Shown: positions 1 to 64,000 of the stretch, in pieces
Layout of the letters: each line of letters begins with the position of its first letter
Position numbering within the stretch: position 1 is the first letter of the stretch
NCBI GenBank assembly: GCA_020723665.1
Contig: DYIL01000007.1
Coordinates: 1 to 64,000 of the forward strand
DNA length: 64,000 nt
Direction of reading: 5' to 3'
Source: Methyloversatilis universalis
Lineage (GTDB): Bacteria > Pseudomonadota > Gammaproteobacteria > Methylococcales > Methylococcaceae
Position numbers and translations under genes: made by a program
Notes under the pieces: model-generated
Told to the model about the DNA's origin: nothing
Databases searched by the model: none
Seen by the model: only the letters and a program-made list of their open reading frames with translations

Positions 1-1036
1 TGTCGATGAAGTCGATGATGATGATCCCGCCGATGTTGCGCAGCCGCAGCTGGCGCGCGATGGCTTGCGCCGCCTCCAGATTGGTCTTGAAGATGGTCTC
101 TTCGAGGCTCCGTCCGCCCACGAACGCGCCGGTGTTGACGTCTATGGTCGTCATCGCCTCGGTCTGGTCGAACACGAGATGGCCGCCGGACTTGAGCGTG
201 ACCCTTCGCTCCAGAGCCTTCTGGATTTCGTCCTCGACGCCGTAGAGATCGAACAAAGGCCGTTCGCCCGCATAGTGTTCGATGAGGGGGGCCAGTTCCG
301 GGACGAATTCCTTGGCGAATTTGAGCAGGCGCCCGTAGGTTTCGCGCGAGTCGACCCGAATCTTTTCCACTCTGGCGCGGTGCAGATCGCGCAGAACCCG
401 CATGCTGAGCGGCAAGTCCTCGTGCAGCAGGGTTTTCGGCTTGACCGTCTTGATGCGTTGCGCGATGGAGTTCCAAAGCTTGAGCAGGAACAGCATATCG
501 TTGCGCAGCGCGGATTCCTCGACGCCCTCTGCGGCGGTGCGCGCGATGAACCCGCCCGTCGCGTGTTCCCTCTGAAAGGTTTCGATCACGTTGCGCAGCC
601 GCATCCTCTCCTTGTCGCACTCGATGCGCTGCGATACGCCGCAGGTCCGGCTATAGGGCATGTAGACCTGGTACACCGACGGAATCGCGATCTCGGTGGT
701 GAGCCGCGCTCCCTTGGCGCCTATGGGGTCTTTCACGACTTGTACGACCAGTTCCTGTCCGTCGTGAAAAATCAGCTCGATTTGATCGGTCGACGTCTTT
801 TCGCGATCGACCGCGCCCAAATCGGAAATGTGCAGAAATGCCGCGCGTTCCAGCCCGATATCGACGAAAACCGCCTGCATGCCGGGCAGCACCCGGCAGA
901 TCTTGCCCTTGTAGATATTGCCGACCAGCCCGCGGCTGCGGGTCCGCTCGATCAAGACTTCCTGCAAGACACCGTTTTCGACGAAGGCGACGCGGGTTTC
1001 GCGCGGCGTGACGTTGATGAGTATTTCGTCGCTCAT
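1..1036 (-). CDS. rng: Ribonuclease G (5'-truncated by window edge at its C-terminus)
   Basis: RNase G/E family endoribonuclease, which matures the 5' end of 16S rRNA and degrades RNA. Reading the minus strand from the ATG at 1036 gives MSDEILINVTPRETRVAF, followed by the S1-like stretch with GNIYKGKICRVLPGMQAVFVD and later DVNTGAFVGG and GGIIIIDFID, both hallmarks of the RNase E/G catalytic core. About 345 residues are visible; the rest lies beyond position 1. The start lies 7 bases downstream of the maf stop, in the common proteobacterial order rlmH-maf-rng, so co-transcription is likely. No frame disruption is seen in the visible part. Confidence 0.95.
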   Translation of the reverse strand, partial: MSDEILINVTPRETRVAFVENGVLQEVLIERTRSRGLVGNIYKGKICRVLPGMQAVFVDIGLERAAFLHISDLGAVDREKTSTDQIELIFHDGQELVVQVVKDPIGAKGARLTTEIAIPSVYQVYMPYSRTCGVSQRIECDKERMRLRNVIETFQREHATGGFIARTAAEGVEESALRNDMLFLLKLWNSIAQRIKTVKPKTLLHEDLPLSMRVLRDLHRARVEKIRVDSRETYGRLLKFAKEFVPELAPLIEHYAGERPLFDLYGVEDEIQKALERRVTLKSGGHLVFDQTEAMTTIDVNTGAFVGGRSLEETIFKTNLEAAQAIARQLRLRNIGGIIIIDFID

Positions 1037-1043
1037 GCGCCGG

Positions 1044-1643
1044 CTACGGGAAAGGGACGTTCAGGACCGAGATGCCAGCGCGCTTCAATAGCTCCGCCGT
1101 CTCAAAAAGCGGCAGGCCCATGACCCCGGAATAGCTGCCGGAGAGATGCCGGACGAAGATCGCGCCTTTGCCTTGTATGGCGTAGGCGCCGGCCTTGTCG
1201 CAGGGTTCGCCGGTCGCCCAGTAGGCTTCGATTTCTTCTCGGCTTATCGGGCGAAACGTCACGCTGCTCACGTTCAGGGCTTCCCAATGCTCGTCGCCTA
1301 GGCGCAGCGAAACGGCGCTCAAGACCCGATGTTCCCGGCCGGCCAGCCGCGAGAGCATGCTCAAGGCGTGCTCGAAATCTCGTGGCTTGCCGAGGATGCT
1401 TCCATCCAATACGACTTCGGTATCGGCCGCCAGCACCGCAAGTCGACCGCCGCCGCTACGCCAGGTGTCCAGCGATTTTTCCGCCGCCACGCGGCGGACA
1501 TAGGCTTCGGGCGACTCGTCCGGGCGCGGGCGCTCGTGAATATCGGCCGGAACCACGTCATAGGTGATGCCGAGTTGATCCAGCAGTTCACGACGGCGGG
1601 GCGATGCGGACGCCAAAATGATCCGCGGGCTTTCGCTGTTCAT
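1044..1643 (-). CDS. maf: Maf-family nucleotide pyrophosphatase
   Basis: Maf/YhdE-type house-cleaning nucleoside triphosphate pyrophosphatase (dTTP/UTP type in this subfamily), cytoplasmic. The 199-residue product starts MNSESPRIILASASPRRREL, containing the SxSPRR substrate-binding motif. It also has AADTEVV (catalytic Asp region), GKP, and SGSYSGVMGLPL near the C-terminus. Length is normal for the family. It lies between rlmH (1 base from its stop to this start) and rng, an arrangement common in gammaproteobacteria that suggests one operon. Confidence 0.95.
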   Translation of the reverse strand: MNSESPRIILASASPRRRELLDQLGITYDVVPADIHERPRPDESPEAYVRRVAAEKSLDTWRSGGGRLAVLAADTEVVLDGSILGKPRDFEHALSMLSRLAGREHRVLSAVSLRLGDEHWEALNVSSVTFRPISREEIEAYWATGEPCDKAGAYAIQGKGAIFVRHLSGSYSGVMGLPLFETAELLKRAGISVLNVPFP

Positions 1644-1644
1644 A

Positions 1645-2112
1645 CTAACGATGATAAGGGTGATGCTGCAAAATGCTCCAGGCCCGATAGATTTGTTCGG
1701 CCAGGATGATGCGGACGACCGGGTGAGGAAAAGTCAATTTCGACAAGCTCCATCGTTGATTCGCACGTTCCAGGCAGGCCGAGGAAAGTCCGTCCGGTCC
1801 TCCCACCAGAAGCGCCACGTCGCGCCCGCTTTCGAGCCAGCGCGCCAGGGCTTCGGCCAATTCCGGCGTGCTCCATTCCTTCCCGGCCACATCGAGCGCG
1901 ACCACATGCGCGTCGCGCGGCAGGGCCGATAGCATTCGATCCCCTTCATCCTCGGTCACTCGTGCGATATCGACGTTCTTCCCGCGCTTTCCGGGAGCGA
2001 TCTCCTTCAGCACCAGTTCGCATTCCTTAGGCAGGCGTTTGGCGTATTCTTCATAGCCGTCTATCACCCAGACGGGCATGCGGGTGCCTACGGCCAGCAA
2101 GTGAATCTGCAT
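1645..2112 (-). CDS. rlmH: 23S rRNA (pseudouridine1915-N3)-methyltransferase RlmH
   Basis: SPOUT-class methyltransferase that methylates pseudouridine 1915 of 23S rRNA in assembled 70S ribosomes. The ATG at 2112 gives a 155-residue protein beginning MQIHLLAVGTRMP, exactly the usual family length; a longer reading frame reaches 2148 but its first 12 residues have no family similarity. Recognisable elements are PGKRGKN, LVGGPDGLS (SAM-binding trefoil knot) and a C-terminus ending HHPYHR. It lies directly upstream of maf. Confidence 0.95.
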   Translation of the reverse strand: MQIHLLAVGTRMPVWVIDGYEEYAKRLPKECELVLKEIAPGKRGKNVDIARVTEDEGDRMLSALPRDAHVVALDVAGKEWSTPELAEALARWLESGRDVALLVGGPDGLSSACLERANQRWSLSKLTFPHPVVRIILAEQIYRAWSILQHHPYHR

Positions 2113-2435
2113 GTCACAGCGCGGGGCAAAAAACCGATTATAAGGCAATCGGCCCGATTTACCGACAGCCGTGAAAGTGCCGAAGGATGTGACAAATCGG
2201 CAGGGCGAGACGCAACGCGACGAGCGGGCAGGCTAGGGACGGGTTGCCCCAGATTCGCGAGTGAAGCGGGACAGCGCGGCGAGGCCGAACTGCACGGCGA
2301 AGCCGCCCGAATGCTGCCGGGCCGGATGGTCCGGCATGAACCGCATCGGTTGCGAACGAGGCCTGTCCTTGGCGGCGTCGAAGCACCCTTTCGTGCGTCA
2401 GCGCGTCCGGCCCGCTCGTTACCGGCGCGGAGCGA
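2113..2435. other. Intergenic stretch without recognised gene
   Basis: About 320 bases separate the rlmH start from the nadA stop. Both genes read leftward, so this must hold the rlmH-maf-rng promoter. I see no convincing reading frame, RNA gene or strong terminator hairpin. Confidence 0.4.
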
Positions 2436-3533
2436 TCAAGCCAGTTGCAGCATCTTGTTCAGAGCCAGCTTCGCCCAGCGTGCGTCGCTCTCCGGCACCT
2501 TAATGCGGTTGACGACATGCCCTTCCACCAAGTTTTCGAGCACCCAGAGCAGGTGCTGCGGATCGGTCCGGAACATCGTCGAGCACATGCACACGGTAGG
2601 GGACATGAAATGAACGTCTTTGCCCAGCGGCCTGAGTTCCTCGGCCAGACGGTCGACCAGGTTGAGCTCCGTGCCGACCAGCCAGCGGGTGTTCGGCTCC
2701 GCTTCGCGCACGGTTTTCAGAATGTATTCGGTCGAGCCGATGTAGTGGGCTTTCTGGCAGACCTCGAAGGCGCACTCGGGATGGACGATCACGCGTGTGT
2801 CCGGGTGGCGCTCCAGGAAACGGTCGATGTGCTCGGGACGGAACATCTGATGCACCGAGCAGAAGCCTTTCCAGAGGATGATCCTGGCCCGGCGGATTTC
2901 GTCCTCGGTCAGGCCGCCCATGGGCTTGGCGAAATCCCAGGTCACCATCTCGTCGAGTGGAATGCCCATGCGATAGCCGGTGTTGCGTCCGAGATGCTGA
3001 TCGGGGAAGAACAGCACCTTTTCCCGCTGGCCGAAGCTCCAGTCGAGAATCTTTTGAGCATTGCTGGATGTACAGACGATGCCGTTGTGTCGTCCGCAAA
3101 AGGCTTTGAGATCGGCCGCCGAATTGATGTATGTGACCGGCGTCACGATTTCGTCCGGATCAAATATTCGCCCGAGTTCGCTCCAGCACCGTTCGACCGC
3201 GGCCAAGTTCGCCATGTCGGCCATCGAGCAGCCGGCCGCGAGGTCGGGTAGAATCGAGATTTGTTCGGGACGCGACAAGATGTCCGCCACCTCCGCCATG
3301 AAATGCACGCCGCAGAACACGATGTACTGGGCGCTGGATTTGGCGGCTTCGCGGGACAGCTTGAGCGAATCGCCGGTCAGATCGGCGTGGCGGAACACTT
3401 CGTCGCGCTGGTAATGATGGCCTAGAATCACGCAGCGATCGCCGAGCTTTCGCTTGGCGGCGATGATTCTTTCCTCGCACTCGGCGTCATCCAATAGGGC
3501 GAATTGCTGTATGGCAAGAGCGGATGTGGACAT
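2436..3533 (-). CDS. nadA: Quinolinate synthase NadA
   Basis: Catalyses condensation of iminoaspartate with dihydroxyacetone phosphate to quinolinate in de novo NAD synthesis; a [4Fe-4S] enzyme. The ATG at 3533 gives 365 residues starting MSTSALAIQQF; an in-frame extension to 3704 reads through non-conserved sequence and is rejected. Family features include LGHHYQRDEV, the FCGVHFMAEVA cysteine, PDLAAGCSMADM, the HPECAFEVCQ region and MSPTVCMCSTM, which supply the cluster cysteines. It is divergently oriented to the formate dehydrogenase operon, sharing a 165-base promoter region (3534-3698). Confidence 0.95.
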   Translation of the reverse strand: MSTSALAIQQFALLDDAECEERIIAAKRKLGDRCVILGHHYQRDEVFRHADLTGDSLKLSREAAKSSAQYIVFCGVHFMAEVADILSRPEQISILPDLAAGCSMADMANLAAVERCWSELGRIFDPDEIVTPVTYINSAADLKAFCGRHNGIVCTSSNAQKILDWSFGQREKVLFFPDQHLGRNTGYRMGIPLDEMVTWDFAKPMGGLTEDEIRRARIILWKGFCSVHQMFRPEHIDRFLERHPDTRVIVHPECAFEVCQKAHYIGSTEYILKTVREAEPNTRWLVGTELNLVDRLAEELRPLGKDVHFMSPTVCMCSTMFRTDPQHLLWVLENLVEGHVVNRIKVPESDARWAKLALNKMLQLA

Positions 3534-3683
3534 GGTTCGGCAGTAACACGACTGTAATGAGGCAGTGTGGGGCCGATAATAACACAGCAAAATAGTGCGT
3601 AATAGTTGGGTGTTGAGGGTGTAATCGATCCGTGCCAACATTAGACCTAAATTTCCTACCGTACGACTTTGTTTTTGTTCGCC

Positions 3684-3701
3684 AGGAGGTACGACATCAT
3701 G
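3684..3701 (+). promoter_or_regulatory. Ribosome binding site deciding the fdnG start
   Basis: AGGAGG at 3684-3689 lies 9 bases before the ATG at 3699. This favours that start over an in-frame ATG at 3669 and places the twin-arginine motif at residues 5-6. Confidence 0.8.
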
Positions 3702-6700
3702 CAAGTCACTCGGCGCCAGTTCTTCAAGCTGAGTGCCGCAACGCTAGGAGGTTCCACGCTGACGGCCTTGGGTTTTTCGCCCAGGGAAGCGCTGGCGGAA
3801 GTGCGCACATTCAAGCTGACGCGCACCACGGAAACCCGCAATACCTGCCCGTATTGTTCCGTAGCCTGCGGCCTCATCCTGTACAGCCTCGGCGACAAGG
3901 CGAAGAATGCCAAGTCCGAAATCATCCACATCGAGGGTGATCCGGATCATCCGGTAAGCCGCGGCAGCCTGTGCCCCAAAGGCGCCGGCCTGCTCGGCTT
4001 CGTCCACAGCGAGACCCGCGTCACTTTTCCGGAATACCGCGCGCCGGGCACCCGGAAATGGAAACGGGTCACCTGGGATTTCGCGCTGGAACGCATCGCG
4101 AAACTCATGAAGGAAGACCGCGACCGCCATTTCGTCGCCAAGAATGACAAGGGGCAGACGGTCAACCGCTGGCCGACGATCGGGTTTCTGGCCGCCTCCG
4201 CGTCCTCGAACGAAACCGGTTATCTCACCCACAAGGTTCTCCGCAGTTTAGGCATCGTAGCGCTCGACAACCAGGCACGCGTCTGACACGCACCGACGGT
4301 GGCAAGTCTTGCTCCGACATTCGGTCGCGGCGCCATGACGAATACCTGGATGGACATCAAGAATGCGAACGTCATTCTGGTGATGGGCGGCAACGCCGCC
4401 GAAGCGCATCCGGTGGGCTTCAAATGGGTGGTCGAGGCGAAGGCCCATAACAAGGCCAAGCTCATCGTCGTCGATCCGCGGTTCAACCGCACGGCCTCGG
4501 TGGCCGACTTGTACGCGCCGATCCGGGTAGGAACCGATATCGCGTTCCTCAATGGCGTGATCCATTATTTGTTTGAGCACGACGCCATCCACCACGAGTA
4601 TGTCAAGGCGTATACCAACGCCGGTTTCGTCGTGCGCGAGGACTTCGGCTTCAACGATGGACTTTTCACCGGCTACGACGAGAAGACCCATAGCTACGAC
4701 AAGAGCACCTGGCAGTATGAGCTGGACGAACAGGGCTTCGCCAAGGTCGACGAGACCTTGCAGCACCCCCGTTGCGTCCTGAATCTGCTGAAGCAGCATG
4801 TCTCCCGCTATACCGTGGACACGGTTTGCGACATCACCGGCACGCCCAAGGATCTGTACCTGAAGGTGTGCGAGACGGTCGCCTCGACCGCCGCGCCGAA
4901 CCGGACCCTGACCAGCCTCTATGCGCTCGGCTGGACCCAGCACAGCATCGGGTCGCAGAACATCCGGACCCTGGCGATTTTGCAGCTGCTGCTCGGCAAC
5001 ATCGGCATGCCGGGCGGAGGAGTCAACGCGCTGCGTGGCCACTCCAACATCCAGGGCCTGACCGATTTGGGGCTGTTGTCGGATCAGTTGCCGGGCTATC
5101 TGAACCTCGCCCGCGACCACGAAACGACCCGCGCCGCCTATCTGGAGAAGCGCACGCCCAAGCCGCTTAGGCCCGGACAGGTCAACTTCTGGTCCAACTA
5201 TCCGAAATTCCATACCAGTCTGATGAAGGCCTGGTACGGCCAGGCGGCGACACCGGACAACGACTTCGGCTACGACTGGCTGCCCAAAGTCGATCAGCTT
5301 TACGACGGTCTGCGCGTCTTCGATCTGATGGCGCAGGGCAGGATGACGGGCTATTTCTGCCAGGGCTTCAATCCGCTGGCGTCCTTCCCGAACAAAGGCA
5401 AGATCGTTTCGGCCCTGTCCCGCCTGAAATTCCTGGTCGTCATGGACCCCTTGGCCACGGAAACCTCGGAATTCTGGCAAAACCACGGCGAGTACAACGA
5501 CGTGAAGCCGGAAGAAATCCAGACCGAGGTGTTCCGCCTGCCGACGACCTGTTTCGCCGAGGAGGAAGGGTCACTGGTCAACAGCTCGCGCTGGCTGCAA
5601 TGGCACTGGAAAGGCGCCGAGCCGCCGGGCCAATGCCGCACCGACATCGATATCATGGCCGAGCTGTTCCTGAAAATACGCGAGCTTTACCGGCAGGAGG
5701 GCGGCGCGTTCCCCGATCCGATCCTGAATCTGCACTGGCCTTATCGGATTCCCGAAGCGCCCTCGGCCGAGGAACTGGCGAAGGAATACAACGGCTATGC
5801 ACTAGCCGATATTCCCGATTCGAAAGACCCGGGCACGGTATTGGTCAAGGCCGGTCAGCAGCTGTCGAGCTTTACCCAGCTTCGGGATGATGGCAGCACC
5901 GCTTGCGGTACCTGGATCTTCTGCGGTTCCTGGACCGAGGAAGGCAACCAGATGGCGCGGCGGGACCCGACCGACCCGACCGGGCTGGGGATCGCACCGC
6001 GATGGGCTTGGGCCTGGCCTCTGAACCGGCGGATCCTGTACAACCGCGCCTCCTGCGATCCCTCCGGCAAGCCCTGGGATGAGAGGCGCAAGCTGATCGA
6101 GTGGGACGGGTCCAAATGGACCGGGCTGGACGTGCCGGATTTCAAGGTCGATGCCGGACCCAATAGCGGCGTGTCGCCGTTCATCATGACCGACGAGGGC
6201 GTCGCCCGCCTGTTCGCGCGGCATCTTATGGCCGAAGGACCGTTCCCCGAGCATTACGAGCCTTTCGAAAACCCGCTGGGCACCAACCCGCTGCACGCCA
6301 AGGTGATCAGCAATCCGGCGGCGCGCGTGTTCGCGAACGACAAGGCCGTGCTCGGCGACCACGAGGCGTTTCCCTATGTGGCGACCACCTATCGTCTGAC
6401 CGAGCATTTCCATTTCTGGACCAAGCATTCCAAGATCAATGCCCCGCTCCAGCCGGAGCAGTTCGTGGAGATCGGCGAGGAATTGGCCCGCGAGCTCGGC
6501 ATCGCCAACGGCGAAAAGGTCACGGTCCGTTCCAAGCGCGGCGCAATCAAAGCGGTGGCGCTGGTGACCAAGCGTATCAAGGCGCTGAAGGTGGCCGGAA
6601 AAACCGTGCATCAGATCGGCATCCCGATCCATTGGGGCTTTACCGGGGCGACCCGGAAAGGCTATATCGCCAACACCCTGACGCCTTTCCTGGGCGACGC

Positions 6701-6896
6701 CAATACCCAGACCCCGGAGTTCAAGGCTTTTCTGGTCAACGTGGAGAAGGACTTGAGCGAACTCATGCCGCATACCCACAAGCCGGGCGAGACCCACGAA
6801 GAGCGCAGGCGTCCCGAGGTCCTTCTGGAGGACGACGAACCCGCCAGGCAGGTCTCCTGGCTGGTGCGCATCCTCAAGGGCCGGACGGAGGTTTAG
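3699..6896 (+). CDS. fdnG: Selenocysteine-containing formate dehydrogenase, alpha subunit (UGA read as Sec)
   Basis: Large catalytic subunit of a membrane-associated, periplasm-facing FDH-N/FDH-O type formate dehydrogenase, which oxidises formate to CO2 at a bis-MGD molybdenum or tungsten centre. A Tat signal (RRQFFK, residues 5-10) starts the protein. Cysteines 50, 53, 57 and 92 bind the [4Fe-4S] cluster. The frame is interrupted by TGA at 4284-4286, after DNQARV; the codons after it continue the family sequence (HAPTVASLAPTFGRGAMTN). This residue, number 196, is the known Sec site of E. coli FdnG. A SECIS-like hairpin follows immediately. With read-through the product has 1065 residues, slightly longer than E. 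coli FdnG. Reading the TGA as a stop would split the gene into 3699-4286 and an artefactual second ORF. The beta subunit starts 3 bases after the stop. Confidence 0.96.
4284..4324 (+). promoter_or_regulatory. Sec UGA codon with bacterial SECIS hairpin
   Basis: The TGA at 4284-4286 is followed by a stem-loop. CCGA (4293-4296) pairs with TCGG (4321-4324), and the apical GCAAGUCUUGC carries the loop expected for SelB binding. The layout closely matches the E. coli fdnG element as I recall it. SelB and tRNA-Sec are encoded downstream in the same window. Confidence 0.9.
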
Positions 6897-6899
6897 ACA

Positions 6900-7772
6900 A
6901 TGGCATTGCAATCCCTGGATATCGTCCGTCGATCCGCCACCACGACGCCGAGTCCGCAGCAGCGGCAGACGACGGAGGTGGCCAAGCTCATCGACGTCAC
7001 CAAGTGCATCGGCTGCAAGGCTTGCCAATCGGCCTGTATGGAATGGAACGACCTGCGCGAGGAAGTCGGGATCAACGAGGGCTCCTACACCAACCCGCAC
7101 GATCTCACCGCCAACAGCTGGACGCTGATGCGCTTCGCCGAGACCGAGGAAAACGGCACGCTGGAATGGCTGATCCGCAAAGACGGTTGCATGCACTGCG
7201 CCGACCCCGGCTGCCTCAAGGCCTGTCCCTCACCGGGTGCGATCATCCAATACGCAAACGGCATCGTCGATTTTCACGAGGAAAACTGCATCGGCTGCGG
7301 CTATTGCATCGCCGGCTGCCCGTTCGATATTCCGCGCCTCTCCGAGAAGGACAGCAAGGTGTACAAATGCACCCTTTGTTCCGACCGGGTGGCGGTCGGC
7401 CTGGAACCCGCCTGCATCAAGGCCTGTCCGACCCAAGCCCTGGTATTCGGCAGCAAGGAAGACATGATCGAACATGCCAACGAACGCATCGCCGATCTGA
7501 AGGAACGCGGCTTCGAGAACGCAGGACTCTACGATCCTCCCGGCGTCGGCGGCACGCACGTCATGTACGTTCTGCACCATGCCGACAAGCCCGAACTCTA
7601 CAACGATCTGCCCAAGGACCCGGTCATCAGCCCCACGGTCGGGCTGTGGAAAGGCATCTTCAAGCCCCTCGCCACCGCCGCGATATTTTTCACCGCCCTG
7701 GCCGGGTTCTTCCATTACGTCACCGTCGGCCCTAACGAAACCGAAGAGGAAGACGAGGAAAAGAAGCCATGA
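6900..7772 (+). CDS. fdnH: Formate dehydrogenase, iron-sulfur beta subunit
   Basis: Electron-transfer subunit carrying four [4Fe-4S] clusters between the alpha subunit and the membrane cytochrome. The 290-residue protein has ferredoxin-type cysteine motifs: [35 protein letters not shown] and CTLCSDR...ACIKAC. A single transmembrane anchor lies near the C-terminus ([15 protein letters not shown]), as in FdnH/FdoH. Length is normal. It lies 3 bases after the alpha subunit and overlaps the gamma subunit start by 4 bases (ATGA), so translation is probably coupled. Confidence 0.95.
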
Positions 7773-8410
7773 CCACCCGGCACAGCCCGAGATCGATTGA
7801 CCGCTACAGCCCTTCGGAACGGCTCAACCACTGGATTACGGCGATCACCTTCCTCATGCTCGCCTTTTCCGGGCTGGCGCTGTTCCATCCGTCGATGTTC
7901 TGGTTCACGCAAGTTTTTGGCGGTCCCACCTGGACGCGCATCCTGCATCCCTACATCGGCGTCGTGATGTTCGTCTCCTTTTCCTTGCTGGCCTTCAAGT
8001 TTTGGCGTCACAACTTCTTGACTCGCAACGACATAGTCTGGCTTCGCCGCATCGGCGACGTCGTGCGGAACCGCGAGGAAGGGCTGCCGGAAGTGGACCG
8101 CTACAACGCCGGTCAGAAACTGCTGTTCTGGACCATGATCGGGACGATATCGCTTTTGCTGCTGACCGGCATCGTCATCTGGCGGCCCTGGTTCGCTCAT
8201 TACTTCCCCATCGACATCGTCCGCCTGGCATTGCTGCTGCATGCGGTCTGCGCCTTCGTCATCATTTGCGGCATCATCGTTCACATCTATGCGGCCATAT
8301 GGATCAAGGGAACCCTCGGCGCGATGGTGCGCGGCACCGTCACCCGCGCCTGGGCGCGCAAGCATCATCCCGGATGGTACAAGCAGGTGACCGAGGGAGA
8401 AAAACATTGA
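7769..8410 (+). CDS. fdnI: Formate dehydrogenase, cytochrome b556 gamma subunit
   Basis: Membrane subunit that passes electrons from the beta subunit to quinone through two b-type hemes. The 213-residue protein has four hydrophobic segments, beginning near [40 protein letters not shown] and [15 protein letters not shown]. Histidines within or beside them could be heme ligands. Length matches FdnI/FdoI (about 210-217). It overlaps the beta subunit by 4 bases and abuts fdhE. Confidence 0.93.
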
Positions 8411-9318
8411 GCGGGCCGGGAAAAGTCGGTTCCGCGCGGGAAGGTAGGCCGAAAGACAGTCAGAGCTCAGCGGCTCCGCCACCGTTGCGATTGCCGCCTC
8501 GGCGGTCGCCGTTTGCCAAGCGGGCGGCGCGTTTCCGACGACTCGCCGAAAGCCACGCGAGCTTAGCCGGCTACCTGACATTGATGGCCGACCTGGCCGA
8601 CGTTCAGCACGGTCTTTGGGAGCACTTCCCCCACACGCCCCTGCCGGATTCGTACATGGGTAAGCCGCCTTTGGATCTTTCAAGCCGGCACCGGGATCCC
8701 GCTTGGCGTGAAGCGCTCCGCCTTATCGCCGAACGTCTCGCTTCCGGATCGGAGCCGGTCGCTGCGCTATGCGAGCGCATCCGACAGGCGACGGACGAGG
8801 AGCTGGAGAACTGGGCGCCGTGCTTGTTGGAAGCCAACGTCCAGAGCATCGATCCAGGACTCGCCCCTTTCGTGGCCGCCGCTTTGCAAGTGAGTTGGAC
8901 AGCGTTTGCGGCCGGCCTGGATCAGGATAGATTCGGGGTAATCGAATGCGGGTATCGCTGCCCGATCTGCGGTTCATGGCCGGTGGCGAGCGTGCTCCAG
9001 ACCGGCGGTTCCGTGCAAGGCCTCCGCTATCTCTGTTGCAGTCTGTGCTCCACCGAGTGGAATCGGCCCCGTATCCATTGCATACACTGCGGTTCCAACA
9101 AGGAGGTGTCCTACTTCGGCCTCGACGGAGCGGGCGATGCCGTCAAGGCAGAAGCCTGCGCCGGCTGCAAGACCTATGTGAAGATCATGAACCGGGAAAA
9201 GGAACCGTTCCTCGACCCCTTCGCCGACGATCTCGCCACCCTGGGTCTGGATATCCTGATGGCCGAGGAAGGATACGAGCGTCTGGGATTCAATCCGCTG
9301 CTGATACCCGGCAGCTGA
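8407..9318 (+). CDS. fdhE: Formate dehydrogenase accessory protein FdhE
   Basis: Cytoplasmic rubredoxin-like maturation factor needed for active, exported formate dehydrogenase. I place the start at TTG 8407, overlapping the gamma-subunit stop (TTGA), with GAGGGAG just upstream. This gives 303 residues, close to the E. coli length of 309. The frame is open much further upstream, but that part overlaps fdnI and is a shadow. Four CxxC pairs (CPIC, CSLC, CIHC, CAGC) match the metal-binding motifs of the family. It is the last gene of the formate dehydrogenase operon. Confidence 0.92.
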   Translation: MSGPGKVGSAREGRPKDSQSSAAPPPLRLPPRRSPFAKRAARFRRLAESHASLAGYLTLMADLADVQHGLWEHFPHTPLPDSYMGKPPLDLSSRHRDPAWREALRLIAERLASGSEPVAALCERIRQATDEELENWAPCLLEANVQSIDPGLAPFVAAALQVSWTAFAAGLDQDRFGVIECGYRCPICGSWPVASVLQTGGSVQGLRYLCCSLCSTEWNRPRIHCIHCGSNKEVSYFGLDGAGDAVKAEACAGCKTYVKIMNREKEPFLDPFADDLATLGLDILMAEEGYERLGFNPLLIPGS

Positions 9319-9576
9319 AGCGTGGGAGCGGGCTCTAGCCCGCGACCGCATAAGCGGGCAAGAGCATTTTTCGTCTTGTTGTATTGGGTTGCTAGGTAAA
9401 GCTCCCTCTCCCTCTGGGAGAGGGCTGGGGTGAGGGAGAGTTAGTAGGCCGGGATAAGGCGAAGCCGTTCCCGGCGTTCGAAGGGAGAAATGCCGGATAC
9501 GCGGAGCCTGTCCTGAGTTTGCCGGAGGGCTTAATCCGGCCTACGTTTGGCTCAGGGGACCTGCTTAGGGCACCTT
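9319..9576. repeat. Intergenic hairpin repeats after fdhE
   Basis: A palindrome GCGGGCTCTAGCCCGC near 9331-9346 follows the fdhE stop directly; it has no T-run, so it may be a REP-like hairpin rather than a terminator. Around 9400-9440 there is a CTCCCTCTCCCTCTGGGAGAGGG-type palindromic repeat of a kind common in gammaproteobacterial intergenic DNA. A short segment near 9505-9545 (CCTGTCCTGAG ... CCGGCCTACG) recurs near 19313-19350. No gene is seen. Confidence 0.6.
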
Positions 9577-10130
9577 CTAGTTCTTGAACGTTTTCATCGC
9601 TGATCTACGCTCGAATAAGGAAGCCGCCTTCGGCGGCAGCTGAATTTGAAGCGGGTCTCGCCCCGCCGGCGAGTCACGCTGCAAACTCCATCCCTGGAGT
9701 TTGCCCTTCGGGCCAGCGTTCCGCTGTCCAAACTGACAACGTCCTTCCCTGGACGTTGCCCTTCGGGCGAACGTTGTTCGTCCCATTCCGCTTCCGGCGG
9801 AATGGTCGCTCCCGGCGAATTGGTCTTTTGCTTGCCCAAAAGACAAGTTTGTCAGGAACAAACTTGGACGCGCGAAGCGCGCCCGAAGGGTTCGCACCAG
9901 GGAGGGTGCGAATCAGCGAAACCGAAGAAAAGGGCCCCCGGATGGCGCGCTGATCCTGCGCGTCGCGGGCTGGAGCCGGGGGCGACAGAAGGCACGTCCC
10001 TAGGCTTCTGTCGCCGCACGCGATCCGTCGCGTGCCCCTTCGGGCGGTTCCGGCTCAAGCCGGCGATGCTCGGGCGCGCCATACGGGACGATTCAGCAAT
10101 GCCGTACAGCTGATCAGAAAATGCTCTAAA
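9577..10130 (+). repeat. TIR-type repeat element, copy A
   Basis: This stretch matches 19137-19818 in reverse complement. Shared blocks include the CGTTTTCATC...CTGAT start, GAAGCGGGTCTCGCCCCG, GACAACGTCC, CATTCCGCTTCCGGCGG, and the ATGCTCGGGCGCGCCATACGG and GCAATGCCGTAC blocks near the right end. Its ends, CTAG...CGTTTTC and GAAAATGCTCTA, are degraded versions of the terminal repeats of copy B. The interior is full of short palindromes around CCCTTCGGGC and carries no credible gene. It lies just before selA. Confidence 0.75.
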
Positions 10131-10197
10131 ACCCCACGAGCCGCTCCAATCTAGCTAAAATTCGGCCGATTTATCCGATAGCCCGCAAAAAAACGCC

Positions 10198-11598
10198 ATG
10201 CCTCATCCCGACAACCCGTACGCCCGCCTACCTTCCGTGGACAGCCTATTGGCACACCCCGATATGGCCGGTTTGAAGGAGCGTTACGGGCATACCGCCG
10301 TCGTCGCCGCCGTGCGGGCCGAACTGGCTGAGCGGCGCGAGGCGCTGAAAGCGCAAGCCGATTCGGCGCCGGACACGGAGCGCCTGGCGGCCGATTGTCG
10401 GAGACGCCTGGAAGCCGAGTTCGCGCCGTCGTTGCGTCCCGTGTTCAATCTCACCGGCACGGTGCTGCACACCAACCTGGGACGGGCGCTGCTGGCGGAA
10501 TCGGCGGCCGAGGCCGTGCTGGCGGTGCTGACCCGGCCCAGCAGTCTGGAATACGACCTCGCGGGCGCCCGCCGGGGCGATCGCGACGACCATATCGACG
10601 GCCTGATTCGCCAACTGACCGGGGCCGAGGCCGCGACCGTGGTCAACAACAACGCCGCGGCGGTCTTTCTTCTGCTGAACACCCTCGCGATGCGCAAAGA
10701 AGTGATCGTATCCCGCGGCGAACTGATCGAGATCGGTGGCGCCTTCCGCATTCCCGACATCATGTCGCGGGCCGGGGCGAAGCTGCGCGAAGTGGGCACC
10801 ACCAATCGCACTCACCTGAAGGACTACGTCGAAGCCCTGAATCCGCGCACGGCCCTGATCATGAAAGTGCATCGCAGCAATTACGCCATCGAAGGCTTCA
10901 CCGCCACGGTGCCGGAGGAACAGTTGGCGGAACTCGCCCACAAAAACGGTCTGCCCTTTGTCGAAGACCTGGGCAGCGGCACACTGATCGATCTCAGCGT
11001 CCATGGCTTGCCCAAGGAGCCGACCCCGCAGCAAGCCCTGGCCAAAGGCACCGATCTGGTGTGCTTCAGCGGCGATAAACTGCTGGGTGGACCGCAAGCC
11101 GGGATACTGGTCGGCCGCAAGGACCTGATCGGCAAGATCAAGCGCAATCCGCTCAAACGCGTCCTGCGGGTGGACAAGATGACCCTCGCCGCGCTGGAAG
11201 CCACGCTCAGACTTTATCGGAGCCCGGAACTGTTGAGCCGGCGATTGCCGACGCTACGTCTGCTGACGCGGACGGAGGCAGAGATACGGACGCTGGCGCA
11301 GCGTATCCTGCCGAAGGCGCAGGCCGCCCTGAACGCCCATGCCGAGGTGACCGTCGAATCCTGCCGTAGCCAGATCGGCAGCGGTTCCCTGCCCGCGGAC
11401 CGCCTGCCCAGCGCCTGCCTCGTTCTCAAGCCGAAGGGCAGGGGTGGCGGACGCGCATTGGACCATCTGGCCCAAGCGTTCCGCGAACTGCCCATTCCCG
11501 TCATCGGCCGGCTGGAGGATGGCGCCCTGCGCTTCGATCTTCGCTGTCTGGAGGACGAAGCGGGGTTTATCGATCAGCTAGGCTTGTTGAGGCTTTGA
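10198..11598 (+). CDS. selA: L-seryl-tRNA(Sec) selenium transferase SelA
   Basis: PLP enzyme that converts Ser-tRNA(Sec) to Sec-tRNA(Sec) with selenophosphate. The 466-residue protein shows the family N-terminus ([16 protein letters not shown]), the [17 protein letters not shown] segment and the PLP-lysine motif [12 protein letters not shown], with lysine 294 as the expected Schiff-base residue. Length agrees with the bacterial family. selB starts 1 base after its stop, so the pair is co-transcribed and probably translationally coupled. Confidence 0.96.
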
Positions 11599-11599
11599 G

Positions 11600-13504
11600 A
11601 TGATCATCGGCACCGCCGGCCACATCGACCACGGTAAGACCGCCTTGGTCAAGGCGCTCACCGGGGTAGACGCCGACCGCCTCGCGGAGGAGAAGGCACG
11701 CGGCATGACCATCGACCTGGGCTATGCCTACACGCCGCTGGCAAACGGGGAAATCCTCGGCTTCGTGGATATGCCGGGCCACGAAAAATTCGTCCACAAC
11801 ATGCTGGCGGGAGCGACCGGGATCGACTTCGCTCTGTTGGTCGTGGCGGCGGACGACGGTCCCATGCCGCAAACCCTGGAACATTTGCAAATCCTCGACC
11901 TGCTGGCCATCCGGAGCGGCGCTGTCGCCCTGACCAAGACTGATCTCGTCGACCCGGACCGCATCGCCCCTGTGGCCAGGGAAATCCGCGCCCTGCTCGG
12001 CGGCACCGGACTCGAAGGCTGTCCCCTGTTTCCGGTCTCCGCCGTCACGGGCGCCGGCGTGGCCGAACTGTGCGCCCATCTGGAAACCGCCGCCGCGAGT
12101 CTCGGCGCAAGAACCATCCGTGGTGGTTTTCGGCTCGCAGTCGACCGCTGTTTCACCGTGGCAGGCGCGGGCACGGTGGTCACCGGCACGGTCTTCTCCG
12201 GCCGGGTCGCCGTGGGCGATAGGCTGCTGCTTTCGCCCTCGGGCCGTCCGGTCCGGGTGCGCGGCATTCATGCTCAGAACCGTGCGGCCGAAGTGGGCCT
12301 AGTCGGGCAGCGCTGCGCGCTCAATCTGGCCGATGTGGAAAAACGCGAGGTGCAGCGGGGCGATTGGGTGCTGGCGCCGGAACTCCATCTGCCGACGACC
12401 CGCCTCGACGTAAGGCTCACGCTGCTGGCCAGCGAAACCAGGCCGTTGAAGCATTGGACACCGGTGCATGTCCATCTCGGCGCGTTCCACGCCACCGCGC
12501 GGGTCGCCTTGCTGCAGGATGCGCCTCTGGAGCCGGGCGGCAGCGCGCTCGCCCAATTGGTTCTGGACAAGCCCACCTGCGCCGTCAACCGCGACCGCTG
12601 CATCCTCCGTGACGCTTCCGCGCGGCGCACGCTCGCCGGCGGACGGGTCCTGGATGCGCAGCCGCCCACGCGCGGCCGACGCACCGCACAGCGTCTGGAT
12701 ATCTTATCGGCCTGGGAGCAAGCCGAACCACAGGCGATGTTGCGGACGATGCTCGCGGTTTCGCCCAACGGGGTGGACCTACAGGAATTCGCCGCCAACG
12801 CCAACCTGACATCGATTGAACTAGACGATCTCTGTCGAAGCCTGGAACTGCGGCGTGTTGCAGGAACGAAGCCGATGGCCTTCGCGCCGGAACACTGGAG
12901 CCGACTCAAACGGGCCGTAATCGAAACGCTCGGGAAAGAGCACGAAGACGTGCCCGACTCTCTTGGCCTCAACGCCGAGCAATTGCGCCTTCGGACCGCC
13001 CCGCGACTGGAACGGACGGTTTTCGCACTGCTCTTGGCCGAACTGCTGGAAGATGGGCTGTGCGCGCGGGACGGTTCCTGGTGGCACCTGCCAGGCCACG
13101 AAATCACTCTTTCCGAAGCGGACGAACAGCTATGGCAGCAGATTTCGCCCCTGCTCCTGGAACGTCCTTTTCAGCCGCCACGAGTGCGGGATATCGCCCG
13201 CGCCGAATCCCTGGACGAAACGGTGGTCCGAAAGCTTCTGATGCAGGCGGCGCGCCTGGGCCGGGTCTACCGTGTCGCCCATGATCACTATTTCGACCGA
13301 ACAGCCGTCGCCGCCCTGGCCGATATCGTCCGCGGCCTCGCCCGCGAAACCCCCGACGGCGCGATAAAGGCCGCCGCGTTCCGCGACCGCATCGGCACCG
13401 GCCGCAAGTTGGCCATCCACATCCTGGAATACTTCGACCGCGTCGGCCTGACCCGCCGCCTGCGCGACACCCACCTGCTACGCAACGAGGGGTTGCAATT
13501 TTGA
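11600..13504 (+). CDS. selB: Selenocysteine-specific elongation factor SelB
   Basis: GTPase that binds Sec-tRNA(Sec) and the SECIS hairpin and delivers Sec at UGA. The 634-residue protein begins with the G1 motif [16 protein letters not shown], followed by [14 protein letters not shown] and [13 protein letters not shown] (G3), and a TKTD motif (G4). EF-Tu-like domains 2 and 3 follow, with a long C-terminal part (from about residue 370) expected to hold the SECIS-binding winged helices. Length is near the E. coli 614. Confidence 0.96.
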
Positions 13505-13576
13505 CTACTTGGTCCTGCGACAAGACTGAGTGCCCTGTTCCTGCTTCCGCTGGGAAACAAACAGGCCGGGTATCCG

Positions 13577-13751
13577 TTAAGGAAGCTCTGATTAAGTTTC
13601 CAGTGGGAAAAGCGAACAGTGCAACTGTTTGATCTAAAAGGCCCTCACCCAACCCTCGCCGCCAATGGCATGGAAAGGGAGAACGGGTGTAAACCATCCG
13701 CCCGGTTTAAATTGTAAACCATGCGCGGCTTGCACATCAGAGCTTCCTTAA
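13577..13751. mobile_element. 175-bp MITE-like element with perfect 16-bp terminal inverted repeats
   Basis: TTAAGGAAGCTCTGAT at 13577-13592 is repeated as its exact reverse complement at 13736-13751. The interior has no gene. The part next to the right end (about 13640-13735) recurs in reverse complement near 44804-44901. A solo end-like sequence (TTAATCAGAGCTTAA) occurs near 22205. This supports a small non-autonomous transposable element family in this genome. Its right end supplies the stop codon of the adjacent transposase remnant. Confidence 0.7.
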
Positions 13752-14090
13752 AGGCAAACACCCGTCACAGTTTGCCTGTCGGGCTCCAGATGATTGCTCG
13801 GCTTTTCGACCAACAAATCAGGTCTTTCAGCGTACCATTTTTTCATCGCCTCCCTGGGTGGGATGTGTCCAAGGGCTTTCTGAGGCAGATGGTGGTTGTA
13901 CAGCCACACATAACGCTCCAGGATGGTTTTCAGGTTTTTGGCGCTGTCGTGGCGGTGTGTGGCCAAGACCTCCGCGATGCGGCCGTTGAAACGCTCTACC
14001 ACACCATTGGTCTTGGGCGTGTGCGGTCTGGTCAGACGGCGTTCGATGCCCAGAGCGGCACAGGGCCGTGGATGCGGTGATGATTGGGAC
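13748..14090 (-). pseudogene. IS481-family transposase, C-terminal remnant
   Basis: On the minus strand the frame encodes the last part of an IS481-type integrase-fold transposase: CAALGIERRLTRPHTPKTNG, VVERFNGRIAEVLATHR, YVWLYNHHLPQKALGH and PPREAMKKWYAERP. The glutamate in VERFNG would be the last residue of the DDE triad. The N-terminal helix-turn-helix and the first two catalytic aspartates are missing, and upstream sequence (14090-14160) no longer aligns in frame, so this is a dead fragment. It lies between selB and selC and is cut at its 3' end by the MITE-like element. Confidence 0.75.
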
Positions 14091-14339
14091 CGGATCAATC
14101 GCGAACGATGCGGTTCGTTCCTCACCGCATCCCACAAAGCTGCTATTCAAGGTTGGCGAACACCATCGAAGCCGCCATGGAATTCACGCAATGCCTAAAA
14201 GAAGCCGTGCGCATGCTACAACCGTTCAGGCCCAAAGCGTCAAAACGCATTCAAGCCGGCATCCACTCGTTTCCCGCCACGCAGGACGGCCCGGCGGGCG
14301 CGATCGACGAACGCTTTCGGTAAAATGCATGCCTTTGCC

Positions 14340-14435
14340 GGAAGAGCATCGTCCCCGGTGGGGCGGCCGGTCTTCAAAACCGGTTGAGGCCGTGAGACGG
14401 TCTCGGGCGGGTTCGACTCCCGTTCTCTTCCGCCA
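14340..14435 (+). tRNA. selC: tRNA-Sec (anticodon TCA)
   Basis: Suppressor tRNA that inserts selenocysteine at UGA. The 96-nt gene has the acceptor pair GGAAGAG/CTCTTCC, anticodon loop CTTCAAA with TCA at 14374-14376, the long variable arm typical of Sec tRNAs (after GGTTGAGGCCG), a TTCGACT T-loop and an encoded 3' GCCA. It aligns along its whole length with E. coli selC as I recall it. The eighth acceptor position looks like a C-T mismatch. It lies downstream of selAB and upstream of the unknown three-gene set and selD. Confidence 0.95.
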
Positions 14436-14710
14436 TTTCGGTTGGCTCACTATCGCCGGGAATTGTGCCGGCGTGCGTGCGTAAAATCTCCCAATGGATG
14501 TGCCGGTCTTGAAGGCAGGCCATAAGTAATTCACCAGTAGTGACCACGGATGGTTTTGAGCGTTCACAATCCCTGTGAACTGGATTTCGGCAATCCCTGC
14601 CGGAATGACGGCCCAGCGAAATTGGGAGAAGACCTGACTTGTCATCATGCTGCGGGAACGCATGGTTCGTGTGACAATGTACGCCCCTTTTTCATGTAGC
14701 AGGTCTGCCC

Positions 14711-15826
14711 ATGAAGACATTCGAATCCCTGGAAACCATCGTCGAAACGATAGTCGAGCCCGCCGCCGAGGCGGTGGATCGTGAAGCCTTATTCCCGCGC
14801 CCCGCGATCGAAGCCTTGGGCAATGCCGGACTGCTCGGGTTGATCAGCGCGCCGGAAGTCGGCGGTCTCGGCGGGACGGTCGCCGACGCCAGCCGTGTCG
14901 TGTCGCGCCTGGCACAGGCTTGCGGTTCGACCGCTATGGTCGTCACCATGCACTACTGCGCCACGGCGGTCATCGAGAAATACGGGAACGAAGCCTTGCG
15001 ACGCGAGATTGCCGCGGGCCGCCATCTTTCCACCCTGGCATTTTCCGAACCCGGCTCGCGCAGCCATTTTTGGGCCCCGTTGAGCGAGGCGCAGGCCGAT
15101 GCCGACGATGTTCTGTTGGCCGGCGCCAAAACCATGGTCACCTCGGCGGCCGAGGCCGATTCCTACGTGTGGTCTTCCCGCCCGGTTGCCGCAGAAGGTG
15201 CCAGCACGATCTGGCTGGTACCGTCCGACAGTTCCGGGTTGGCACGGACCAAGCCGTTCGACGGGTTGGGGCTGCGCGGCAATGCGTCCGCACCGATGAC
15301 GGCGGATAAAGTCAGGGTTTCGTCTTCCATGCGGCTCGGCGGCGACGGCGAGGGCTTCGCCATCATGATGGATACCGTCCTGCCCGTTTTCTCGATGCTG
15401 TGCGCGTCCTGTTCGCTCGGGCTCATGGAATCGGCCCTGAATCGCGCCTGCGTCCATGTCGGGTGTTGCCGCCTGGATCATCTCGGTTCCAGCCTCGCGG
15501 AATTGCCGACTCTACGCGCCTATCTGGCACGGGCCCGCATCCGCGTCGACATGGTCAGAACGCTGCTGGACGATACCATCGAGGCTTTGGCCGGAGAGCG
15601 ACAGGATGCCCAGTTGCGGGTGCTCGAGATTAAGGCGGCCGCGGCGGAGGCGGCGCTGGAAGTGACCGATGTCGCCATGCGCGTTTGCGGCGGCGCGGCG
15701 TTCCGCAAGGATCTCGCCGTCGAGCGTGTGTTTCGCGATGCCCGCGCGGCTTCGGCGATGGCGCCGACATCCGACGTGCTGTTCGACTTCATCGGCAAGA
15801 CCGTGTGCGACCTGCCGCTGTTCTGA
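14711..15826 (+). CDS. Acyl-CoA-dehydrogenase-fold flavoprotein lacking the usual catalytic Glu
   Basis: A 371-residue protein with the acyl-CoA dehydrogenase layout: helical N-terminus (GLLGLISAPEVGGLGG), central beta domain (TLAFSEPGSRSH, GLGLRGNAS) and C-terminal helices (MRVCGGAAFRKDLAVERVFRDAR). The FAD-binding pattern is retained. At the end, where short-chain acyl-CoA dehydrogenases carry the YEGTSE catalytic glutamate, this protein reads MAPTSDVLFDFIG. That is more like flavin-dependent monooxygenases of the DszC/group D type, so desaturation of an acyl-CoA is doubtful. It is the first gene of a set reading towards selD, with 10 bases to the next gene. The substrate is unknown. Confidence 0.75.
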   Translation: MKTFESLETIVETIVEPAAEAVDREALFPRPAIEALGNAGLLGLISAPEVGGLGGTVADASRVVSRLAQACGSTAMVVTMHYCATAVIEKYGNEALRREIAAGRHLSTLAFSEPGSRSHFWAPLSEAQADADDVLLAGAKTMVTSAAEADSYVWSSRPVAAEGASTIWLVPSDSSGLARTKPFDGLGLRGNASAPMTADKVRVSSSMRLGGDGEGFAIMMDTVLPVFSMLCASCSLGLMESALNRACVHVGCCRLDHLGSSLAELPTLRAYLARARIRVDMVRTLLDDTIEALAGERQDAQLRVLEIKAAAAEAALEVTDVAMRVCGGAAFRKDLAVERVFRDARAASAMAPTSDVLFDFIGKTVCDLPLF

Positions 15827-15836
15827 GGGAGATTCT

Positions 15837-16691
15837 ATGCCTGAGACTTTGCTCATGGGCGCGGTCGCTTACGCGCCCAAGGTGGTGACGATCTGGGAGG
15901 GGTTCAAAGCGTATTTCGCCGAAAGGGGGCTAGCCTTCGATTATGTCCTTTATTCCAACTACGAACGCCAGGTCGAGGCGCAATTCGAGGGCGCCATCCA
16001 TGTGGCGTGGAATTCGCCGTTGGCCTGGGTGCGGGCCGAGCGCATGGCCAGGGCGCGCGGCGTTGCCGTTTCGGCCGTGGCGATGCGCGACACCGATCGA
16101 GACTTGAGCTCGCTCATCGTGGTTCGGGCCGGTGCCGGCATCGAATCGTTCGCGGATCTCAGAGGCAGGACCGTCGGTTTCGGCGCCGTCGACTCGCCCC
16201 AGGCGACGCTGATTCCTCTTGAACACCTGAGCCGTCACGGCTTGCAGGCCGGCCGGGATTTCACCGCCCGCCGCTTTGACCAGCTCGGCGGCAAACACGG
16301 CGATCATATCGGTGGGGAGCGGGATGCCGCCCTGGCGCTGACGCGCGGCGAAATCGATGCCGCCTGCATGATCGATAGCAATCACCTCGCGTTCACTACC
16401 GAGGGCATCCTTCCGGCCGGCGGCACCCGTATCCTGGCGCAGACCGACGCCTACGATCATTGCAATTTCACCGTCAGTCCCGGCGCCCCGACGGAACTGG
16501 TCGACCGCTTCGTAGAGCTATTGCTGGCCATGTCCTGGGATGACCCGGCGGCGCGCCCCTTGATGGAACTGGAAGGGCTCAAGCAATGGCTGCCGGGACG
16601 CACCACGGGTTACGCCTTGCTCGAGCGAGCGGTAGATGAACAGGGTTTTTACGACGCCGATGGACGCATCCTCGCCGCCGACTATCGATAG
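15837..16691 (+). CDS. PhnD-like periplasmic-binding-fold protein without signal peptide
   Basis: A 284-residue protein of the phosphate/phosphonate (PhnD) or THI5-like binding-protein fold. Visible features are an N-terminal beta strand (LLMGAVAYAPKVV), HVAWNSPLAWVRAERMA, FADLRGRTVGFGAVDSPQATL and LTRGEIDAACMIDSNHL. The protein starts directly with the first strand: no signal peptide or lipobox, and no ABC permease or ATPase gene nearby. It is therefore probably cytoplasmic and not a transporter component; related folds serve as enzymes or scaffold proteins in cofactor pathways (THI5, MqnA/D). It lies 10 bases after the dehydrogenase-like gene and overlaps the next start by 56 bases. Confidence 0.7.
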   Translation: MPETLLMGAVAYAPKVVTIWEGFKAYFAERGLAFDYVLYSNYERQVEAQFEGAIHVAWNSPLAWVRAERMARARGVAVSAVAMRDTDRDLSSLIVVRAGAGIESFADLRGRTVGFGAVDSPQATLIPLEHLSRHGLQAGRDFTARRFDQLGGKHGDHIGGERDAALALTRGEIDAACMIDSNHLAFTTEGILPAGGTRILAQTDAYDHCNFTVSPGAPTELVDRFVELLLAMSWDDPAARPLMELEGLKQWLPGRTTGYALLERAVDEQGFYDADGRILAADYR

Positions 16692-17868
16692 TGAAGCGCT
16701 GGGTTTCGACCGGGGCGCGCATCTGCTCGTGAAACACGCCCTGGCCGGTGTTGCGGTCGGCTCGACCCTCCGCGTCGTTTCCAAGGCGCCCGGGTTTCGT
16801 GCCCACGTTGTTGCCTGGTGCCGAAGCCAAGGCCATGGTGTGAGTTTCGACGAGGCGGGGCGCGCGCTGATCGTGCGCGGCGGCTATCAGACCGGACGTT
16901 GGCGTGGCGCGGAGCGTTCCGGCCGGTCCGATCCCCGCTCGCCGGACGCTGTGGCCGAACAGGCCAAAGCAAGCTGGGGCTTGGCCGCGCGCGGTTCCAC
17001 GGTGGAGGCCGGCGGGCCGGAATGGGATTTTGCGCTGGACCGCAAGCACGAGGTCTGGGCGGACGAGGCGGTGGATCTGTACCGGCAGGCGCTTGCCGCG
17101 CAGTGGGATCCGGAAACCGCGGCGGATTGGAACGCGCCGTTCGAGTTGCCGGACGAAGTCGAGGATGCGGTCGTGCAAGTCATGACCTATCTGATCGAGA
17201 ACGAAAACGCCGCGCTACTGGTGCCCGCCCGCTTCCTCGGCCGGATTCATCCGCATTACCGCGAGATTATGCAGTTGCTGGCGATACAGGTGGCGGACGA
17301 AGCGCGCCATGTAGATGTGTTCACGCGGCGCGCCCGGCTGAAAGGACGGGAACCGGCCTTGTCTACCGTGGGCGGCCAGCTTTCACTCAAGACGCTGGTC
17401 GACGAACCCGATTTTTCAGTCGCCGCTTTTCTACTTTCTGTGCTCGGCGAAGGAACGTTCGTCAACCTGCTCAATTTCCTCCATGTCCATGCGCCCGATC
17501 CGGTGACGCGGCGGATCGCACGGCTTGCCGCACGCGACGAAGCGCGTCACGTCGCTTTCGGCATGGCGCATCTGTCACGCCGTCTGAACAGCGAGCCCGA
17601 GTTGCGTGCGCGCTTGGCCAACGCTATCGAGTTGCGTCACGATACCCTGTCCGCAGGGGGCGCCGGCCTGAACGAAGAGGTATTCGATGCCCTGGTACTG
17701 CTGGCGGCGGGGGAGTGGACTCCCGCCGCGATCGCGGCCGGGTTCGAAAGGGTGCAGGCGTTGCAATCCGAGATGGCCGAGGGTCGGCGCCTGCGGCTTT
17801 GTAGGCTCGGCTTCGACGAGCCCGAAGCCGAAAGGTTGGCGAGTCTGCACACGCGGAATTTCATGTAG
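16636..17868 (+). CDS. Fusion of Cys-less TusA-like domain and diiron ferritin-like domain
   Basis: A 410-residue protein of unknown function. Residues about 17-80 resemble a TusA/SirA/YedF fold (HLLVKHALAGVAVGSTLRVVSK, VVAWCRSQGH), but the usual CPxP motif is replaced by sequence without cysteine (FDRGAHLL). Residues about 140-400 form a helical ferritin-like domain with a complete diiron ligand pattern: E188 or E190, E222xxH225, E272, and E302xxH305, the two ExxH motifs both reading DEARH. I use the ATG at 16636, which overlaps the upstream gene; an ATG at 16660 is also possible. It ends 40 bases before selD. A diiron oxidase or oxygenase acting on a sulfur or selenium compound is one possibility, but there is no direct evidence. 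Confidence 0.65.
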   Translation: MNRVFTTPMDASSPPTIDSEALGFDRGAHLLVKHALAGVAVGSTLRVVSKAPGFRAHVVAWCRSQGHGVSFDEAGRALIVRGGYQTGRWRGAERSGRSDPRSPDAVAEQAKASWGLAARGSTVEAGGPEWDFALDRKHEVWADEAVDLYRQALAAQWDPETAADWNAPFELPDEVEDAVVQVMTYLIENENAALLVPARFLGRIHPHYREIMQLLAIQVADEARHVDVFTRRARLKGREPALSTVGGQLSLKTLVDEPDFSVAAFLLSVLGEGTFVNLLNFLHVHAPDPVTRRIARLAARDEARHVAFGMAHLSRRLNSEPELRARLANAIELRHDTLSAGGAGLNEEVFDALVLLAAGEWTPAAIAAGFERVQALQSEMAEGRRLRLCRLGFDEPEAERLASLHTRNFM

Positions 17869-17908
17869 GACGGCGCTTGGTGTTTCTTCACGCTCCTCGG
17901 AGTGATCC

Positions 17909-18955
17909 ATGACCGAAATTCGATTGACCACCCTTTCCCACGGCGGAGGCTGCGGCTGCAAGATCGCGCCTGCCGTACTCTCGCAGATGCTGGCGGAACT
18001 GCCCCTGCCGAACCGGTTTCCCGACCTCTTGGTCGGCACCGACAGCAGCGACGACGCGGCGGTCTACCGGCTCAACGAGCAGCAGGCCATCGTCGCGACC
18101 ACCGACTTCTTCATGCCGATCGTCGACGACCCGCATGATTTCGGCCGCATCGCCGCAACCAATGCGCTGTCGGATGTTTATGCCATGGGTGGCAAGCCGA
18201 TCATGGCCCTGGCCGTGGTCGGCATGCCGGTGGATAAACTTCCGGTGTCGACCGTCCGCCGGATCCTAGCCGGAGGCGCCTCGGTGTGCGAAGCGGCAGG
18301 CATCCCTTTGGCCGGCGGCCATTCCATCGATGCGCCCGAGCCTATCTACGGCCTGGTCGCGCTCGGGTTGGTCCACCCGGACAAGGTGAAGCGCAACGAC
18401 CGGGCGCAGCCGGGGGACCTGCTGATTCTCGGCAAACCACTGGGCATCGGCATTTTGAGCGCAGCCTTGAAAAAGGGCGAATTGGACGAGGCGGGCTATG
18501 CCCGGATGATCGAGCACACCACCCGCCTGAATGGCGTGGGCACGACGCTGGGGGAAATGGACGGCGTTCATGCCATGACCGATGTCACCGGTTTCGGTCT
18601 CCTGGGACATCTGCTCGAAATCTGCCGGGGATCGAACCTGGGCGCCGATATCGCGTTTCGTGACATTCCTCTCATCGACGTGGCCGCGGAGTTGGCGAGC
18701 CGAGGCTATGCCACCGGCGCCGCGAATCGGAACTGGGACAGTTACGGGTCATCGGTCGAGATCGGGGATGGCTTGTCCGAATGGCAACGCAAGCTGCTCT
18801 GCGATCCCCAGACCAGCGGCGGTTTGTTGGTCGCCTGCGAGCCGGACAGCGCCGCCGAAGTCTTGGCCTTGTTCCGCCAGCACGGCTTCGACCAGGCTCG
18901 GCAGATCGGGCGAATGCGGGAAGGGGATTGTATCGTTCGAGTCACGACTGAGTGA
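17909..18955 (+). CDS. selD: Selenide, water dikinase SelD
   Basis: Makes selenophosphate from selenide and ATP, the selenium donor for SelA. The 348-residue protein begins with LTTLSHGGGCGCKIAP, carrying the catalytic Cys and Lys of the CGCK motif (Cys, not Sec, in this organism). AIR-synthase-like motifs follow: GTDSSDDAAVY, TTDFFMPIVDDP, TNALSDVYAMGGKP, GGHSID and DVTGFGLLGHL. Length matches E. coli SelD. It is the last of four closely spaced genes downstream of selC; its neighbours raise the question whether selenophosphate has a second use here. Confidence 0.96.
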   Translation: MTEIRLTTLSHGGGCGCKIAPAVLSQMLAELPLPNRFPDLLVGTDSSDDAAVYRLNEQQAIVATTDFFMPIVDDPHDFGRIAATNALSDVYAMGGKPIMALAVVGMPVDKLPVSTVRRILAGGASVCEAAGIPLAGGHSIDAPEPIYGLVALGLVHPDKVKRNDRAQPGDLLILGKPLGIGILSAALKKGELDEAGYARMIEHTTRLNGVGTTLGEMDGVHAMTDVTGFGLLGHLLEICRGSNLGADIAFRDIPLIDVAAELASRGYATGAANRNWDSYGSSVEIGDGLSEWQRKLLCDPQTSGGLLVACEPDSAAEVLALFRQHGFDQARQIGRMREGDCIVRVTTE

Positions 18956-19136
18956 GCCCGGCTTCAAATGCGCGTTTATCTCGGTTTTTTGGCCGGATCG
19001 GAAGCGCGCAGGCGGTATTCGCGTTGGAGCCGGCGAAGCAGGGAGGAAGTCGGGAGTGTCTCCCCGACGCCGCAGCCCGACCGCACGGCTTTGTCGGCAA
19101 AGGACCGCCCACCTCCTACAAATGCCGGAATCGATC
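18956..19136. other. Intergenic stretch after selD
   Basis: No gene, terminator or RNA was recognised between the selD stop and the left end of repeat copy B. A frame running from within selD is open here, but it is a shadow without recognisable domains. Confidence 0.4.
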
Positions 19137-19818
19137 CATACTAGAGTATTTTCTAATCAGATGTACGGCATTGCTGAATTTTCCCGTATGGCGCGCCCGA
19201 GCATCGCCGGCTGGAGCCGGAATCGCCCGTAGGGGCACGCGAAGGATCGCCCCCGGAATAATTCCATTTTTCGAACAAAAAGAAAATTTCTTTAATGGAA
19301 GGCCTTGATAAGCCTGTCCTGAGCAACGTCGAAGGGCTTATTCCGGCCTACAACGTTTTCCTTTTGATTGAGAAATTGAGTAAGCCGGCGACGCGCAGGA
19401 TCAACGCGCCATGCGGGTACCCGCCGATTCGCACCTTCCCAGGCGCGAACCCTTCGGGCGCACTCCGTGCGTCCAAGTTTGTTCCCGACGCATTTGTCTT
19501 TGGGCAGGCAAAGACAAACTCGCCGGGAGCGACCATTCCGCCGGAAGCGGAATGGGACGAACAACGTTCGCCCGAAGGGCAACGTCCAGTGAAGGACGTT
19601 GTCAGTTTGGACAGCCGAAGGGCAAACCCCACGGGCTTGCCTTGGCGCTCCCGAAGCAAGCGGGTGTCGAGGGAAGGACACCCTGGACTTGTGGGCGCAG
19701 CCCCACAAGGAGTTTGCAGCGAAACTCGCCCGCGGGGCGAGACCCGCTTCAACCCCACTTACTGCCGAAGGCAGCTTCCTTTTTGAGGATACATCAGAGA
19801 TGAAAACGCTCTAGTATG
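19137..19818 (-). repeat. TIR-type repeat element, copy B (inverted relative to copy A)
   Basis: The element has 17-bp terminal inverted repeats: CATACTAGAGTATTTTC at 19137-19153 and GAAAACGCTCTAGTATG at 19802-19818, differing at two positions. The interior is the reverse complement of 9577-10130, with the same CCCTTCGGGC-rich palindromes and short blocks. It also has an unmatched section around 19290-19400 with a different short repeat (CCTGTCCTGAGC...GGGCTTATTCCGG). No transposase is encoded, so it would be non-autonomous. Confidence 0.75.
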
Positions 19819-19894
19819 CGAGAACTGTCCACGCAAGCGCGGGACAAAAGCTCACCCGTGAAGGCCGCAAACCATAGGCGCGCCTGATTCTCCT

Positions 19895-20620
19895 TCAGTG
19901 AGATTGTAGAGGCGCGCTCGGTGCAGTGGGTCGGTCGGCGTTTCTTTTCAGAAACTCCGGGAGTGCGGCGGCGTCTTCCCAGAACAGCGAGCCGGACAAG
20001 GGTTTGATCGGCTGGGGCGTAGCGGCCATGAGACCCGGGATCCAGTCCGCGGGAATGGCGTAGTGTCCAGTCTTGCCGTCTGCGGAGAAGAAGGTGGCGA
20101 GACCGACCAGGCGGCCGTCCAGGTCGAAGATCCCGCTGCCGCTCGCACCCTGGACGAAACCGGCGGTGGTTTCGATGACCAAGCTGCCGTCATAGGGATG
20201 CAAGCGTTCGACCCGGCCTTCGGCGAAAGCGATGCCGATCGCCCGGGGATAGCCGTACATATAGATCGGTTCGCCGACGGACAGTACCGATGCGGTGCCG
20301 AGACTCGCAGCAGGCAGCGATATTCCGGGCGCTTCGAGAATGCACAAATCGTGCTTCAAATCGGCGCGCTGGCTGGAGGCGCGATAGCGCAACGCGCCTT
20401 TTCCGACGACGATCGTGTCGGCATGCCTTGTGATATGGCAATTGGTCGCCACCCGATCGAAATCGACGACGACACCGGAGCCGACAAAAGCCTTGCCGTC
20501 CCTTGGATAGGCCTGGACCTGAACGACGCTGAGCGCAAGCGTGTGATTCACTTCCGCCGCCGAGGCGACGTTTAACATCCAAAGTCCAAGTATCGTAACG
20601 ATTAAATTGATCGGGCGCAT
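19895..20620 (-). CDS. Secreted trypsin-like serine protease
   Basis: A 241-residue protein with an N-terminal signal sequence (INLIVTILGLWMLNVASAA) and a compact trypsin-fold protease domain. The triad can be read as H62 (TNCHIT), D91 (KHDLCIL) and S160 (QGASGSGIF). YMYGYPRAIG and LVGLATFFS are typical of S1C/HtrA-like or V8-like proteases. There is no PDZ domain. Expected location is the periplasm or outside the cell. It stands alone between a repeat element and a gene-poor region, so its substrate and partners are unknown. Confidence 0.75.
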   Translation of the reverse strand: MRPINLIVTILGLWMLNVASAAEVNHTLALSVVQVQAYPRDGKAFVGSGVVVDFDRVATNCHITRHADTIVVGKGALRYRASSQRADLKHDLCILEAPGISLPAASLGTASVLSVGEPIYMYGYPRAIGIAFAEGRVERLHPYDGSLVIETTAGFVQGASGSGIFDLDGRLVGLATFFSADGKTGHYAIPADWIPGLMAATPQPIKPLSGSLFWEDAAALPEFLKRNADRPTAPSAPLQSH

Positions 20621-21022
20621 GGGTCTCTTCCTGTTTCCCGTTATTCCAAAGGGAGCCTATCTGTTTCGAACATTCGAGCGTACCGGAAGTTTATACGGTT
20701 TCCTTTGCGTTTTTATCACCAACGGTTCCCGTGACGGCGATACGGAAATCGCATGATTTGGTTCCGAACAGGAAATGACCGTGGCTGCGTGTTCCAACGT
20801 TGCGTTTCACCGAATGCGGGCTGCGACATCCTCACGAGCCTCGGCATACGTCGGCGAGCCGTCACTCCCACGCCGGATGCGAACCAGGTCGACCCCGCCC
20901 CTATAAGGAAACGCCGATCAAGTTGATCCCGTTCGTGTCCTTCGACAAGCCCCTCCTCCGACCCACAAGCGGTGTGCTTGGGCCGGATCAACGGCCGAGT
21001 TGGAAATTAACGCTTGACATCA
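20621..21022. other. Intergenic stretch before a Fur-regulated small gene
   Basis: About 400 bases with no credible gene. The left part must hold the protease promoter (reading left). Reading frames here have no recognisable motif. Confidence 0.4.
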
Positions 21023-21043
21023 AAATGAGAAGCATTATCATTT
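21014..21043 (+). promoter_or_regulatory. Promoter overlapped by a Fur box
   Basis: TTGACA at 21014-21019 and TATCAT at 21036-21041 (16-base spacer) form a sigma-70-like promoter. An imperfect palindrome at 21023-21043 (AAATGAGAAGCATTATCATTT) matches the Fur consensus well and covers the spacer and -10 region, as expected for iron repression of the small gene at 21066. Confidence 0.75.
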
Positions 21044-21065
21044 GTATTATGGAGGATGCGTCATT

Positions 21066-21320
21066 ATGGGTTCCATAACTCCCCCGTTAAACGAGAAAGA
21101 CAGCGTTAGGCTTCGAATCAGCGTCGACAAGCTCTCTGAGCTCATTGAGGCCGGGCGCCTCTGCGCAACCGATTTTTCCTGCCTGGATCACCGATCGAAG
21201 GCCACGGTACAGGGCTTGTTCCTGCGGTTCTGTCTACATGGATGTCACGCCCATCGAAACGTGCGGGTTGGCCGACCGCTACCCGTGATCGATTCGCCGG
21301 GTTATCCATCAGGCCAGTGA
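21066..21320 (+). CDS. Small Fur-controlled protein of unknown function
   Basis: An 84-residue product starting MGSITPPLNEKDSVRLRIS, preceded by GGAGG 8-10 bases upstream. The central part (RLRISVDKLSELIEAGRLCATDFSCLDH, then LFLRFCLHGC) has the look of a conserved small protein with several cysteines; the C-terminal third seems less constrained. No signal peptide or membrane segment is seen. It follows a promoter with a good Fur box, so it is probably induced by iron starvation. I do not recognise a function. Confidence 0.5.
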   Translation: MGSITPPLNEKDSVRLRISVDKLSELIEAGRLCATDFSCLDHRSKATVQGLFLRFCLHGCHAHRNVRVGRPLPVIDSPGYPSGQ

Positions 21321-21660
21321 ATACCTTTCCGGTGTTTACGGGCCGTCGCGCAGGCCGGCGCATGTTTAGTCCTCAGCTTACGCGGCTCGTCGCCCAGCCG
21401 GAGCTTCATGCTCCGGATTAACCCAGCCTAATTTATAGGCCGGGTTAATAAGTACCGGTCCCGGCTGGCCTCGAAAGCGGTTCGTCCAATCGCTTCCGAG
21501 CGACGGCGAAGGATCTGGAGAACAACCCGGCGCGATCGGCCGTAAATGTCCGGAAAACAACCGACTTCGGCCAAAGCCGTGGCGATTGAGATGAAGATCG
21601 AGATCTGCACTCGCTTTTAAACACGAACGCCCATGCGTTCCATCACTTAAGGAGAGACTC
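21321..21660. other. Intergenic stretch between two small genes
   Basis: About 340 bases with no supported gene. A small palindromic segment (CCGGAGCTTCATGCTCCGG, near 21399-21417) could form a hairpin. The right end holds the ribosome binding site of the next small gene. Confidence 0.4.
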
Positions 21661-21903
21661 GTGCAACGAAAAGCTTGTCATACCGAAACGCTCGCCCGCA
21701 GCGAAGTCTGTTCGGTCGAGTACTGCCGCGGCTGCGCCGTGTTCCACGTCAATCTGGGCGCCGTCACGTTGCATTTCCGGCCGTCCACGTTCCGCGTGTT
21801 GTGCACCACTCTGAACACGGCACTTGCGCGATTCGGACATGTCCGTCCGGTATTGTCGTCTTATACCTCGAATCGGGACGAGATCGTTGATCGCAGTTCC
21901 TGA
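21661..21903 (+). CDS. Small cysteine-containing protein of unknown function
   Basis: An 80-residue product from a GTG start, with AAGGAGAG at 21649-21656 as a strong ribosome binding site. The sequence shows SEVCSVEYCRGCAVFHVNLG, a CxxxxCxxC cluster that could bind a metal, followed by a hydrophobic/basic region (VTLHFRPSTFRVLCTTLNTALARFG) that looks conserved. No signal peptide. It lies in the iron-responsive region between a Fur-boxed small gene and the FecI-type sigma factor, so an iron-related role is possible but unproven. Confidence 0.5.
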   Translation: MQRKACHTETLARSEVCSVEYCRGCAVFHVNLGAVTLHFRPSTFRVLCTTLNTALARFGHVRPVLSSYTSNRDEIVDRSS

Positions 21904-22450
21904 AACGCGATCGGCACGACATCGCCGGTTCGTTTTCCGCATGGCACCGGACCCGGGTGTAATCGCGACGCCCTCTGCCGTGACGATCGGATCGTCGGAT
22001 CGAAGACGCGAGTGCCGAAAGAGGATCGAAATGCCCACTACGTGTGGCGATGTGTGATCGTTCCGGTGAGCAAGGACTGTGTCAGGGAAGCTCCGAAGAA
22101 GCGGATTCCGTTCATGGTTCGACAAGCTCACCACGAAACGGAATCAATCTCTTACCGTTCGTCCTGAGCCCACGGCTTGGCTCAGGACCGGCCTGTCGAA
22201 GGACTTAATCAGAGCTTAATAAAGTTTGGCTTAGCCGCTCGTTTGCCCCGGGCCGAGACGAAGGGTTAGGACCCACCGGAATGGGCTCTACGATGGGCTC
22301 GATTCACCGGGACGGTGTCCGTGGTCCTTTAGCTCCCAGCCAACGGCGAAACGGAAATCGTCCGGGATCCGCACTCCTTCACGTCGCCTGGCCCTGTTTT
22401 CTCCAGCGCTAACGGATTTCACCGAAGTTGGCAGCTTTGTCATGCGAAGA

Positions 22451-22469
22451 GATACGGATTCTCATTATC
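22451..22469. promoter_or_regulatory. Fur box
   Basis: The reverse complement reads GATAATGAGAATCCGTATC, matching the 19-bp Fur consensus at about 16 positions. No protein gene follows closely on either side; the next start is at 22762. Confidence 0.65.
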
Positions 22470-22564
22470 GTCACGTATGGCGCGCCCGGGCATCGCCGGC
22501 TTGAGTCGGAACCGCGCGAATATGCCGGGGCGGGCTCGCCTATGTCATGCCGCCCCGAACGTTC

Positions 22565-22600
22565 GGAATTACGCTGTCCCTGGAGCGGTGAGGTAATTCC
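22565..22600. repeat. Hairpin containing 23-nt direct repeat, left copy
   Basis: GGAATTAC (22565-22572) and GTAATTCC (22593-22600) form a perfect 8-bp stem. The enclosed 23 nt (22571-22593, beginning ACGCTGTCCC and ending CGGTGAGG) are identical to 41527-41549. Confidence 0.7.
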
Positions 22601-22693
22601 TTATGGGCGGATAGCCTCCGGTGTTGCGCCCGCTGAGGTCAACCCGACGCGGATACACCAGTTTAGGAGATTGACGCTCTACCCCGGTCATCA

Positions 22694-22713
22694 GATAATA
22701 ACGATTCTCATTT
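22694..22713 (+). promoter_or_regulatory. Fur box upstream of the sigma factor gene
   Basis: GATAATAACGATTCTCATTT lies about 50 bases before the fecI-like start, where it would repress the sigma/anti-sigma/receptor genes and possibly the siderophore operon under iron sufficiency. Confidence 0.65.
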
Positions 22714-22761
22714 ACAAGAACGAACCGCGGTGTCTGATAGTTTAGGCTGCAAGGGTGGGGT

Positions 22762-23268
22762 ATGTCCGCAAGCGAATTTTCCAGAACCGATTTCCTGAAC
22801 GTGATGTACGCGAGCCACCACGGGTGGTTGGTGGGCTGGCTCCGGAACAAGCTCGGCTGCCCCGATTTCGCCGCCGATCTGGCGCAGGACACCTTTCTGC
22901 GGGTCATGCTGGCGCGCGAGTACGAAAGCATCCGCGAACCCCGCGCCTACCTGACCACTATCGCCCACGGGCTGGTGGTCAACCATTGGCGGCGGCTTGA
23001 CATCGAGCGGGCCTACCTGGAGGCACTCGCCTGTCAGCCGGAACCGCTGGTCCCTTCGCCCGAGCAGCGTGCCTTAATCCTGGAAACGCTGTACGAAATC
23101 GACGCCCTCCTCGATGCCTTAGCCCCGCAAGTCAAAAGAGCCTTCCTGCTTTCTCAGATCGAGGGTCTGAAGTACGAAGACATTGCCCGACGGATCGGCG
23201 TTTCCCTCATCACCGTCAAGCGGTACATGAAACAGGCATTCCTGCATTGCCTGGCAGCCATGGATTGA
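22762..23268 (+). CDS. FecI-type ECF RNA polymerase sigma factor
   Basis: A 168-residue extracytoplasmic-function sigma factor. Region 2 (FLNVMYASHHGWLVGWLRNKLGC, DLAQDTFLRVM) and region 4 (QIEGLKYEDIARRIGVSLITVKRYMKQAF) are clear and have the FecI/FpvI/PvdS subfamily look. It is preceded by a Fur box and a G-rich ribosome binding site (GGGTGGGG). A FecR-type regulator starts 13 bases downstream, then a TonB-dependent receptor. The trio would sense a ferric siderophore at the outer membrane and switch on receptor and possibly siderophore genes. Confidence 0.92.
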   Translation: MSASEFSRTDFLNVMYASHHGWLVGWLRNKLGCPDFAADLAQDTFLRVMLAREYESIREPRAYLTTIAHGLVVNHWRRLDIERAYLEALACQPEPLVPSPEQRALILETLYEIDALLDALAPQVKRAFLLSQIEGLKYEDIARRIGVSLITVKRYMKQAFLHCLAAMD

Positions 23269-23281
23269 GGGGGCACTTCTG

Positions 23282-24259
23282 ATGCATCGCACCGCGCGCA
23301 GCGCTCCCATCGCCCCGCATATCCTCGACGAAGCCGCCGACTGGCTGATGCGCTTGAATGCCGGCATGGTCACCGACGAGGACCGCGCCGCCTGCGAACG
23401 CTGGCGCCAGACCAGCCCGGATCACGCCCGCGCCTGGGCGCGCGCCGAGCGGCTCTTGAACAAGCTGGGCAGTCTGCCGCCCTCGCTGGCCATGCCTGCC
23501 CTGGATCGCCCGCCCGAGAACGGCCGCCGTGCCGCCCTCGCCAAGCTGAGTGCGCTGCTGCTTGCCATCCCCATGGGTTGGACTGCGTGGCGCCTGGCCG
23601 AGGAACGAGGCTGGACCGCCGACCTGCGCACCGCTATCGGCGAACACCGCGAGCAGCAACTGGCCGACGGCAGCCGGGTCACCCTCAATACCGCCACGGC
23701 CGTCGATGTGCGTTTCGACGCCGCCCAACGCTTTGTCCAGCTGCGTGCCGGCGAGATCCTGGTGCATACCGCCAAGGACGCCTCGGCCATGCGGCGTCCC
23801 TTCTACGTCAGCACGGCCGATGGCCTGCTCGAGGCGCTCGGCACCCGGTTCAACGTGCGGCGGAAGGAAGGACGCACCTTCGTCGCCGTGCTGGAGGGCG
23901 CGGTACGCATCGAACCGAGATCTGCCGGAGGGTTCGCCCGACAAATCCTGCGCGCCGGCGAGCAAGCCTGGTTTACCGCGAACGGCGTGGGCCCGGTCAT
24001 GCCGGCGGACGACACGGCCACGGCCTGGACCCGGGGCATGCTGTCGGCGGACAGGATGCGGCTGGTCGACTTCGCCGCCGAGCTGGCGCGATACCGCAGC
24101 GGCATCGTGCGCTGCGACCCGGCTGTCGCGAATCTGCGCATCTCCGGTGCATTCCCCGTCGCAGACACTGATAGGGCACTGGCCATGCTGGTCGCGACCT
24201 ATCCCGTCGCTGTGTCGACCCGCATGGGCGGCTATTGGGTGAACCTCTCGGCGCGCTGA
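23282..24259 (+). CDS. FecR-family sigma regulator (anti-sigma factor)
   Basis: Inner-membrane transmembrane regulator that holds or activates its partner sigma factor in response to the loaded receptor. The 325-residue protein has the typical cytoplasmic N-terminus (LDEAADWLMRLNAG, CERWRQTSPDHARAW), a hydrophobic segment near residues 85-105 (LLLAIPMGWTAWRLA) and a periplasmic FecR domain (REQQLADGSRVTLNTATAV, VQLRAGEILVHTA, GTRFNVRRKEGRTFVAVLEG). Its C-terminus would contact the receptor signalling domain. It is directly downstream of the sigma gene. Confidence 0.92.
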   Translation: MHRTARSAPIAPHILDEAADWLMRLNAGMVTDEDRAACERWRQTSPDHARAWARAERLLNKLGSLPPSLAMPALDRPPENGRRAALAKLSALLLAIPMGWTAWRLAEERGWTADLRTAIGEHREQQLADGSRVTLNTATAVDVRFDAAQRFVQLRAGEILVHTAKDASAMRRPFYVSTADGLLEALGTRFNVRRKEGRTFVAVLEGAVRIEPRSAGGFARQILRAGEQAWFTANGVGPVMPADDTATAWTRGMLSADRMRLVDFAAELARYRSGIVRCDPAVANLRISGAFPVADTDRALAMLVATYPVAVSTRMGGYWVNLSAR

Positions 24260-24363
24260 AAGCACGCAGACGAAAAAACTCGCCGGGGGCTGATACTTTT
24301 TTCCGGCTCGATTGGCATACAGGGTAAAGAACCTCACTTGCCAATTCGTAACGGAGCCTTTAC

Positions 24364-26769
24364 ATGCCCTCTAGCCAGCCGCGCCCAGCCGAGCGCCGCT
24401 TCAGTCATACCGTCCGTGCCGCCCTGCTGGGCTCCTCGCTGGCCGCAGCCGGCGGCACCGGCTCCCTTGCCTACGGCGCCGAAGCGCAAGCGCTCGATGC
24501 CATTGCCGCCAAACCCTACAACATTCCGGCCGGTCCGCTGGGCCGCACGCTGGCCGACTTTGCGGCCGGTGCCGGCATCGCCCTATCGTTCGAACCGGGC
24601 CTGACGCAGGGGCTGAGCAGCCCGCCACTGACCGGAACCTACTCCGCGCGCGAAGCCGTCACCCGCTTGCTGGCCGGCAGCGGGCTGGACATCGTGGAGA
24701 GCCCGGGCGGCAGCTATACGCTGGTCCGGCAGCCGCAGCCGGACGCAGAAGAACTGCCGGCGGTCACGGTGACTGGTACGGAGATCCGCGAGTCGGCCTA
24801 CGGCCCGGTGGAAGGCTACCGCGCCGAACGCACCGGAACCGCCACCAAGACCGATACGCCGATCCGGGATACGCCGGCCGCCATACAGGTGGTTCCGAAG
24901 CAGGTGATCGAGGACCAGCAGGCGACCCGGATAACGGATGTCATCCAGAACGTCAGCAGCGTCCGGCCCGGCAGCTCGTTCGGCAATCGCGCCGATTCCT
25001 TCATCGTCCGCGGGTTTTCGAGTTTTCTCTCGGCCCGCGACGGCTTCCTCTCCAATCAGCTGTTCGGGGACCCCGGTTTCATCGATCTGGCCAGCGTCGA
25101 GCGGGTGGAGGTCCTGAAGGGACCGGCCTCCGTGCTCTACGGCCTGGGCGACCCCGGCGGACTGGTGAACATCGTCACCAAGCGGCCGCTGAGCGAGGCG
25201 CAATACAAGCTCCGCGGTCAGGCCGGGTCCTACGATTTCTACCGCGCCGAGGCGGATTTGTCGCAACCGTTCAATGCCGACGGAACCCTGGCCTTGCGCG
25301 TCAACGCCGCCTATCAGGACTGGGACAGCTTCCGCGACTTCTTCAAGCACTCGCGACGCGTGTTCGTCGCCCCGGTGCTGGGCTGGCAGCCCAGCGAATC
25401 GACCAAGGTGCTGGTGGACTTCGAATACGTGGACCAGGAACTGCCGTTCGACCGCGGCCTGGTGGCATCGGGCAAAGGCGTCGCCAACGTTCCGATCAGC
25501 CGCTATTTCGGAGAGGATTTTTCGACGTTCGACCTGAATGGGTATCAGAGCCGCTACATCATCGAACACCAGCTGAACTCCACCTGGATGCTGCGTCACA
25601 CCGGCCGCTACCAGGAAAGCGAGGCCGACCGTTTCAGCGCGGACTCCCGTGGCTTGCGCGCGGACAATCGAACACTGAATCGCCGGGCGACCGACCAGCA
25701 CGACGACGCCGACCAATGGACCTTGCAGCTGGACGCCATAGGCGATTTCACGGACGCCGCCATCGGCCACAAGCTGTTGCTGGGCGTGGAGGCGGGCACC
25801 GCGCGCAAGGACGTGCGCCTTGCCACGGCGTCGCTCGCCGCGATCGATATCTTCGACCCGGTGTACGGCGCCCGGCCCGGCGTGTTCGGCGATCCCACGC
25901 TCACCGATCAGGAGATCGAGTACATCGCGGGATACGTGCAGGATCAGATCTGGCTGGGCGAGCGCTGGAAGCTGCTGCTCGGCCTGCGTTACGACGACAC
26001 CACGCAGACTACGGTAACGACGACGAACCGTACCACCAAGGTGGAGAACGACGCGCGGCGGTTCTCGCCGCGCGCGGGTCTCATGTACGACGTGACCGAC
26101 TGGGCTTCGCTTTACGCCAGCTATTCGAAGTCGTTCAAGCCGGTGGCCGGAACCACCTTCGGCGGTACACCCTTCGATCCCGAGACCGGCGAGCAGGTGG
26201 AGGCGGGAATCAAGACCGAATTTCTCGACGGACGGGTGGGCGCGACCCTGGCCTGGTATGAACTCAAGCGGCAGAACGTGACCACCGCGGACCCCGCCAA
26301 CACGGGTTTTTCCATCCAGACCGGCGAACAGCGCTCCCGCGGCGTGGAGCTGGACGTTACGGGCAATATCGGGTCCGGCTGGAACCTGATCGGGTCGGCC
26401 GCCTACACCGATGCCAAGGTCACCAAGGACAACACCTTCACCCCGGGCAATCGCATCCAGGGCGTGCCGCAAGTTTCCGGCAGTCTGTGGGTCACCCATG
26501 AAATCCAGGATGGCGACTGGAAAGGCCTGGGATTCGGCGCGGGCGTTTTCGCCGCCGGCGAACGCGAGGGCGACCTCGCCAACAGTTTTCAGGTGCCCGG
26601 CTACGTGCGCGCCGACGCCTCGCTGTTCTACCGCAGCAAGCACTGGCGCGCCACCGTCGGCCTAAAGAACCTCCTGGACAAGGAGTACATCGAGTCCCCG
26701 GTGTCCCGCAACGAGATTTATCCCGGTGCGCCCCTCACCGTGCTGGGCACGCTCGAAGTGAGTTTCTGA
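24364..26769 (+). CDS. TonB-dependent ferric-siderophore receptor with signalling (STN) domain
   Basis: An 801-residue outer membrane transducer. After an N-terminal export signal, residues about 50-118 form an STN domain (YNIPAGPLGRTLADFAAGAGI, LLAGSGLDIVE), which interacts with FecR. A TonB-box-like segment (LPAVTVTGT) follows, then a plug (IRDTPAAIQVVPKQVIEDQ, FIVRGFSS, VEVLKGPASVLYGLGDPGG) and a 22-strand barrel ending in LGTLEVSF with the C-terminal Phe. Its architecture matches FpvA/FoxA-type transducers. The position between the sigma/FecR pair and the siderophore operon suggests it imports the ferric form of the siderophore made by the neighbouring genes; this is inferred from context. 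Confidence 0.93.
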   Translation: MPSSQPRPAERRFSHTVRAALLGSSLAAAGGTGSLAYGAEAQALDAIAAKPYNIPAGPLGRTLADFAAGAGIALSFEPGLTQGLSSPPLTGTYSAREAVTRLLAGSGLDIVESPGGSYTLVRQPQPDAEELPAVTVTGTEIRESAYGPVEGYRAERTGTATKTDTPIRDTPAAIQVVPKQVIEDQQATRITDVIQNVSSVRPGSSFGNRADSFIVRGFSSFLSARDGFLSNQLFGDPGFIDLASVERVEVLKGPASVLYGLGDPGGLVNIVTKRPLSEAQYKLRGQAGSYDFYRAEADLSQPFNADGTLALRVNAAYQDWDSFRDFFKHSRRVFVAPVLGWQPSESTKVLVDFEYVDQELPFDRGLVASGKGVANVPISRYFGEDFSTFDLNGYQSRYIIEHQLNSTWMLRHTGRYQESEADRFSADSRGLRADNRTLNRRATDQHDDADQWTLQLDAIGDFTDAAIGHKLLLGVEAGTARKDVRLATASLAAIDIFDPVYGARPGVFGDPTLTDQEIEYIAGYVQDQIWLGERWKLLLGLRYDDTTQTTVTTTNRTTKVENDARRFSPRAGLMYDVTDWASLYASYSKSFKPVAGTTFGGTPFDPETGEQVEAGIKTEFLDGRVGATLAWYELKRQNVTTADPANTGFSIQTGEQRSRGVELDVTGNIGSGWNLIGSAAYTDAKVTKDNTFTPGNRIQGVPQVSGSLWVTHEIQDGDWKGLGFGAGVFAAGEREGDLANSFQVPGYVRADASLFYRSKHWRATVGLKNLLDKEYIESPVSRNEIYPGAPLTVLGTLEVSF

Positions 26770-26817
26770 TCGCGATAACCGTGGAATCCGACATTCATCT
26801 CTTCGCGAGGCTCAAAA

Positions 26818-27783
26818 ATGGAAATATTGATGCTTTCACATCTGCCGACCCGCGTCCTCGAAGAAGGCTTCATTCCCGCAGCCCTCGGTCTCGATCTGAG
26901 GATGACCATCCTGACCGACTGCATCCGGGAACATCTGTTGCGGGCAAAAGGTAAGTCCCAATACCTCCAGTGCAGACTGATCGAGTGCGACATCTTCAAT
27001 CCGCTTTCCGTCGCCCGGCTCATATCCGTGCACAACTTGGAATTTTCCGGCGTGCTGGCCGCTGGGCCCGGCTTGCAAGCCTGCGCCGCGTTGATCGCGG
27101 ATTACCTGGGCTTGCCCGGGCAGCCTTGGCGCAGCGCTCTATTGTGCGAGCAGAAGCCGTCGCTTCGCGATCGCCTGGAACCCGAATCCGCCCGACCTTA
27201 CCGCCGGATCGTGAATTGTGCGGAGACGAACCTGGAGATCGACGCGGAATTGTTTCCGGTGACGGTGGAATCGCTGGAAGCCGATCCGTTCGCTGCCCGG
27301 CGGATCGTTCGAAATCCTCATGAGCTTAAGCATTGCCTCGCCGAAATTGAGAGCGGCTACGCGCTCATCGAGGCATATTCGGACGGGGAAATCTACGCGC
27401 TGGACGGACTGGGCACGCCGGACGGATTCATCGTGCTCGGCGGCGGCCGCATTGAGTTCGACGGCGACGGACCTCTCGCCCGGCGGGTTCAGTCCTTCAC
27501 GCCGAGGCCGCCCGGCTGCGACGAGGTGCTCGCATTGCTTTCCGAACTGGATCTGGGGCTGGGGCGCCACCACGTGGAATACATGCTCACCGATAAAGGC
27601 CTTCGGATCAGAGAGATTCATAACGGCCTTCATGACGATGAGTCCGAGTTCGCCGTTAACGCGCAGTGGGAAAGCGATCTGTTCAGGGCCATCATCCAGG
27701 TTTGCCAGGGTATTCCGGTTACGCCCCCGAAGCGCATGGTCCGTGCCCCCGCGGGCCACCCGTCCCTGGAGGGCGTGGCATGA
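26818..27783 (+). CDS. ATP-grasp-like protein leading the siderophore operon
   Basis: A 321-residue cytoplasmic protein. The second half resembles an ATP-grasp ligase: GYALIEAYSDGEIYALDGLGTPDG as the strand/acidic region, GLGRHHVEYMLTDKGLRIREIHNGLHDDESEF as the metal-binding end (E...E.h...). The first half is a Rossmann-like domain (FSGVLAAGPGLQACAALIADYLGLPG). ATP-grasp enzymes join carboxylates to amines or other nucleophiles, so a coupling step in siderophore assembly or tailoring is possible, but it is not a standard component of the achromobactin or staphyloferrin B pathways. It starts 48 bases after the receptor gene and overlaps the next gene by 4 bases (ATGA). Confidence 0.55.
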   Translation: MEILMLSHLPTRVLEEGFIPAALGLDLRMTILTDCIREHLLRAKGKSQYLQCRLIECDIFNPLSVARLISVHNLEFSGVLAAGPGLQACAALIADYLGLPGQPWRSALLCEQKPSLRDRLEPESARPYRRIVNCAETNLEIDAELFPVTVESLEADPFAARRIVRNPHELKHCLAEIESGYALIEAYSDGEIYALDGLGTPDGFIVLGGGRIEFDGDGPLARRVQSFTPRPPGCDEVLALLSELDLGLGRHHVEYMLTDKGLRIREIHNGLHDDESEFAVNAQWESDLFRAIIQVCQGIPVTPPKRMVRAPAGHPSLEGVA

Positions 27784-29558
27784 ATAAGCGCCATTCCTGC
27801 GATGCCTATGACGCAGTGGTCGCCGACCAGGCCGCCTGCCACGCGCTGCTCAATTGTCTGATCAAGGAGTTTGCGCTGCCGCTGTCGCTGCTCGAAGACG
27901 ACTGGCGCAAGGAACCCCTGGCGCTGCCCTTTCAGCTGTACCGTCGCATCCGCTCGCAGCAGGCGTGGCCATTATCGATCCGGATGCCGGACGGCACCCG
28001 ATTCCTGGTGCTTGCCGACCGCCGCGACCCGTTGGGCAGCCAGTATTACGTATCGGGTGTTTTTGCCAAACGCATGCACGGACGATGGCAGCCGCTCGGG
28101 CTGGAGGCGCTGGCGGAATACTTGCTCGACAGCTGCTCCTCCGTCGCCGGGCGGAGCAATGGAGAACTGCTGGCCCAGATTCTGGCCAGCCGCGATCTCA
28201 AGCGGACGATCGTGGCTCATTCGGCCGACCGGCCGGTGCAGCCGCTCGCCGATTATTTGAGCAGCGAACAATGCCTCTGGTTCGGGCACCCGACACATCC
28301 CGCGCCCAAGGCGAGATTATGGCCGCAGCCGCTGCAAGCGGAGGACTTTTCACCCGAGTTTCGCGCATCGGTGCGGCTGCACCTGTTCGAGGTGCCGCTC
28401 AGAGGACTGTGGATAGGGACCAACGATCTTTCCGATCAAGACGTCCTGGCCGGTCTTGCCGATCAATCGGCGGCTCGGCCGGGGCACGCGATCCTCAGCA
28501 TGCATCCGATACAGGCGGAACTGTTTCGGTCCGACGGCCGGGTTCGGCAGCTGCTGGAGACGGGGCGTATCAGGGATCTGGGGAGAACGGGTTTCCGGGC
28601 TTTTCCCACGGCCTCGGTAAGAACCCTTTATGTGCAGGGACATGACTACTTCATAAAAGGCTCGCTGAACATACGCATCACCAACTGCGTACGCAAACAC
28701 GCGTGGTACGAGCTGGAAAGCGCCCTGATCGTCGATCGTCTCCTCAAACGCTTGATCAGCGAGCACCGGGAATCCACCGGCGGCTTGCAAGCGGTTGAAG
28801 AACCGGCGGCCGTCAGTTGGTCTCCGGAGGATCATTCAGATGAAGACCGGCTCTGGTTCCGGGAACAGACCGGTGCGATCCTGCGACGCAACTTCTGCCG
28901 GGAAGAATGCGAGAACCATTGCCTGATGGCCGGCACGCTGTTCGGCCGGGATTTCGCCTTACTCCCCAACATTCTGCCTTTTCTGGAGCAACATCTGGGC
29001 AGAGTCCCGGACCCGGACGAACTGTTGCGATGGTTCGAGCGCTACCAGGCCTTGCTGCTGCGCCCGGTATTGAGCCTGTTCTTCAACCATGGCGTGGTGC
29101 TCGAGCCTCATTTGCAGAATACGGTGCTGGTCCACCGGGACGGACAACCCGTCAAGCTGCTCCTGCGCGACCATGAAGGCGTCAAGCTGACGGCCGAGCG
29201 AGGCATGCGCTGGGTTCCCGAGGAGACGCACGAACGTATCAAACAATCCTTGGCATACCCTCGATCGCAAGGCTGGAGCCGGATCGCCTACTGCCTGTTC
29301 GTCAACAATCTCGCCGAGGCCGTACTGGCGTTGACTCACGGCCGGCCGCAGCTCGCCCCGGCGATGTGGCGGGCGGTTTACCGCCAACTCCGGGCCGTCC
29401 GGTCCGAACTGCAAGCGCCGGCTCCCGAGCTCGATGAATTGCTCCGGGGCGGATCGATTCCCTGCAAAACCAACCTGACCGTCCGGCTGGCAGCCGCCGC
29501 CGACCGGCATGCGGGCTATCGCCCGCTCCGCTCGCCCTGGCAAGAGCTTGCGCAATGA
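27780..29558 (+). CDS. IucA/IucC-family (NIS) siderophore synthetase, AcsD-position
   Basis: A 592-residue NRPS-independent siderophore synthetase, which adenylates a carboxylate (usually citrate) and couples it to an amine or alcohol. Family motifs visible: ILSMHPIQAELF, FPTASVRTLYV, KGSLNIRITNCVRK, and near the end NHGVVLEPHLQNTVLVHRDGQPVKLLLRDHEG, which is the nucleotide/citrate-binding region. I start at ATG 27780, which overlaps the upstream stop. The gene order that follows (decarboxylase, MFS exporter, second synthetase, aldolase-type citrate synthase, third synthetase) matches acsD-acsE-yhcA-acsC-acsB-acsA of achromobactin clusters, so AcsD is the positional equivalent; substrate specificity cannot be read from sequence alone. 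Confidence 0.85.
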   Translation: MNKRHSCDAYDAVVADQAACHALLNCLIKEFALPLSLLEDDWRKEPLALPFQLYRRIRSQQAWPLSIRMPDGTRFLVLADRRDPLGSQYYVSGVFAKRMHGRWQPLGLEALAEYLLDSCSSVAGRSNGELLAQILASRDLKRTIVAHSADRPVQPLADYLSSEQCLWFGHPTHPAPKARLWPQPLQAEDFSPEFRASVRLHLFEVPLRGLWIGTNDLSDQDVLAGLADQSAARPGHAILSMHPIQAELFRSDGRVRQLLETGRIRDLGRTGFRAFPTASVRTLYVQGHDYFIKGSLNIRITNCVRKHAWYELESALIVDRLLKRLISEHRESTGGLQAVEEPAAVSWSPEDHSDEDRLWFREQTGAILRRNFCREECENHCLMAGTLFGRDFALLPNILPFLEQHLGRVPDPDELLRWFERYQALLLRPVLSLFFNHGVVLEPHLQNTVLVHRDGQPVKLLLRDHEGVKLTAERGMRWVPEETHERIKQSLAYPRSQGWSRIAYCLFVNNLAEAVLALTHGRPQLAPAMWRAVYRQLRAVRSELQAPAPELDELLRGGSIPCKTNLTVRLAAAADRHAGYRPLRSPWQELAQ

Positions 29559-30586
29559 CGCCCAGCTTGACAGACCGATTGCCGGCGGCGGTTTTGAACC
29601 GGATCAAAGCGCTGGCGGAAGCTCATCCGGAGCCGCTGTCGGCGTACGTCTACGACTTGGGCGCGCTGAAGAATCACGCGCTGTGGCTCAAATCCTTCCT
29701 GCCGCAAGGGGTCGAGCTTTATTACGCCATCAAGGCGAACAGCGAGCCGGAAATCCTGGAAACGCTCGCGCCCTGGGTGGACGGTTTCGAGATTTCTTCG
29801 GGCGGTGAAATTCAAAGAGTTTCGAACTGCCCGATCCGCAAGAACTTTATTTTTTCCGGACCGGGAAAGCTGGATTCGGACCTGAGCCTCGCGATGAGGC
29901 AGCGGGTCGAGATGATTCATGTGGAGAGCCTCGACGAGATACGCCGTTTGACCCGGATCGCCGCGAGCCTGAACCGCAAGCAATCGGTGCTGATCCGCAT
30001 CAATCCGGTATTGCCCGGCCACCTGGCGACCCGGCTGTCGATGGCCGGCATGCCGACGCCGTTCGGGATCGACGAGCAGCAGCTGGCGCAGGCGATAGCG
30101 CTGGTCGAGCAAAGCCAATCTCTGGTTTTGAGCGGCTTCCATATTCACGCGATGTCTCATCAGACCCGGGTCGATCGCCATCGGCAGCTGCTGGACTGGT
30201 ACCTGGAGAGATGGCCGGTTTGGAAGTCGCTGGTTTCCAATGCGCAAACCGTTCGGTATTTGAACGTGGGCGGCGGCATGGGCGTGGACTACCAGCATGC
30301 GGAGCAGTTCGACTGGCCCGGTTTGTGCCGGCACTTGGAGGAACGGCTGAAAAGCTGCCCGAACCCGCCCATCGTGCGCTTCGAGCCCGGCCGCTACGTC
30401 ACCGCGTTCTGCGGGTACTACCTGATGCAGATCCTGGATATCAAGCAAAACCACGGCCAAAGCTTCGCGGTATGCCGGGGCGGAACCCATCACTTCCGCT
30501 TGCCGGCGGCGCAGGGCCACGATCATCCGGTGATCCACGTTCCGATACGGCGGACGGGCGACGGTCCGGCGGAATCCGGAGCGAAA

Positions 30587-32001
30587 GGTAGTGTGCTGAC
30601 TTGTGTGCAAAAGCGCCCGGGGTAGCAAGTGGGCGAGTGGTCATGGTAATAGGTTGATTGTTTAGACCGACCTTGAACCCTGAAGGAGGGCAAACCATGA
30701 CCACGAGGAAGCATAAGACGAAGTTGTCGGCAGTGGAAGCGGTCACGGGCGACCGTGATCTGATGAAGGCGCTGATGAAGGAGGCGCTGCAGGAAGTGCT
30801 GGAAGGCGAGATGACGGAATTTCTGGGAGCGGCTCCGGGCGAGCGGACGGAAGGCAGAAATGGCTATCGAGCTGGCTACTACGGGCGCAACCTGGTCACC
30901 CGGATCGGCAAGCTGGAACTGCGCGTGCCGCGGGACAGGAGCGGCGAATTCTCCACGGCCTTGTTCGAACGCTATGCGCGCAGCGAGAAGGCCCTGGTGG
31001 CAGCCTTGGCCGAGATGTACGTACAGGGCGTCTCCACCCGCAAGGTCAAGGCCATCACCGAAGAGCTATGCGGCCACAGCTTCTCGGCCAGTGCGATCAG
31101 CGCCATCAACAAGGGACTGGACCAATCGCTGGCGCGGTTTGCCAGCCGCCATCTGGACGAACCCTATCCCTACCTGATCCTCGATGCCCGTTACGAGAAG
31201 GTACGGGATGCGGGGGTGATCAGCCACCGGGCAGTCCTGATCGCCATCGGCATCAACTGGGAAGGGCAGCGGCAGGTGCTTGCCGTCGAACTGGCCAACC
31301 GCGAGAGCCAGAGCAGCTGGAAGGACTTCCTGACCCGGCTGAAAGAGCGTGGCCTGTCGGGTGTCGAGTTTGTCGTCTCCGACGACCATGCTGGTCTGAA
31401 GAAAGCCATCCGCGAGGTCCTGACCGAAGCCGGCTGGCAGCGCTGCTACGTGCATTTCCTGAGGAACGCTCTCGACTACCTGCCGAGGAAGGCCGACGAC
31501 GATTGTCTTCAGGAGCTGCGCTGGATTTACGACCGGCGCGACATCCAGGAAGCCAACCGGGACCTGGCGGACTGGATTGCCAAGTGGCAAGGCAAGTACC
31601 CGAAACTGGTCGATTGGGTCGAATCCAACATTGCTGAGACGCTGACGTTCTATCGCCTGCCTCGTGCTCATCACAAGCACATGAAGAGCACGAACATGCT
31701 GGAGCGGCTCAACGAGGAGATCAAGCGCAGAACCCGTGTCGTCCGCATCTTCCCAAATGCTGATTCCTGCCTGCGGCTGATCCGGGCCCTATGTGTCGAA
31801 ACCCACGAGACCTGGCTAGAGGACAGCCGTTACCTGAACATGATGCTCCTGACGGAGCAGAAGAAGGAGTTGCTGAGACTGGCCGCGTGAGCGACCGCGC
31901 TGTTATCGCTGCTTCGAGCTTCGCCCTCAGCATCGACAACAGCGCAAACAAATTCAACCAATTACCTGATCACGAATTTGCACAACTTGACGCACACAAC
32001 T
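30587..32001 (+). mobile_element. IS256-family insertion sequence with 8-bp target duplication
   Basis: A 1415-bp element flanked by direct repeats GAGCGAAA at 30579-30586 and 32002-32009. Imperfect terminal inverted repeats lie just inside (GTGTGC...TGTGCAAA from 30591; its complement TTTGCACA...GCACAC ending at 31997). It carries a single intact transposase gene. The perfect target duplication and the intact transposase suggest a recent insertion. Confidence 0.93.
30697..31890 (+). CDS. IS256-family transposase
   Basis: A 397-residue DDE transposase. The start is ATG 30697, preceded by AAGGAGGG at 30680-30687. N-terminal TEFLGAAPGERTEGRNGYRAGYY and LRVPRDRSGEF are family signatures. Catalytic acidic residues can be placed in YLILDARYEKVR (first Asp), VVSDDHAGLKKA (second Asp) and STNMLERLNEEIKRR (Glu). 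Length and layout are those of a complete Mutator/IS256 enzyme, with no frameshift. It lies inside the decarboxylase gene in the same orientation as the siderophore operon. Confidence 0.95.
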   Translation: MTTRKHKTKLSAVEAVTGDRDLMKALMKEALQEVLEGEMTEFLGAAPGERTEGRNGYRAGYYGRNLVTRIGKLELRVPRDRSGEFSTALFERYARSEKALVAALAEMYVQGVSTRKVKAITEELCGHSFSASAISAINKGLDQSLARFASRHLDEPYPYLILDARYEKVRDAGVISHRAVLIAIGINWEGQRQVLAVELANRESQSSWKDFLTRLKERGLSGVEFVVSDDHAGLKKAIREVLTEAGWQRCYVHFLRNALDYLPRKADDDCLQELRWIYDRRDIQEANRDLADWIAKWQGKYPKLVDWVESNIAETLTFYRLPRAHHKHMKSTNMLERLNEEIKRRTRVVRIFPNADSCLRLIRALCVETHETWLEDSRYLNMMLLTEQKKELLRLAA

Positions 32002-32226
32002 GAGCGAAACTCGCGTTGACCGTCGTCGGCCAGCTTTGCACGCCCAAGGACGTGCTGGCCCGAAACATCACCCTGTCGAACCCCGAAGTCGGCGACATGC
32101 TGGTCCTGCCGCTGGCCGGCGCCTACGGCTACAACATTTCCCATGCCGACTTTCTATGCCATCCGCGCCCTATCCAGGTTTTTCTGGAAGCCGATCAAAC
32201 GAACGCATCAATGGGGAGCCATCATC

Positions 32227-33609
32227 ATGCAGCAAACGCGCGTCAGCGAACTTAACAACAACCGGATTTTTCTCGAAAGCCAGGCGGCGCGGGAATCGAA
32301 CGCCCGGTCTTATCCGCGGCGCCTGCCGCTGGCGATCAAGAAGGCCGAAGGCATACAGGTCACGGACATGGACGGCAAGGTTTATTACGATTGTCTCGCC
32401 GGCGCCGGGACCTTGGCTTTGGGACACAATCATCCCGTGGTGGTCGAGGCGATCAAATCCACGCTGGATCAAAAACTGCCGTTGCATACGCTGGACATCA
32501 CGACACCGCTGAAGGAGGCCTTCGTCGACGAGTTGTTCGCCAGCCTGCCCGAGCAGTTTGCGCGAGACGCGCGCATCCATTTCTGCGGGCCGACCGGCGC
32601 GGATGCCGTCGAAGCGGCGGTCAAGCTCGCCAAAACCGTGACCGGGCGCAGCGGGATATTCGCCTTCCACGGCGGCTATCACGGCTCGACCCATGCCGGC
32701 ATGAGCCTGAGCGGCACGCTGCACCAGAAAGGCGAGATCCCGGGACTGATGCCGGATGTGCATTTTCTTCCGTATCCCTATGCCTACCGCTGTCCGTTCG
32801 GGGTCGGAGGAGAGCAATGCCAGCGCCTCGGCATCCGCTACATACGGAGCATCCTGAACGACCCGGAAAGCGGCGTGCGGCCTCCGGCAGCGATGGTGCT
32901 GGAAATCGTGCAGGGCGAAGGCGGCTCCATTCCGGCGCCGGCCGAGTGGCTGCGCGAAATACGCCGCATCACCGAACAGCACGGCATCGTCCTGATCGTC
33001 GACGAGGTGCAGACCGGCTTCGGCAGGACCGGGAAGCTGTTCGCCTTCGAGCACGCCGGCATCCTGCCGGACATCTTGGTGTTGTCGAAAGCCATAGGCG
33101 GCAGCCTGCCGCTCTCGGTGCTGGTCTACCGTAAACAATTCGACTGCTGGAGACCCGGCGCCCATATCGGGACCTTCCGGGGAAATCAACTCGCGATGGC
33201 GGCGGGCCTGGCTAGCCTGAGATACATCAACGGCCGGAATATTCCCGAACAGGCCGGGCTGCGCGGCCGGCAACTGATGCAGCGGCTGCTCGACCTTAAA
33301 GCGAAAGTGAGCGAGATCGGCGATGTGCGGGGACTCGGGCTGATGATCGGCGTCGAGGTCGTGCACGGGCAAGGCGAAACCGACAGCCTGGGCCAGCCCC
33401 TGGCGCATCCGGAACTGGCCGCCTCGATCCAGCGCAAATGTTTCCAGCGGGGACTGATCCTCGAGCTCGGCGGCAGGCATTCCTCGGTGATCCGGTTCCT
33501 GCCTCCGCTGATCGTTACCGCATCCGAGATTGACGCCATCGCGGAGATTTTCTCCGGCGCGGTCAGAGAAGCCTGCGGCGCCGCTCAAGAGATGAACGCC
33601 CTCGCATGA
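32227..33609 (+). CDS. dat: Diaminobutyrate--2-oxoglutarate aminotransferase
   Basis: Class III PLP aminotransferase that makes L-2,4-diaminobutyrate from aspartate semialdehyde. ATG 32227, with GGGGAG at 32212-32217, gives 460 residues; the frame is open to 32143, but that part overlaps the decarboxylase tail. Diagnostic stretches: ESNARSYPRRLPLAIKKAEG, DCLAGAGTLALGHNHP, HFCGPTGADAVEAA and VDEVQTGFGRTG, with the PLP lysine in VLSKAIGGSLP. Diaminobutyrate is a building block of achromobactin, which supports that type of product over staphyloferrin B (no SbnA/SbnB genes are present). It is immediately downstream of the IS-disrupted gene, so transcription may be affected by the insertion. Confidence 0.9.
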   Translation: MQQTRVSELNNNRIFLESQAARESNARSYPRRLPLAIKKAEGIQVTDMDGKVYYDCLAGAGTLALGHNHPVVVEAIKSTLDQKLPLHTLDITTPLKEAFVDELFASLPEQFARDARIHFCGPTGADAVEAAVKLAKTVTGRSGIFAFHGGYHGSTHAGMSLSGTLHQKGEIPGLMPDVHFLPYPYAYRCPFGVGGEQCQRLGIRYIRSILNDPESGVRPPAAMVLEIVQGEGGSIPAPAEWLREIRRITEQHGIVLIVDEVQTGFGRTGKLFAFEHAGILPDILVLSKAIGGSLPLSVLVYRKQFDCWRPGAHIGTFRGNQLAMAAGLASLRYINGRNIPEQAGLRGRQLMQRLLDLKAKVSEIGDVRGLGLMIGVEVVHGQGETDSLGQPLAHPELAASIQRKCFQRGLILELGGRHSSVIRFLPPLIVTASEIDAIAEIFSGAVREACGAAQEMNALA

Positions 33610-35036
33610 AATGGAACTCAGCGAAGCCGGCTCCGCGCCGGCGGGTGGTCGCCGCCGTACTGCTAGGGACACTCGCGGTCAGTCTCAACAATACCGCGCT
33701 GAATCCGGCCATCCCCGAATTCATGGCGGTTTTCGGCATCGGCGCGGCGGCGGCGAGCTGGATCATGACGGGTTTCATGATCAGCATGGGCATTACCATG
33801 CCGGTCACCGGTTTTCTGAGCCATAAGTTCGGCAAAAAAGCCTTGTACCTGTTCGGTCTGGGCTTGTTCATCGGCGGCTCTTGCATCGGCGCGCTGGCGG
33901 TATCCATGCCCTGGGTGATCGCCGCAAGAAGCATACAGGGTGTCGCCGGCGGCCTAATGATCCCGCTCTCGCTCGCGCTGATCTTCGAGGTCTATCCCAA
34001 AGATCAACGGGGCAGAATCACCGGGGCATGGGGCACGGCGGTGATGCTGGCGCCGGCTGTCGGCCCCGTGGTCGGCGGCCTGCTGGTGCAGTTCTTCGAC
34101 TGGCACGCGCTGTTCCTGATGAATCTTCCCGCCGGCGTGCTGGGCTGGCTGATCGGCGCTTACAGTCTGCCGGCAAGCCCGGATCGCACGCCGCGGGAAT
34201 TCGATTGGCAAGGCTTCGTGCTGGTCACGCTGGGCGTCGGGATCCTGCTGCTCAGCTTGAGCGGCTTGACCGATCCGGCCGCGCTTGTCGATCCACGGAA
34301 TCTCTCGTCGATCGCCGCCGCCTTGTCGTGCCTGGCGCTGTTCGTCCGGGTGGAGCTTCGCAAGGCGCATCCTCTGTTGAATCTCAGGATCTTCGCCATC
34401 GGCAACTACGGCCTGAGCGTGGCGGTGGTGGTCGCCCAGTCGGTCGGCATGTTCGGATGCGTCGTGCTGCTCCCGCTGCTGATGCAGACCGTGCTGGGAT
34501 ACGGCGCCACCTGGACGGGTCTCGCGCTGTTCGGCACGGCGCTATGCGCCGGCGTCTTTTCCAATCTGGGCGGAACCCTCCTGGATGTCAAAGGTCCCCG
34601 CGGTGTCGTGACGGTCGGCCTGATCGTCACCGCCGTTTCGACCATGGCCTTCGGCTTCATCGACGAACACGCCCCCCTGTGGCTGATTTTCGCCCTGATG
34701 ATGGCTCGGGGCGTCGGGCTGGGACTGTCTTACATCCCGGTGACCACCGCGGGGCTCAATGCCATTCCCGAGCATCTGGTGACCCAGGGCTCGGCCATGA
34801 ACAACGTACTCCGAAGGGTAACGGCCTCGCTGGCTATCGTGCTGGCCTCCATCTATTTCGAAATCCGCCGCGCGCAGTTGACGGGCGGTGGCTTTACCCC
34901 GGCCAGCGCCGGTGCGACGGCCATCAACGAGATCTTCATCGCCATCGGCGTGCTGATCCTTCTGACCCTGCCCCTGGCGCTGCGGCTGCCCGCCGCTCGG
35001 CCTGCCGGGAGGCGGGCAGCCGCCGGCTCCTTGTGA
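33606..35036 (+). CDS. MFS (DHA2-type) siderophore exporter
   Basis: A 476-residue inner membrane transporter with about 14 hydrophobic segments. The N-terminal half has the motif-A region (GFLSHKFGKKALYLFGLGLFIGG), GVAGGLMIPLSLALIFEVYP and motif-C-like GTAVMLAPAVGPVVGGLL, typical of proton-driven drug efflux proteins of the DHA2/EmrB branch. Its location inside the NIS synthetase operon corresponds to YhcA in achromobactin and SbnD in staphyloferrin B clusters, pointing to siderophore secretion. It overlaps the aminotransferase gene by 4 bases. Confidence 0.88.
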   Translation: MKWNSAKPAPRRRVVAAVLLGTLAVSLNNTALNPAIPEFMAVFGIGAAAASWIMTGFMISMGITMPVTGFLSHKFGKKALYLFGLGLFIGGSCIGALAVSMPWVIAARSIQGVAGGLMIPLSLALIFEVYPKDQRGRITGAWGTAVMLAPAVGPVVGGLLVQFFDWHALFLMNLPAGVLGWLIGAYSLPASPDRTPREFDWQGFVLVTLGVGILLLSLSGLTDPAALVDPRNLSSIAAALSCLALFVRVELRKAHPLLNLRIFAIGNYGLSVAVVVAQSVGMFGCVVLLPLLMQTVLGYGATWTGLALFGTALCAGVFSNLGGTLLDVKGPRGVVTVGLIVTAVSTMAFGFIDEHAPLWLIFALMMARGVGLGLSYIPVTTAGLNAIPEHLVTQGSAMNNVLRRVTASLAIVLASIYFEIRRAQLTGGGFTPASAGATAINEIFIAIGVLILLTLPLALRLPAARPAGRRAAAGSL

Positions 35037-35080
35037 CCGGCAAACAACAACCGGACATTCCAACGTGACGAGGTACGCCC

Positions 35081-36931
35081 GTGGATGCTTTTCAAATCGA
35101 TGAATTCATAGACGAAACCCCATGCCAAGATCCCGGCGCAAGCTGGATCCGGACCCTGCATTCGAAGCACTATGCCGAAGTGGAACAGCGCGTGATCCGG
35201 CAGCTGATTCAGGCGCTGATTTTTGAAGGCATACTCCCTGCCGAATACCTGCCCCACGGCTCGGGCCAGTTTTTGCTGCATGGCAGGACGGCGGACGGCG
35301 AGTCCGTTGAATACCGCTGTTCGGGCCGGGTAAGAGACAGCTTCGGGCTGGTCAAGCTGGACCACCGGCCGGTGGTCCGTTTGGTCGGCGACAACCGGCC
35401 TGTTCCGGCCGGACTGCACGATGTTCTCACCGAGATCGTCGGCTGCATCCCGGAGACGAAACATCTCATGGCCTTCATGGACGAGCTGGAACAGACCCTG
35501 CTCAAGGATCTCCAGGCGCAAAGCCTGCCCAGCCCCGCCTTGCCGGCGAATCGGCAAGGCTATGACGAGCTGGAAGGCAGCATCCGGGACGCACATCTCT
35601 ATCATCCGTGCTACAAGTCGCGTATCGGCTTTTCCCTGGAAGACAACCGCATCTACGGTCCGGAATTCAAACAGGCTCTGAAGCCGCATTGGGTGGCCGT
35701 ACGCAAAACGAATGGCCGCATGAATCATTCGGCAAGAATCGACTATTCGAGCTTCATCCAGCGAGAGCTGGGCGAGCCGGATTACCGGCGCTTTGCTTCC
35801 ACCCTGCATCGGCAAAACGGAAACATCGAGGATTACTGGCTGATGCCGGTGCATCCCTGGCAGTGGCGCGAACGGATCGCTTCCGTCTTCCATCGCGAAC
35901 TGGCCGCACGGGATCTCGTCTGGCTGGGAACCGGAACGGACAGCTATCGAGCTCAGCAATCGATACGTACGCTGGCTAATTGCAGCGCCGGGGAAAAAGC
36001 CTACCTCAAACTGTCGCTGAGCATCACCAACACCTCTACCAGCCGGATTCTGGCCGCGCATACCGTGATGAACGGGCCGATCATCACCGACTGGCTGCAA
36101 GGCCTGATCGCCCGTGATCCTTATGCGAGAGAGCTTGATTTCGTGATTCTGGGCGAGGTGCTGGGAATCAGCTACGACTATGAGCGCATACCGGAATCCA
36201 GAAAATCAAAAGCGTACGGAACCTTGGGCGCAATCTGGCGCGAAAGCCTGCACGGCTATCTCCGCCGGGGAGAATCCGCGGCACCGTTCAACGGACTCTG
36301 CCACATCGAGGCGAGCGGCCGTCCGCTGATCGATCCCTGGATCAGGCAGCATGGCTTGCGCGCTTGGACCGAAAAGCTGCTGCATGCGGCGGTGAGTCCG
36401 ATCGTCTACATGCTGTTCGCCCACGGCATCGGCATGGAATCGCACGCTCAAAATATCGTGCTGATCCACAAGGACGGCTGGCCCACGCGCATCGCGCTGA
36501 AGGACTTTCACGACGGCGTACGCTTCTCGCCGCGGCACCTGGCTTATCCCGAGCGATGTCCGGAACTGGTTCCGGTGCCGGCCAGCCACGCACGCATCAA
36601 TCGCAATTCCTTCATCCTCACCGACGACCTGGACGCGGTCAGGGATTTTTCCTGCGACTCGTTCTTCTTCATCGGCCTCGCCGAGCTGGCGATCTTCCTC
36701 GCGCAGCATTACGAGCTGCCGGAAACCGAGTTCTGGTCGATGACGGCGGACGTGATACGCGCCTTCCAGGCCGGGCATCCCCAGCACCGAGCCCGCTTCA
36801 AGGCGTTCGACGTGTTCGCGGAAAGTTTTCAGGTCGAAGAACTGACCAAGCGGCGGCTCCTGGGCGACGACGAGCCCCGCTTTAAAGAGGTGCCTAATCC
36901 ATTACACGCATTCGGGCCGTCGCCGTGCTGA
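35081..36931 (+). CDS. IucA/IucC-family (NIS) siderophore synthetase, AcsC-position
   Basis: A 616-residue NIS synthetase from a GTG start at 35081. Motifs: VHPWQWRERIASVFH, QQSIRTLANCSAGEKAYLKLSLSITNTSTSR, HGIGMESHAQNIVLIHKDGWPTRIALKDFHDG. The HPWQ and SLSITNTSTSR segments belong to the ATP-binding half, and the ESHAQN...KDFHDG segment to the C-terminal acceptor half. Length is normal. It follows the exporter and overlaps the next gene by 7 bases, so it is translationally coupled. By gene order it corresponds to AcsC of achromobactin clusters. Confidence 0.9.
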   Translation: MDAFQIDEFIDETPCQDPGASWIRTLHSKHYAEVEQRVIRQLIQALIFEGILPAEYLPHGSGQFLLHGRTADGESVEYRCSGRVRDSFGLVKLDHRPVVRLVGDNRPVPAGLHDVLTEIVGCIPETKHLMAFMDELEQTLLKDLQAQSLPSPALPANRQGYDELEGSIRDAHLYHPCYKSRIGFSLEDNRIYGPEFKQALKPHWVAVRKTNGRMNHSARIDYSSFIQRELGEPDYRRFASTLHRQNGNIEDYWLMPVHPWQWRERIASVFHRELAARDLVWLGTGTDSYRAQQSIRTLANCSAGEKAYLKLSLSITNTSTSRILAAHTVMNGPIITDWLQGLIARDPYARELDFVILGEVLGISYDYERIPESRKSKAYGTLGAIWRESLHGYLRRGESAAPFNGLCHIEASGRPLIDPWIRQHGLRAWTEKLLHAAVSPIVYMLFAHGIGMESHAQNIVLIHKDGWPTRIALKDFHDGVRFSPRHLAYPERCPELVPVPASHARINRNSFILTDDLDAVRDFSCDSFFFIGLAELAIFLAQHYELPETEFWSMTADVIRAFQAGHPQHRARFKAFDVFAESFQVEELTKRRLLGDDEPRFKEVPNPLHAFGPSPC

Positions 36932-39669
36932 AGCCCAACCTGCTCAAACAAAAGCTGAACCGGGAGCAGCCGGCATACGGGCTGTTTTGTTCCATCCCTT
37001 CGCCGGTCGCGGTCGAGCTGATCGGGGAAGCGGACTTCGATTTCGTGATCATCGACACCGAGCATGTCCTGGTAAATCCGGAAACCCTGGAGAACATGAT
37101 CCGGGCGGCCGAAGCGGTCGGCCTCACGCCGCTGGTGCGGGTGCCGGACATCAATCCTAAGGAGATTCTCCGAGCACTCGACGGCGGCGCCCAAGGCATC
37201 GTGGTGCCGCGGGTGGAAAACGCCGACGAAATGCGGCGCATCGTCGCCGCCTGCAAATACCACCCCGCGGGAACGCGGAGCTTGAACGGCGGCCGTCCCG
37301 GCTCGTTCGGCAAACACAGCCTGGCCGACTACACGGTGAAGGCCAATCGCGAAGTCATGGTCGTGCCCATGATCGAGAGCCAGGCCGGTGTTGAGAACAT
37401 CAGCGAAATCCTGTCCGTACCCGGGATCGATCTGGTACTGGAAGGTGCCGCGGACTTGTCCCAGTCCCTGGGCCTCCCGTGGCGGATCGCGGACGAACCG
37501 GTGCAGCAGGCGCTCCGACGGATTCAACAAGCCTGCGCGCGGGCCGGCATCCCGTATTGCGCCATCCCGAGAGCGGACGGCAATTACCAGACCTGGCGCG
37601 CGAGAGGCGTTCGCACGTTCGTACTGGGTGACGAACGCGGCATCGCCTTCCGTGCCTTGCAGGCGAAACGAAACGCCATAATCTCTTTGAAGGAGGACCA
37701 CGTGGCTACCGACGAGCCTTATCAACGACAAGCCTCCGAGCAGGTGCTGCAAGACCTGGTCGACTGCTTATTCGCGGAGCATTTCTTCGACGGCGCCGAA
37801 CAGGAGCTGATCCCGATCGAACAATCGTCGGCCGCCTTCGAGGGGCTGCCCGGCCTTTCCGACCGGATTCGGTTCCCGGAACTGCCGCCGGATAGCCTGA
37901 TCTGGCGATGGTGGATATCCAGGAAGGCACCTTATTTTGTCCTGGTGCCGGTGGCGCGCGGCATCGTCCAAGCCATTCGGCGCATTCCGGACACCCCCGC
38001 ATATGCCGTGGAATCCGAAGGGGACGGATTCCGCGTGCATCGGCTGGATGCGGTCAGCTTCATGGAACTGGTCATCGCAAACCCGCCCGACAGCCTGTTC
38101 GACAACAACAAGGAAGGCAGCGCCCTGTTCCTGGAATGGCTGCGGGACGCCGTGCAACAAACCGCCTGGTCGATGGCCCATGAGCTCGACACCGGGGACC
38201 TCCTGACCCGGAGGCCGGAAGATTTATTCCGGGTCCTGGAGCAGTGCAGTTCGCTGAAAGACCGTCCGTTCCATCCGGTAGCCAAGGTCAAAAAGGGATT
38301 CGTAAAGCAGGACTATCTCAAGTACATGGCCGAGTTCGGGCAGGATATTCAGCTGAACTGGGTCGCGGTCGATCGAAAGTATCTCGACTGCGGGTCAGGC
38401 GTGACTGACCCGCAGCAATGCCAGCCGGCGCAATTTTTATTGACGTCCGAGCGGCAGGCGGCGTTGAAGCAGGAAATGCAGGAGCGAGGGATTCACCGGA
38501 GCCATATCGCGCTCCCCGTGCACCCCTGGCAATTGCGCCATGTTTTGCCGGAACAATTGGCCGCCGAGTTGCGGAACGGCGTCTGCGTGCCGCTGGACTT
38601 TCGCCAGGGAGGATTTCTGCCGACATCGTCGGTCCGCACCCTGGCGCCCGAAACCGACAGCCGCCACCACCTGAAACTGCCCTTGGGAATCCATTCCCTG
38701 GGGGCTTCCCGCTATCTGCCCGCGGTCAAGATGATCAACGGGCAACGCAGCGAAAGTCTTCTGAACCAGGCGCTGGCCCTGGACGGCGTGCTGGCGCAGC
38801 GGATGTTCGTCTGCGACGAGACCAGGTGGTGGGCCTATATGCCCGAAAACGGAAGCTTGTTCGACGAAGCGCCCAGGCATCTCTCCGCCCTGGTGCGGAG
38901 TTACCCGGCAACGCTGATGGAGGACCCGAGCTATCGACTGATTCCCATGGCCGCGCTCGGCACGCTGCTGCCCGGCCGGGATCGCCATTTTTTCGACGAA
39001 TGGCTGGACTATCGACGACTGCCGTCGAACCCGGTCTCGGTGCAGACGCTGTTCAAAGAACTCTGCCTGACTTTCATCGACATCAATCTGCGCATGTTCC
39101 GCATCGGCATGTTGGCCGAAGTGCATGGCCAGAATGCGGTCCTGGTGTGGCGGGACGGAAAGGCGTTCGGCCTGCTGCTGCGCGATCACGACTCGTTGCG
39201 CGTGCACGTGCCCTGGCTGGTTCGGAACGGTCTGGCGGATCCGGAATACCGGCTCAAGCCCGGACATCCGAACACCTTGTACCACGAAACGCCCGACGAC
39301 CTGCTGTTCTATCTGCAGACACTGGCCATCCAGGTCAACCTGCGCGCCGTCATCGAGGCCTTGGCGCTCCGCTACGGCATCGCCGAAGCACACCTCTGGT
39401 CCGCTCTGCGCGAGGTCATGGAGCACATTATCGATCGGCTGGAATTCTCCGGGGACGTGCGCGAGCGGCTGCGACAGGCTTTGTTTCACGAGCCTGAGTG
39501 GCCTCTGAAACTGCTGGTCAGGCCCATGATCGAGCGGGCCGGCGGGCCGGGAAGCATGCCGTTCGGAAAGAGCCGTACCCAAAACCCTTTCCGGCAGCTC
39601 GGCGAGCCGGCCGACACCGTTCAAGACCGCGGCGAACGCAGGCAAGACGCCTGCATCGTTCCCGGTTAA
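36925..39669 (+). CDS. Fusion: SbnG/AcsB-like citrate synthase + IucA/IucC (AcsA-like) synthetase
   Basis: One 914-residue frame from GTG 36925. Residues 1-about 255 are an HpcH/HpaI aldolase-fold protein: VIIDTEHVLVNPETLENMIR, GIVVPRVENADEM, VPMIESQAGVENI, VLEGAADLSQSLG. This matches SbnG/AcsB, which makes citrate for the siderophore. Residues about 265-914 are a third NIS synthetase: LPVHPWQLRHVLPEQ, FLPTSSVRTLAPETDS, LKLPLGIHSLGASRYLP, AEVHGQNAVLVWRDGKAFGLLLRDHDS. In related clusters these are separate genes. At the junction, AAGGAGG (37690-37696) precedes an in-frame GTG (37702), so a separate synthetase could also be made. A TGA lies one frame over at 37688-37690. Confidence 0.88.
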   Translation: MLKPNLLKQKLNREQPAYGLFCSIPSPVAVELIGEADFDFVIIDTEHVLVNPETLENMIRAAEAVGLTPLVRVPDINPKEILRALDGGAQGIVVPRVENADEMRRIVAACKYHPAGTRSLNGGRPGSFGKHSLADYTVKANREVMVVPMIESQAGVENISEILSVPGIDLVLEGAADLSQSLGLPWRIADEPVQQALRRIQQACARAGIPYCAIPRADGNYQTWRARGVRTFVLGDERGIAFRALQAKRNAIISLKEDHVATDEPYQRQASEQVLQDLVDCLFAEHFFDGAEQELIPIEQSSAAFEGLPGLSDRIRFPELPPDSLIWRWWISRKAPYFVLVPVARGIVQAIRRIPDTPAYAVESEGDGFRVHRLDAVSFMELVIANPPDSLFDNNKEGSALFLEWLRDAVQQTAWSMAHELDTGDLLTRRPEDLFRVLEQCSSLKDRPFHPVAKVKKGFVKQDYLKYMAEFGQDIQLNWVAVDRKYLDCGSGVTDPQQCQPAQFLLTSERQAALKQEMQERGIHRSHIALPVHPWQLRHVLPEQLAAELRNGVCVPLDFRQGGFLPTSSVRTLAPETDSRHHLKLPLGIHSLGASRYLPAVKMINGQRSESLLNQALALDGVLAQRMFVCDETRWWAYMPENGSLFDEAPRHLSALVRSYPATLMEDPSYRLIPMAALGTLLPGRDRHFFDEWLDYRRLPSNPVSVQTLFKELCLTFIDINLRMFRIGMLAEVHGQNAVLVWRDGKAFGLLLRDHDSLRVHVPWLVRNGLADPEYRLKPGHPNTLYHETPDDLLFYLQTLAIQVNLRAVIEALALRYGIAEAHLWSALREVMEHIIDRLEFSGDVRERLRQALFHEPEWPLKLLVRPMIERAGGPGSMPFGKSRTQNPFRQLGEPADTVQDRGERRQDACIVPG
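37690..37704 (+). promoter_or_regulatory. Internal ribosome binding site and GTG start inside the fusion
   Basis: AAGGAGG at 37690-37696, 5 bases before GTG at 37702-37704, lies exactly between the aldolase and synthetase domains. It looks like the original start site of an independent acsA-type gene. Confidence 0.65.
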
Positions 39670-39683
39670 GCGAGAACTCGATC

Positions 39684-40310
39684 ATGCATCGCATCCATCC
39701 CCGGATTCAGGGCGTCACAACCGAACTGCTGGACCTGTACCGGGATCTGAACGCTTCCACTATCGGACATTTCACCGATTTCGGTTTCGTCCGCGGGGTG
39801 CAACCGCTATTCCGGCCCATACGGCTCTTGGGAAACGCGGTCACGGTCCGGATTCCGCACACCGACGGCAGCGTGATCCGCCAGGCCTTGTCGCTGAGTC
39901 AGCCCCGGGATGTGCTGGTCATCGATATGTCGGGAGACGACCACCGGGCCTGCTGGGGCGAGCTGCGGACCCGGGCCGCGCTGGCCAAGAATCTCGCCGG
40001 GGTGGTGATTTCGGGTTGCGTCACCGATGTACGAGCGGTCACCGAACTGGGATTTCCCGTGTTCTGCAAGTCGATCAGCGCATTGACCACGCGATCGCTC
40101 GATCTGGAAGGCGAAGTCAATGCCCCCGTGAGTGTCGGCGGGGTTTGCGTTCGGCCCGGCGACCTGGTGCTTGGCGACGACGACGGCCTGTTCATCCTCG
40201 ATCCCGAGCAGGCTGCGACATTGGGACTCCTGGCACGGGACAAGCAACGGGAAGAGCAGCGGCAGCGGGAAAAAACCAGGCAAGAAAACCGTGCACGCGA
40301 TGAAAGCTGA
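39684..40310 (+). CDS. RraA-like / HMG-aldolase-fold protein
   Basis: A 208-residue protein from ATG 39684. It shows the RraA/menG fold: STIGHFTDFGFVRGVQPLFRP, GNAVTVRIPHTDG, GVVISGCVTDVRAVTELGFPVFCK, and VNAPVSVGGVCVRPGDLVLGDDDGLFI. In metal-dependent aldolases of this family the GxVRD motif supplies catalytic Arg-Asp; here it reads GCVTD, so the Arg is missing and aldolase activity is doubtful. The C-terminus is a charged Arg/Glu/Gln tail. It starts 14 bases after the fusion gene and is probably in the siderophore operon; a role in keto-acid supply or decarboxylation is only a guess. Confidence 0.7.
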   Translation: MHRIHPRIQGVTTELLDLYRDLNASTIGHFTDFGFVRGVQPLFRPIRLLGNAVTVRIPHTDGSVIRQALSLSQPRDVLVIDMSGDDHRACWGELRTRAALAKNLAGVVISGCVTDVRAVTELGFPVFCKSISALTTRSLDLEGEVNAPVSVGGVCVRPGDLVLGDDDGLFILDPEQAATLGLLARDKQREEQRQREKTRQENRARDES

Positions 40311-40382
40311 AGCACGAGCCGCAACGGCTCGGCGGGCCCGGCCGGCACCGAGCGCGCGGCCAAGCCTGCGAGGCACCCCGCG

Positions 40383-41516
40383 ATGAGGCGGCAGTTCTGG
40401 GTCGCGGCACACCGGTATGTGGGGCTGACGCTGGCGCTGTTCCTGCTGCTGGCGGGGCTGACGGGGAGTCTCCTGGCCTTCCATCGGGAGATCGATGCCT
40501 GGCTCAACGGCGATTGGCATTTTGTCACGCCGAAGGGCCAACGTCTGTCCCTGGACGAACTCGTACGCCGCGCCGAGGCGCACTATCCGGAGCTTGCGGT
40601 TAGACGCCTGCGGCTCGATGGTGCGCCGCAACGGGCGCAGGTCCTGTTAATGGCAGGCCGGACCGGCGAGGAAGCTTCGCGGTGGGAAATCTTTATCGAT
40701 CCTTACTCGGGCCGTGTGCTGGGCGCCCGCCAGCCGGGCGTCTTCCGGCTCGACCGGCGGCACGTCATTCCCTTCCTTTACCACTTTCATCACACGCTGC
40801 ACGCCGGCAAAGCCGGTACATGGCTGATGGGTATCGTGGCGCTGGTCTGGCTGTTCGACCATTTTCTGGTCATATATCTTTCCTTTCCCAGCCTGAAGAC
40901 CTGGCACAAGTCCTTCCGTCTCCGCCGGCGAGCGGGCGGCCACCGGCTCAATTTCGATCTGCACCGCGCGGGTGGCCTTTACGCCTGGATCGTCCTCTTT
41001 ACGGTGTCACTCTCCGGGCTGTCGTTCAATCTGCGTGAGCCTTTCAAGGCGGCGGTCGCGTGGGTGTCGCCGCTCACTCCCGCATATGGCGACGTCGCGC
41101 CGAGACCGGCCGTACCGCTCGAAAACCCGCCACTCGGTTTCGAAGATGCGATTCGCGTCGCCACGGCGGTACGTCCCGGGCGCATGCCTGACGATGTCAG
41201 TTTTGCGCCCGACCTCGGTCTCTACCGGGTCAGGCTTCGGGGTGAGGACGACATCGCCGATTACGGGCAAACCAAGGTTTACGTCGATGCACAAACCGGC
41301 GTCGCGCGCCATATCGACGAACGAGCCGGACGCACGGGGGGCGACCGTTTCATGGACTGGCAGTTCCCGCTGCATTCCGGTCGCGCCTTCGGACTCGCGG
41401 GCCGGATGATGATTTGCGGTTCGGGCTTGGTGCTTTCGGTGCTCGTCGTTACCGGTATGGCCATTTGGTGGAAAAAGTGCAAGGCCCGGCAATGTCGACG
41501 AGACGGAGAGAAATAA
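40383..41516 (+). CDS. PepSY-domain membrane protein (iron-uptake associated)
   Basis: A 377-residue PepSY-TM protein. Transmembrane segments are visible at the N-terminus (RYVGLTLALFLLLAGLTGSLLAF), middle (GTWLMGIVALVWLFDHFLVIYL; LYAWIVLFTVSLSGLSF) and C-terminus (GLAGRMMICGSGLVLSVLVVTGMAIWW). The PepSY parts lie in the periplasmic loops (YPELAVRRLRLDG, VYVDAQTGVARHIDERAG). Such proteins often accompany TonB-dependent receptors and are thought to act as ferric-siderophore reductases (FoxB/PiuB type). It ends the siderophore gene run, 72 bases after the RraA-like gene. Confidence 0.85.
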   Translation: MRRQFWVAAHRYVGLTLALFLLLAGLTGSLLAFHREIDAWLNGDWHFVTPKGQRLSLDELVRRAEAHYPELAVRRLRLDGAPQRAQVLLMAGRTGEEASRWEIFIDPYSGRVLGARQPGVFRLDRRHVIPFLYHFHHTLHAGKAGTWLMGIVALVWLFDHFLVIYLSFPSLKTWHKSFRLRRRAGGHRLNFDLHRAGGLYAWIVLFTVSLSGLSFNLREPFKAAVAWVSPLTPAYGDVAPRPAVPLENPPLGFEDAIRVATAVRPGRMPDDVSFAPDLGLYRVRLRGEDDIADYGQTKVYVDAQTGVARHIDERAGRTGGDRFMDWQFPLHSGRAFGLAGRMMICGSGLVLSVLVVTGMAIWWKKCKARQCRRDGEK

Positions 41517-41526
41517 GATTTGCGTC

Positions 41527-41549
41527 ACGCTGTCCCTGGAGCGGTGAGG
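41527..41549 (+). repeat. 23-nt direct repeat, right copy
   Basis: Identical to 22571-22593 and in the same orientation. A few bases further on both copies have TATGG. Here the outer 8-bp stem of the left copy is absent. A short palindrome (GCACGGCCGTGC, 41561-41572) follows. Confidence 0.7.
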
Positions 41550-41572
41550 GGCGTCCTATGGCACGGCCGTGC

Positions 41573-43309
41573 TTATGATTTTCCCTTTAGGCCGGCAATC
41601 CAATGTTCGATCTCTTTCTCGATCCAGCGGGTGAGGTTCGGATGAGGCGCGATGCCTTGGTCGTTGAGCACATAATCGAGACCGTGGAGATAACGACGAG
41701 CGGGGCCCGGTCCGGATAGCCGGTTTGACACGATGAGCGCCTTTCCCCCGTCGCGGCTGGCCTTGGCGACCATTTCTCTGAGCTCGGCAATCGCCTTTTC
41801 GCGTTTCTCCGGCCAGTCCTCTCTCAGTGTCGCCACGCGGACCTCCCGGAACCGGTTGGCGGTCTTGGCTCGGATATATTGCGCATGGGCTTCCATCTGC
41901 TCCAGCCAGAAGCGATTCCTTTGCTCGGATCCTTCGCCGTGGGCCAGCAGAATGACGGTTTCTTTCTCCGGCTCCCGGCTGATCTCCATCACGCGCTGGA
42001 ACAATACCTCGGCGATCAACGGATCGGCATCGAAACCGCCAGCGGTGGACAGCAAGGCGCCCGTTCGAACGCGGGCCGGCGTGCCCGGACCGCCATGAGC
42101 GGCGTGATGGCCCAGGGCTGCCGAGTCGCTCGAGAGTCCCAGGACGTATTCGGTTTCCTCTTTCAAGGTCAGCGACAGATTGTACAGCCGCAGGACTAGG
42201 ATGCGCTTGGCGCCTTGGCTCTCCAGCTTGTCGACGGCTTCCTGAAGGGCGTCCACATCCGCCATCCCGAAGGCCACTTCCAGTCTGTATCGCTGCCGCA
42301 AAGGCGCTATGGCCTCCAGAATGGGCTCATTGACGTATTCGCCGGCACCATGAGGCATGACGACGACCCCCAGTTCGTCCCGTTCGGGTCTGACCCAGGG
42401 ATTGGCCGTTTTTTTGAGCCAAAGCAGCGCATTCGGGTGAGGAAGAACCTCGCGGCCGTCGTAGGCTGCGGGAAGTCCTTTCAGGATGCTTTCGATTCTG
42501 CGGCCGAGATGCATGGAGGCCGTATGCTTGGAACCCAGGTGGAAGGGGATGACCACGGGCCGCAGGGACCCGCTGGCAGCCGCCCGGATGGCCTCCGCGG
42601 CCTTCCGATTCCCCTCGTGGAGTATGTCATCGGGAGCCGCGGGGTGAAACAGGACGACGGCCGTGGTTTCCCGAAAGCCGAGTCGTCCCGTGACCGATTC
42701 CGCCACCCGCACCAGATCCTTACGCATGGCTTCGGCCTCCTCGAAGCTCATGGCGCCCGAGCCGATCACGACAAGCCGCTCCTTGGCCGGCGTCTGCGAC
42801 AGGGCTCGGGCCCGATCCTCCAGAATCTGGGCGGTCAGGTAATCCTCCGCCATGGAAGGGGCAAAAGGCAGCGGCTCCGCCAGACTCTCGAGGAGCGCTT
42901 TGGCTTTTTGGCGATGGGGATCGGCTTCCGATAACAACAGGGGAAGCATCACGATAGCTTCCGCGCCTTGCTCGCGCAGATCTCCTATGGTTTCCTTCAG
43001 CTTCTGCCGCACGGCTTCTTCATAGTCCCGGGCCAAGGAGATGAAGACGAGCCGCGCGCGGTATTCCCGGCTAAAGGGTTCATAAACGTCCTTGATCTCC
43101 CGATTGCCCAAGAAGCCACGGTCGGGAGCAATGAGGACGAAACCCGGCTCGGCTTTCCGGGAATGAGAGGGGTTCCCCACGGACTTCCGCGCATCCGCCG
43201 GTACGGCTTGGCTGCGCAGATCATCCAGCCTCTCCTGTGCGAAAAGAGCCTTGCCTGCACACATCAGCAGCAGAATAAGCAAGTATTCCACCCAACGCGG
43301 GCTATTCAT
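41573..43309 (-). CDS. Exported CbiX/SirB-like protein with four chelatase-like repeats
   Basis: About 578 residues from the ATG at 43309 (an in-frame ATG lies at 43324), with a hydrophobic signal sequence (YLLILLLMCAGKALFAQ). After it come four units resembling the sirohydrochlorin chelatase fold, beginning near FVLIAPDRG, LVVIGSGAMS, LGVVVMPHGAGEY and VILLAHGEGSE, each followed by a helix and a VMLPL/VIPFH/VLRLY/LIVSN-type strand. Only the third and fourth keep the HG motif that holds the metal-binding histidine. Export and a shared Fur box with the multicopper oxidase suggest handling of iron or a metallo-tetrapyrrole in the periplasm; no member is known to me with this role. Confidence 0.65.
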   Translation of the reverse strand: MNSPRWVEYLLILLLMCAGKALFAQERLDDLRSQAVPADARKSVGNPSHSRKAEPGFVLIAPDRGFLGNREIKDVYEPFSREYRARLVFISLARDYEEAVRQKLKETIGDLREQGAEAIVMLPLLLSEADPHRQKAKALLESLAEPLPFAPSMAEDYLTAQILEDRARALSQTPAKERLVVIGSGAMSFEEAEAMRKDLVRVAESVTGRLGFRETTAVVLFHPAAPDDILHEGNRKAAEAIRAAASGSLRPVVIPFHLGSKHTASMHLGRRIESILKGLPAAYDGREVLPHPNALLWLKKTANPWVRPERDELGVVVMPHGAGEYVNEPILEAIAPLRQRYRLEVAFGMADVDALQEAVDKLESQGAKRILVLRLYNLSLTLKEETEYVLGLSSDSAALGHHAAHGGPGTPARVRTGALLSTAGGFDADPLIAEVLFQRVMEISREPEKETVILLAHGEGSEQRNRFWLEQMEAHAQYIRAKTANRFREVRVATLREDWPEKREKAIAELREMVAKASRDGGKALIVSNRLSGPGPARRYLHGLDYVLNDQGIAPHPNLTRWIEKEIEHWIAGLKGKS

Positions 43310-43354
43310 CGTCCTTCGCCTCATGATTTAGAACCTATCCCGGTAGGCTCAAGA

Positions 43355-43390
43355 AACCCTTCGACAAGCTCAGGGCGAACGGCCTACTGG
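43355..43390. repeat. Widespread-type intergenic repeat
   Basis: CCCTTCGACAAGCTCAGGGC followed by GAACGG is a palindromic repeat of a kind common in proteobacterial genomes; related sequence occurs near 22110-22200. Confidence 0.5.
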
Positions 43391-43417
43391 GATGGGTTCT
43401 TAGTGGTGCAAATATTT

Positions 43418-43437
43418 GTGAGAATCATTATCATTCG
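43418..43437. promoter_or_regulatory. Fur box between divergent genes
   Basis: GTGAGAATCATTATCATTCG matches the repeated hexamer form of the Fur consensus. It lies between the CbiX-like gene (reading left) and the multicopper oxidase gene (reading right), so it could control both. Confidence 0.75.
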
Positions 43438-43521
43438 TTATATGCTGACACCGTAAATTACCGCTGTAAATGATTCCTGCGAGGAGAGTTCAGGAAAGCT
43501 CGAATAATCCGCCTGCACCCA

Positions 43522-44538
43522 ATGGCTTTCCTTGCACTGCTGCTGACGATGCTGGTCGCATTGCCCGCTTTCGCCGAGACCCGGCGGTACTTCATTGCCG
43601 CCGAAGACGGCATCTGGGATTTCGCCCCCTCGGGCAAAAATCTGGTCCACTGCCATCCCGAAACCGCCCCCTGCGAGATTCCGGAGCCGTGGACCAACAG
43701 TCACAGCTTTCCGGTCACCCGGTTCATCCAGTATCAGGACGCCAGCTTCAAAATCCCGGTGCCGCAGCCCGAGTGGCTGGGCATTTTGGGCCCCATCATC
43801 CGTGCGGAAGTCGGCGACACGGTCAAAATTCGCTTTTGCAACCGCACTCAGGCAGCCGCCGGCATGCATCCCCACGGCCTGCGCTACACCAAGGACCAGG
43901 AAGGTGCCCATTACGTCGGCGCGAATTCCGGTGTCGAACCCGGCAGCGGGGCCGAGGTCATGCCGGGTCAGTGTTTTGACTATACCTGGATCGCCGATGA
44001 GGACAGCGGACCGGCGCCGGGCGAACTCAGCTCCAAGGTGTGGTGGTATCACTCTCATATCGGCGAACCGACGGACACCAACAAAGGGCTATTGGGTCCC
44101 ATTATCGTCACTCGCAAAGGCGAGGCCCACCGTGACGGCCGCCCGAGGGACGTCGATCAGGAATTCGTGACCGCTTTCTTTATTTTCGACAGGCTCGAAG
44201 GAGAGGAATCGGGCCTGATGCACAGCATCAACGGCTACATCTTCGGCAATCTGAAAGGTTTGGTGATGCACGACGGCGAGAAGGTGCGCTGGCTTGTGCT
44301 GGGGATGGGCAATGAAGTGGACCTTCACACGCCCCACTGGCACGGCAAGACCGTTACCATCGGTCGCCGCTCGGCCGCGCAACGGACGGATGTCGTTCAG
44401 TTGCTCCCGGCCGGCATGGTGACGGCCGACATGAAAGCCGACAACCCCGGGGAATGGCTCTTCCACTGTCATGTGGCGGATCACATCGACGCCGGCATGG
44501 TCGCCACGTATCAGATACTGCCTAAAGGCAACGAGTGA
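43522..44538 (+). CDS. Multicopper oxidase (ferroxidase-like, two-domain)
   Basis: A 338-residue protein with a short signal peptide (LALLLTMLVALPAFA). Four copper-binding segments are complete: HPHG, WYHSH, HTPHWHG and HCHVADHIDAGM, the last giving the type 1 site with a Met axial ligand. The size fits two cupredoxin domains, closer to hephaestin/ceruloplasmin-like or small laccase-type enzymes than to three-domain CueO. With a Fur box upstream and an encapsulated-ferritin remnant downstream, a periplasmic ferroxidase role is likely, though copper detoxification cannot be excluded. The only acceptable in-frame start is ATG 43522; the ribosome binding site is weak. Confidence 0.85.
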   Translation: MAFLALLLTMLVALPAFAETRRYFIAAEDGIWDFAPSGKNLVHCHPETAPCEIPEPWTNSHSFPVTRFIQYQDASFKIPVPQPEWLGILGPIIRAEVGDTVKIRFCNRTQAAAGMHPHGLRYTKDQEGAHYVGANSGVEPGSGAEVMPGQCFDYTWIADEDSGPAPGELSSKVWWYHSHIGEPTDTNKGLLGPIIVTRKGEAHRDGRPRDVDQEFVTAFFIFDRLEGEESGLMHSINGYIFGNLKGLVMHDGEKVRWLVLGMGNEVDLHTPHWHGKTVTIGRRSAAQRTDVVQLLPAGMVTADMKADNPGEWLFHCHVADHIDAGMVATYQILPKGNE

Positions 44539-44803
44539 CCGGTTCGGATCGGCCCATAAGGTTACTCAGCGGCGAAAGCGGAAAGGGGGCTGATGAAGGT
44601 CGACCACTCAGATCCACGACATTACCATTCAGCGTCGTCAACGTCAGGCCGAACGCGCCCATGCAGCCCCGTTCAGACGCACGGGTCCGTTTCGGCACCG
44701 TGGCGAAACCGGCTGCCGCCACCGAAAGGCCAAAGCCGATCCACCTACCGCAAAGCTTGGGCGTGCCCGGCCTCGGTCGTTTCGAAACTATAGGACTTAC
44801 CCT
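44539..44803. other. Intergenic stretch without recognised gene
   Basis: Downstream of the multicopper oxidase I see no credible gene or terminator. Frames open here on both strands lack recognisable motifs. Confidence 0.4.
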
Positions 44804-44901
44804 GGGGGAAGTATGCAAGCCGCGCATGGTTTACAAATCAAACCGGGCTGATGGTTTGCACCTGTTCTTCCTTTCCATGCCACTGGCGGGGAGGGTTGAT
44901 T
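44804..44901 (+). repeat. Partial MITE copy
   Basis: Matches the reverse complement of about 13640-13740: GGAAG...TGCAAGCCGCGCATGG, AAACCGGG, GATGGTTT and TTTCCATGCCA...GGCGG are shared in order. The right part of the element and its terminal repeat are missing, so this is a degenerate or truncated copy. Confidence 0.6.
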
Positions 44902-44939
44902 GTCAGGGTATATCCAACTGCTGGATTTAGGTTCAACCC

Positions 44940-45229
44940 ATGGGGGAATACTTCATACCATACCAGGAACCCACATCGGATCTGTCGAACGAGACCCTCG
45001 ACATGCACCGGGCGATCAAATCATTGAAGGAAGAACCGGAAGCCGTCGACTGATACGACCAGCGGGTAGATGCTTGCAAGGACCCTGAGTTGAAAGCGTT
45101 ATTGGCTCACAACCGGGACGAGGAGAAAGAGCATGCCGCCATGCTTCTCGGATTCGCCGGAAGGATCCCACCTTTTCCAAGGAGCTCCGCGACTACCGGT
45201 TCACGGACAAGCCCTTGGCGCACGAATAA
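44940..45229 (+). pseudogene. Encapsulated ferritin (EncFtn) pseudogene
   Basis: Translation from ATG 44940 gives a protein resembling encapsulin-cargo ferritins: MHRAIKSLKEEPEAVD, then QRVDACKDPELKALLAHNRDEEKEHAAMLL. The ferroxidase-type residues (Glu in LKEE, and E..H in EEKEH) are present. The frame is broken twice. TGA at 45051-45053 stands where family members have Trp. After about 45160 the sequence continues in another frame (DPTFSKELRDYRFTDKPLAHE) up to TAA at 45227-45229. Full members are about 95-100 residues, so the whole gene is visible but decayed. No encapsulin shell gene follows in the window. The TGA replaces Trp and is not in a SECIS context, so Sec insertion is unlikely. Confidence 0.8.
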
Positions 45230-45453
45230 CGGTCATCGAACGAGTTCTCGACGGAAATCGGGTCGGGGGTTACGGGATATCGTCCGTTAGTTTCGACTGG
45301 ATCGCTGCCTGCATTACCCAACGCTATCCGGGCTTCGAATGAATAATACGACTATGGCGCGGATTGGCCGGATGGCACTGCCGGCGCGATTCCATGTATG
45401 AGGGGACGGCCGGGTGCTTACCGGTCGATGGTCCAACCGCTCTATGGTGGCGA
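45230..45453. other. Short intergenic stretch after the ferritin remnant
   Basis: A frame ending at 45342 (VIERVLDGNRVGGYGI ... CITQRYPGFE) is open but has no start or ribosome binding site of its own and no family I recognise. It could be further decayed coding sequence. Confidence 0.3.
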
Positions 45454-46725
45454 TCAGAACCTCAGAATCGCATTGGCGAAAACGGTGTTGAACTCGTAAT
45501 CGGAAAACAGCCGGCTGGAGTCCCGATCTTCCCGGCGATAGACGATGTTCAGTTGGCCGTTATCGGTAAAGTTGTAGGACAGCGATAGCCGGCTCCCAAT
45601 AATGGTGTCCTTGCGGGTTTGCACGCTTTCCAATACGTCCGGATCGCCGGCATATTCCCGCTCTTCCCAACTGAATTCCGCTTGTATGGTGATCTTCGGA
45701 GTCGCAGACCAGGTAGGGCTGATGCTGAAGCCCTCGGCAACGATGTAGCTCGCGGTAAGGTCCTGGGTGCCGGTCAGCAGACTTTTCCACCCCGACAGAG
45801 TGAACGACGTTTTCCCTGTAGGCGTCCATTGATAGTTCACTTGCCAAATTTCGCCTTCGAAATCCCGTTGGGAAAACTGCTCATGGTGGCGCATGAGATA
45901 GCCGATATGTCCGTCCAGCAGGGATTTACCCGTTATCGCCCACCTGTAGATCGCGCCAAATTCGTGTTCCCGATATTGATTGTCGACCAGAGCGGATAAG
46001 GTCCTTTCTCGATTCGGCAAGCGAGCCTCGGTGCGTCGAACTTGGATGCCGAAGGTGTTGTTGGCTGGAGATCGATAATGTATGCCAATGATTCCGGTGT
46101 CGCTGGTGAAATCCAGGAATTTGCGCGCCGATGCGCTATGTTGACTATCCAGCCACTGGTATCGTCCGTTCAATCGCCAACTAGGATTGACCTCGTAGTC
46201 CATATCGAATAATGCGGTATTGTCGATAATCACGTCTTTTCCGAAATAATTGGTATTCGTGAATCGTCCCATGTATTGCCTATAGCCGTAATTCATTGTA
46301 CCAACGAGTGAATTTCCGAGTTCCCACTTCCAGGTAGCTTTGTCGGAAGTCGAGATATGGTTGAGATGATCGTTGTTGACGAAGCGATTGTCGGCGATGT
46401 TTCCTTCTAATGTAAATTCCTGTCGGCCTAAAGGTAAATAAAGTTTTGCCCCAGCGGCAATGCGATTATTTACATCCCAGCGTTCCGATTTTCCGGTCAG
46501 TGATTTTGGATCGACCTTGTCAGACAAGCGAAATAGGTTATCATCGTAAATAATTATTTCGGATATATAGGGTTGAAAAGTGTCCGTTTCATCGGCGGCG
46601 CCGAAAGATTTTTGTGCCCAGATTACAAGGGCTATGAATAATATATTAATAGCCTTGTAAGCGGTCTGATGCGATCCGGAAATAGAATTGAAATAGTGCT
46701 TAGAACACGCCGTTCGATTTTCCAT
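45454..46725 (-). CDS. EpsL-like outer membrane beta-barrel protein of EPS biosynthesis
   Basis: A 423-residue protein from ATG 46725; the frame is open to 46827, but the extension has no conserved look. After an atypical hydrophobic signal (AINILFIALVIWAQKSFGAA) comes a long run of alternating polar/aromatic strands (NYGYRQYMGRFT, WRLNGRYQWLDSQHS, SLSYNFTDNGQLNIVYRRED), ending in Phe (FANAILRF), as expected for an outer membrane barrel. The start of the mature part (FQPYISEIIIYDDNLFRLSD) is typical of EpsL proteins that accompany exosortase-linked EPS loci. It is divergent from the heparinase-like gene with only 14 bases between starts, so the promoters must lie inside coding sequence. Confidence 0.7.
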   Translation of the reverse strand: MENRTACSKHYFNSISGSHQTAYKAINILFIALVIWAQKSFGAADETDTFQPYISEIIIYDDNLFRLSDKVDPKSLTGKSERWDVNNRIAAGAKLYLPLGRQEFTLEGNIADNRFVNNDHLNHISTSDKATWKWELGNSLVGTMNYGYRQYMGRFTNTNYFGKDVIIDNTALFDMDYEVNPSWRLNGRYQWLDSQHSASARKFLDFTSDTGIIGIHYRSPANNTFGIQVRRTEARLPNRERTLSALVDNQYREHEFGAIYRWAITGKSLLDGHIGYLMRHHEQFSQRDFEGEIWQVNYQWTPTGKTSFTLSGWKSLLTGTQDLTASYIVAEGFSISPTWSATPKITIQAEFSWEEREYAGDPDVLESVQTRKDTIIGSRLSLSYNFTDNGQLNIVYRREDRDSSRLFSDYEFNTVFANAILRF

Positions 46726-46739
46726 GAAAGGGTATAACC

Positions 46740-48704
46740 ATGCTGCGCACTTCCCTATTTGTCCTGGCGGTCTTTGCCGCGATACCGGCCGAGTCATTGG
46801 CTGACGAGCGCGGGACGGTTTCCACATTGAGCGACGATGAAATCAGACAAGCCTTCGCCGAGCTCAAGGCCGGCAGCCGAGCCTTCGCGCCGGCACGCGA
46901 GGCGCGCGAAGACTGGGCTGGAGCCAGACGCCTGATCGCGTCCGATCCCCGGTGGAAATCGTGGTCCAAGAAGCGGATTCAAGAAGTCGAGACGTGGATG
47001 GCGTCGCCGAGGGACAACGCGGCCTGGGTCGCCGGCTGGGTGCACGACTACGTGGACGGGAAAACCGGGAGAATGCTCGAATGGTCGCCCAAAGACCCAG
47101 AGCCCGCTGCGGACGACAGAAGCAAACGATTCCACGCCGCTTGGATCGCGTACACCCGTCTTTACAACATCGACCGCCTGCTCGAAGCGGCGCGGCTGTT
47201 CCGTCTGACGGAATCCGACCGTTATCGCGACTGGGCCGCGTCGCAACTGGACTTTTATGCCGACGCCTACGCGGGCTTTCCGCTGCAAACCTGGAACGGC
47301 CGCTCCCGCCTGATGACCCAGAGCCTGGACGAGGCGAAATGCGGATTGATCCTGCTCGAAGCAGCAAGACTGTTGCGGGGCAGCGTTTCGGACGAACGCC
47401 TGGCCCGCTGGCGGGATCGGTTGTTCCTGCCCATGGCCGGCAATCTTCGCCAATCGTCGTCGGGCGATCATAACATCGCACTCTGGCATGCCGTCGCGAT
47501 CACGCTGATCGGTCAAGAATTCGGCTCTACCGAGTTGGCCAATTTCGGCAAACTGGATGACATGGGCATTTCAAAACTCCTCTCGCGGGTGGTGTCTTCC
47601 GATTATTTCTGGCACGAGATGTCGCTTTCGTATCAAGACTATGTGGTCGAGGCGTTGTCCCGGTTCTTCACCGGTCTGTCGCTTCGGGGCAAACTCGGCG
47701 AGTTCAAGCGGGAACTGTGGATCGCGCAAAATCTGATGCTGTCGCCCGTTTCGATACGCTTTCCCAACGGCGACGCGCCCACCCTCAACGATTCCCCGCC
47801 GGGGCGGAAGACACCGAACCGCGAGCGCTGGCAGGCGTCGCGACGGGTATTTCCGACGGTCATCGGCTTGATCGAGGCGCGCGGAAAGCTCGACTGGGAT
47901 AATCTGCTGGACCCGCCCGAACCCGTGCGGGAGCGGCCCGATCTCCCGCCGGTGATATCTCGGCGGGTGCCGGGTCTGTATGGCGTACTGATGCGCAAGG
48001 CAGACTGGCAAGCGTTCCTGCGCTATGGACAGGGAGCCCGTTATCATGCACAACAGGAATCCCTGACCTACGAGCTGCAATATAAGAACGAATGGGTGCT
48101 CCGCGATCCCGGAACGGTTGGCTATGGATCGCCGCTTCATCGCGAGTATTTCCGCCGTGCCGTCGCCCACAACGTGCCGCTGGTAGACGGCGACGGGCAG
48201 ATGCCGTGGCCCTCGGTCGGGCGTGTCGACCTGTTCGATCCGGACGGGGTAGGGGTATCGGTTACCCATGAGGAATACCGCCGCAAGGTGACGGTGTCGC
48301 GGAAGCTTGCCGTCGACCGGGACGAATTCGTGGACGAGATCCGAATCGCCCACAAGAATCGCTCTCCCAGTGCGCTCGGCTTCGTGCTGAACACCCGCTG
48401 CGCCGTTTCGACGCCCGGCGCGACCGTAGCGCCCGACCTGCATTTGCCCGACACGCAGCCTTTCCGTCACTGGAAAAATTGGGTGGCTTACCGGATGCCG
48501 GAACGCTGGACGACCACGCTGGATTGCGAGGGGCAACGTTTCGCCTTGAGCGTGCAAGGCGAGCGCGAACAGCGGGTATTTGTGGGCAGGGTGCCGGACT
48601 CGATGGCGCCTTATACGCGGCAGGGTATATACGTTGAAACGACCGGAACCGCAGCCGTATTCCGGATCGGTTTCAAACCGCTGGATGCTGGCTCGACACA
48701 TTAA
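46740..48704 (+). CDS. Heparinase II/III- or alginate-lyase-like exported protein
   Basis: A 654-residue protein with a signal peptide (LFVLAVFAAIPAESLA). The N-terminal part has the (alpha/alpha) toroid look of polysaccharide lyases (FHAAWIAYTRLYNIDRLLEAARLF, MTQSLDEAKCGLILLEAARLL, SSSGDHNIALWHAVAITL). The C-terminal part (GARYHAQQESLTYELQYKNEWVLRDPGTVGYGSPLHREYFRRAVAHN) is the heparinase II/III beta-sandwich with its conserved His/Tyr region. Expected to cleave an acidic polysaccharide in the periplasm, probably the EPS made by the neighbouring locus for release or quality control. It converges with the pyruvyltransferase gene. Confidence 0.75.
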   Translation: MLRTSLFVLAVFAAIPAESLADERGTVSTLSDDEIRQAFAELKAGSRAFAPAREAREDWAGARRLIASDPRWKSWSKKRIQEVETWMASPRDNAAWVAGWVHDYVDGKTGRMLEWSPKDPEPAADDRSKRFHAAWIAYTRLYNIDRLLEAARLFRLTESDRYRDWAASQLDFYADAYAGFPLQTWNGRSRLMTQSLDEAKCGLILLEAARLLRGSVSDERLARWRDRLFLPMAGNLRQSSSGDHNIALWHAVAITLIGQEFGSTELANFGKLDDMGISKLLSRVVSSDYFWHEMSLSYQDYVVEALSRFFTGLSLRGKLGEFKRELWIAQNLMLSPVSIRFPNGDAPTLNDSPPGRKTPNRERWQASRRVFPTVIGLIEARGKLDWDNLLDPPEPVRERPDLPPVISRRVPGLYGVLMRKADWQAFLRYGQGARYHAQQESLTYELQYKNEWVLRDPGTVGYGSPLHREYFRRAVAHNVPLVDGDGQMPWPSVGRVDLFDPDGVGVSVTHEEYRRKVTVSRKLAVDRDEFVDEIRIAHKNRSPSALGFVLNTRCAVSTPGATVAPDLHLPDTQPFRHWKNWVAYRMPERWTTTLDCEGQRFALSVQGEREQRVFVGRVPDSMAPYTRQGIYVETTGTAAVFRIGFKPLDAGSTH

Positions 48705-48715
48705 AGGCCCACTGA

Positions 48716-48735
48716 GTCGGCGAGGGATTGCCGAC
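48716..48735. terminator. Possible hairpin between convergent genes
   Basis: GTCGGC (48716-48721) pairs with GCCGAC (48730-48735) around an 8-base loop, between the heparinase-like stop (48704) and the pyruvyltransferase stop (48764). There is no T-run, so it is at best a weak or Rho-assisted terminator. Confidence 0.3.
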
Positions 48736-48763
48736 CAATGAATGTCCGATCCTGTGGACATGG

Positions 48764-50110
48764 TCATCGGACGCTGACCGCACAGGGAACCGGTTCATCA
48801 TCCGATCGCACGTTTCCCAGCAACGGCTTTAGATTGGCTTCGGCGAGTCGGATGACTTCGGGCAATTTCGCGGCCACTTGTTCGGCGAGTTCCGTCCTGC
48901 GGTCGAGAACCGTCTCGATCATCCGGATGAATTTCGCCGGGTCGAGAATGTGCTCGGGCGGGAGCATCAAGGATTCCGGCAAGCCGAAGTGCCGGAACAA
49001 CCCTTGAAACTTGTCCTGATAGGTGATCGCCGCTACCGGAACGCCTTGGCTCAAGGCGCCCACAGCCAGATGCATGCGGCCGGTCACGACGGCGTCGGCG
49101 CAGCCCGCAAGGGCCTTCAGTTCGGCGGCGTGTAATGGAGCCGACGGATAAATGACCCGGTCACCGACGGTTGCCCGTATCCGCTGGTAAACGGGCGCCA
49201 GTACAGTGTCGTCTCCCAAGGCGCCGCCCCGAAAGTCGTGCGGAATCAAAAGGAAGCTCAGAGGGTGCCGGGCGCCGAGTTCGGACAGCGTGGCCACTGC
49301 GGCCTCGGCCAGCTCCCGGATCTTGCTGGGATCGCCGTTTTTGACCAGCATCGGGTGGAGATTGAAGCCGCATACCGTTTTTCCCTGTGCCCGTTGTTCG
49401 TCGGCCCAAGTCCGCACCCGGGTCACTTCGGGCCCGTCGGTCCGGGGCTGAAGCAGAAATGCCGAATCGGCCACCAGTTGACCAGTGGCCTTGGAAAAGC
49501 GGTTGAAGCGTTCAAGGGAGATAGGGTCGCGTATGAATATGTTGACCGCCGGGTCCAAGGCATTTAGGCATTTGAGCAATTTAGGAGACGGACGGGCATT
49601 GAAGGAGAATCCGAGTATGACCGTCGGTTTGCCCATGCGGGCGGCCAAATCCGCCAGGACCCACATGCGCAGCGCGGTGATGGCGTTGTAATAGCCGTCC
49701 ATGACGTCTCCACCCATCAAAGCCACGGCATCATAGCGCGCGACGGTATCCGTCAGTTTGCGCAGAGACCACGGGTTGGCCCAGACGGCTTCGGGACGTA
49801 TGCCGGGCTCGGTGCAGGCATGGGCACCATCCTCGTCGACCGAGAAAATGCCGAAGCGGCAGTCCGGGATGTGGCGCCGGACGCTTTCCACCAGAGCCGT
49901 AATCATGGCTTCATCCCCTTTCGAACCCGTCAATGAGATGGTATCTCCGGGAGCGATGAGCACGGATCGGATGTTCGTTGCATCTTGTCGAAACGGCACG
50001 CGCTGCAACTGCTTTCGTGCTTGGTGCCACTCGCGATACAGCAGGGGGACGCGCACCGACTCGCGCATCCGGGAGCGGATAGTTCTGAGACCGAGGCTTA
50101 GATTCATCAT
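48764..50110 (-). CDS. Polysaccharide pyruvyl transferase family protein (WcaK/CsaB-like)
   Basis: A 448-residue protein that would add a pyruvate ketal to an EPS sugar, using phosphoenolpyruvate. Motifs: GSKGDEAMITALVESVRR at the N-terminal nucleotide-like fold, VALMGGDVMDGYY, VILGFSFNARPS, FIRDPISLERFNRF, and AVVTGRMHLAVGALSQGVPVAAITYQDKFQGLF, the last being diagnostic for the family. The start is ATG 50110, one base after the flippase stop, so it is the last gene of the leftward EPS operon. Confidence 0.88.
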   Translation of the reverse strand: MMNLSLGLRTIRSRMRESVRVPLLYREWHQARKQLQRVPFRQDATNIRSVLIAPGDTISLTGSKGDEAMITALVESVRRHIPDCRFGIFSVDEDGAHACTEPGIRPEAVWANPWSLRKLTDTVARYDAVALMGGDVMDGYYNAITALRMWVLADLAARMGKPTVILGFSFNARPSPKLLKCLNALDPAVNIFIRDPISLERFNRFSKATGQLVADSAFLLQPRTDGPEVTRVRTWADEQRAQGKTVCGFNLHPMLVKNGDPSKIRELAEAAVATLSELGARHPLSFLLIPHDFRGGALGDDTVLAPVYQRIRATVGDRVIYPSAPLHAAELKALAGCADAVVTGRMHLAVGALSQGVPVAAITYQDKFQGLFRHFGLPESLMLPPEHILDPAKFIRMIETVLDRRTELAEQVAAKLPEVIRLAEANLKPLLGNVRSDDEPVPCAVSVR

Positions 50111-50111
50111 G

Positions 50112-51596
50112 TTATTGGCGTTTGTGGATCGAAGTCTGTCGACGCCGCCCTTTGAGGTTGCCGGCGGCGCTCATCAGCGGTTTTCGTGCCAAGACCAGCA
50201 CGAAAGCCGCGTAGGCAATGCCGCCGGCCAGGGCGAGCAACGGCAGCTTGAACATCGGTGCGCCGGCCACTTGTTCGATCCACGGTCGGGACAGCTTCAC
50301 GGAGAAATAAAGGGCCACGCTTGCGGCGACGAACGGGGAGACCAGCCGGATGATCCTGCGAATGGACACCCCGAGATATTTCCGCCCGAAGTAAAAGCTG
50401 ACGGCGCTCGTCAGGAACTGGCCGAGCACGTAGGTTTCCACGATCACGGAGAGCGGGCATCCCCGCGTCGCGGCCAGCACGACCACCGTGGCCGCGCTCC
50501 TGACGGCGACGATCAGCAGGGATATGCCGGGCTTGCCGATGGCGTTGAGGCCGGTGCCGTTGTAGTACTGCATCGCCTGCACCGCGCCGAGCAGGGCCAA
50601 GGGTTGCAAGATTTCCGCGCTGCCGGCCCAGACCGTTCCGAATGCCACGACGCAAAGCTCCTGGGCCACTGCCGCCACGAGAACCAGGCAGGGGACCGCA
50701 AGCGCCGCAGTCGCGGTCATCGCCCGGTAATAGGCTTCGGCCAGCCTCCCGCGCTCGCCGGCGATGCGGGAGAAACCGGCATGGGCCACGTCCAGCACGA
50801 CCGAACTGAGGAGTTGCATCAAGATCGCGTAGATCCGGGAACCGACCGCGTAGAGTCCGAGCGTGGCGGCCCCGAGCCATGCGCCTATGGCCAGTTCGAT
50901 TACCCGAGTGTTGGCGAAATCGAGGAGACGCATGCCCAGGATATTGCCGCCGTAGCGGAAAAGCTTGCCGAATCCCTCGAAACTGAACCCGAAGCCCGGT
51001 TTCCAAATCGGCTTGATCCAGACCAGGATCAGGTTGACTAGGGCATTGGTCAGAAATTGGCCGACCAGGCTCCAGACTCCGAACCCGGCCAAAGCCAGCC
51101 AAACCCCCGCCGCTCCGCTCAGGATGGTAGAGACCAGAGTCCTGACGGCCAGCCAGCGATACTGAAAATTCCGACGCAACAAGGCCTGCTGGCAGAAACC
51201 CAGGGCATTGATCAGAATCCCGAGGCAAGCGACCCGCAGGATTTCGGTCAAGCGCTCGATAGCCATCGCCGAAGCGATGAGCGGCGCACCCCACCCGATT
51301 CCCGCGACCAGGAGCGCCGCCAGGATGAAATTGGCCAGAAAAGCCGTGTTCAGCTCAGCTTGGCCAATATCGGGCTTTTGCACGATGGCGTCGCCCAAGC
51401 CTTGTTCGGCGAAAATCTCGATGAAGGCGAGCACCGCGGCTGCGGCGGCGAACACGCCGAATTCTTCGGGCGAGAGAATCCGTGCCAGCAGGAAAAAGAT
51501 GACGATGCCGGCCAAGCGTCCGCCCCAATTGCGGATAGCCGACCAGATCAAACCCGATAGAACCTGATTGCCCAGCGATGTCGTAGTGCTGCTCAT
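50112..51596 (-). CDS. Wzx-type polysaccharide flippase
   Basis: A 494-residue inner membrane protein with about 14 hydrophobic segments, of the MOP/polysaccharide-transport superfamily. It would flip undecaprenyl-linked EPS repeat units across the membrane. The N-terminus (LSGLIWSAIRNWGGRLAGIVIFFLLARILSPEEFGVFAA) and AIVQKPDIGQAELNTAFLANF are typical of WzxC/RfbX-like proteins. The ATG at 51596 has AGGTGG 8 bases upstream; a GTG at 51605 is the alternative. It lies between the glycosyltransferase at 51606 and the pyruvyltransferase. Confidence 0.9.
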   Translation of the reverse strand: MSSTTTSLGNQVLSGLIWSAIRNWGGRLAGIVIFFLLARILSPEEFGVFAAAAAVLAFIEIFAEQGLGDAIVQKPDIGQAELNTAFLANFILAALLVAGIGWGAPLIASAMAIERLTEILRVACLGILINALGFCQQALLRRNFQYRWLAVRTLVSTILSGAAGVWLALAGFGVWSLVGQFLTNALVNLILVWIKPIWKPGFGFSFEGFGKLFRYGGNILGMRLLDFANTRVIELAIGAWLGAATLGLYAVGSRIYAILMQLLSSVVLDVAHAGFSRIAGERGRLAEAYYRAMTATAALAVPCLVLVAAVAQELCVVAFGTVWAGSAEILQPLALLGAVQAMQYYNGTGLNAIGKPGISLLIVAVRSAATVVVLAATRGCPLSVIVETYVLGQFLTSAVSFYFGRKYLGVSIRRIIRLVSPFVAASVALYFSVKLSRPWIEQVAGAPMFKLPLLALAGGIAYAAFVLVLARKPLMSAAGNLKGRRRQTSIHKRQ

Positions 51597-51605
51597 GGGT
51601 TCCAC

Positions 51606-52862
51606 CTAGCGCGCCAAGGCGGCGTCCAAGCGCGCGAAAAAAGCTTCGCTGGAAAAGCGCGCCACGTAGCGCCGGGCATTGTCGCGAAGCCGTTCGCGCA
51701 ATCCGAAATCGCCGCCCCATTGCAGAACGGTTGCCGCGAAATCAGCCGGGTCGTCGCAAACTGCGATGGGGCTATCGTCGGCCGGGGGAAACCCGGCGGC
51801 TCCAACGCTGGTCGTGATGCAGGGCAGGCTGAACGCGAAGTAATCCAGCATCTTGATCTTCATGCCGCTCCCGGCGCGCACGGGATTGATGGCGAACAGC
51901 GCATTCGCGGCCAGTGCCGAGAGGTCTTGAACGCGACCGTGCAAAACCACGCCAGGAATGCCGGGCGTGAAAGCGAGACACGCCTCGCCCGCCACGTCCA
52001 GGACGAGATCGTTCCGCGCCTCGCGCACGCGCGGCCAAACATGCTGCAAGAACCAGCGGAGTCCGTCCACGTTGTGCGGCGCATGGCTGCCCAGATAGAG
52101 AATGCGGGACTTCGTCCCCGCCCTCGGTTTTATCGGCTTCGCGTCGACGGGCGCCGGAAGAGTGACGATCTTCGCTTTCGGCATCAGTTCTCTGAGGTCG
52201 CCGGCATCTTCGTCGCTGATCGCGAGCAGCAGGTCGAAGGTTCCGAGAATGGTTTGCTCCTGTTCCGGGCTCACCGGAGGAACGGCGGTCATCCCGCGCT
52301 CCGCCAGAGACCGGCAGCGCTTGTGGAATACGTCGTGGGCGATCAACAGCGTGCGGGTGCGGTTCGGCAAGGACTGTACGATTGGCGCCCGAAAGATGGT
52401 GTCGACGAAGACATAATCGGGATCGAGTCGGGAGAAGAGCGGTGTCAATCGGCGCAGATCCGTCTCGTTCAGATAGCGGCCGATATAGACGGTCTTGCTC
52501 CGCGACACGTAGCGCCAGCTGGCCAAGCGCCGCGCCCATGCGCCGCCGATGGTGTCGAGCAGCCAGCGGTACACCGATCGAACCAGCGTCCTGGGATGTG
52601 CGGCCAGGTGCCAGTCTCCGAGGCGTATCGTGCCGGGCACGTGAATCCGGAGTTTCGTGCAGCGCAATCGTTGCCGGGGGCGGAAAATCGGCGCCGGCAG
52701 CCGCGGTCCGCTGATCACCAGATGCGCGTCGAAGTCCCGTGCCTCGAGGTATCTCACGAAAGCGTGGTTGTAAGTGGAGTATCCGTTCCGGCCCGAAACC
52801 GGCAAATCCTCGCACAGAAGAACCGCGACCGGATGGAGACGTTCGGGCTTCGGCGCGCTCAT
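51606..52862 (-). CDS. Glycosyltransferase family 4 (GT-B)
   Basis: A 418-residue GT-B-fold glycosyltransferase. The N-terminal domain has the LLCEDLPVSGRNGYSTYNHAFVRYLEARDFD pattern. The C-terminal domain has LYLGSHAPHNVDGLRWFLQHVWPRV, LVLDVAGEA, VLHGRVQDLSALAANALFAINPVRAGSGMKIKMLDYFAFSLPCITTSVGAAG, which is the nucleotide-sugar binding region with its ExxxxG-like acidic segment altered. ATG 52862 overlaps the upstream stop by 4 bases (ATGA). Expected to add one sugar of the EPS repeat unit at the cytoplasmic face; donor and acceptor are unknown. Confidence 0.85.
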   Translation of the reverse strand: MSAPKPERLHPVAVLLCEDLPVSGRNGYSTYNHAFVRYLEARDFDAHLVISGPRLPAPIFRPRQRLRCTKLRIHVPGTIRLGDWHLAAHPRTLVRSVYRWLLDTIGGAWARRLASWRYVSRSKTVYIGRYLNETDLRRLTPLFSRLDPDYVFVDTIFRAPIVQSLPNRTRTLLIAHDVFHKRCRSLAERGMTAVPPVSPEQEQTILGTFDLLLAISDEDAGDLRELMPKAKIVTLPAPVDAKPIKPRAGTKSRILYLGSHAPHNVDGLRWFLQHVWPRVREARNDLVLDVAGEACLAFTPGIPGVVLHGRVQDLSALAANALFAINPVRAGSGMKIKMLDYFAFSLPCITTSVGAAGFPPADDSPIAVCDDPADFAATVLQWGGDFGLRERLRDNARRYVARFSSEAFFARLDAALAR

Positions 52863-53995
52863 TTCAATTCCCATTGCAGCAGCAGCTTGCGTTGGATCGG
52901 CAGGAAATTGTCGTCCGACACCGCCGTGACGACGGTGATTCCGTTTTCGTCGCGATGGGCGGCGATGCCTTCCATGTTGTCGATCTCGTGCAATAGCCGA
53001 TTGGCTTCCAGAATCGCGACTCCGTCCAGAACGGTCCCGGCGTGTATCTTGGCCGCCGGGATGCGGCGGAGACGCATCTTGAAGCCGCCGAGCGGCGACA
53101 ACCGGCGTTCGAGCAAGAGCAAGTCGCCTTCCGGGAGAAACACGGCGTCGCTGATGTCGTAACCATCGGTCAGGCGAACCTCGAGTTCCAGTGCCGGCCC
53201 GTCCTGCAGAATCCAGGCGGGAGCCAGGTCACGCCCGGTTTTGTCCCGTTCGGCGATAGCGAGAAGCGCGCCGGCGAAATCGTGTCCAGTGGGAAACGCA
53301 GCCAGGGCTTCCAAACCTCGGCCTTTCGGTAGCTTCACGATCTCTTGGGGCACTGGCAGGAGCAGGCCGGGGCGCCGGAGCAAGTCGGATGTCGGCCGGA
53401 AAACGGCCACCCCGTTGCGATGCCCTTCGAAACCCAGGTAAGCGGCCTCGCCGGTCAGCTCGAGAGACTCGATGTCGCCCTTGCCGTTTTCTCGGAGCGG
53501 TTTTCCTTCGGGCCCCAGAACCGACGCTATGATGACGTCGGCGACGCCGTTCGGACGGCCCTGGTCGTACAACAGCCGGCCTTGTACCCAATAACCGGCA
53601 TCGGTGACCGCGGCAAACCGGTGACCGCGGTCCGTCATCCGCAGGCCGGATAGTCCGCCGAAGTGCGGGACGTCGGATTCGAGCACCAAGCCGCCCCGAA
53701 AGACGATTGGCGACGCCCCGTTTTGGGCGATTCCGAATCTTGAAAGCACGGCGATCGGGTGCGTGTCGACCGGGATAGGCGTAAGGCCCGCCAAGGCTGC
53801 CCTGGGCTTGAATCTAAAAAAGCCGGCCCAGGCGATCGCGACGGCCAACACCGAGGCCGCTGCGGCCGCCATCCACCATCGCCGTGCGATGCCATGCCCG
53901 GTTCGGCGCGAAGCTTGCGCCCCACGGCGCGTATCGCACAGCCGCTCGCCGCTCGACACGATATCCGTTACCGCCGCTTCGAACCGTTTTCTCAT
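52859..53995 (-). CDS. Membrane-anchored phytase-like (esterase-like activity) beta-propeller protein
   Basis: A 378-residue protein from ATG 53995; the frame is open much further upstream, but that region is antisense-like shadow of the glycosyltransferase gene. After a cytoplasmic Arg-rich stretch there is one transmembrane segment at about residues 41-58 (WWMAAAAASVLAVAIAWAGF). The rest has the pattern of the esterase-like phytase family: FGGLSGLRMTDRGHRFAAVTDAGYW, GDIESLELTGEAAYLGFEGH, GLEALAAF, GYDISDAVFLPEGDLLLLERR, DNMEGIAAHRDENG. It is embedded in the EPS operon (4-base overlap with the downstream gene, 8 bases from the upstream one). Role in EPS is unknown. Confidence 0.75.
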   Translation of the reverse strand: MRKRFEAAVTDIVSSGERLCDTRRGAQASRRTGHGIARRWWMAAAAASVLAVAIAWAGFFRFKPRAALAGLTPIPVDTHPIAVLSRFGIAQNGASPIVFRGGLVLESDVPHFGGLSGLRMTDRGHRFAAVTDAGYWVQGRLLYDQGRPNGVADVIIASVLGPEGKPLRENGKGDIESLELTGEAAYLGFEGHRNGVAVFRPTSDLLRRPGLLLPVPQEIVKLPKGRGLEALAAFPTGHDFAGALLAIAERDKTGRDLAPAWILQDGPALELEVRLTDGYDISDAVFLPEGDLLLLERRLSPLGGFKMRLRRIPAAKIHAGTVLDGVAILEANRLLHEIDNMEGIAAHRDENGITVVTAVSDDNFLPIQRKLLLQWELK

Positions 53996-54003
53996 GGCCT
54001 TCC

Positions 54004-54906
54004 TCACAAGCGCGCCGGTTGGCTGCACCCCGCCGCCTGAGCGAGTCGTAGCGCCCGTGAAAAAGCCGGCCAGGCCAGCTCGCGGCGCAGCAGCAGATAA
54101 ATGCCTACCAACACTTTGCGCGCCGCCTGCAGGGCGACCGCGCGGCTCGAAGCCGCGCTTCGGGATAGCGCATACAGGCTGCCGGCATAGTAATGCCCGA
54201 TCAGCCAACGATGAGGGTCGCGGTGCCCGACCAAAGGGGCGTCGAACCAGACGGCTTTCTCCCCGGCGGCGACATAGGCGCGCAGGGCGTAATCGAGGTC
54301 TTCTCCGCCGTTGATGGGCGCTCCGACCCCCAGGGACTCGTCGAAATACCCGGTTTGCACGGCGCGAGAGGCGCGCATGAACAGCGTGTTGGACGAGGCA
54401 TTGGCGACGAACTTGCCGGTGCTCGCCGGCCGCGCGGCGCGTAGCTCCAAGGGCAGGGCGGAAAGCACCGAAGGCGAGGACGAATACTTGCATATCGCGA
54501 GATCGAGCGAAGTGTCTTGCGCGAACAAAGCCAGCATGGCTTCCAGCGTGCCCTCCGGATACCAGGCGTCGTCGTCGGGAAAAGCGACCATCAACGAGCG
54601 CTCGAACAGGCGGTCTTTGTGCGCCAAGTCGAAGAGGAGGTTCCGCGCTTTGGAAAGCGAAACCCGTTCGGGAATGGCCGATACCCGGATATAGTCCGGC
54701 AGGGCGGGCAGCGGCTGGCCGGACGCGTGCCGCTGCAGCAACAGATATTGAACGATGCGAAGTCCGGACTTCGTCATGGCGCGCTCCACGCTGCGGACCA
54801 TGCGCTCCAATTCGTCTTGGCGTCCGCCCGCGCTGTCGCTGGTGGTGAAGAGCAGGGCGTCCACCTCGGCGTAACGCCCGTGATCGGTCGCGGTAAGGGC
54901 GTTCAT
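54004..54906 (-). CDS. Glycosyltransferase family 2 (GT-A)
   Basis: A 300-residue GT-A glycosyltransferase. The N-terminus holds the beta strand VDALLFTTSDSAGG and ELERMVRSVERAM; SLSKARNLLFDLA and MVAFPDDDAWYPEGTLEAML carry the DxD-like metal/nucleotide site. APINGGEDLDYALRAYVAAG is the acceptor-side ED motif typical of family 2. It overlaps the next gene upstream by 4 bases. It would transfer one sugar of the EPS repeat unit. Confidence 0.85.
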   Translation of the reverse strand: MNALTATDHGRYAEVDALLFTTSDSAGGRQDELERMVRSVERAMTKSGLRIVQYLLLQRHASGQPLPALPDYIRVSAIPERVSLSKARNLLFDLAHKDRLFERSLMVAFPDDDAWYPEGTLEAMLALFAQDTSLDLAICKYSSSPSVLSALPLELRAARPASTGKFVANASSNTLFMRASRAVQTGYFDESLGVGAPINGGEDLDYALRAYVAAGEKAVWFDAPLVGHRDPHRWLIGHYYAGSLYALSRSAASSRAVALQAARKVLVGIYLLLRRELAWPAFSRALRLAQAAGCSQPARL

Positions 54907-56132
54907 GAGCGTTCGTCCCGGATGGCGGGCGCTTGGCCCGAACGAAGTGTTCCGACGGTGCCACGCAGCAACGCGCGGTCATAAGCGGTTAGAAGCGCCG
55001 CGACTTGATCGGGCCAGTGAAAACGAATGCGGGCGCGTTCCCGGGCACGCTCGGCATAGACTCGGCGCAGGGGTTCGTCTCTCAGTAGGTCGCTTATTGC
55101 GGATGCCAGTCCTTTGGGACTGTGGTCGGGTGCGTAGCGGGCGGCATCGCCGAGGAGACGTTTGGTCTCCCCGAGTTCAAAAGCGACGATGGGTATCCCC
55201 AGAGCAGAGTATTCGAACACTTTGTTCATGCTGATCTTGTCGTTGTAGACGTCGAAAGGATCGGGAATGACGCCGACATCGAAGCCGGAGAGGGCACCCA
55301 GGAAAGACTCCCCGGACAGAAAACCGGTGAAGCGGCAGATGTCCGCCACCCCCAGCGACTCGGCCAAGGCTTTGAGCGCGGGAAGTTCCGGTCCGTCGCC
55401 GACGATCTTGCAGATAAATTCCGGCACTCCGGATTCGTTGCGCAGCATCGCGACCGCGCGAATCAGGTTGTCCACTCCGTCCTGGGCACCCATGACCCCT
55501 ACGTATCCGACGTTGATCGCGTCGTCCGCTCGGGCTTTCGGAATCCGTTTGAACTGGGTCAGGTCGGGCACGCCGTATACGGTGAAAACATCGTCCGGAT
55601 GTACGCCGCCTCGGGTTATCGCCAGTTCCCTGAACGTCTCGTTGGCCGAGATGACCACGTCCGCGAACCGGAACGTGAGTTTTTCGAACAGCCTCAGCAG
55701 GGCATGCATGGGGCCGCGCTTCTTGAACTTGGATTCGTAGAGTTCCGGACAGATGTCGTGATGATCGAAAATCAGCGACCGGCCGAGCGCTTTGTACGGC
55801 AGGGCGATCAGGAACAAGAGATCGGGCGGATTGGCGACGTGGATGACATCGAAACCGTGACGCCGAAACGCCTTGAGGGCCAAGCGCGCTTCGTGGAACA
55901 GCGCGGCGCCGTATTCCAACAGGAAACCCAGTGCGCCGCTGGCTTCGAGGGGCAGGGGATGACGGTAGATTCGGATCCCGTCGATCACGATCTCCCGTTC
56001 GGGATGTCTTTCGGAGGCGGGACAGATGACCGTGACTTCCCAGCCGGCATCACGCAACGCGCATGCTTCCTGCCACGACCGCCGGTCCAACGGCACCGGA
56101 AGGTTTTCGATAATCATCAGACAACTCGGCAT
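54903..56132 (-). CDS. Glycosyltransferase family 4 (GT-B)
   Basis: A 409-residue glycosyltransferase from ATG 56132, with GGGG 8 bases upstream; the frame extends to 56195 without conserved sequence. The N-terminal domain begins MPSCLMIIENLPVPLDRRSWQEA, typical of WcaI/EpsF-like GT4 proteins. FDVIHVANPPDLLF, FDHHDICPELYESKF, NVGYVGVMGAQDGVDNLIRA, IVGDGPELPALKALAESLG and NKVFEYSALGIPIVAFELGETKRLLG (with the conserved E) complete the GT-B pattern. It overlaps the GT2 gene by 4 bases. Confidence 0.9.
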   Translation of the reverse strand: MPSCLMIIENLPVPLDRRSWQEACALRDAGWEVTVICPASERHPEREIVIDGIRIYRHPLPLEASGALGFLLEYGAALFHEARLALKAFRRHGFDVIHVANPPDLLFLIALPYKALGRSLIFDHHDICPELYESKFKKRGPMHALLRLFEKLTFRFADVVISANETFRELAITRGGVHPDDVFTVYGVPDLTQFKRIPKARADDAINVGYVGVMGAQDGVDNLIRAVAMLRNESGVPEFICKIVGDGPELPALKALAESLGVADICRFTGFLSGESFLGALSGFDVGVIPDPFDVYNDKISMNKVFEYSALGIPIVAFELGETKRLLGDAARYAPDHSPKGLASAISDLLRDEPLRRVYAERARERARIRFHWPDQVAALLTAYDRALLRGTVGTLRSGQAPAIRDERS

Positions 56133-56191
56133 GTATATCCCCTGTAAGTCTGGCTTGTTCGTTCTCCCGCAGGCGGGGCGGTTCGTGGCTC

Positions 56192-56662
56192 TCAATCGAA
56201 ACCGTATTCCGCCATGAGGCGCTCTTGTCGTTCGTCGGCCCCTTCCAGTCGCCCATAGGGACCCACGACCACAATGTCGGACTTGATGACGCGGGCCGGA
56301 TTGCCCGCGACCACGGATCGCGGCGGTACGTCGCGCGTGACCACCGAGCCGGCCCCGACGATGCTCTCGTCGCCGATCGTGATCCCGGGCAGGATGATGC
56401 TTCTAGCGCCCACGAAACACCGCCGCCCGATGCGGGTGTGAGTGTGAAAGCCGCGGGTCAGGTCATGCGCGAGGATGGCGACGTCGAAAGCGATGTAAGA
56501 CTCTTCGCCGACGTGGATCCCCTTGGGATTGGTCAGATCGAATTTGGTCGACAGCGAAAATTGGCTGGATGGATGAATATCCATGCGAAAGACCTTCACC
56601 AGCCAAAGGCGCTTCAATTCGACCAGGCACATTCGGGCCCATCTGAGTTTGCCGAGATTCAT
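56192..56662 (-). CDS. WcaF-like hexapeptide-repeat acetyltransferase
   Basis: A 156-residue left-handed beta-helix acyltransferase from ATG 56662; an upstream extension to 56836 reads shadow sequence. Hexapeptide repeats are seen as IHVGEESYIAFDVAILAHD, THTRIGRRCFVGARSIILPGITIGDESIVGAGSVVTRDVPPRSVVAGNPARVI, including the His of AHD that can serve as catalytic base. It would O-acetylate a sugar of the EPS. It lies between the polymerase and GT4 genes. Confidence 0.88.
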   Translation of the reverse strand: MNLGKLRWARMCLVELKRLWLVKVFRMDIHPSSQFSLSTKFDLTNPKGIHVGEESYIAFDVAILAHDLTRGFHTHTRIGRRCFVGARSIILPGITIGDESIVGAGSVVTRDVPPRSVVAGNPARVIKSDIVVVGPYGRLEGADERQERLMAEYGFD

Positions 56663-56720
56663 CTTTGACGGTTCTCCAGAACGTTTCCTTTTTGATGTGA
56701 AACCTTGGCGACGTTGTGGG

Positions 56721-57914
56721 TCAGATCCTGTGCGGCGGGTCGAGGACGGGCTGGACCGCCCGAAACGTCTGAGGACTGTACGGTTCGGGGGCCGGCGAAA
56801 CCGGTTCGCGGCGATCGCAGGACCCGATGAAGGCAACCACCAGCGCCATGAAGATTTGCGGAACGCTGAACGTGTTGTCGGTTGCCGAGTAAGCGAAGAA
56901 CGCGGCAGCGACCATCAGAAACGCCCACTTTTTCGTCATCATGGGGTGGCGCAGTAGGTTCACTAGCATGGCGATGAAAGCGCAGCCCATGAACGCCGAG
57001 CCGATATAGCCGACCTCCAGGGCAAACCGAAGATACTCGTTGTGCGCGGCGATTGTGTGTGTCGTCGCGGATGTTCTCGCGGACAGGATATCCATCTGGT
57101 GTCCCAAGCCGACGCCGAAATAGGGAAAGCGCTGCACATAGGCTTTCAGCTCGTTCCAAATGACGTCGCGACCGCTCATCGCCTCGGACGACCAGCGAGT
57201 CATCAGTTGATCTCCCATGACGTAGAAAAGCGCGGCTACCACGACGCAGCCGTAAAGAACCATCAGGATCCTGAATACCGCAGACCGGCTTTCAATGAAC
57301 AGCATCGCGCCGGTCACGCCGAGCGCGAGCGCCGACGGCATGCGGGAAGCCGTGAGCATGGTGATACCGGCATTGACGAGGGCGAGCAGGAGATAACGCG
57401 AACGCTGCTGCAGCGCGAGATAACTGGCCGCCACGGCGCCGGTGACGCCGGCTCCCCCGAGGAATGCAGGTCCCATGTTGCCGCCGAGCCGGCGGGTGCC
57501 GAGATAGTCCGTCATCCAGAGACGACTGATACCCACCGTCTCGTAAATCGTTCCGAGAACCACCGAGGCCGGCGGAGTGAAGGCGGCGATCAGCAGGATG
57601 AGTTCCCGGTCCCGCTGTTCCGGTAAGGCCGTGAAAAAAAGTAGAAACGCGCTGAGGCTGACCAGGCTTCGCGAATATCGGTCCCAGGAAAAAGCGTCAA
57701 ACTCGCTGAGAAGACCGCAGACGAAGCTGACCAGGATGATGAAGCCCATCAGTACGAGGTTGGCCGGAATGCGCTTGCGGGTGAGCGCGAAAACCACGCC
57801 CGCCAGGATGAGAAACAGTTTCTCGATAGGATTGGCATTGGCTAGACCTAGCAACCGTTCCAGGTTGAGGATCAACACCAGTTGTGCGAGAAGAAACGCG
57901 CATCTAAAGGCCAT
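56721..57914 (-). CDS. O-antigen ligase/Wzy-type EPS polymerase
   Basis: A 397-residue inner membrane protein with about ten hydrophobic segments and a larger periplasmic loop containing RRLGGNMGPAFLGG and GRDVIWNELKAYVQRFPYFGVGLGH, followed by TTHTIAAHNEYLRFALEVGYIG. The GxxxH...HNxYL pattern is typical of the O-antigen ligase/polymerase (Wzy_C) family. ATG 57914 is preceded by GGAGGGG; a TTG at 57959 overlapping the upstream stop is less likely. It would polymerise EPS repeat units in the periplasm. Confidence 0.88.
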   Translation of the reverse strand: MAFRCAFLLAQLVLILNLERLLGLANANPIEKLFLILAGVVFALTRKRIPANLVLMGFIILVSFVCGLLSEFDAFSWDRYSRSLVSLSAFLLFFTALPEQRDRELILLIAAFTPPASVVLGTIYETVGISRLWMTDYLGTRRLGGNMGPAFLGGAGVTGAVAASYLALQQRSRYLLLALVNAGITMLTASRMPSALALGVTGAMLFIESRSAVFRILMVLYGCVVVAALFYVMGDQLMTRWSSEAMSGRDVIWNELKAYVQRFPYFGVGLGHQMDILSARTSATTHTIAAHNEYLRFALEVGYIGSAFMGCAFIAMLVNLLRHPMMTKKWAFLMVAAAFFAYSATDNTFSVPQIFMALVVAFIGSCDRREPVSPAPEPYSPQTFRAVQPVLDPPHRI

Positions 57915-57955
57915 GTTCGACGCCCCTCCCAGCCGGTGTTCGGCGCGACCGATCT

Positions 57956-58831
57956 TCAAAACTCATTGAGTACCGCGCCCACGATCCGGCAGCCGACCGC
58001 GGTCAGCATTTGCCGGAAAAAATCGGCTTCGGAAAAAGGTGTTACGTGCTTTCTCGCGATCAGCAAACAGGCGCCGGCACGGGCGGCGACGGTTTGCGCG
58101 TCGCTGGAAGCGACCCCGCCAGGCGTATCGAGCAGCACGATGTCGTAGGTCGATGCGAAATCTCTCAACACGCCATCGAATGCGCCTCGGCTGAGTAATT
58201 CCGAGGGGTTGGGCGGAAGCGTGCCGGCCGGAAGCACGGAGAGATCGGCGAATTCCTCGATCCGGCGAATGCACTCGGTGCCGCTGCGGCCCACCAAAAG
58301 ATCGGACAAGCCCAGACCCGTGCGGCCCAGTGCGAAGATTTCGTGCTGGCATGGATGGCGCAAATCCGCGTCGATCAGCAGCGTTCGCTGACCCAATTGG
58401 GAAAATACAACGGCCAGGTTCGACACGGTGTAGCTGCGTCCTTCGCCGCGACCGGGGCTGGTCACTGCCAGAATCTTGTTTCCTTCGCCGTGCCAGCGCA
58501 GCATCAACTGGCTGCGTATGGCGCGGAAGACCTCCATTTGAGCGCTGAACGGCTGATAAGCGGCAATCAGCTTGGCGCTGAAATTTCCTTGTCCCGGCTT
58601 CAGATAGCGGTAATCGAATTGTTCCGAAATCGCCCGGCGAATGTCTTCCTCGGAAATCAGTCCGAGTTGCAGGGCGGCCTCGCCGAAGCGCAGACCCGTT
58701 TCTCGCTGGAAGTGCAGCACCCGTTCCGCGTCGAGCGTCGAGAGTCTCCCCGATTCCCGGAGAATGTGTCCGATGCGGCGGTCGGTGTCGACAAATTCAG
58801 GCTTGATCCTGAGCGGTTGGGCTTGTGTCAT
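57956..58831 (-). CDS. epsG: EpsG-type chain-length tyrosine-kinase-like protein
   Basis: A 291-residue CpsD/CapB-family ATPase of the EpsG group. The N-terminus holds a short GspE-like domain (GHILRESGRLSTLDAERVL, LISEEDIRRAISEQF). The P-loop reads SPGRGEGRSYT, with Arg where BY-kinases normally have the Walker Lys; Walker A' is LLIDADLRHP and Walker B DIVLLDTP. There is no Tyr-rich C-terminal tail. With the EpsF-type protein upstream it would control EPS chain length and export. Confidence 0.85.
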   Translation of the reverse strand: MTQAQPLRIKPEFVDTDRRIGHILRESGRLSTLDAERVLHFQRETGLRFGEAALQLGLISEEDIRRAISEQFDYRYLKPGQGNFSAKLIAAYQPFSAQMEVFRAIRSQLMLRWHGEGNKILAVTSPGRGEGRSYTVSNLAVVFSQLGQRTLLIDADLRHPCQHEIFALGRTGLGLSDLLVGRSGTECIRRIEEFADLSVLPAGTLPPNPSELLSRGAFDGVLRDFASTYDIVLLDTPGGVASSDAQTVAARAGACLLIARKHVTPFSEADFFRQMLTAVGCRIVGAVLNEF

Positions 58832-58946
58832 AAAACATCTCGCAGAAAGTGGAAGGTGGATGTCCGGTGCCGGGTTGTTCGCGGGGTATGGCGGAAAAAT
58901 GGCGCACGGTGTCGATCATCGGGATGTGAACAGTGCCCTCGCGGGT

Positions 58947-60353
58947 TCAAGTCGATGACCTGACGAAGACCGGCCACCAACGCGAACGGCGCAGCTCCGC
59001 GTCGGTCAATATCCCCATGAAAGGGAGCCCGAGTGCGACGCTCAAGTCTTCCGGAGAACGCACGCGGCGATCGAACAACTCCAGCGACAACGCCAGGCTG
59101 ACCGCCAGTACGACGCCCAGGAAACCGGCTACCGCGACATTCAGCAGAACTCTGGGCTTCGATGGACGCAGCGGGGGTTTCGCGGGATTCAAAATGGCGA
59201 CGTTGGTGTGGTTGGCTTCGCTTTCGAGCCGGGTTTGGTTGAAGCGCTGCAAAGCGGCCGTATAAGCCTGCCGCGCATGCTCGACCTCCCCGGTCAACAC
59301 CGACAGTTCATCCCGCTGTTTGTTGAGCTCGAGTATTTTCGCTTTTTGTTCGGCGACTGCCGTCTTGAGTTCGTTTTCGCGGCCGCGGGCGATCTCAACC
59401 GCGGTGTTCAGGCTTTGGATGATCGTTTTTACTTCGGCCGCCAGCTTGCGTTTGAGGCTGCCTGCCTCCGCCAGGGTTTGTTGGTAAAGCGGGTGGTTGG
59501 TGTCGTACTTCTGCCCGATTTCGGCGAGCTTGGCCTCGGTCGATGTTAGTTTCGTCTTCAAATCTTGGACCACCGAGTTGCTCAGCACTTCGGGGAGGGT
59601 TTCCGGCAAGAACGATCGGCCGGCCGTTTCCAGTTGGCTGCGGCGGGACATCAGGTCGTAAGTGGTCGCTTGGGCAACCACCAGCTGTTTGGACAGATCT
59701 TCCAATCGGCTGTTTTCCACATCTAAATGTTGCTCGACCGCGACGATGCCTTTTTCCTGCTGGTAACGGGACAGATTGGCCTGGGCATTCTCCAGCTTTT
59801 CGCGTAAGCCTCTGATTTGTTGTTCGAACCAGGCAGCGTTCTGGCGCGCCGGCTCGGTTCTGAGTTCCAGATGGGTTGCGATGTAACTCTCCGCGAACGC
59901 GTTGGACACCGTGGCGGCGAATTCCGGATCGCTATTCGAAAAACTGATTTGTATGACGCTGCTTTCACGCGAAGGCAGGACCTCGAGTTTTTTCAGCAGC
60001 AAACCGGCGACCCAGTCGCGTATGTCGCCCGCTCCACCGGTTTCCTTTTCGAAGCGCTCCTTCATGTCCGGCAGTTCCGCCAATTTGAGCTTGTCCACCA
60101 CTTTGAGCGCCACGTTATGGCTGCCGATGATGTTGACCTGGGTCGCCATGTATCCCGGCATCAGCTGTGCCGGAACGGCGACGCCCGTGATCGGGTCCAC
60201 GCCCTTGTAATCGACGACCAGGGCGGTCGCGGCCGTATAGGCTTTTGGCAGCATCAAGCTGACGACAAGCGCCATGAGGGCGGTGGCCACGGGCGTGAAG
60301 ACGAGCACCCGGAACCGTGCCCTAAGGATTCGCAGGAACTGCTGTAAATTCAT
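58947..60353 (-). CDS. epsF: EpsF-type chain-length determinant (Wzz/GumC family)
   Basis: A 468-residue polysaccharide co-polymerase. Two transmembrane segments frame the protein (FRVLVFTPVATALMALVVSLML near residues 15-35; VAVAGFLGVVLAVSLALSLELF near 415-435) around a long periplasmic region rich in coiled coil (QQIRGLREKLENAQANLSRYQQEKG; KSL-type heptads, LNKQRDELSVLTGEVEHARQAY). The PxxP motif before the second segment (NPAKPPLRPSKP) is typical of Wzz proteins. It lacks its own kinase domain, which is supplied by the next gene. Confidence 0.9.
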   Translation of the reverse strand: MNLQQFLRILRARFRVLVFTPVATALMALVVSLMLPKAYTAATALVVDYKGVDPITGVAVPAQLMPGYMATQVNIIGSHNVALKVVDKLKLAELPDMKERFEKETGGAGDIRDWVAGLLLKKLEVLPSRESSVIQISFSNSDPEFAATVSNAFAESYIATHLELRTEPARQNAAWFEQQIRGLREKLENAQANLSRYQQEKGIVAVEQHLDVENSRLEDLSKQLVVAQATTYDLMSRRSQLETAGRSFLPETLPEVLSNSVVQDLKTKLTSTEAKLAEIGQKYDTNHPLYQQTLAEAGSLKRKLAAEVKTIIQSLNTAVEIARGRENELKTAVAEQKAKILELNKQRDELSVLTGEVEHARQAYTAALQRFNQTRLESEANHTNVAILNPAKPPLRPSKPRVLLNVAVAGFLGVVLAVSLALSLELFDRRVRSPEDLSVALGLPFMGILTDAELRRSRWWPVFVRSST

Positions 60354-60417
60354 AGCGACTTACCCGTCTCCCCGAAAATGCTTCCCGGAAATGTGCCGGC
60401 GTCTTTAGGAAGAACTG

Positions 60418-61215
60418 TCAAAACCATCGCTCGCCCACATAGATCACATCGTCTTTCTGGATCAGTTCGTCCAACTCAGCGTCTATCGTGGTCAAACGCT
60501 CCTCGGGCAACCGCCGCTTGATCGTGATGCTGCGCAGGCTGCCGCGAGGCGTCACGCCCCCTCCCAAGGAAATCGCTTGAGCGACGGTCATGTTCCGTTC
60601 CAGCCGGTAAGCGCCGGGGCGCTGCACTTCGCCGTGGATGTAAAAAACCGGAGCACGCGGCACGAATATGACATCGCCCGCTTCGGCGACAATGTCCTCA
60701 GTGGCCTTCCCTTCCTCGAGCAGTTCCTTGAGATTCAGCTCTTCGCGGTAGGTTTTACCGTTCCGGACCCGCGTCACGATCGTGCGGTCGTCGCCCTGCG
60801 GATTAACTCCTCCCGCCAAAGCGATCAACTGAGTCACCGTGGTTGCGGTATCCAAGGCGTAACGACCGGGGTTGTTCACGAAACCCAAAACGGCTACTTC
60901 GTGACTGCGGTATTCCTGCACCACGATATTGACCTGAGGGTCGCGTACATATCCTTGCTCGGAAAGGAGACGCTCGATCAAGGTTTCGGCTTCGCCGACG
61001 GACAATCCGCCGACTTCGATTTCACCGAGCAACGGAAACGTGATTTTTCCGCTATCCGAAATACGCGTTTCGGTGGCAAGATCCTCGTTGCCGTAAACCG
61101 CGATGCGGATGAGGTCGTTAGGGCCCAGCAAATAGTCGGCCCGCGAGGTCGATAGCATCAGCAAGGCGACGGCACCGAGAAAAAACCGCGAGCAGATACC
61201 GAAAGGTGTGCGCAT
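60418..61215 (-). CDS. epsE: EpsE-type polysaccharide export protein (Wza family)
   Basis: A 265-residue exported protein with a signal sequence (FFLGAVALLMLSTSRA) and the poly-export domain (DYLLGPNDLIRIAVYGNEDLATETRISDSGKITFPLLGEIEVGG), followed by two SLBB-like beta-grasp repeats (EVAVLGFVNNPGRYALD; FYIHGEVQRPGAYRLERNMTVAQAISLGGG). It forms or feeds the outer membrane export channel. No lipobox cysteine is evident in the signal region, which is usual for the EpsE subgroup. It is 64 bases upstream of epsF. Confidence 0.9.
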   Translation of the reverse strand: MRTPFGICSRFFLGAVALLMLSTSRADYLLGPNDLIRIAVYGNEDLATETRISDSGKITFPLLGEIEVGGLSVGEAETLIERLLSEQGYVRDPQVNIVVQEYRSHEVAVLGFVNNPGRYALDTATTVTQLIALAGGVNPQGDDRTIVTRVRNGKTYREELNLKELLEEGKATEDIVAEAGDVIFVPRAPVFYIHGEVQRPGAYRLERNMTVAQAISLGGGVTPRGSLRSITIKRRLPEERLTTIDAELDELIQKDDVIYVGERWF

Positions 61216-61282
61216 GTGTTGTTAAATGAAGTTCAAGTCCAGGTAATGGGTTATATCCGTAAATGGGATAGCCTTTGCACCC

Positions 61283-62662
61283 TCAATAGGCGGTGTCTTG
61301 CTTCAGAAAAACACCGACGGTTCTCAAAATGATCCAAAGATCTAGCGACAACGACCAATTCCGCAAATAATCGAGATCGAATTCGATACGCGATTTCATT
61401 TTCTGTAAAGTATCGGTTTCTCCGCGAAAGCCGTTGACCTGCGCCCAGCCGGTGATGCCAGGCTTCACCTTGTGTCGGATCATGTAACCCTTGATTTGCG
61501 TGCGATATAGTTCGTTATGGGCAACCGCATGCGGGCGCGGTCCGACGATGCTCATGCGCCCCTGCAATACGTTGATGAATTGAGGCAATTCGTCCAGGGA
61601 AGTCTTGCGTAAAAACCGGCCGAAACGGGTGATCCGGTTGTCGTCCTTACTCGCTTGGCGAACAGTATTGCCGTCTTCACAAACCGTCATCGTCCGGAAT
61701 TTGTAGACCTTGATCTCCTCTCCATCGAGGCCGTAACGGCGCTGTTTGAAAATCACCGGACCGGGCGAACTCAATTTGACGCCGACGGCGATCCCCAGCA
61801 TCAAGGGAGAAATCAAAATCAGAATGAGAGACGAGAAAACGATATCCACGATGCGTTTCGTAACGCGGTTTATGCCGTGAAAAGGAGATTCACATACGGC
61901 GACGACCGGAATACCGTTTATATTCCCGAACCTGGCTTGAATGAGGTCGAACACGAAAATATCGGGAACGAAGTAAATAGATGCCGTGGTATCTCTGAGC
62001 CTATCGAGTAGATCGAGAATTCGCGGCTGAGCCATCATCGGAAGCGCAATATAGATAAGATGAATCGATTGGGTTCGAACGAACTCCGCCACGGCGTTCA
62101 TTTTTCCTAACAAGTTAAGGCCGGTTATTCCGAGGCGCTCAGGACTTCTATCGTCGAAAAATCCGACAAAATCGATTCCCAGATAAGGTGCCGATTCGAA
62201 CTGCTTCGCGAGTTTCAGGCCGAGCTCATTCACGCCGACGATGATTGCCCGGCGTTGGGCGTCTTTCTGCGATACAGCGGACCGTAGCGCACATCGGGCA
62301 AGGATTTGGACCGCGATGAGCACTAATGGCGTAGCTAAAAACCAAGTGAACAGCAGCCTTCTGGGGAATTCGTGGGACATTTTGGCGGCAAAGCCTAATA
62401 TGGCCAGGAATCCGAATAAAAATGTCCAGCGCGCAAAAATGCTGCCGAACGAACGCAAAAGGTTCGATTTGAAATCCGGCTGTAGATCAATCTCGTCAAA
62501 GATCAGAGAGGCGATCAAAAAGGTTATTACCAATAGCAAGAAATACTGCTTTTCGATCTTCAGCCCATAGAAATGGGTCGTCAGGATAAAGCATATGACG
62601 ATCACTATCGGGTTTAATAAGCTCTTAACGAGTAGAACCGATGGCCTGTCGATCGCTTGCAA
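61283..62662 (-). CDS. epsB: Undecaprenyl-phosphate glucose phosphotransferase
   Basis: A 459-residue polyprenyl-phosphate hexose-1-phosphate transferase that starts EPS repeat-unit assembly. Four or five transmembrane helices occupy the N-terminal half, followed by a CoA-binding-like domain (RAIIVGVNELGLKLAKQFE, GFFDDRSPERLG). The catalytic WbaP/WcaJ domain is at the C-terminus (KRIVDIVFSSLILILISPLML, SSPGPVIFKQRRYGLDGEEIKVYKFRTM, KTSLDELPQFINVLQGRMSIVGPRPHA, KPGITGWAQVNGFRGETDT). The order with EpsD/E/F/G matches methanolan-type loci. Confidence 0.9.
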   Translation of the reverse strand: MQAIDRPSVLLVKSLLNPIVIVICFILTTHFYGLKIEKQYFLLLVITFLIASLIFDEIDLQPDFKSNLLRSFGSIFARWTFLFGFLAILGFAAKMSHEFPRRLLFTWFLATPLVLIAVQILARCALRSAVSQKDAQRRAIIVGVNELGLKLAKQFESAPYLGIDFVGFFDDRSPERLGITGLNLLGKMNAVAEFVRTQSIHLIYIALPMMAQPRILDLLDRLRDTTASIYFVPDIFVFDLIQARFGNINGIPVVAVCESPFHGINRVTKRIVDIVFSSLILILISPLMLGIAVGVKLSSPGPVIFKQRRYGLDGEEIKVYKFRTMTVCEDGNTVRQASKDDNRITRFGRFLRKTSLDELPQFINVLQGRMSIVGPRPHAVAHNELYRTQIKGYMIRHKVKPGITGWAQVNGFRGETDTLQKMKSRIEFDLDYLRNWSLSLDLWIILRTVGVFLKQDTAY

Positions 62663-62810
62663 ATCCCGTCCTCCGTTGATCGATTATCGTTGGTGAGCGA
62701 AAGATCAGAAACTAAGGTTTGAACTGTCGCTTTGCCATGGCATGCGTCGGTCTCGCCGTATACGGGCATAACGTTATGGTCAGAAAGGGAAAGCTCTAGA
62801 CTGATCTGTG

Positions 62811-63353
62811 TTAATTGGAGGATGAATAAATGGGCTCGGCTTTCTTGTTACTGCGAAACACTTGCAATCCTATCAACGTGATTCCAACCAAGACCATAAG
62901 CCAGGTCTCGTCTTCCGATGCGGATGAAACGGAGCGGGCATATATGAGTGACTTCAGGCGCCCGTTTCGCCGGTCAAGGGTAGAGAAGGTCGGTAAAGCA
63001 TTCTGGATTTCACGGAAACTTGTTTGCGATTCTGGAGTACGCTGTTTGCTTGAAGACGGGCTGTTCGAAATGTCAACGTCAATAGTAAAAGCAGTTCTAT
63101 CGATGACGGATGGGATGCCGCCATTGCTGTTAGTCAGGTCGGAGAAGGAGCGGCCCGTATATAAGGCTTGATCGGAGCGCGGTATATAAGGGACGGGCTT
63201 GTTGAAAAAGTAGCTACTTTCATTGCCGTGACGAGGTGTATCGAAAGTCGAAATGTAATCATCGGAATCCTCAGCGAGTGTTCCGTGTGACCAGATCACC
63301 AGGATGGACAATACCATTCCGTAAAATATATTAGCGAGATGTTGTGAATTCAT
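62811..63353 (-). CDS. Small exported protein with PEP-CTERM-like tail
   Basis: A 180-residue protein of unknown function. It has an N-terminal signal sequence (IFYGMVLSILVIWSHGTLA), a low-complexity polar middle part rich in Ser/Asn/Thr, and a C-terminal hydrophobic helix flanked by acidic residues and a basic tail (SEDETWLMVLVGITLIG...RSNKK). The tail resembles exosortase sorting signals in its Trp/Leu/Gly pattern and basic end, although the canonical PEP triplet is absent. It lies between the EpsD-like and EpsB-like genes on the same strand. A short secreted or surface-attached EPS partner is possible. Confidence 0.5.
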   Translation of the reverse strand: MNSQHLANIFYGMVLSILVIWSHGTLAEDSDDYISTFDTPRHGNESSYFFNKPVPYIPRSDQALYTGRSFSDLTNSNGGIPSVIDRTAFTIDVDISNSPSSSKQRTPESQTSFREIQNALPTFSTLDRRNGRLKSLIYARSVSSASEDETWLMVLVGITLIGLQVFRSNKKAEPIYSSSN

Positions 63354-63380
63354 GTTTAACCCCCATTGGGATGCGTTTTT

Positions 63381-63430
63381 ATAAAAAACAAAACGCCAGA
63401 CTGTGTTTTCCTGTTAAATCAAATCTGGCG
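63381..63430 (-). terminator. Rho-independent terminator after the EpsD-like gene
   Basis: On the minus strand CGCCAGA and TCTGGCG (63424-63430 and 63394-63400) form a 7-bp stem with a 23-base loop, followed by a T-rich run (the A-run at 63381-63393 on the plus strand). It lies between the EpsD-like stop and the small exported protein, so it could attenuate rather than end the operon. Confidence 0.55.
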
Positions 63431-63463
63431 ACCGAGTGTAATGCATTGCGGTCAAAAAAAAGC

Positions 63464-64000
63464 CTATCGGTTACTGGAGCCAGGCACATCGTTCGCGACG
63501 AATTCAGCGCGAGGGCGCGTCTGGAGCAGAGTATCGACGGTATTTTCCATATCATCGAAATATTCGACGATCGCAGTATTCCGAAGCCGGCTCAGCTCGC
63601 TGTTTATCAGAGCAATTCGGCGTTGGTTTATCAGGAATGCCTCGATTCGGGGAGCCGCTTTATTTGGGTCTAAGGGTGTTTCTTTGGTGTTCAATAATTG
63701 CAGCACCAGAAAATCTTTGCCCGACTTGAACGACACAATGTCGCCTTTCTTTAAGCTATCGAATTCGTCCAGTCGTTCCAGGGGTAAATCCTCGGCGGCA
63801 CGGACGACTGTCTGCAACGTATGAGAAAGATTCTGCTCTTGCAGCCATTTGGATAATGCATCGAATCGAACGGGGTGTTTAAGACGCGCGTCGATAAAAT
63901 CCTGATTCTCGGGCGTTAGAGGAATGGCTATTTGGCGAAACTCGTAGATCTTGCGCTTTTCGAACAGCTGGGGATGCGATTTATAAAACGCGCTGATTTC
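63464..64000 (-). CDS. epsD: EpsD-family peptidyl-prolyl isomerase (N-terminus beyond the window)
   Basis: The visible 178 residues begin inside the protein and end at TGA/TAA near 63464-63466. FYKSHPQLFEKRKIYEFRQIAIPLTPENQDF, FDALSKWLQEQNLS, LERLDEFDSLKKGDIVSFKSGKDFLVLQLLNTKETPLD and EAFLINQRRIALINSELSRLR are the C-terminal part of a SurA/PpiC-like parvulin domain followed by a helix, as in EpsD proteins associated with exosortase-type EPS loci. It would assist folding of outer membrane or secreted EPS proteins. Its frame is open to the window edge. Confidence 0.75.
   Translation of the reverse strand, partial: EISAFYKSHPQLFEKRKIYEFRQIAIPLTPENQDFIDARLKHPVRFDALSKWLQEQNLSHTLQTVVRAAEDLPLERLDEFDSLKKGDIVSFKSGKDFLVLQLLNTKETPLDPNKAAPRIEAFLINQRRIALINSELSRLRNTAIVEYFDDMENTVDTLLQTRPRAEFVANDVPGSSNR

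Follow-up and report, generated by a model that had tools for sequence, protein, structure and literature searches.

Three closely packed genes, hereafter A, B and C, lie between selC and selD in Methyloversatilis universalis, and raise the question of whether they take part in selenium metabolism and, if so, on which side of the selenophosphate synthase SelD they would act. The window, i.e. the whole stretch of 64,000 nucleotides analysed (contig DYIL01000007.1), displays the following features, the subunit names of the formate dehydrogenase genes being those that we presume.

3699..6896, + strand: formate dehydrogenase alpha subunit, selenoprotein, with an in-frame TGA at 4284-4286 (start codon chosen)
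6900..8410, + strand: formate dehydrogenase iron-sulfur and cytochrome subunits, two genes, whose families recur in other loci
10198..11598, + strand: selA (family profile match)
11600..13504, + strand: selB (family profile match)
14340..14435, + strand: selC, tRNA-Sec, anticodon tca
14711..15826, + strand: gene A, acyl-CoA-dehydrogenase-fold protein, 371 aa (ORF)
15837..16691, + strand: gene B, PhnD/PtxB-fold protein of 284 aa, devoid of a signal peptide (ORF from ATG 15837)
16660..17868, + strand: gene C, TusA-like N-terminal domain and diiron oxygenase-fold domain, 402 aa
17909..18955, + strand: selD, selenophosphate synthase, Cys form (HGGGCGCK)

As claimed in the first-pass annotation, the ORFs and the tRNA-Sec gene are closely packed in one direction from selC to selD, with gaps of 10 bases between A and B and of 40 bases between C and selD; the announced overlap of 56 bases between B and C is obtained only from ATG 16636 (410 aa), whereas the conserved ATG 16660 (MDASSPP...), which leaves an overlap of 32 bases, appears from the sequence the more likely start of C. 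The start of B at ATG 15837 is that of its homologues, the mechanical ORF list opening the frame at 15669. No promoter-like site was found in 14300-19300. Regarding a terminator isolating selD, an arrangement named beforehand as an argument against a common system, none is convincing; the sole weak candidate in the same region (17844-17857, 5 pairs), where shuffled sequence averages 4.5 such sites, sits within the last codons of C and thus ahead of selD. The formate dehydrogenase-type genes start 11 kb upstream of A-B-C.

Folds and conserved positions of the three proteins

The gene names first proposed stand for A, B and selD, which match their family profiles (441 bits vs. a cut-off of 125 for selD), and stand in part for C, which remains below cut-off with the Pfam models TusA (23.1 bits vs. 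28.6) and AurF (21.3 bits vs. 29.6) and whose diiron fold is given by the predicted structure. After length filters, the alignments comprised 73 homologues of A, 77 of B and 79 of C, plus the window; the alignments A5 and A6, with 45 and 39 homologues, were picked for spread, then thinned or supplemented by hand.

A matches PF02771, PF02770 and PF00441 above cut-off (57.9, 44.6 and 65.3 bits, respectively). The catalytic Glu of acyl-CoA dehydrogenases lies in a C-terminal EGT motif; at the expected site, whose position was judged by eye, A reads APT, and in the 74 rows of the alignment this Glu is absent from the mapped position, occupied instead by A (65), G (8) or S (1) and followed by P-T in 74/74. 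Among named families, Rv1679 (FadE16) and Rv1680, an SBP-like family (NF049984 and NF049985), come nearest to A and B, respectively; the same folds are adjacent there by locus number, and the scores of 399.7 bits for A and 247.4 bits for B are far under the curated cut-offs of 600 and 400. This mycobacterial pair presumably comes without C and without a link to selenium, and no function for Rv1679/FadE16 or Rv1680 appears in the titles or abstract openings of the matching literature. Besides, the Rv1680 family model has matches in 2 of 274 genomes of the class, namely that of the window and G167. The G167 protein bears a leader sequence, and sen-like genes share its locus.

B scores 114.9 bits with PF12974 and its structure resembles PtxB (5o2k_E; Z 25.0, rmsd 3.2, 252 aligned) as well as the arsenate-binding protein ArrX (6x9g; Z 23.9, rmsd 3.5, 249 aligned). 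The conserved motifs are DSPQA, HGDHIGGE and DHC, and 77 of 78 rows have 5-13 residues ahead of the first of them, the signal peptide being judged by this length; the other row (L059) has 55 residues there, with a probably misplaced start. Such an N terminus is too short for a signal peptide and B was therefore rejected as a component of a periplasmic transporter. The putative selenate ABC transporter binding proteins of TIGR04553, a model with which B scores 53.7 bits, are of the PhnD type like B, but the three compared begin with a leader, have permease and ATPase partners and an STSG motif, and are devoid of the HGDHIGGER insertion of B. As STSG is replaced by DSPQA, the ligand of B may not be an oxyanion. 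B was considered as a possible selenophosphate binder, the PhnD fold binding phosphonates, yet STSG is not retained; it was also considered as a possible enzyme like Thi5 or MqnA/MqnD, Thi5 being a weak match at rank 48.

The structure predicted for C, a model of 402 residues, matches diiron oxygenases across residues 161-400, with a Z of 20.8 for the aldehyde-deformylating oxygenase 4rc5_A (rmsd 2.3, 213 aligned) and of 20.2 for VlmB, 8wvr_A (rmsd 3.6, 251 aligned). The putative diiron ligands E188/E190, E222, H225, E272, E302 and H305, read from the alignment with the metal and the binding Glu of the first helix as predictions, are invariant in the 80 rows including the window. The aldehyde-deformylating oxygenase, the azoxy synthase VlmB and R2lox share this fold and ligand pattern but act on other substrates, their identity to C being about 15-23% in the listed rows and restricted to the diiron domain. 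The N-oxygenase AurF uses a third His ligand, which is absent from C, where position 298 is A, T, V or S. The TusA-like part is called from the weak Pfam match, as the fold searches barely probe C up to residue 140. The active-site motif of TusA is CPxP; mapped by eye in the 80 rows, it is missing, the Cys position never being C and the first Pro position being G (79) or A (1), and a working TusA sulfurtransferase was rejected on this ground. Full-length C was found on none of 72,556 plasmid records, a single one of which matched (48% cover, 26% identity). A distant AurF-like family shows selD in 5/5 genomes, but in 7/10 by direct search, which is too few for a claim.

Recurrence of the gene set and its association with selD

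A scan of 84,980 genomes returned 157 relatives of C, the best 80 of which provide the locus counts, the other 77 being weaker. In these 80, A is found in the same locus as C in 74 cases and B in 78. The gene order of the window is repeated in G002, G028 and G031, and the order A-B-C is kept in 70 of the 74 wider loci with all three genes; the arrangement is therefore not a matter of chance, and A-B-C is a conserved unit. In one genome (G003), A and C have decayed while selA and selD are kept; as most selD-positive genomes also do without the set, selenium can be used in its absence.

Across five phyla (taken from genome record titles), selD scores over its family cut-off in 75 of 79 carrier genomes (46/49 and 29/30; L050 is left out of all selD counts) vs. 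129 of 398 genomes drawn from the window's phylum, giving a binomial P of about 6e-32 with kinship ignored. Within the window's family, selD is present in 5/5 carriers (one decayed) vs. 9/33 non-carriers (Fisher P 0.004). The candidate selenium link put forward by the first-pass annotation is thereby strengthened to the point of being highly probable, and homologues mainly without selD, the outcome set against it, are not what is seen. The four carriers lacking selD (G730, G737, G751 and G765) are all metagenome bins; G730 has selA, G751 has selU, G737 has none of selD, selA and selU, and G765 was searched for selD alone. Beside G737 in the C tree, built on 48 loci and the window (the fragment L099 falling under the length filter), stands L067/G740, which carries selD, selA and selU.

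Counts of selA, selU and SenB cover 49 of the 79 carriers. selA is found in 35 and selU in 34 (0/5 in the window's family), and the 46 selD-positive genomes comprise 12 with selA only, 11 with selU only, 22 with both and one (G746) with neither of them nor SenB. Along the C tree, at least six changes are needed for selA and at least eight for selU. SenB (TIGR04348) passes its cut-off in 5 of the 54 genomes searched, and three more score below it. With selA in just 35/49, the set tracks selD rather than selenocysteine as such, and with selU in 34/49 it is not an accessory specific to selenouridine either; a tie to Sec or formate dehydrogenase alone was rejected, and the recurrence with selD that had been asked about extends beyond Sec decoding (14/49 carriers without selA). 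Nearly all examined carriers have selD, whichever use is made of selenophosphate, i.e. selenocysteine, selenouridine or selenoneine.

At the level of the locus, a selenium gene lies near the set in only 18/80 cases (flanks of 9 kb at most, many contigs being shorter) and selD within 10/80 fetched loci, direct adjacency being exceptional outside the window's family, where the set stands directly upstream of selD. The set is nonetheless located inside Sec clusters (the window, L048, L058, L060, L061, L064, L071 and others), in the order senB-A-B-C-selD in three Hydrogenophaga loci (L069, L074 and L079), and ahead of selD-selU in Ramlibacter (L099). A TIGR04553-type binding protein is near the set in 5/80 loci, three of the five being profile-confirmed. 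Neighbours were clustered over 85 loci including the window, from crude gene calls; among the 45 largest clusters listed, those present in at least seven loci are selenium and formate dehydrogenase genes only, besides A-B-C and reading-frame shadows. Four of these clusters (4, 7, 8 and 10), presumably of formate dehydrogenase type, each comprise between 7 and 14 loci, and L069, L074 and L079 appear in none of these four. In L058, a sulfide-quinone-reductase-like flavoprotein (87.7 bits vs. a cut-off of 525) is encoded after C.

Comparison with described systems

A-B-C is undescribed in the literature searched, the original selenoneine paper standing outside that search. YedF is presented as a TusA/SirA-like domain fused to a second domain and genetically linked to selD, and a part in the handling of selenium for formate dehydrogenase has been proposed for YedE/YedF (FdhT/FdhU) (PMC2432076, PMC5322559). 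CPxP is present in YedF, whose DsrE-like domain contains CGxC, whereas C has a diiron domain and no CPxP in 80/80 rows; moreover, a YedE-like transporter is not part of the A-B-C set. The SenABC pathway for selenoneine is clustered with selD like the set (PMC9814287) but employs different enzymes; this earlier distinction holds for the window genome (G000), where SenB has no match, yet it has to be nuanced by the three Hydrogenophaga loci, which hold the set inside a sen operon. The type 1 mlp clusters are widespread, proposed to act in methyl-sulfur or methyl-selenide metabolism and tied to selenium use (PMC10418091); they consist of corrinoid methyltransferases from anoxic environments, whereas A-B-C is predicted to use O2.

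Possible supply to SelD or use of its product

The recurrence of A-B-C in many unrelated bacteria, nearly always with selD, suggests that it is probably a new oxygen-using route feeding selenium into, or drawing it from, the selenium pathway. The reading preferred here, with a probability of roughly 0.5, is that of a conserved module which, in aerobic bacteria, would depend on O2 to supply selenium upstream of SelD. B, predicted to be cytosolic and related to the TIGR04553 'selenate' binding proteins, would bind with its oxyanion-binding PhnD/PtxB/ArrX fold a small selenium compound, i.e. selenite, seleninate or selenonate. A, lacking the usual catalytic Glu, would be a flavin-dependent oxidase or oxygenase, and C, as a diiron oxygenase, would activate O2 and oxidise or cleave the selenium compound, e.g. 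at a C-Se bond, while its TusA-like domain without CPxP may be a docking or binding part. The released selenium, once reduced, would pass to SelD. The carriers would be aerobes, given the predicted O2 chemistry and the aerobic way of life of some of their genera. Speaking against supply, most selD-positive genomes are without the set, full-length C being found in 2 of the 398 genomes drawn from the window's phylum.

The set could also act downstream of SelD, with selenophosphate as the source of a new selenium-containing metabolite or cofactor tailored by the flavin and diiron enzymes, which we consider possible, albeit rather improbable. The presence of selD in nearly all carriers and the position directly upstream of selD in the window's family are as expected for such a role, as are oxygenase-type enzymes with a VlmB-like fold, typical of natural-product tailoring; G746, which has selD and the set but none of selA, selU and SenB, fits a downstream product better than supply. 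However, 45 of the 46 selD-positive carriers also have selA or selU, where an independent trait might stand alone more often, the recurrent neighbours in at least seven loci are confined to selenium and formate dehydrogenase genes (with the crude calls and 45 clusters mentioned above), and the set is found added to other selenium operons, in the manner expected of a supply module. In its broader form, namely a five-phylum SelD-dependent trait converting selenophosphate (or selenide) by flavin/diiron oxygenation and often added to Sec, selenouridine or selenoneine operons, this proposal is slightly more doubtful still.

Detoxification of reactive selenium by-products (excess selenide, methylselenol, selenite) without feeding SelD is unlikely. 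An oxidising enzyme pair would suit it, the set accompanies every selD-dependent trait tested and is dispensable, as its decay in G003 attests, and the flavoprotein after C in L058 could be read in the same way; since selenite toxicity needs no SelD, such genes would however be expected outside selD genomes too, yet only 4/79 carriers are without selD. There is even less to commend an accessory of the selenocysteine-containing formate dehydrogenase that travels with its island, which we hold for very improbable: formate dehydrogenase-type genes do recur nearby, including upstream in the window, but the 14/49 carriers without selA should not make the Sec enzyme and the three sen-embedded loci stay outside those clusters. 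As for selD being a chance neighbour of an unrelated operon, the alternative voiced in the first-pass annotation, it agrees with the 10/80 loci where selD is near but was rejected, with barely any probability left, on the genome-wide counts (75/79 vs. 129/398) and on the repeated placement of the set with different sel and sen genes.

According to two reviews, prokaryotes have no known transport system that is specific for selenium and of high affinity (PMC13188914, PMC9312934). Found with selD across five phyla and with all three selenophosphate uses tested, the set would, as a supply module, put named genes on the provision of selenium to SelD; should it make a product instead, it would represent a new route to a selenium-containing natural product. 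A selenium function may also be masked in many genomes by labels such as 'acyl-CoA dehydrogenase', 'phosphonate-binding protein' or 'ferritin-like protein'.

The A-B-C set and its neighbours

The first-pass annotation had set three genes of one direction between selC and selD, and the ORF coordinates in the window agree, with A (acyl-CoA-dehydrogenase-like), B (PhnD fold) and C (TusA-like part joined to a diiron oxygenase fold) all on the + strand:

14340-14435, selC
14711-15826, + strand, A
15837-16691, + strand, B
16636-17868, + strand, C (start at 16660 more likely)
17909-18955, selD

Upstream, selC is preceded by selA and selB, themselves preceded by what we take to be a formate dehydrogenase alpha gene, whose in-frame TGA at 4284-4286 (ARV-U-HAPTVASLAP) makes one or more selenoproteins likely in this host. 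Directly before selC, an ORF on the - strand (13748-14137), presumably integrase/transposase-like, is perhaps a mobile-element remnant.

Of the 38 genomes of the window's family, five carry C. It is intact in the window's own genome, G002, G028 and G031, each with the order A-B-C-selD. In the fifth, G003 (L012:8693-10180), A and C are deletion pseudogenes with large internal deletions, while the intervening B and the downstream selD are intact and selA is retained despite this decay. Scanning 84,980 genomes, one per species, with the C alignment recovered 157 relatives, and the 80 best of these were analysed further. Among these best 80, A is present at 74 loci and B at 78; regarding the six loci missing A, C lies at a contig edge in L034, L073, L099 and L101, and A was not found in L057 and L092 despite enough upstream DNA. 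The order at the 74 complete loci is A-B-C in 70, B-A-C in three and C-A-B in one, with B and C overlapping in 58 of the 70. Hosts of the 48 loci in the C tree, four of which are without group assignment, belong by record title to the Pseudomonadota, Myxococcota, Planctomycetota, Acidobacteriota and Actinomycetota, besides one Rokuibacteriota bin.

Association with selD and other selenium genes

In the window's family, selD is found in 14 of 38 genomes, that is 5/5 carriers of C vs. 9/33 others (Fisher P 0.004). The proposal of a selenium-linked set is further supported across bacteria: selD exceeds the family cut-off in 75 of 79 carriers (46/49 and 29/30) drawn from the best 80 of 157 relatives. 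The four carriers where selD was not found above cut-off, G730, G737, G751 and G765 (loci L053, L063, L086 and L034), are all metagenome bins by record title; as G730 has selA and G751 has selU, selD was likely overlooked in these two, and G737 is a Delftia bin adjoining, in the C tree, Delftia tsuruhatensis, which has selD, selA and selU. Among 398 genomes drawn from the window's phylum, selD is present in 129 and full-length C in two, and the binomial P of 6e-32 for the selD excess in carriers ignores relatedness and refers to a draw from one phylum, so that weight is placed instead on the spread over five phyla. Besides, 13 carriers (G741, G747, G748, G750, G752, G753, G757, G760, G763, G764, G788, G789 and G790) have an in-frame TGA within selD, which probably encodes a selenoprotein SelD there, and the selD open frame of 725-746 aa in Nitrosomonas carriers is probably a fused form.

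The set tracks selD rather than any single use of selenophosphate. This follows from the varied occurrence of selA (35/49 carriers), selU (34/49) and SenB (above cut-off in 5 of 54 genomes searched), the 46 selD-positive carriers among the 49 having selA only (12), selU only (11), both (22) or neither (one, G746), together with at least six changes of selA and at least eight of selU on the C tree.

What speaks most against a fixed operon is that, among the best 80 of 157 relatives, 62 loci have none of the selenium genes considered in their flanks of 9 kb or less. The fetched DNA of the other 18 holds selA (13), selB (11), selD (10, with ~0.3 expected by chance for 1.3 Mb of loci and ~5 Mb genomes), a TIGR04553-type binding protein of a putative selenate ABC transporter (5), selU (3) or senA and senB (3). 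Three arrangements stand out, namely the Sec cluster of the window, the Hydrogenophaga sen loci L069, L074 and L079 (senB-A-B-C-selD with senA and egtD alongside and the putative selenate transporter adjoining, confirmed by profile for L069), and Ramlibacter L099, where C, selD and selU are consecutive with ~550 bases between C and selD. A single locus, L071, combines selA-A-B-C-selB, selD on the opposite strand, the putative selenate transporter and selU. TIGR04553-type genes, of a putative PhnD-type selenium transporter, recur near A-B-C at L058:11658-15030, L069:1-3341, L071:14246-17857, L074 and L079. A sulfide-quinone-reductase-like flavoprotein stands between C and the transporter at L058:9887-11611, and other members of its protein cluster are in L084 and L090.

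Features of the three proteins

The best-scoring families were Rv1679 FadE16 for A (399.7 bits vs. a cut-off of 600) and Rv1680 for B (247.4 vs. 400), and on these scores neither protein belongs to the named family. A keeps the acyl-CoA dehydrogenase domains, but at the position expected for the catalytic Glu 74/74 rows have A, G or S.

The absence of a signal peptide from B, already noted from the sequence, extends to its relatives, with no room for one in 77/78 rows. The structure model of B (pLDDT 94.9) resembles PtxB, HtxB and the arsenate-binding ArrX, pointing to a predicted binding fold. Compared with TIGR04553 proteins, B carries an extra HGDHIGGER insertion, and DSPQA where they carry STSG; H154, D156 and H157 are present in 77/78 rows and D207-H208-C209 in 78/78.

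For C, the TusA and AurF matches are both below cut-off and CPxP was not found in the TusA-like part. The carboxylate and His positions of diiron oxygenases are present in 80/80 rows, and in the structure model (pLDDT 94.1) residues 144-400 match aldehyde-deformylating oxygenase, VlmB and R2lox as a predicted fold. A distant AurF-like diiron family (L027:9508-10623) occurs in 10 of the 398 genomes, seven of them with selD, which is no more than suggestive.

Proposed role and relation to known SelD-linked genes

A selenium-supply module fits A-B-C best, because it comprises two predicted O2-using enzymes and a cytosolic oxyanion or 'selenate'-type binding fold and keeps company with selD under three selenium uses; that selenium is bound, that O2 and flavin are used, and which compound is handled is what we infer here. 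The set would oxidise or cleave a small selenium compound, the selenium of which would be handed to SelD. As the main rival, A-B-C may make a new SelD-dependent metabolite, which G746, with selD and neither selA nor selU, would fit.

The set has its nearest precedent in YedE/YedF, SelD-linked accessory proteins of unknown chemistry. Three comparative genomics studies (PMC2432076; PMC5322559; PMC5029168) and two reviews (PMC9312934; PMC13188914) name, among SelD-linked candidates, YedE, YedF, DUF3343, LysR_Se, HP1/HP2, an isochorismatase-like protein, an ABC ATPase and a cysteine desulfurase-like protein; 'acyl-CoA dehydrogenase' and 'phosphonate' are absent from the main text of all five. The literature searched holds no description of A-B-C, and the original selenoneine paper, outside that search, may have seen the neighbourhood. 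The enzymes of A-B-C are of other kinds than YedE/YedF.
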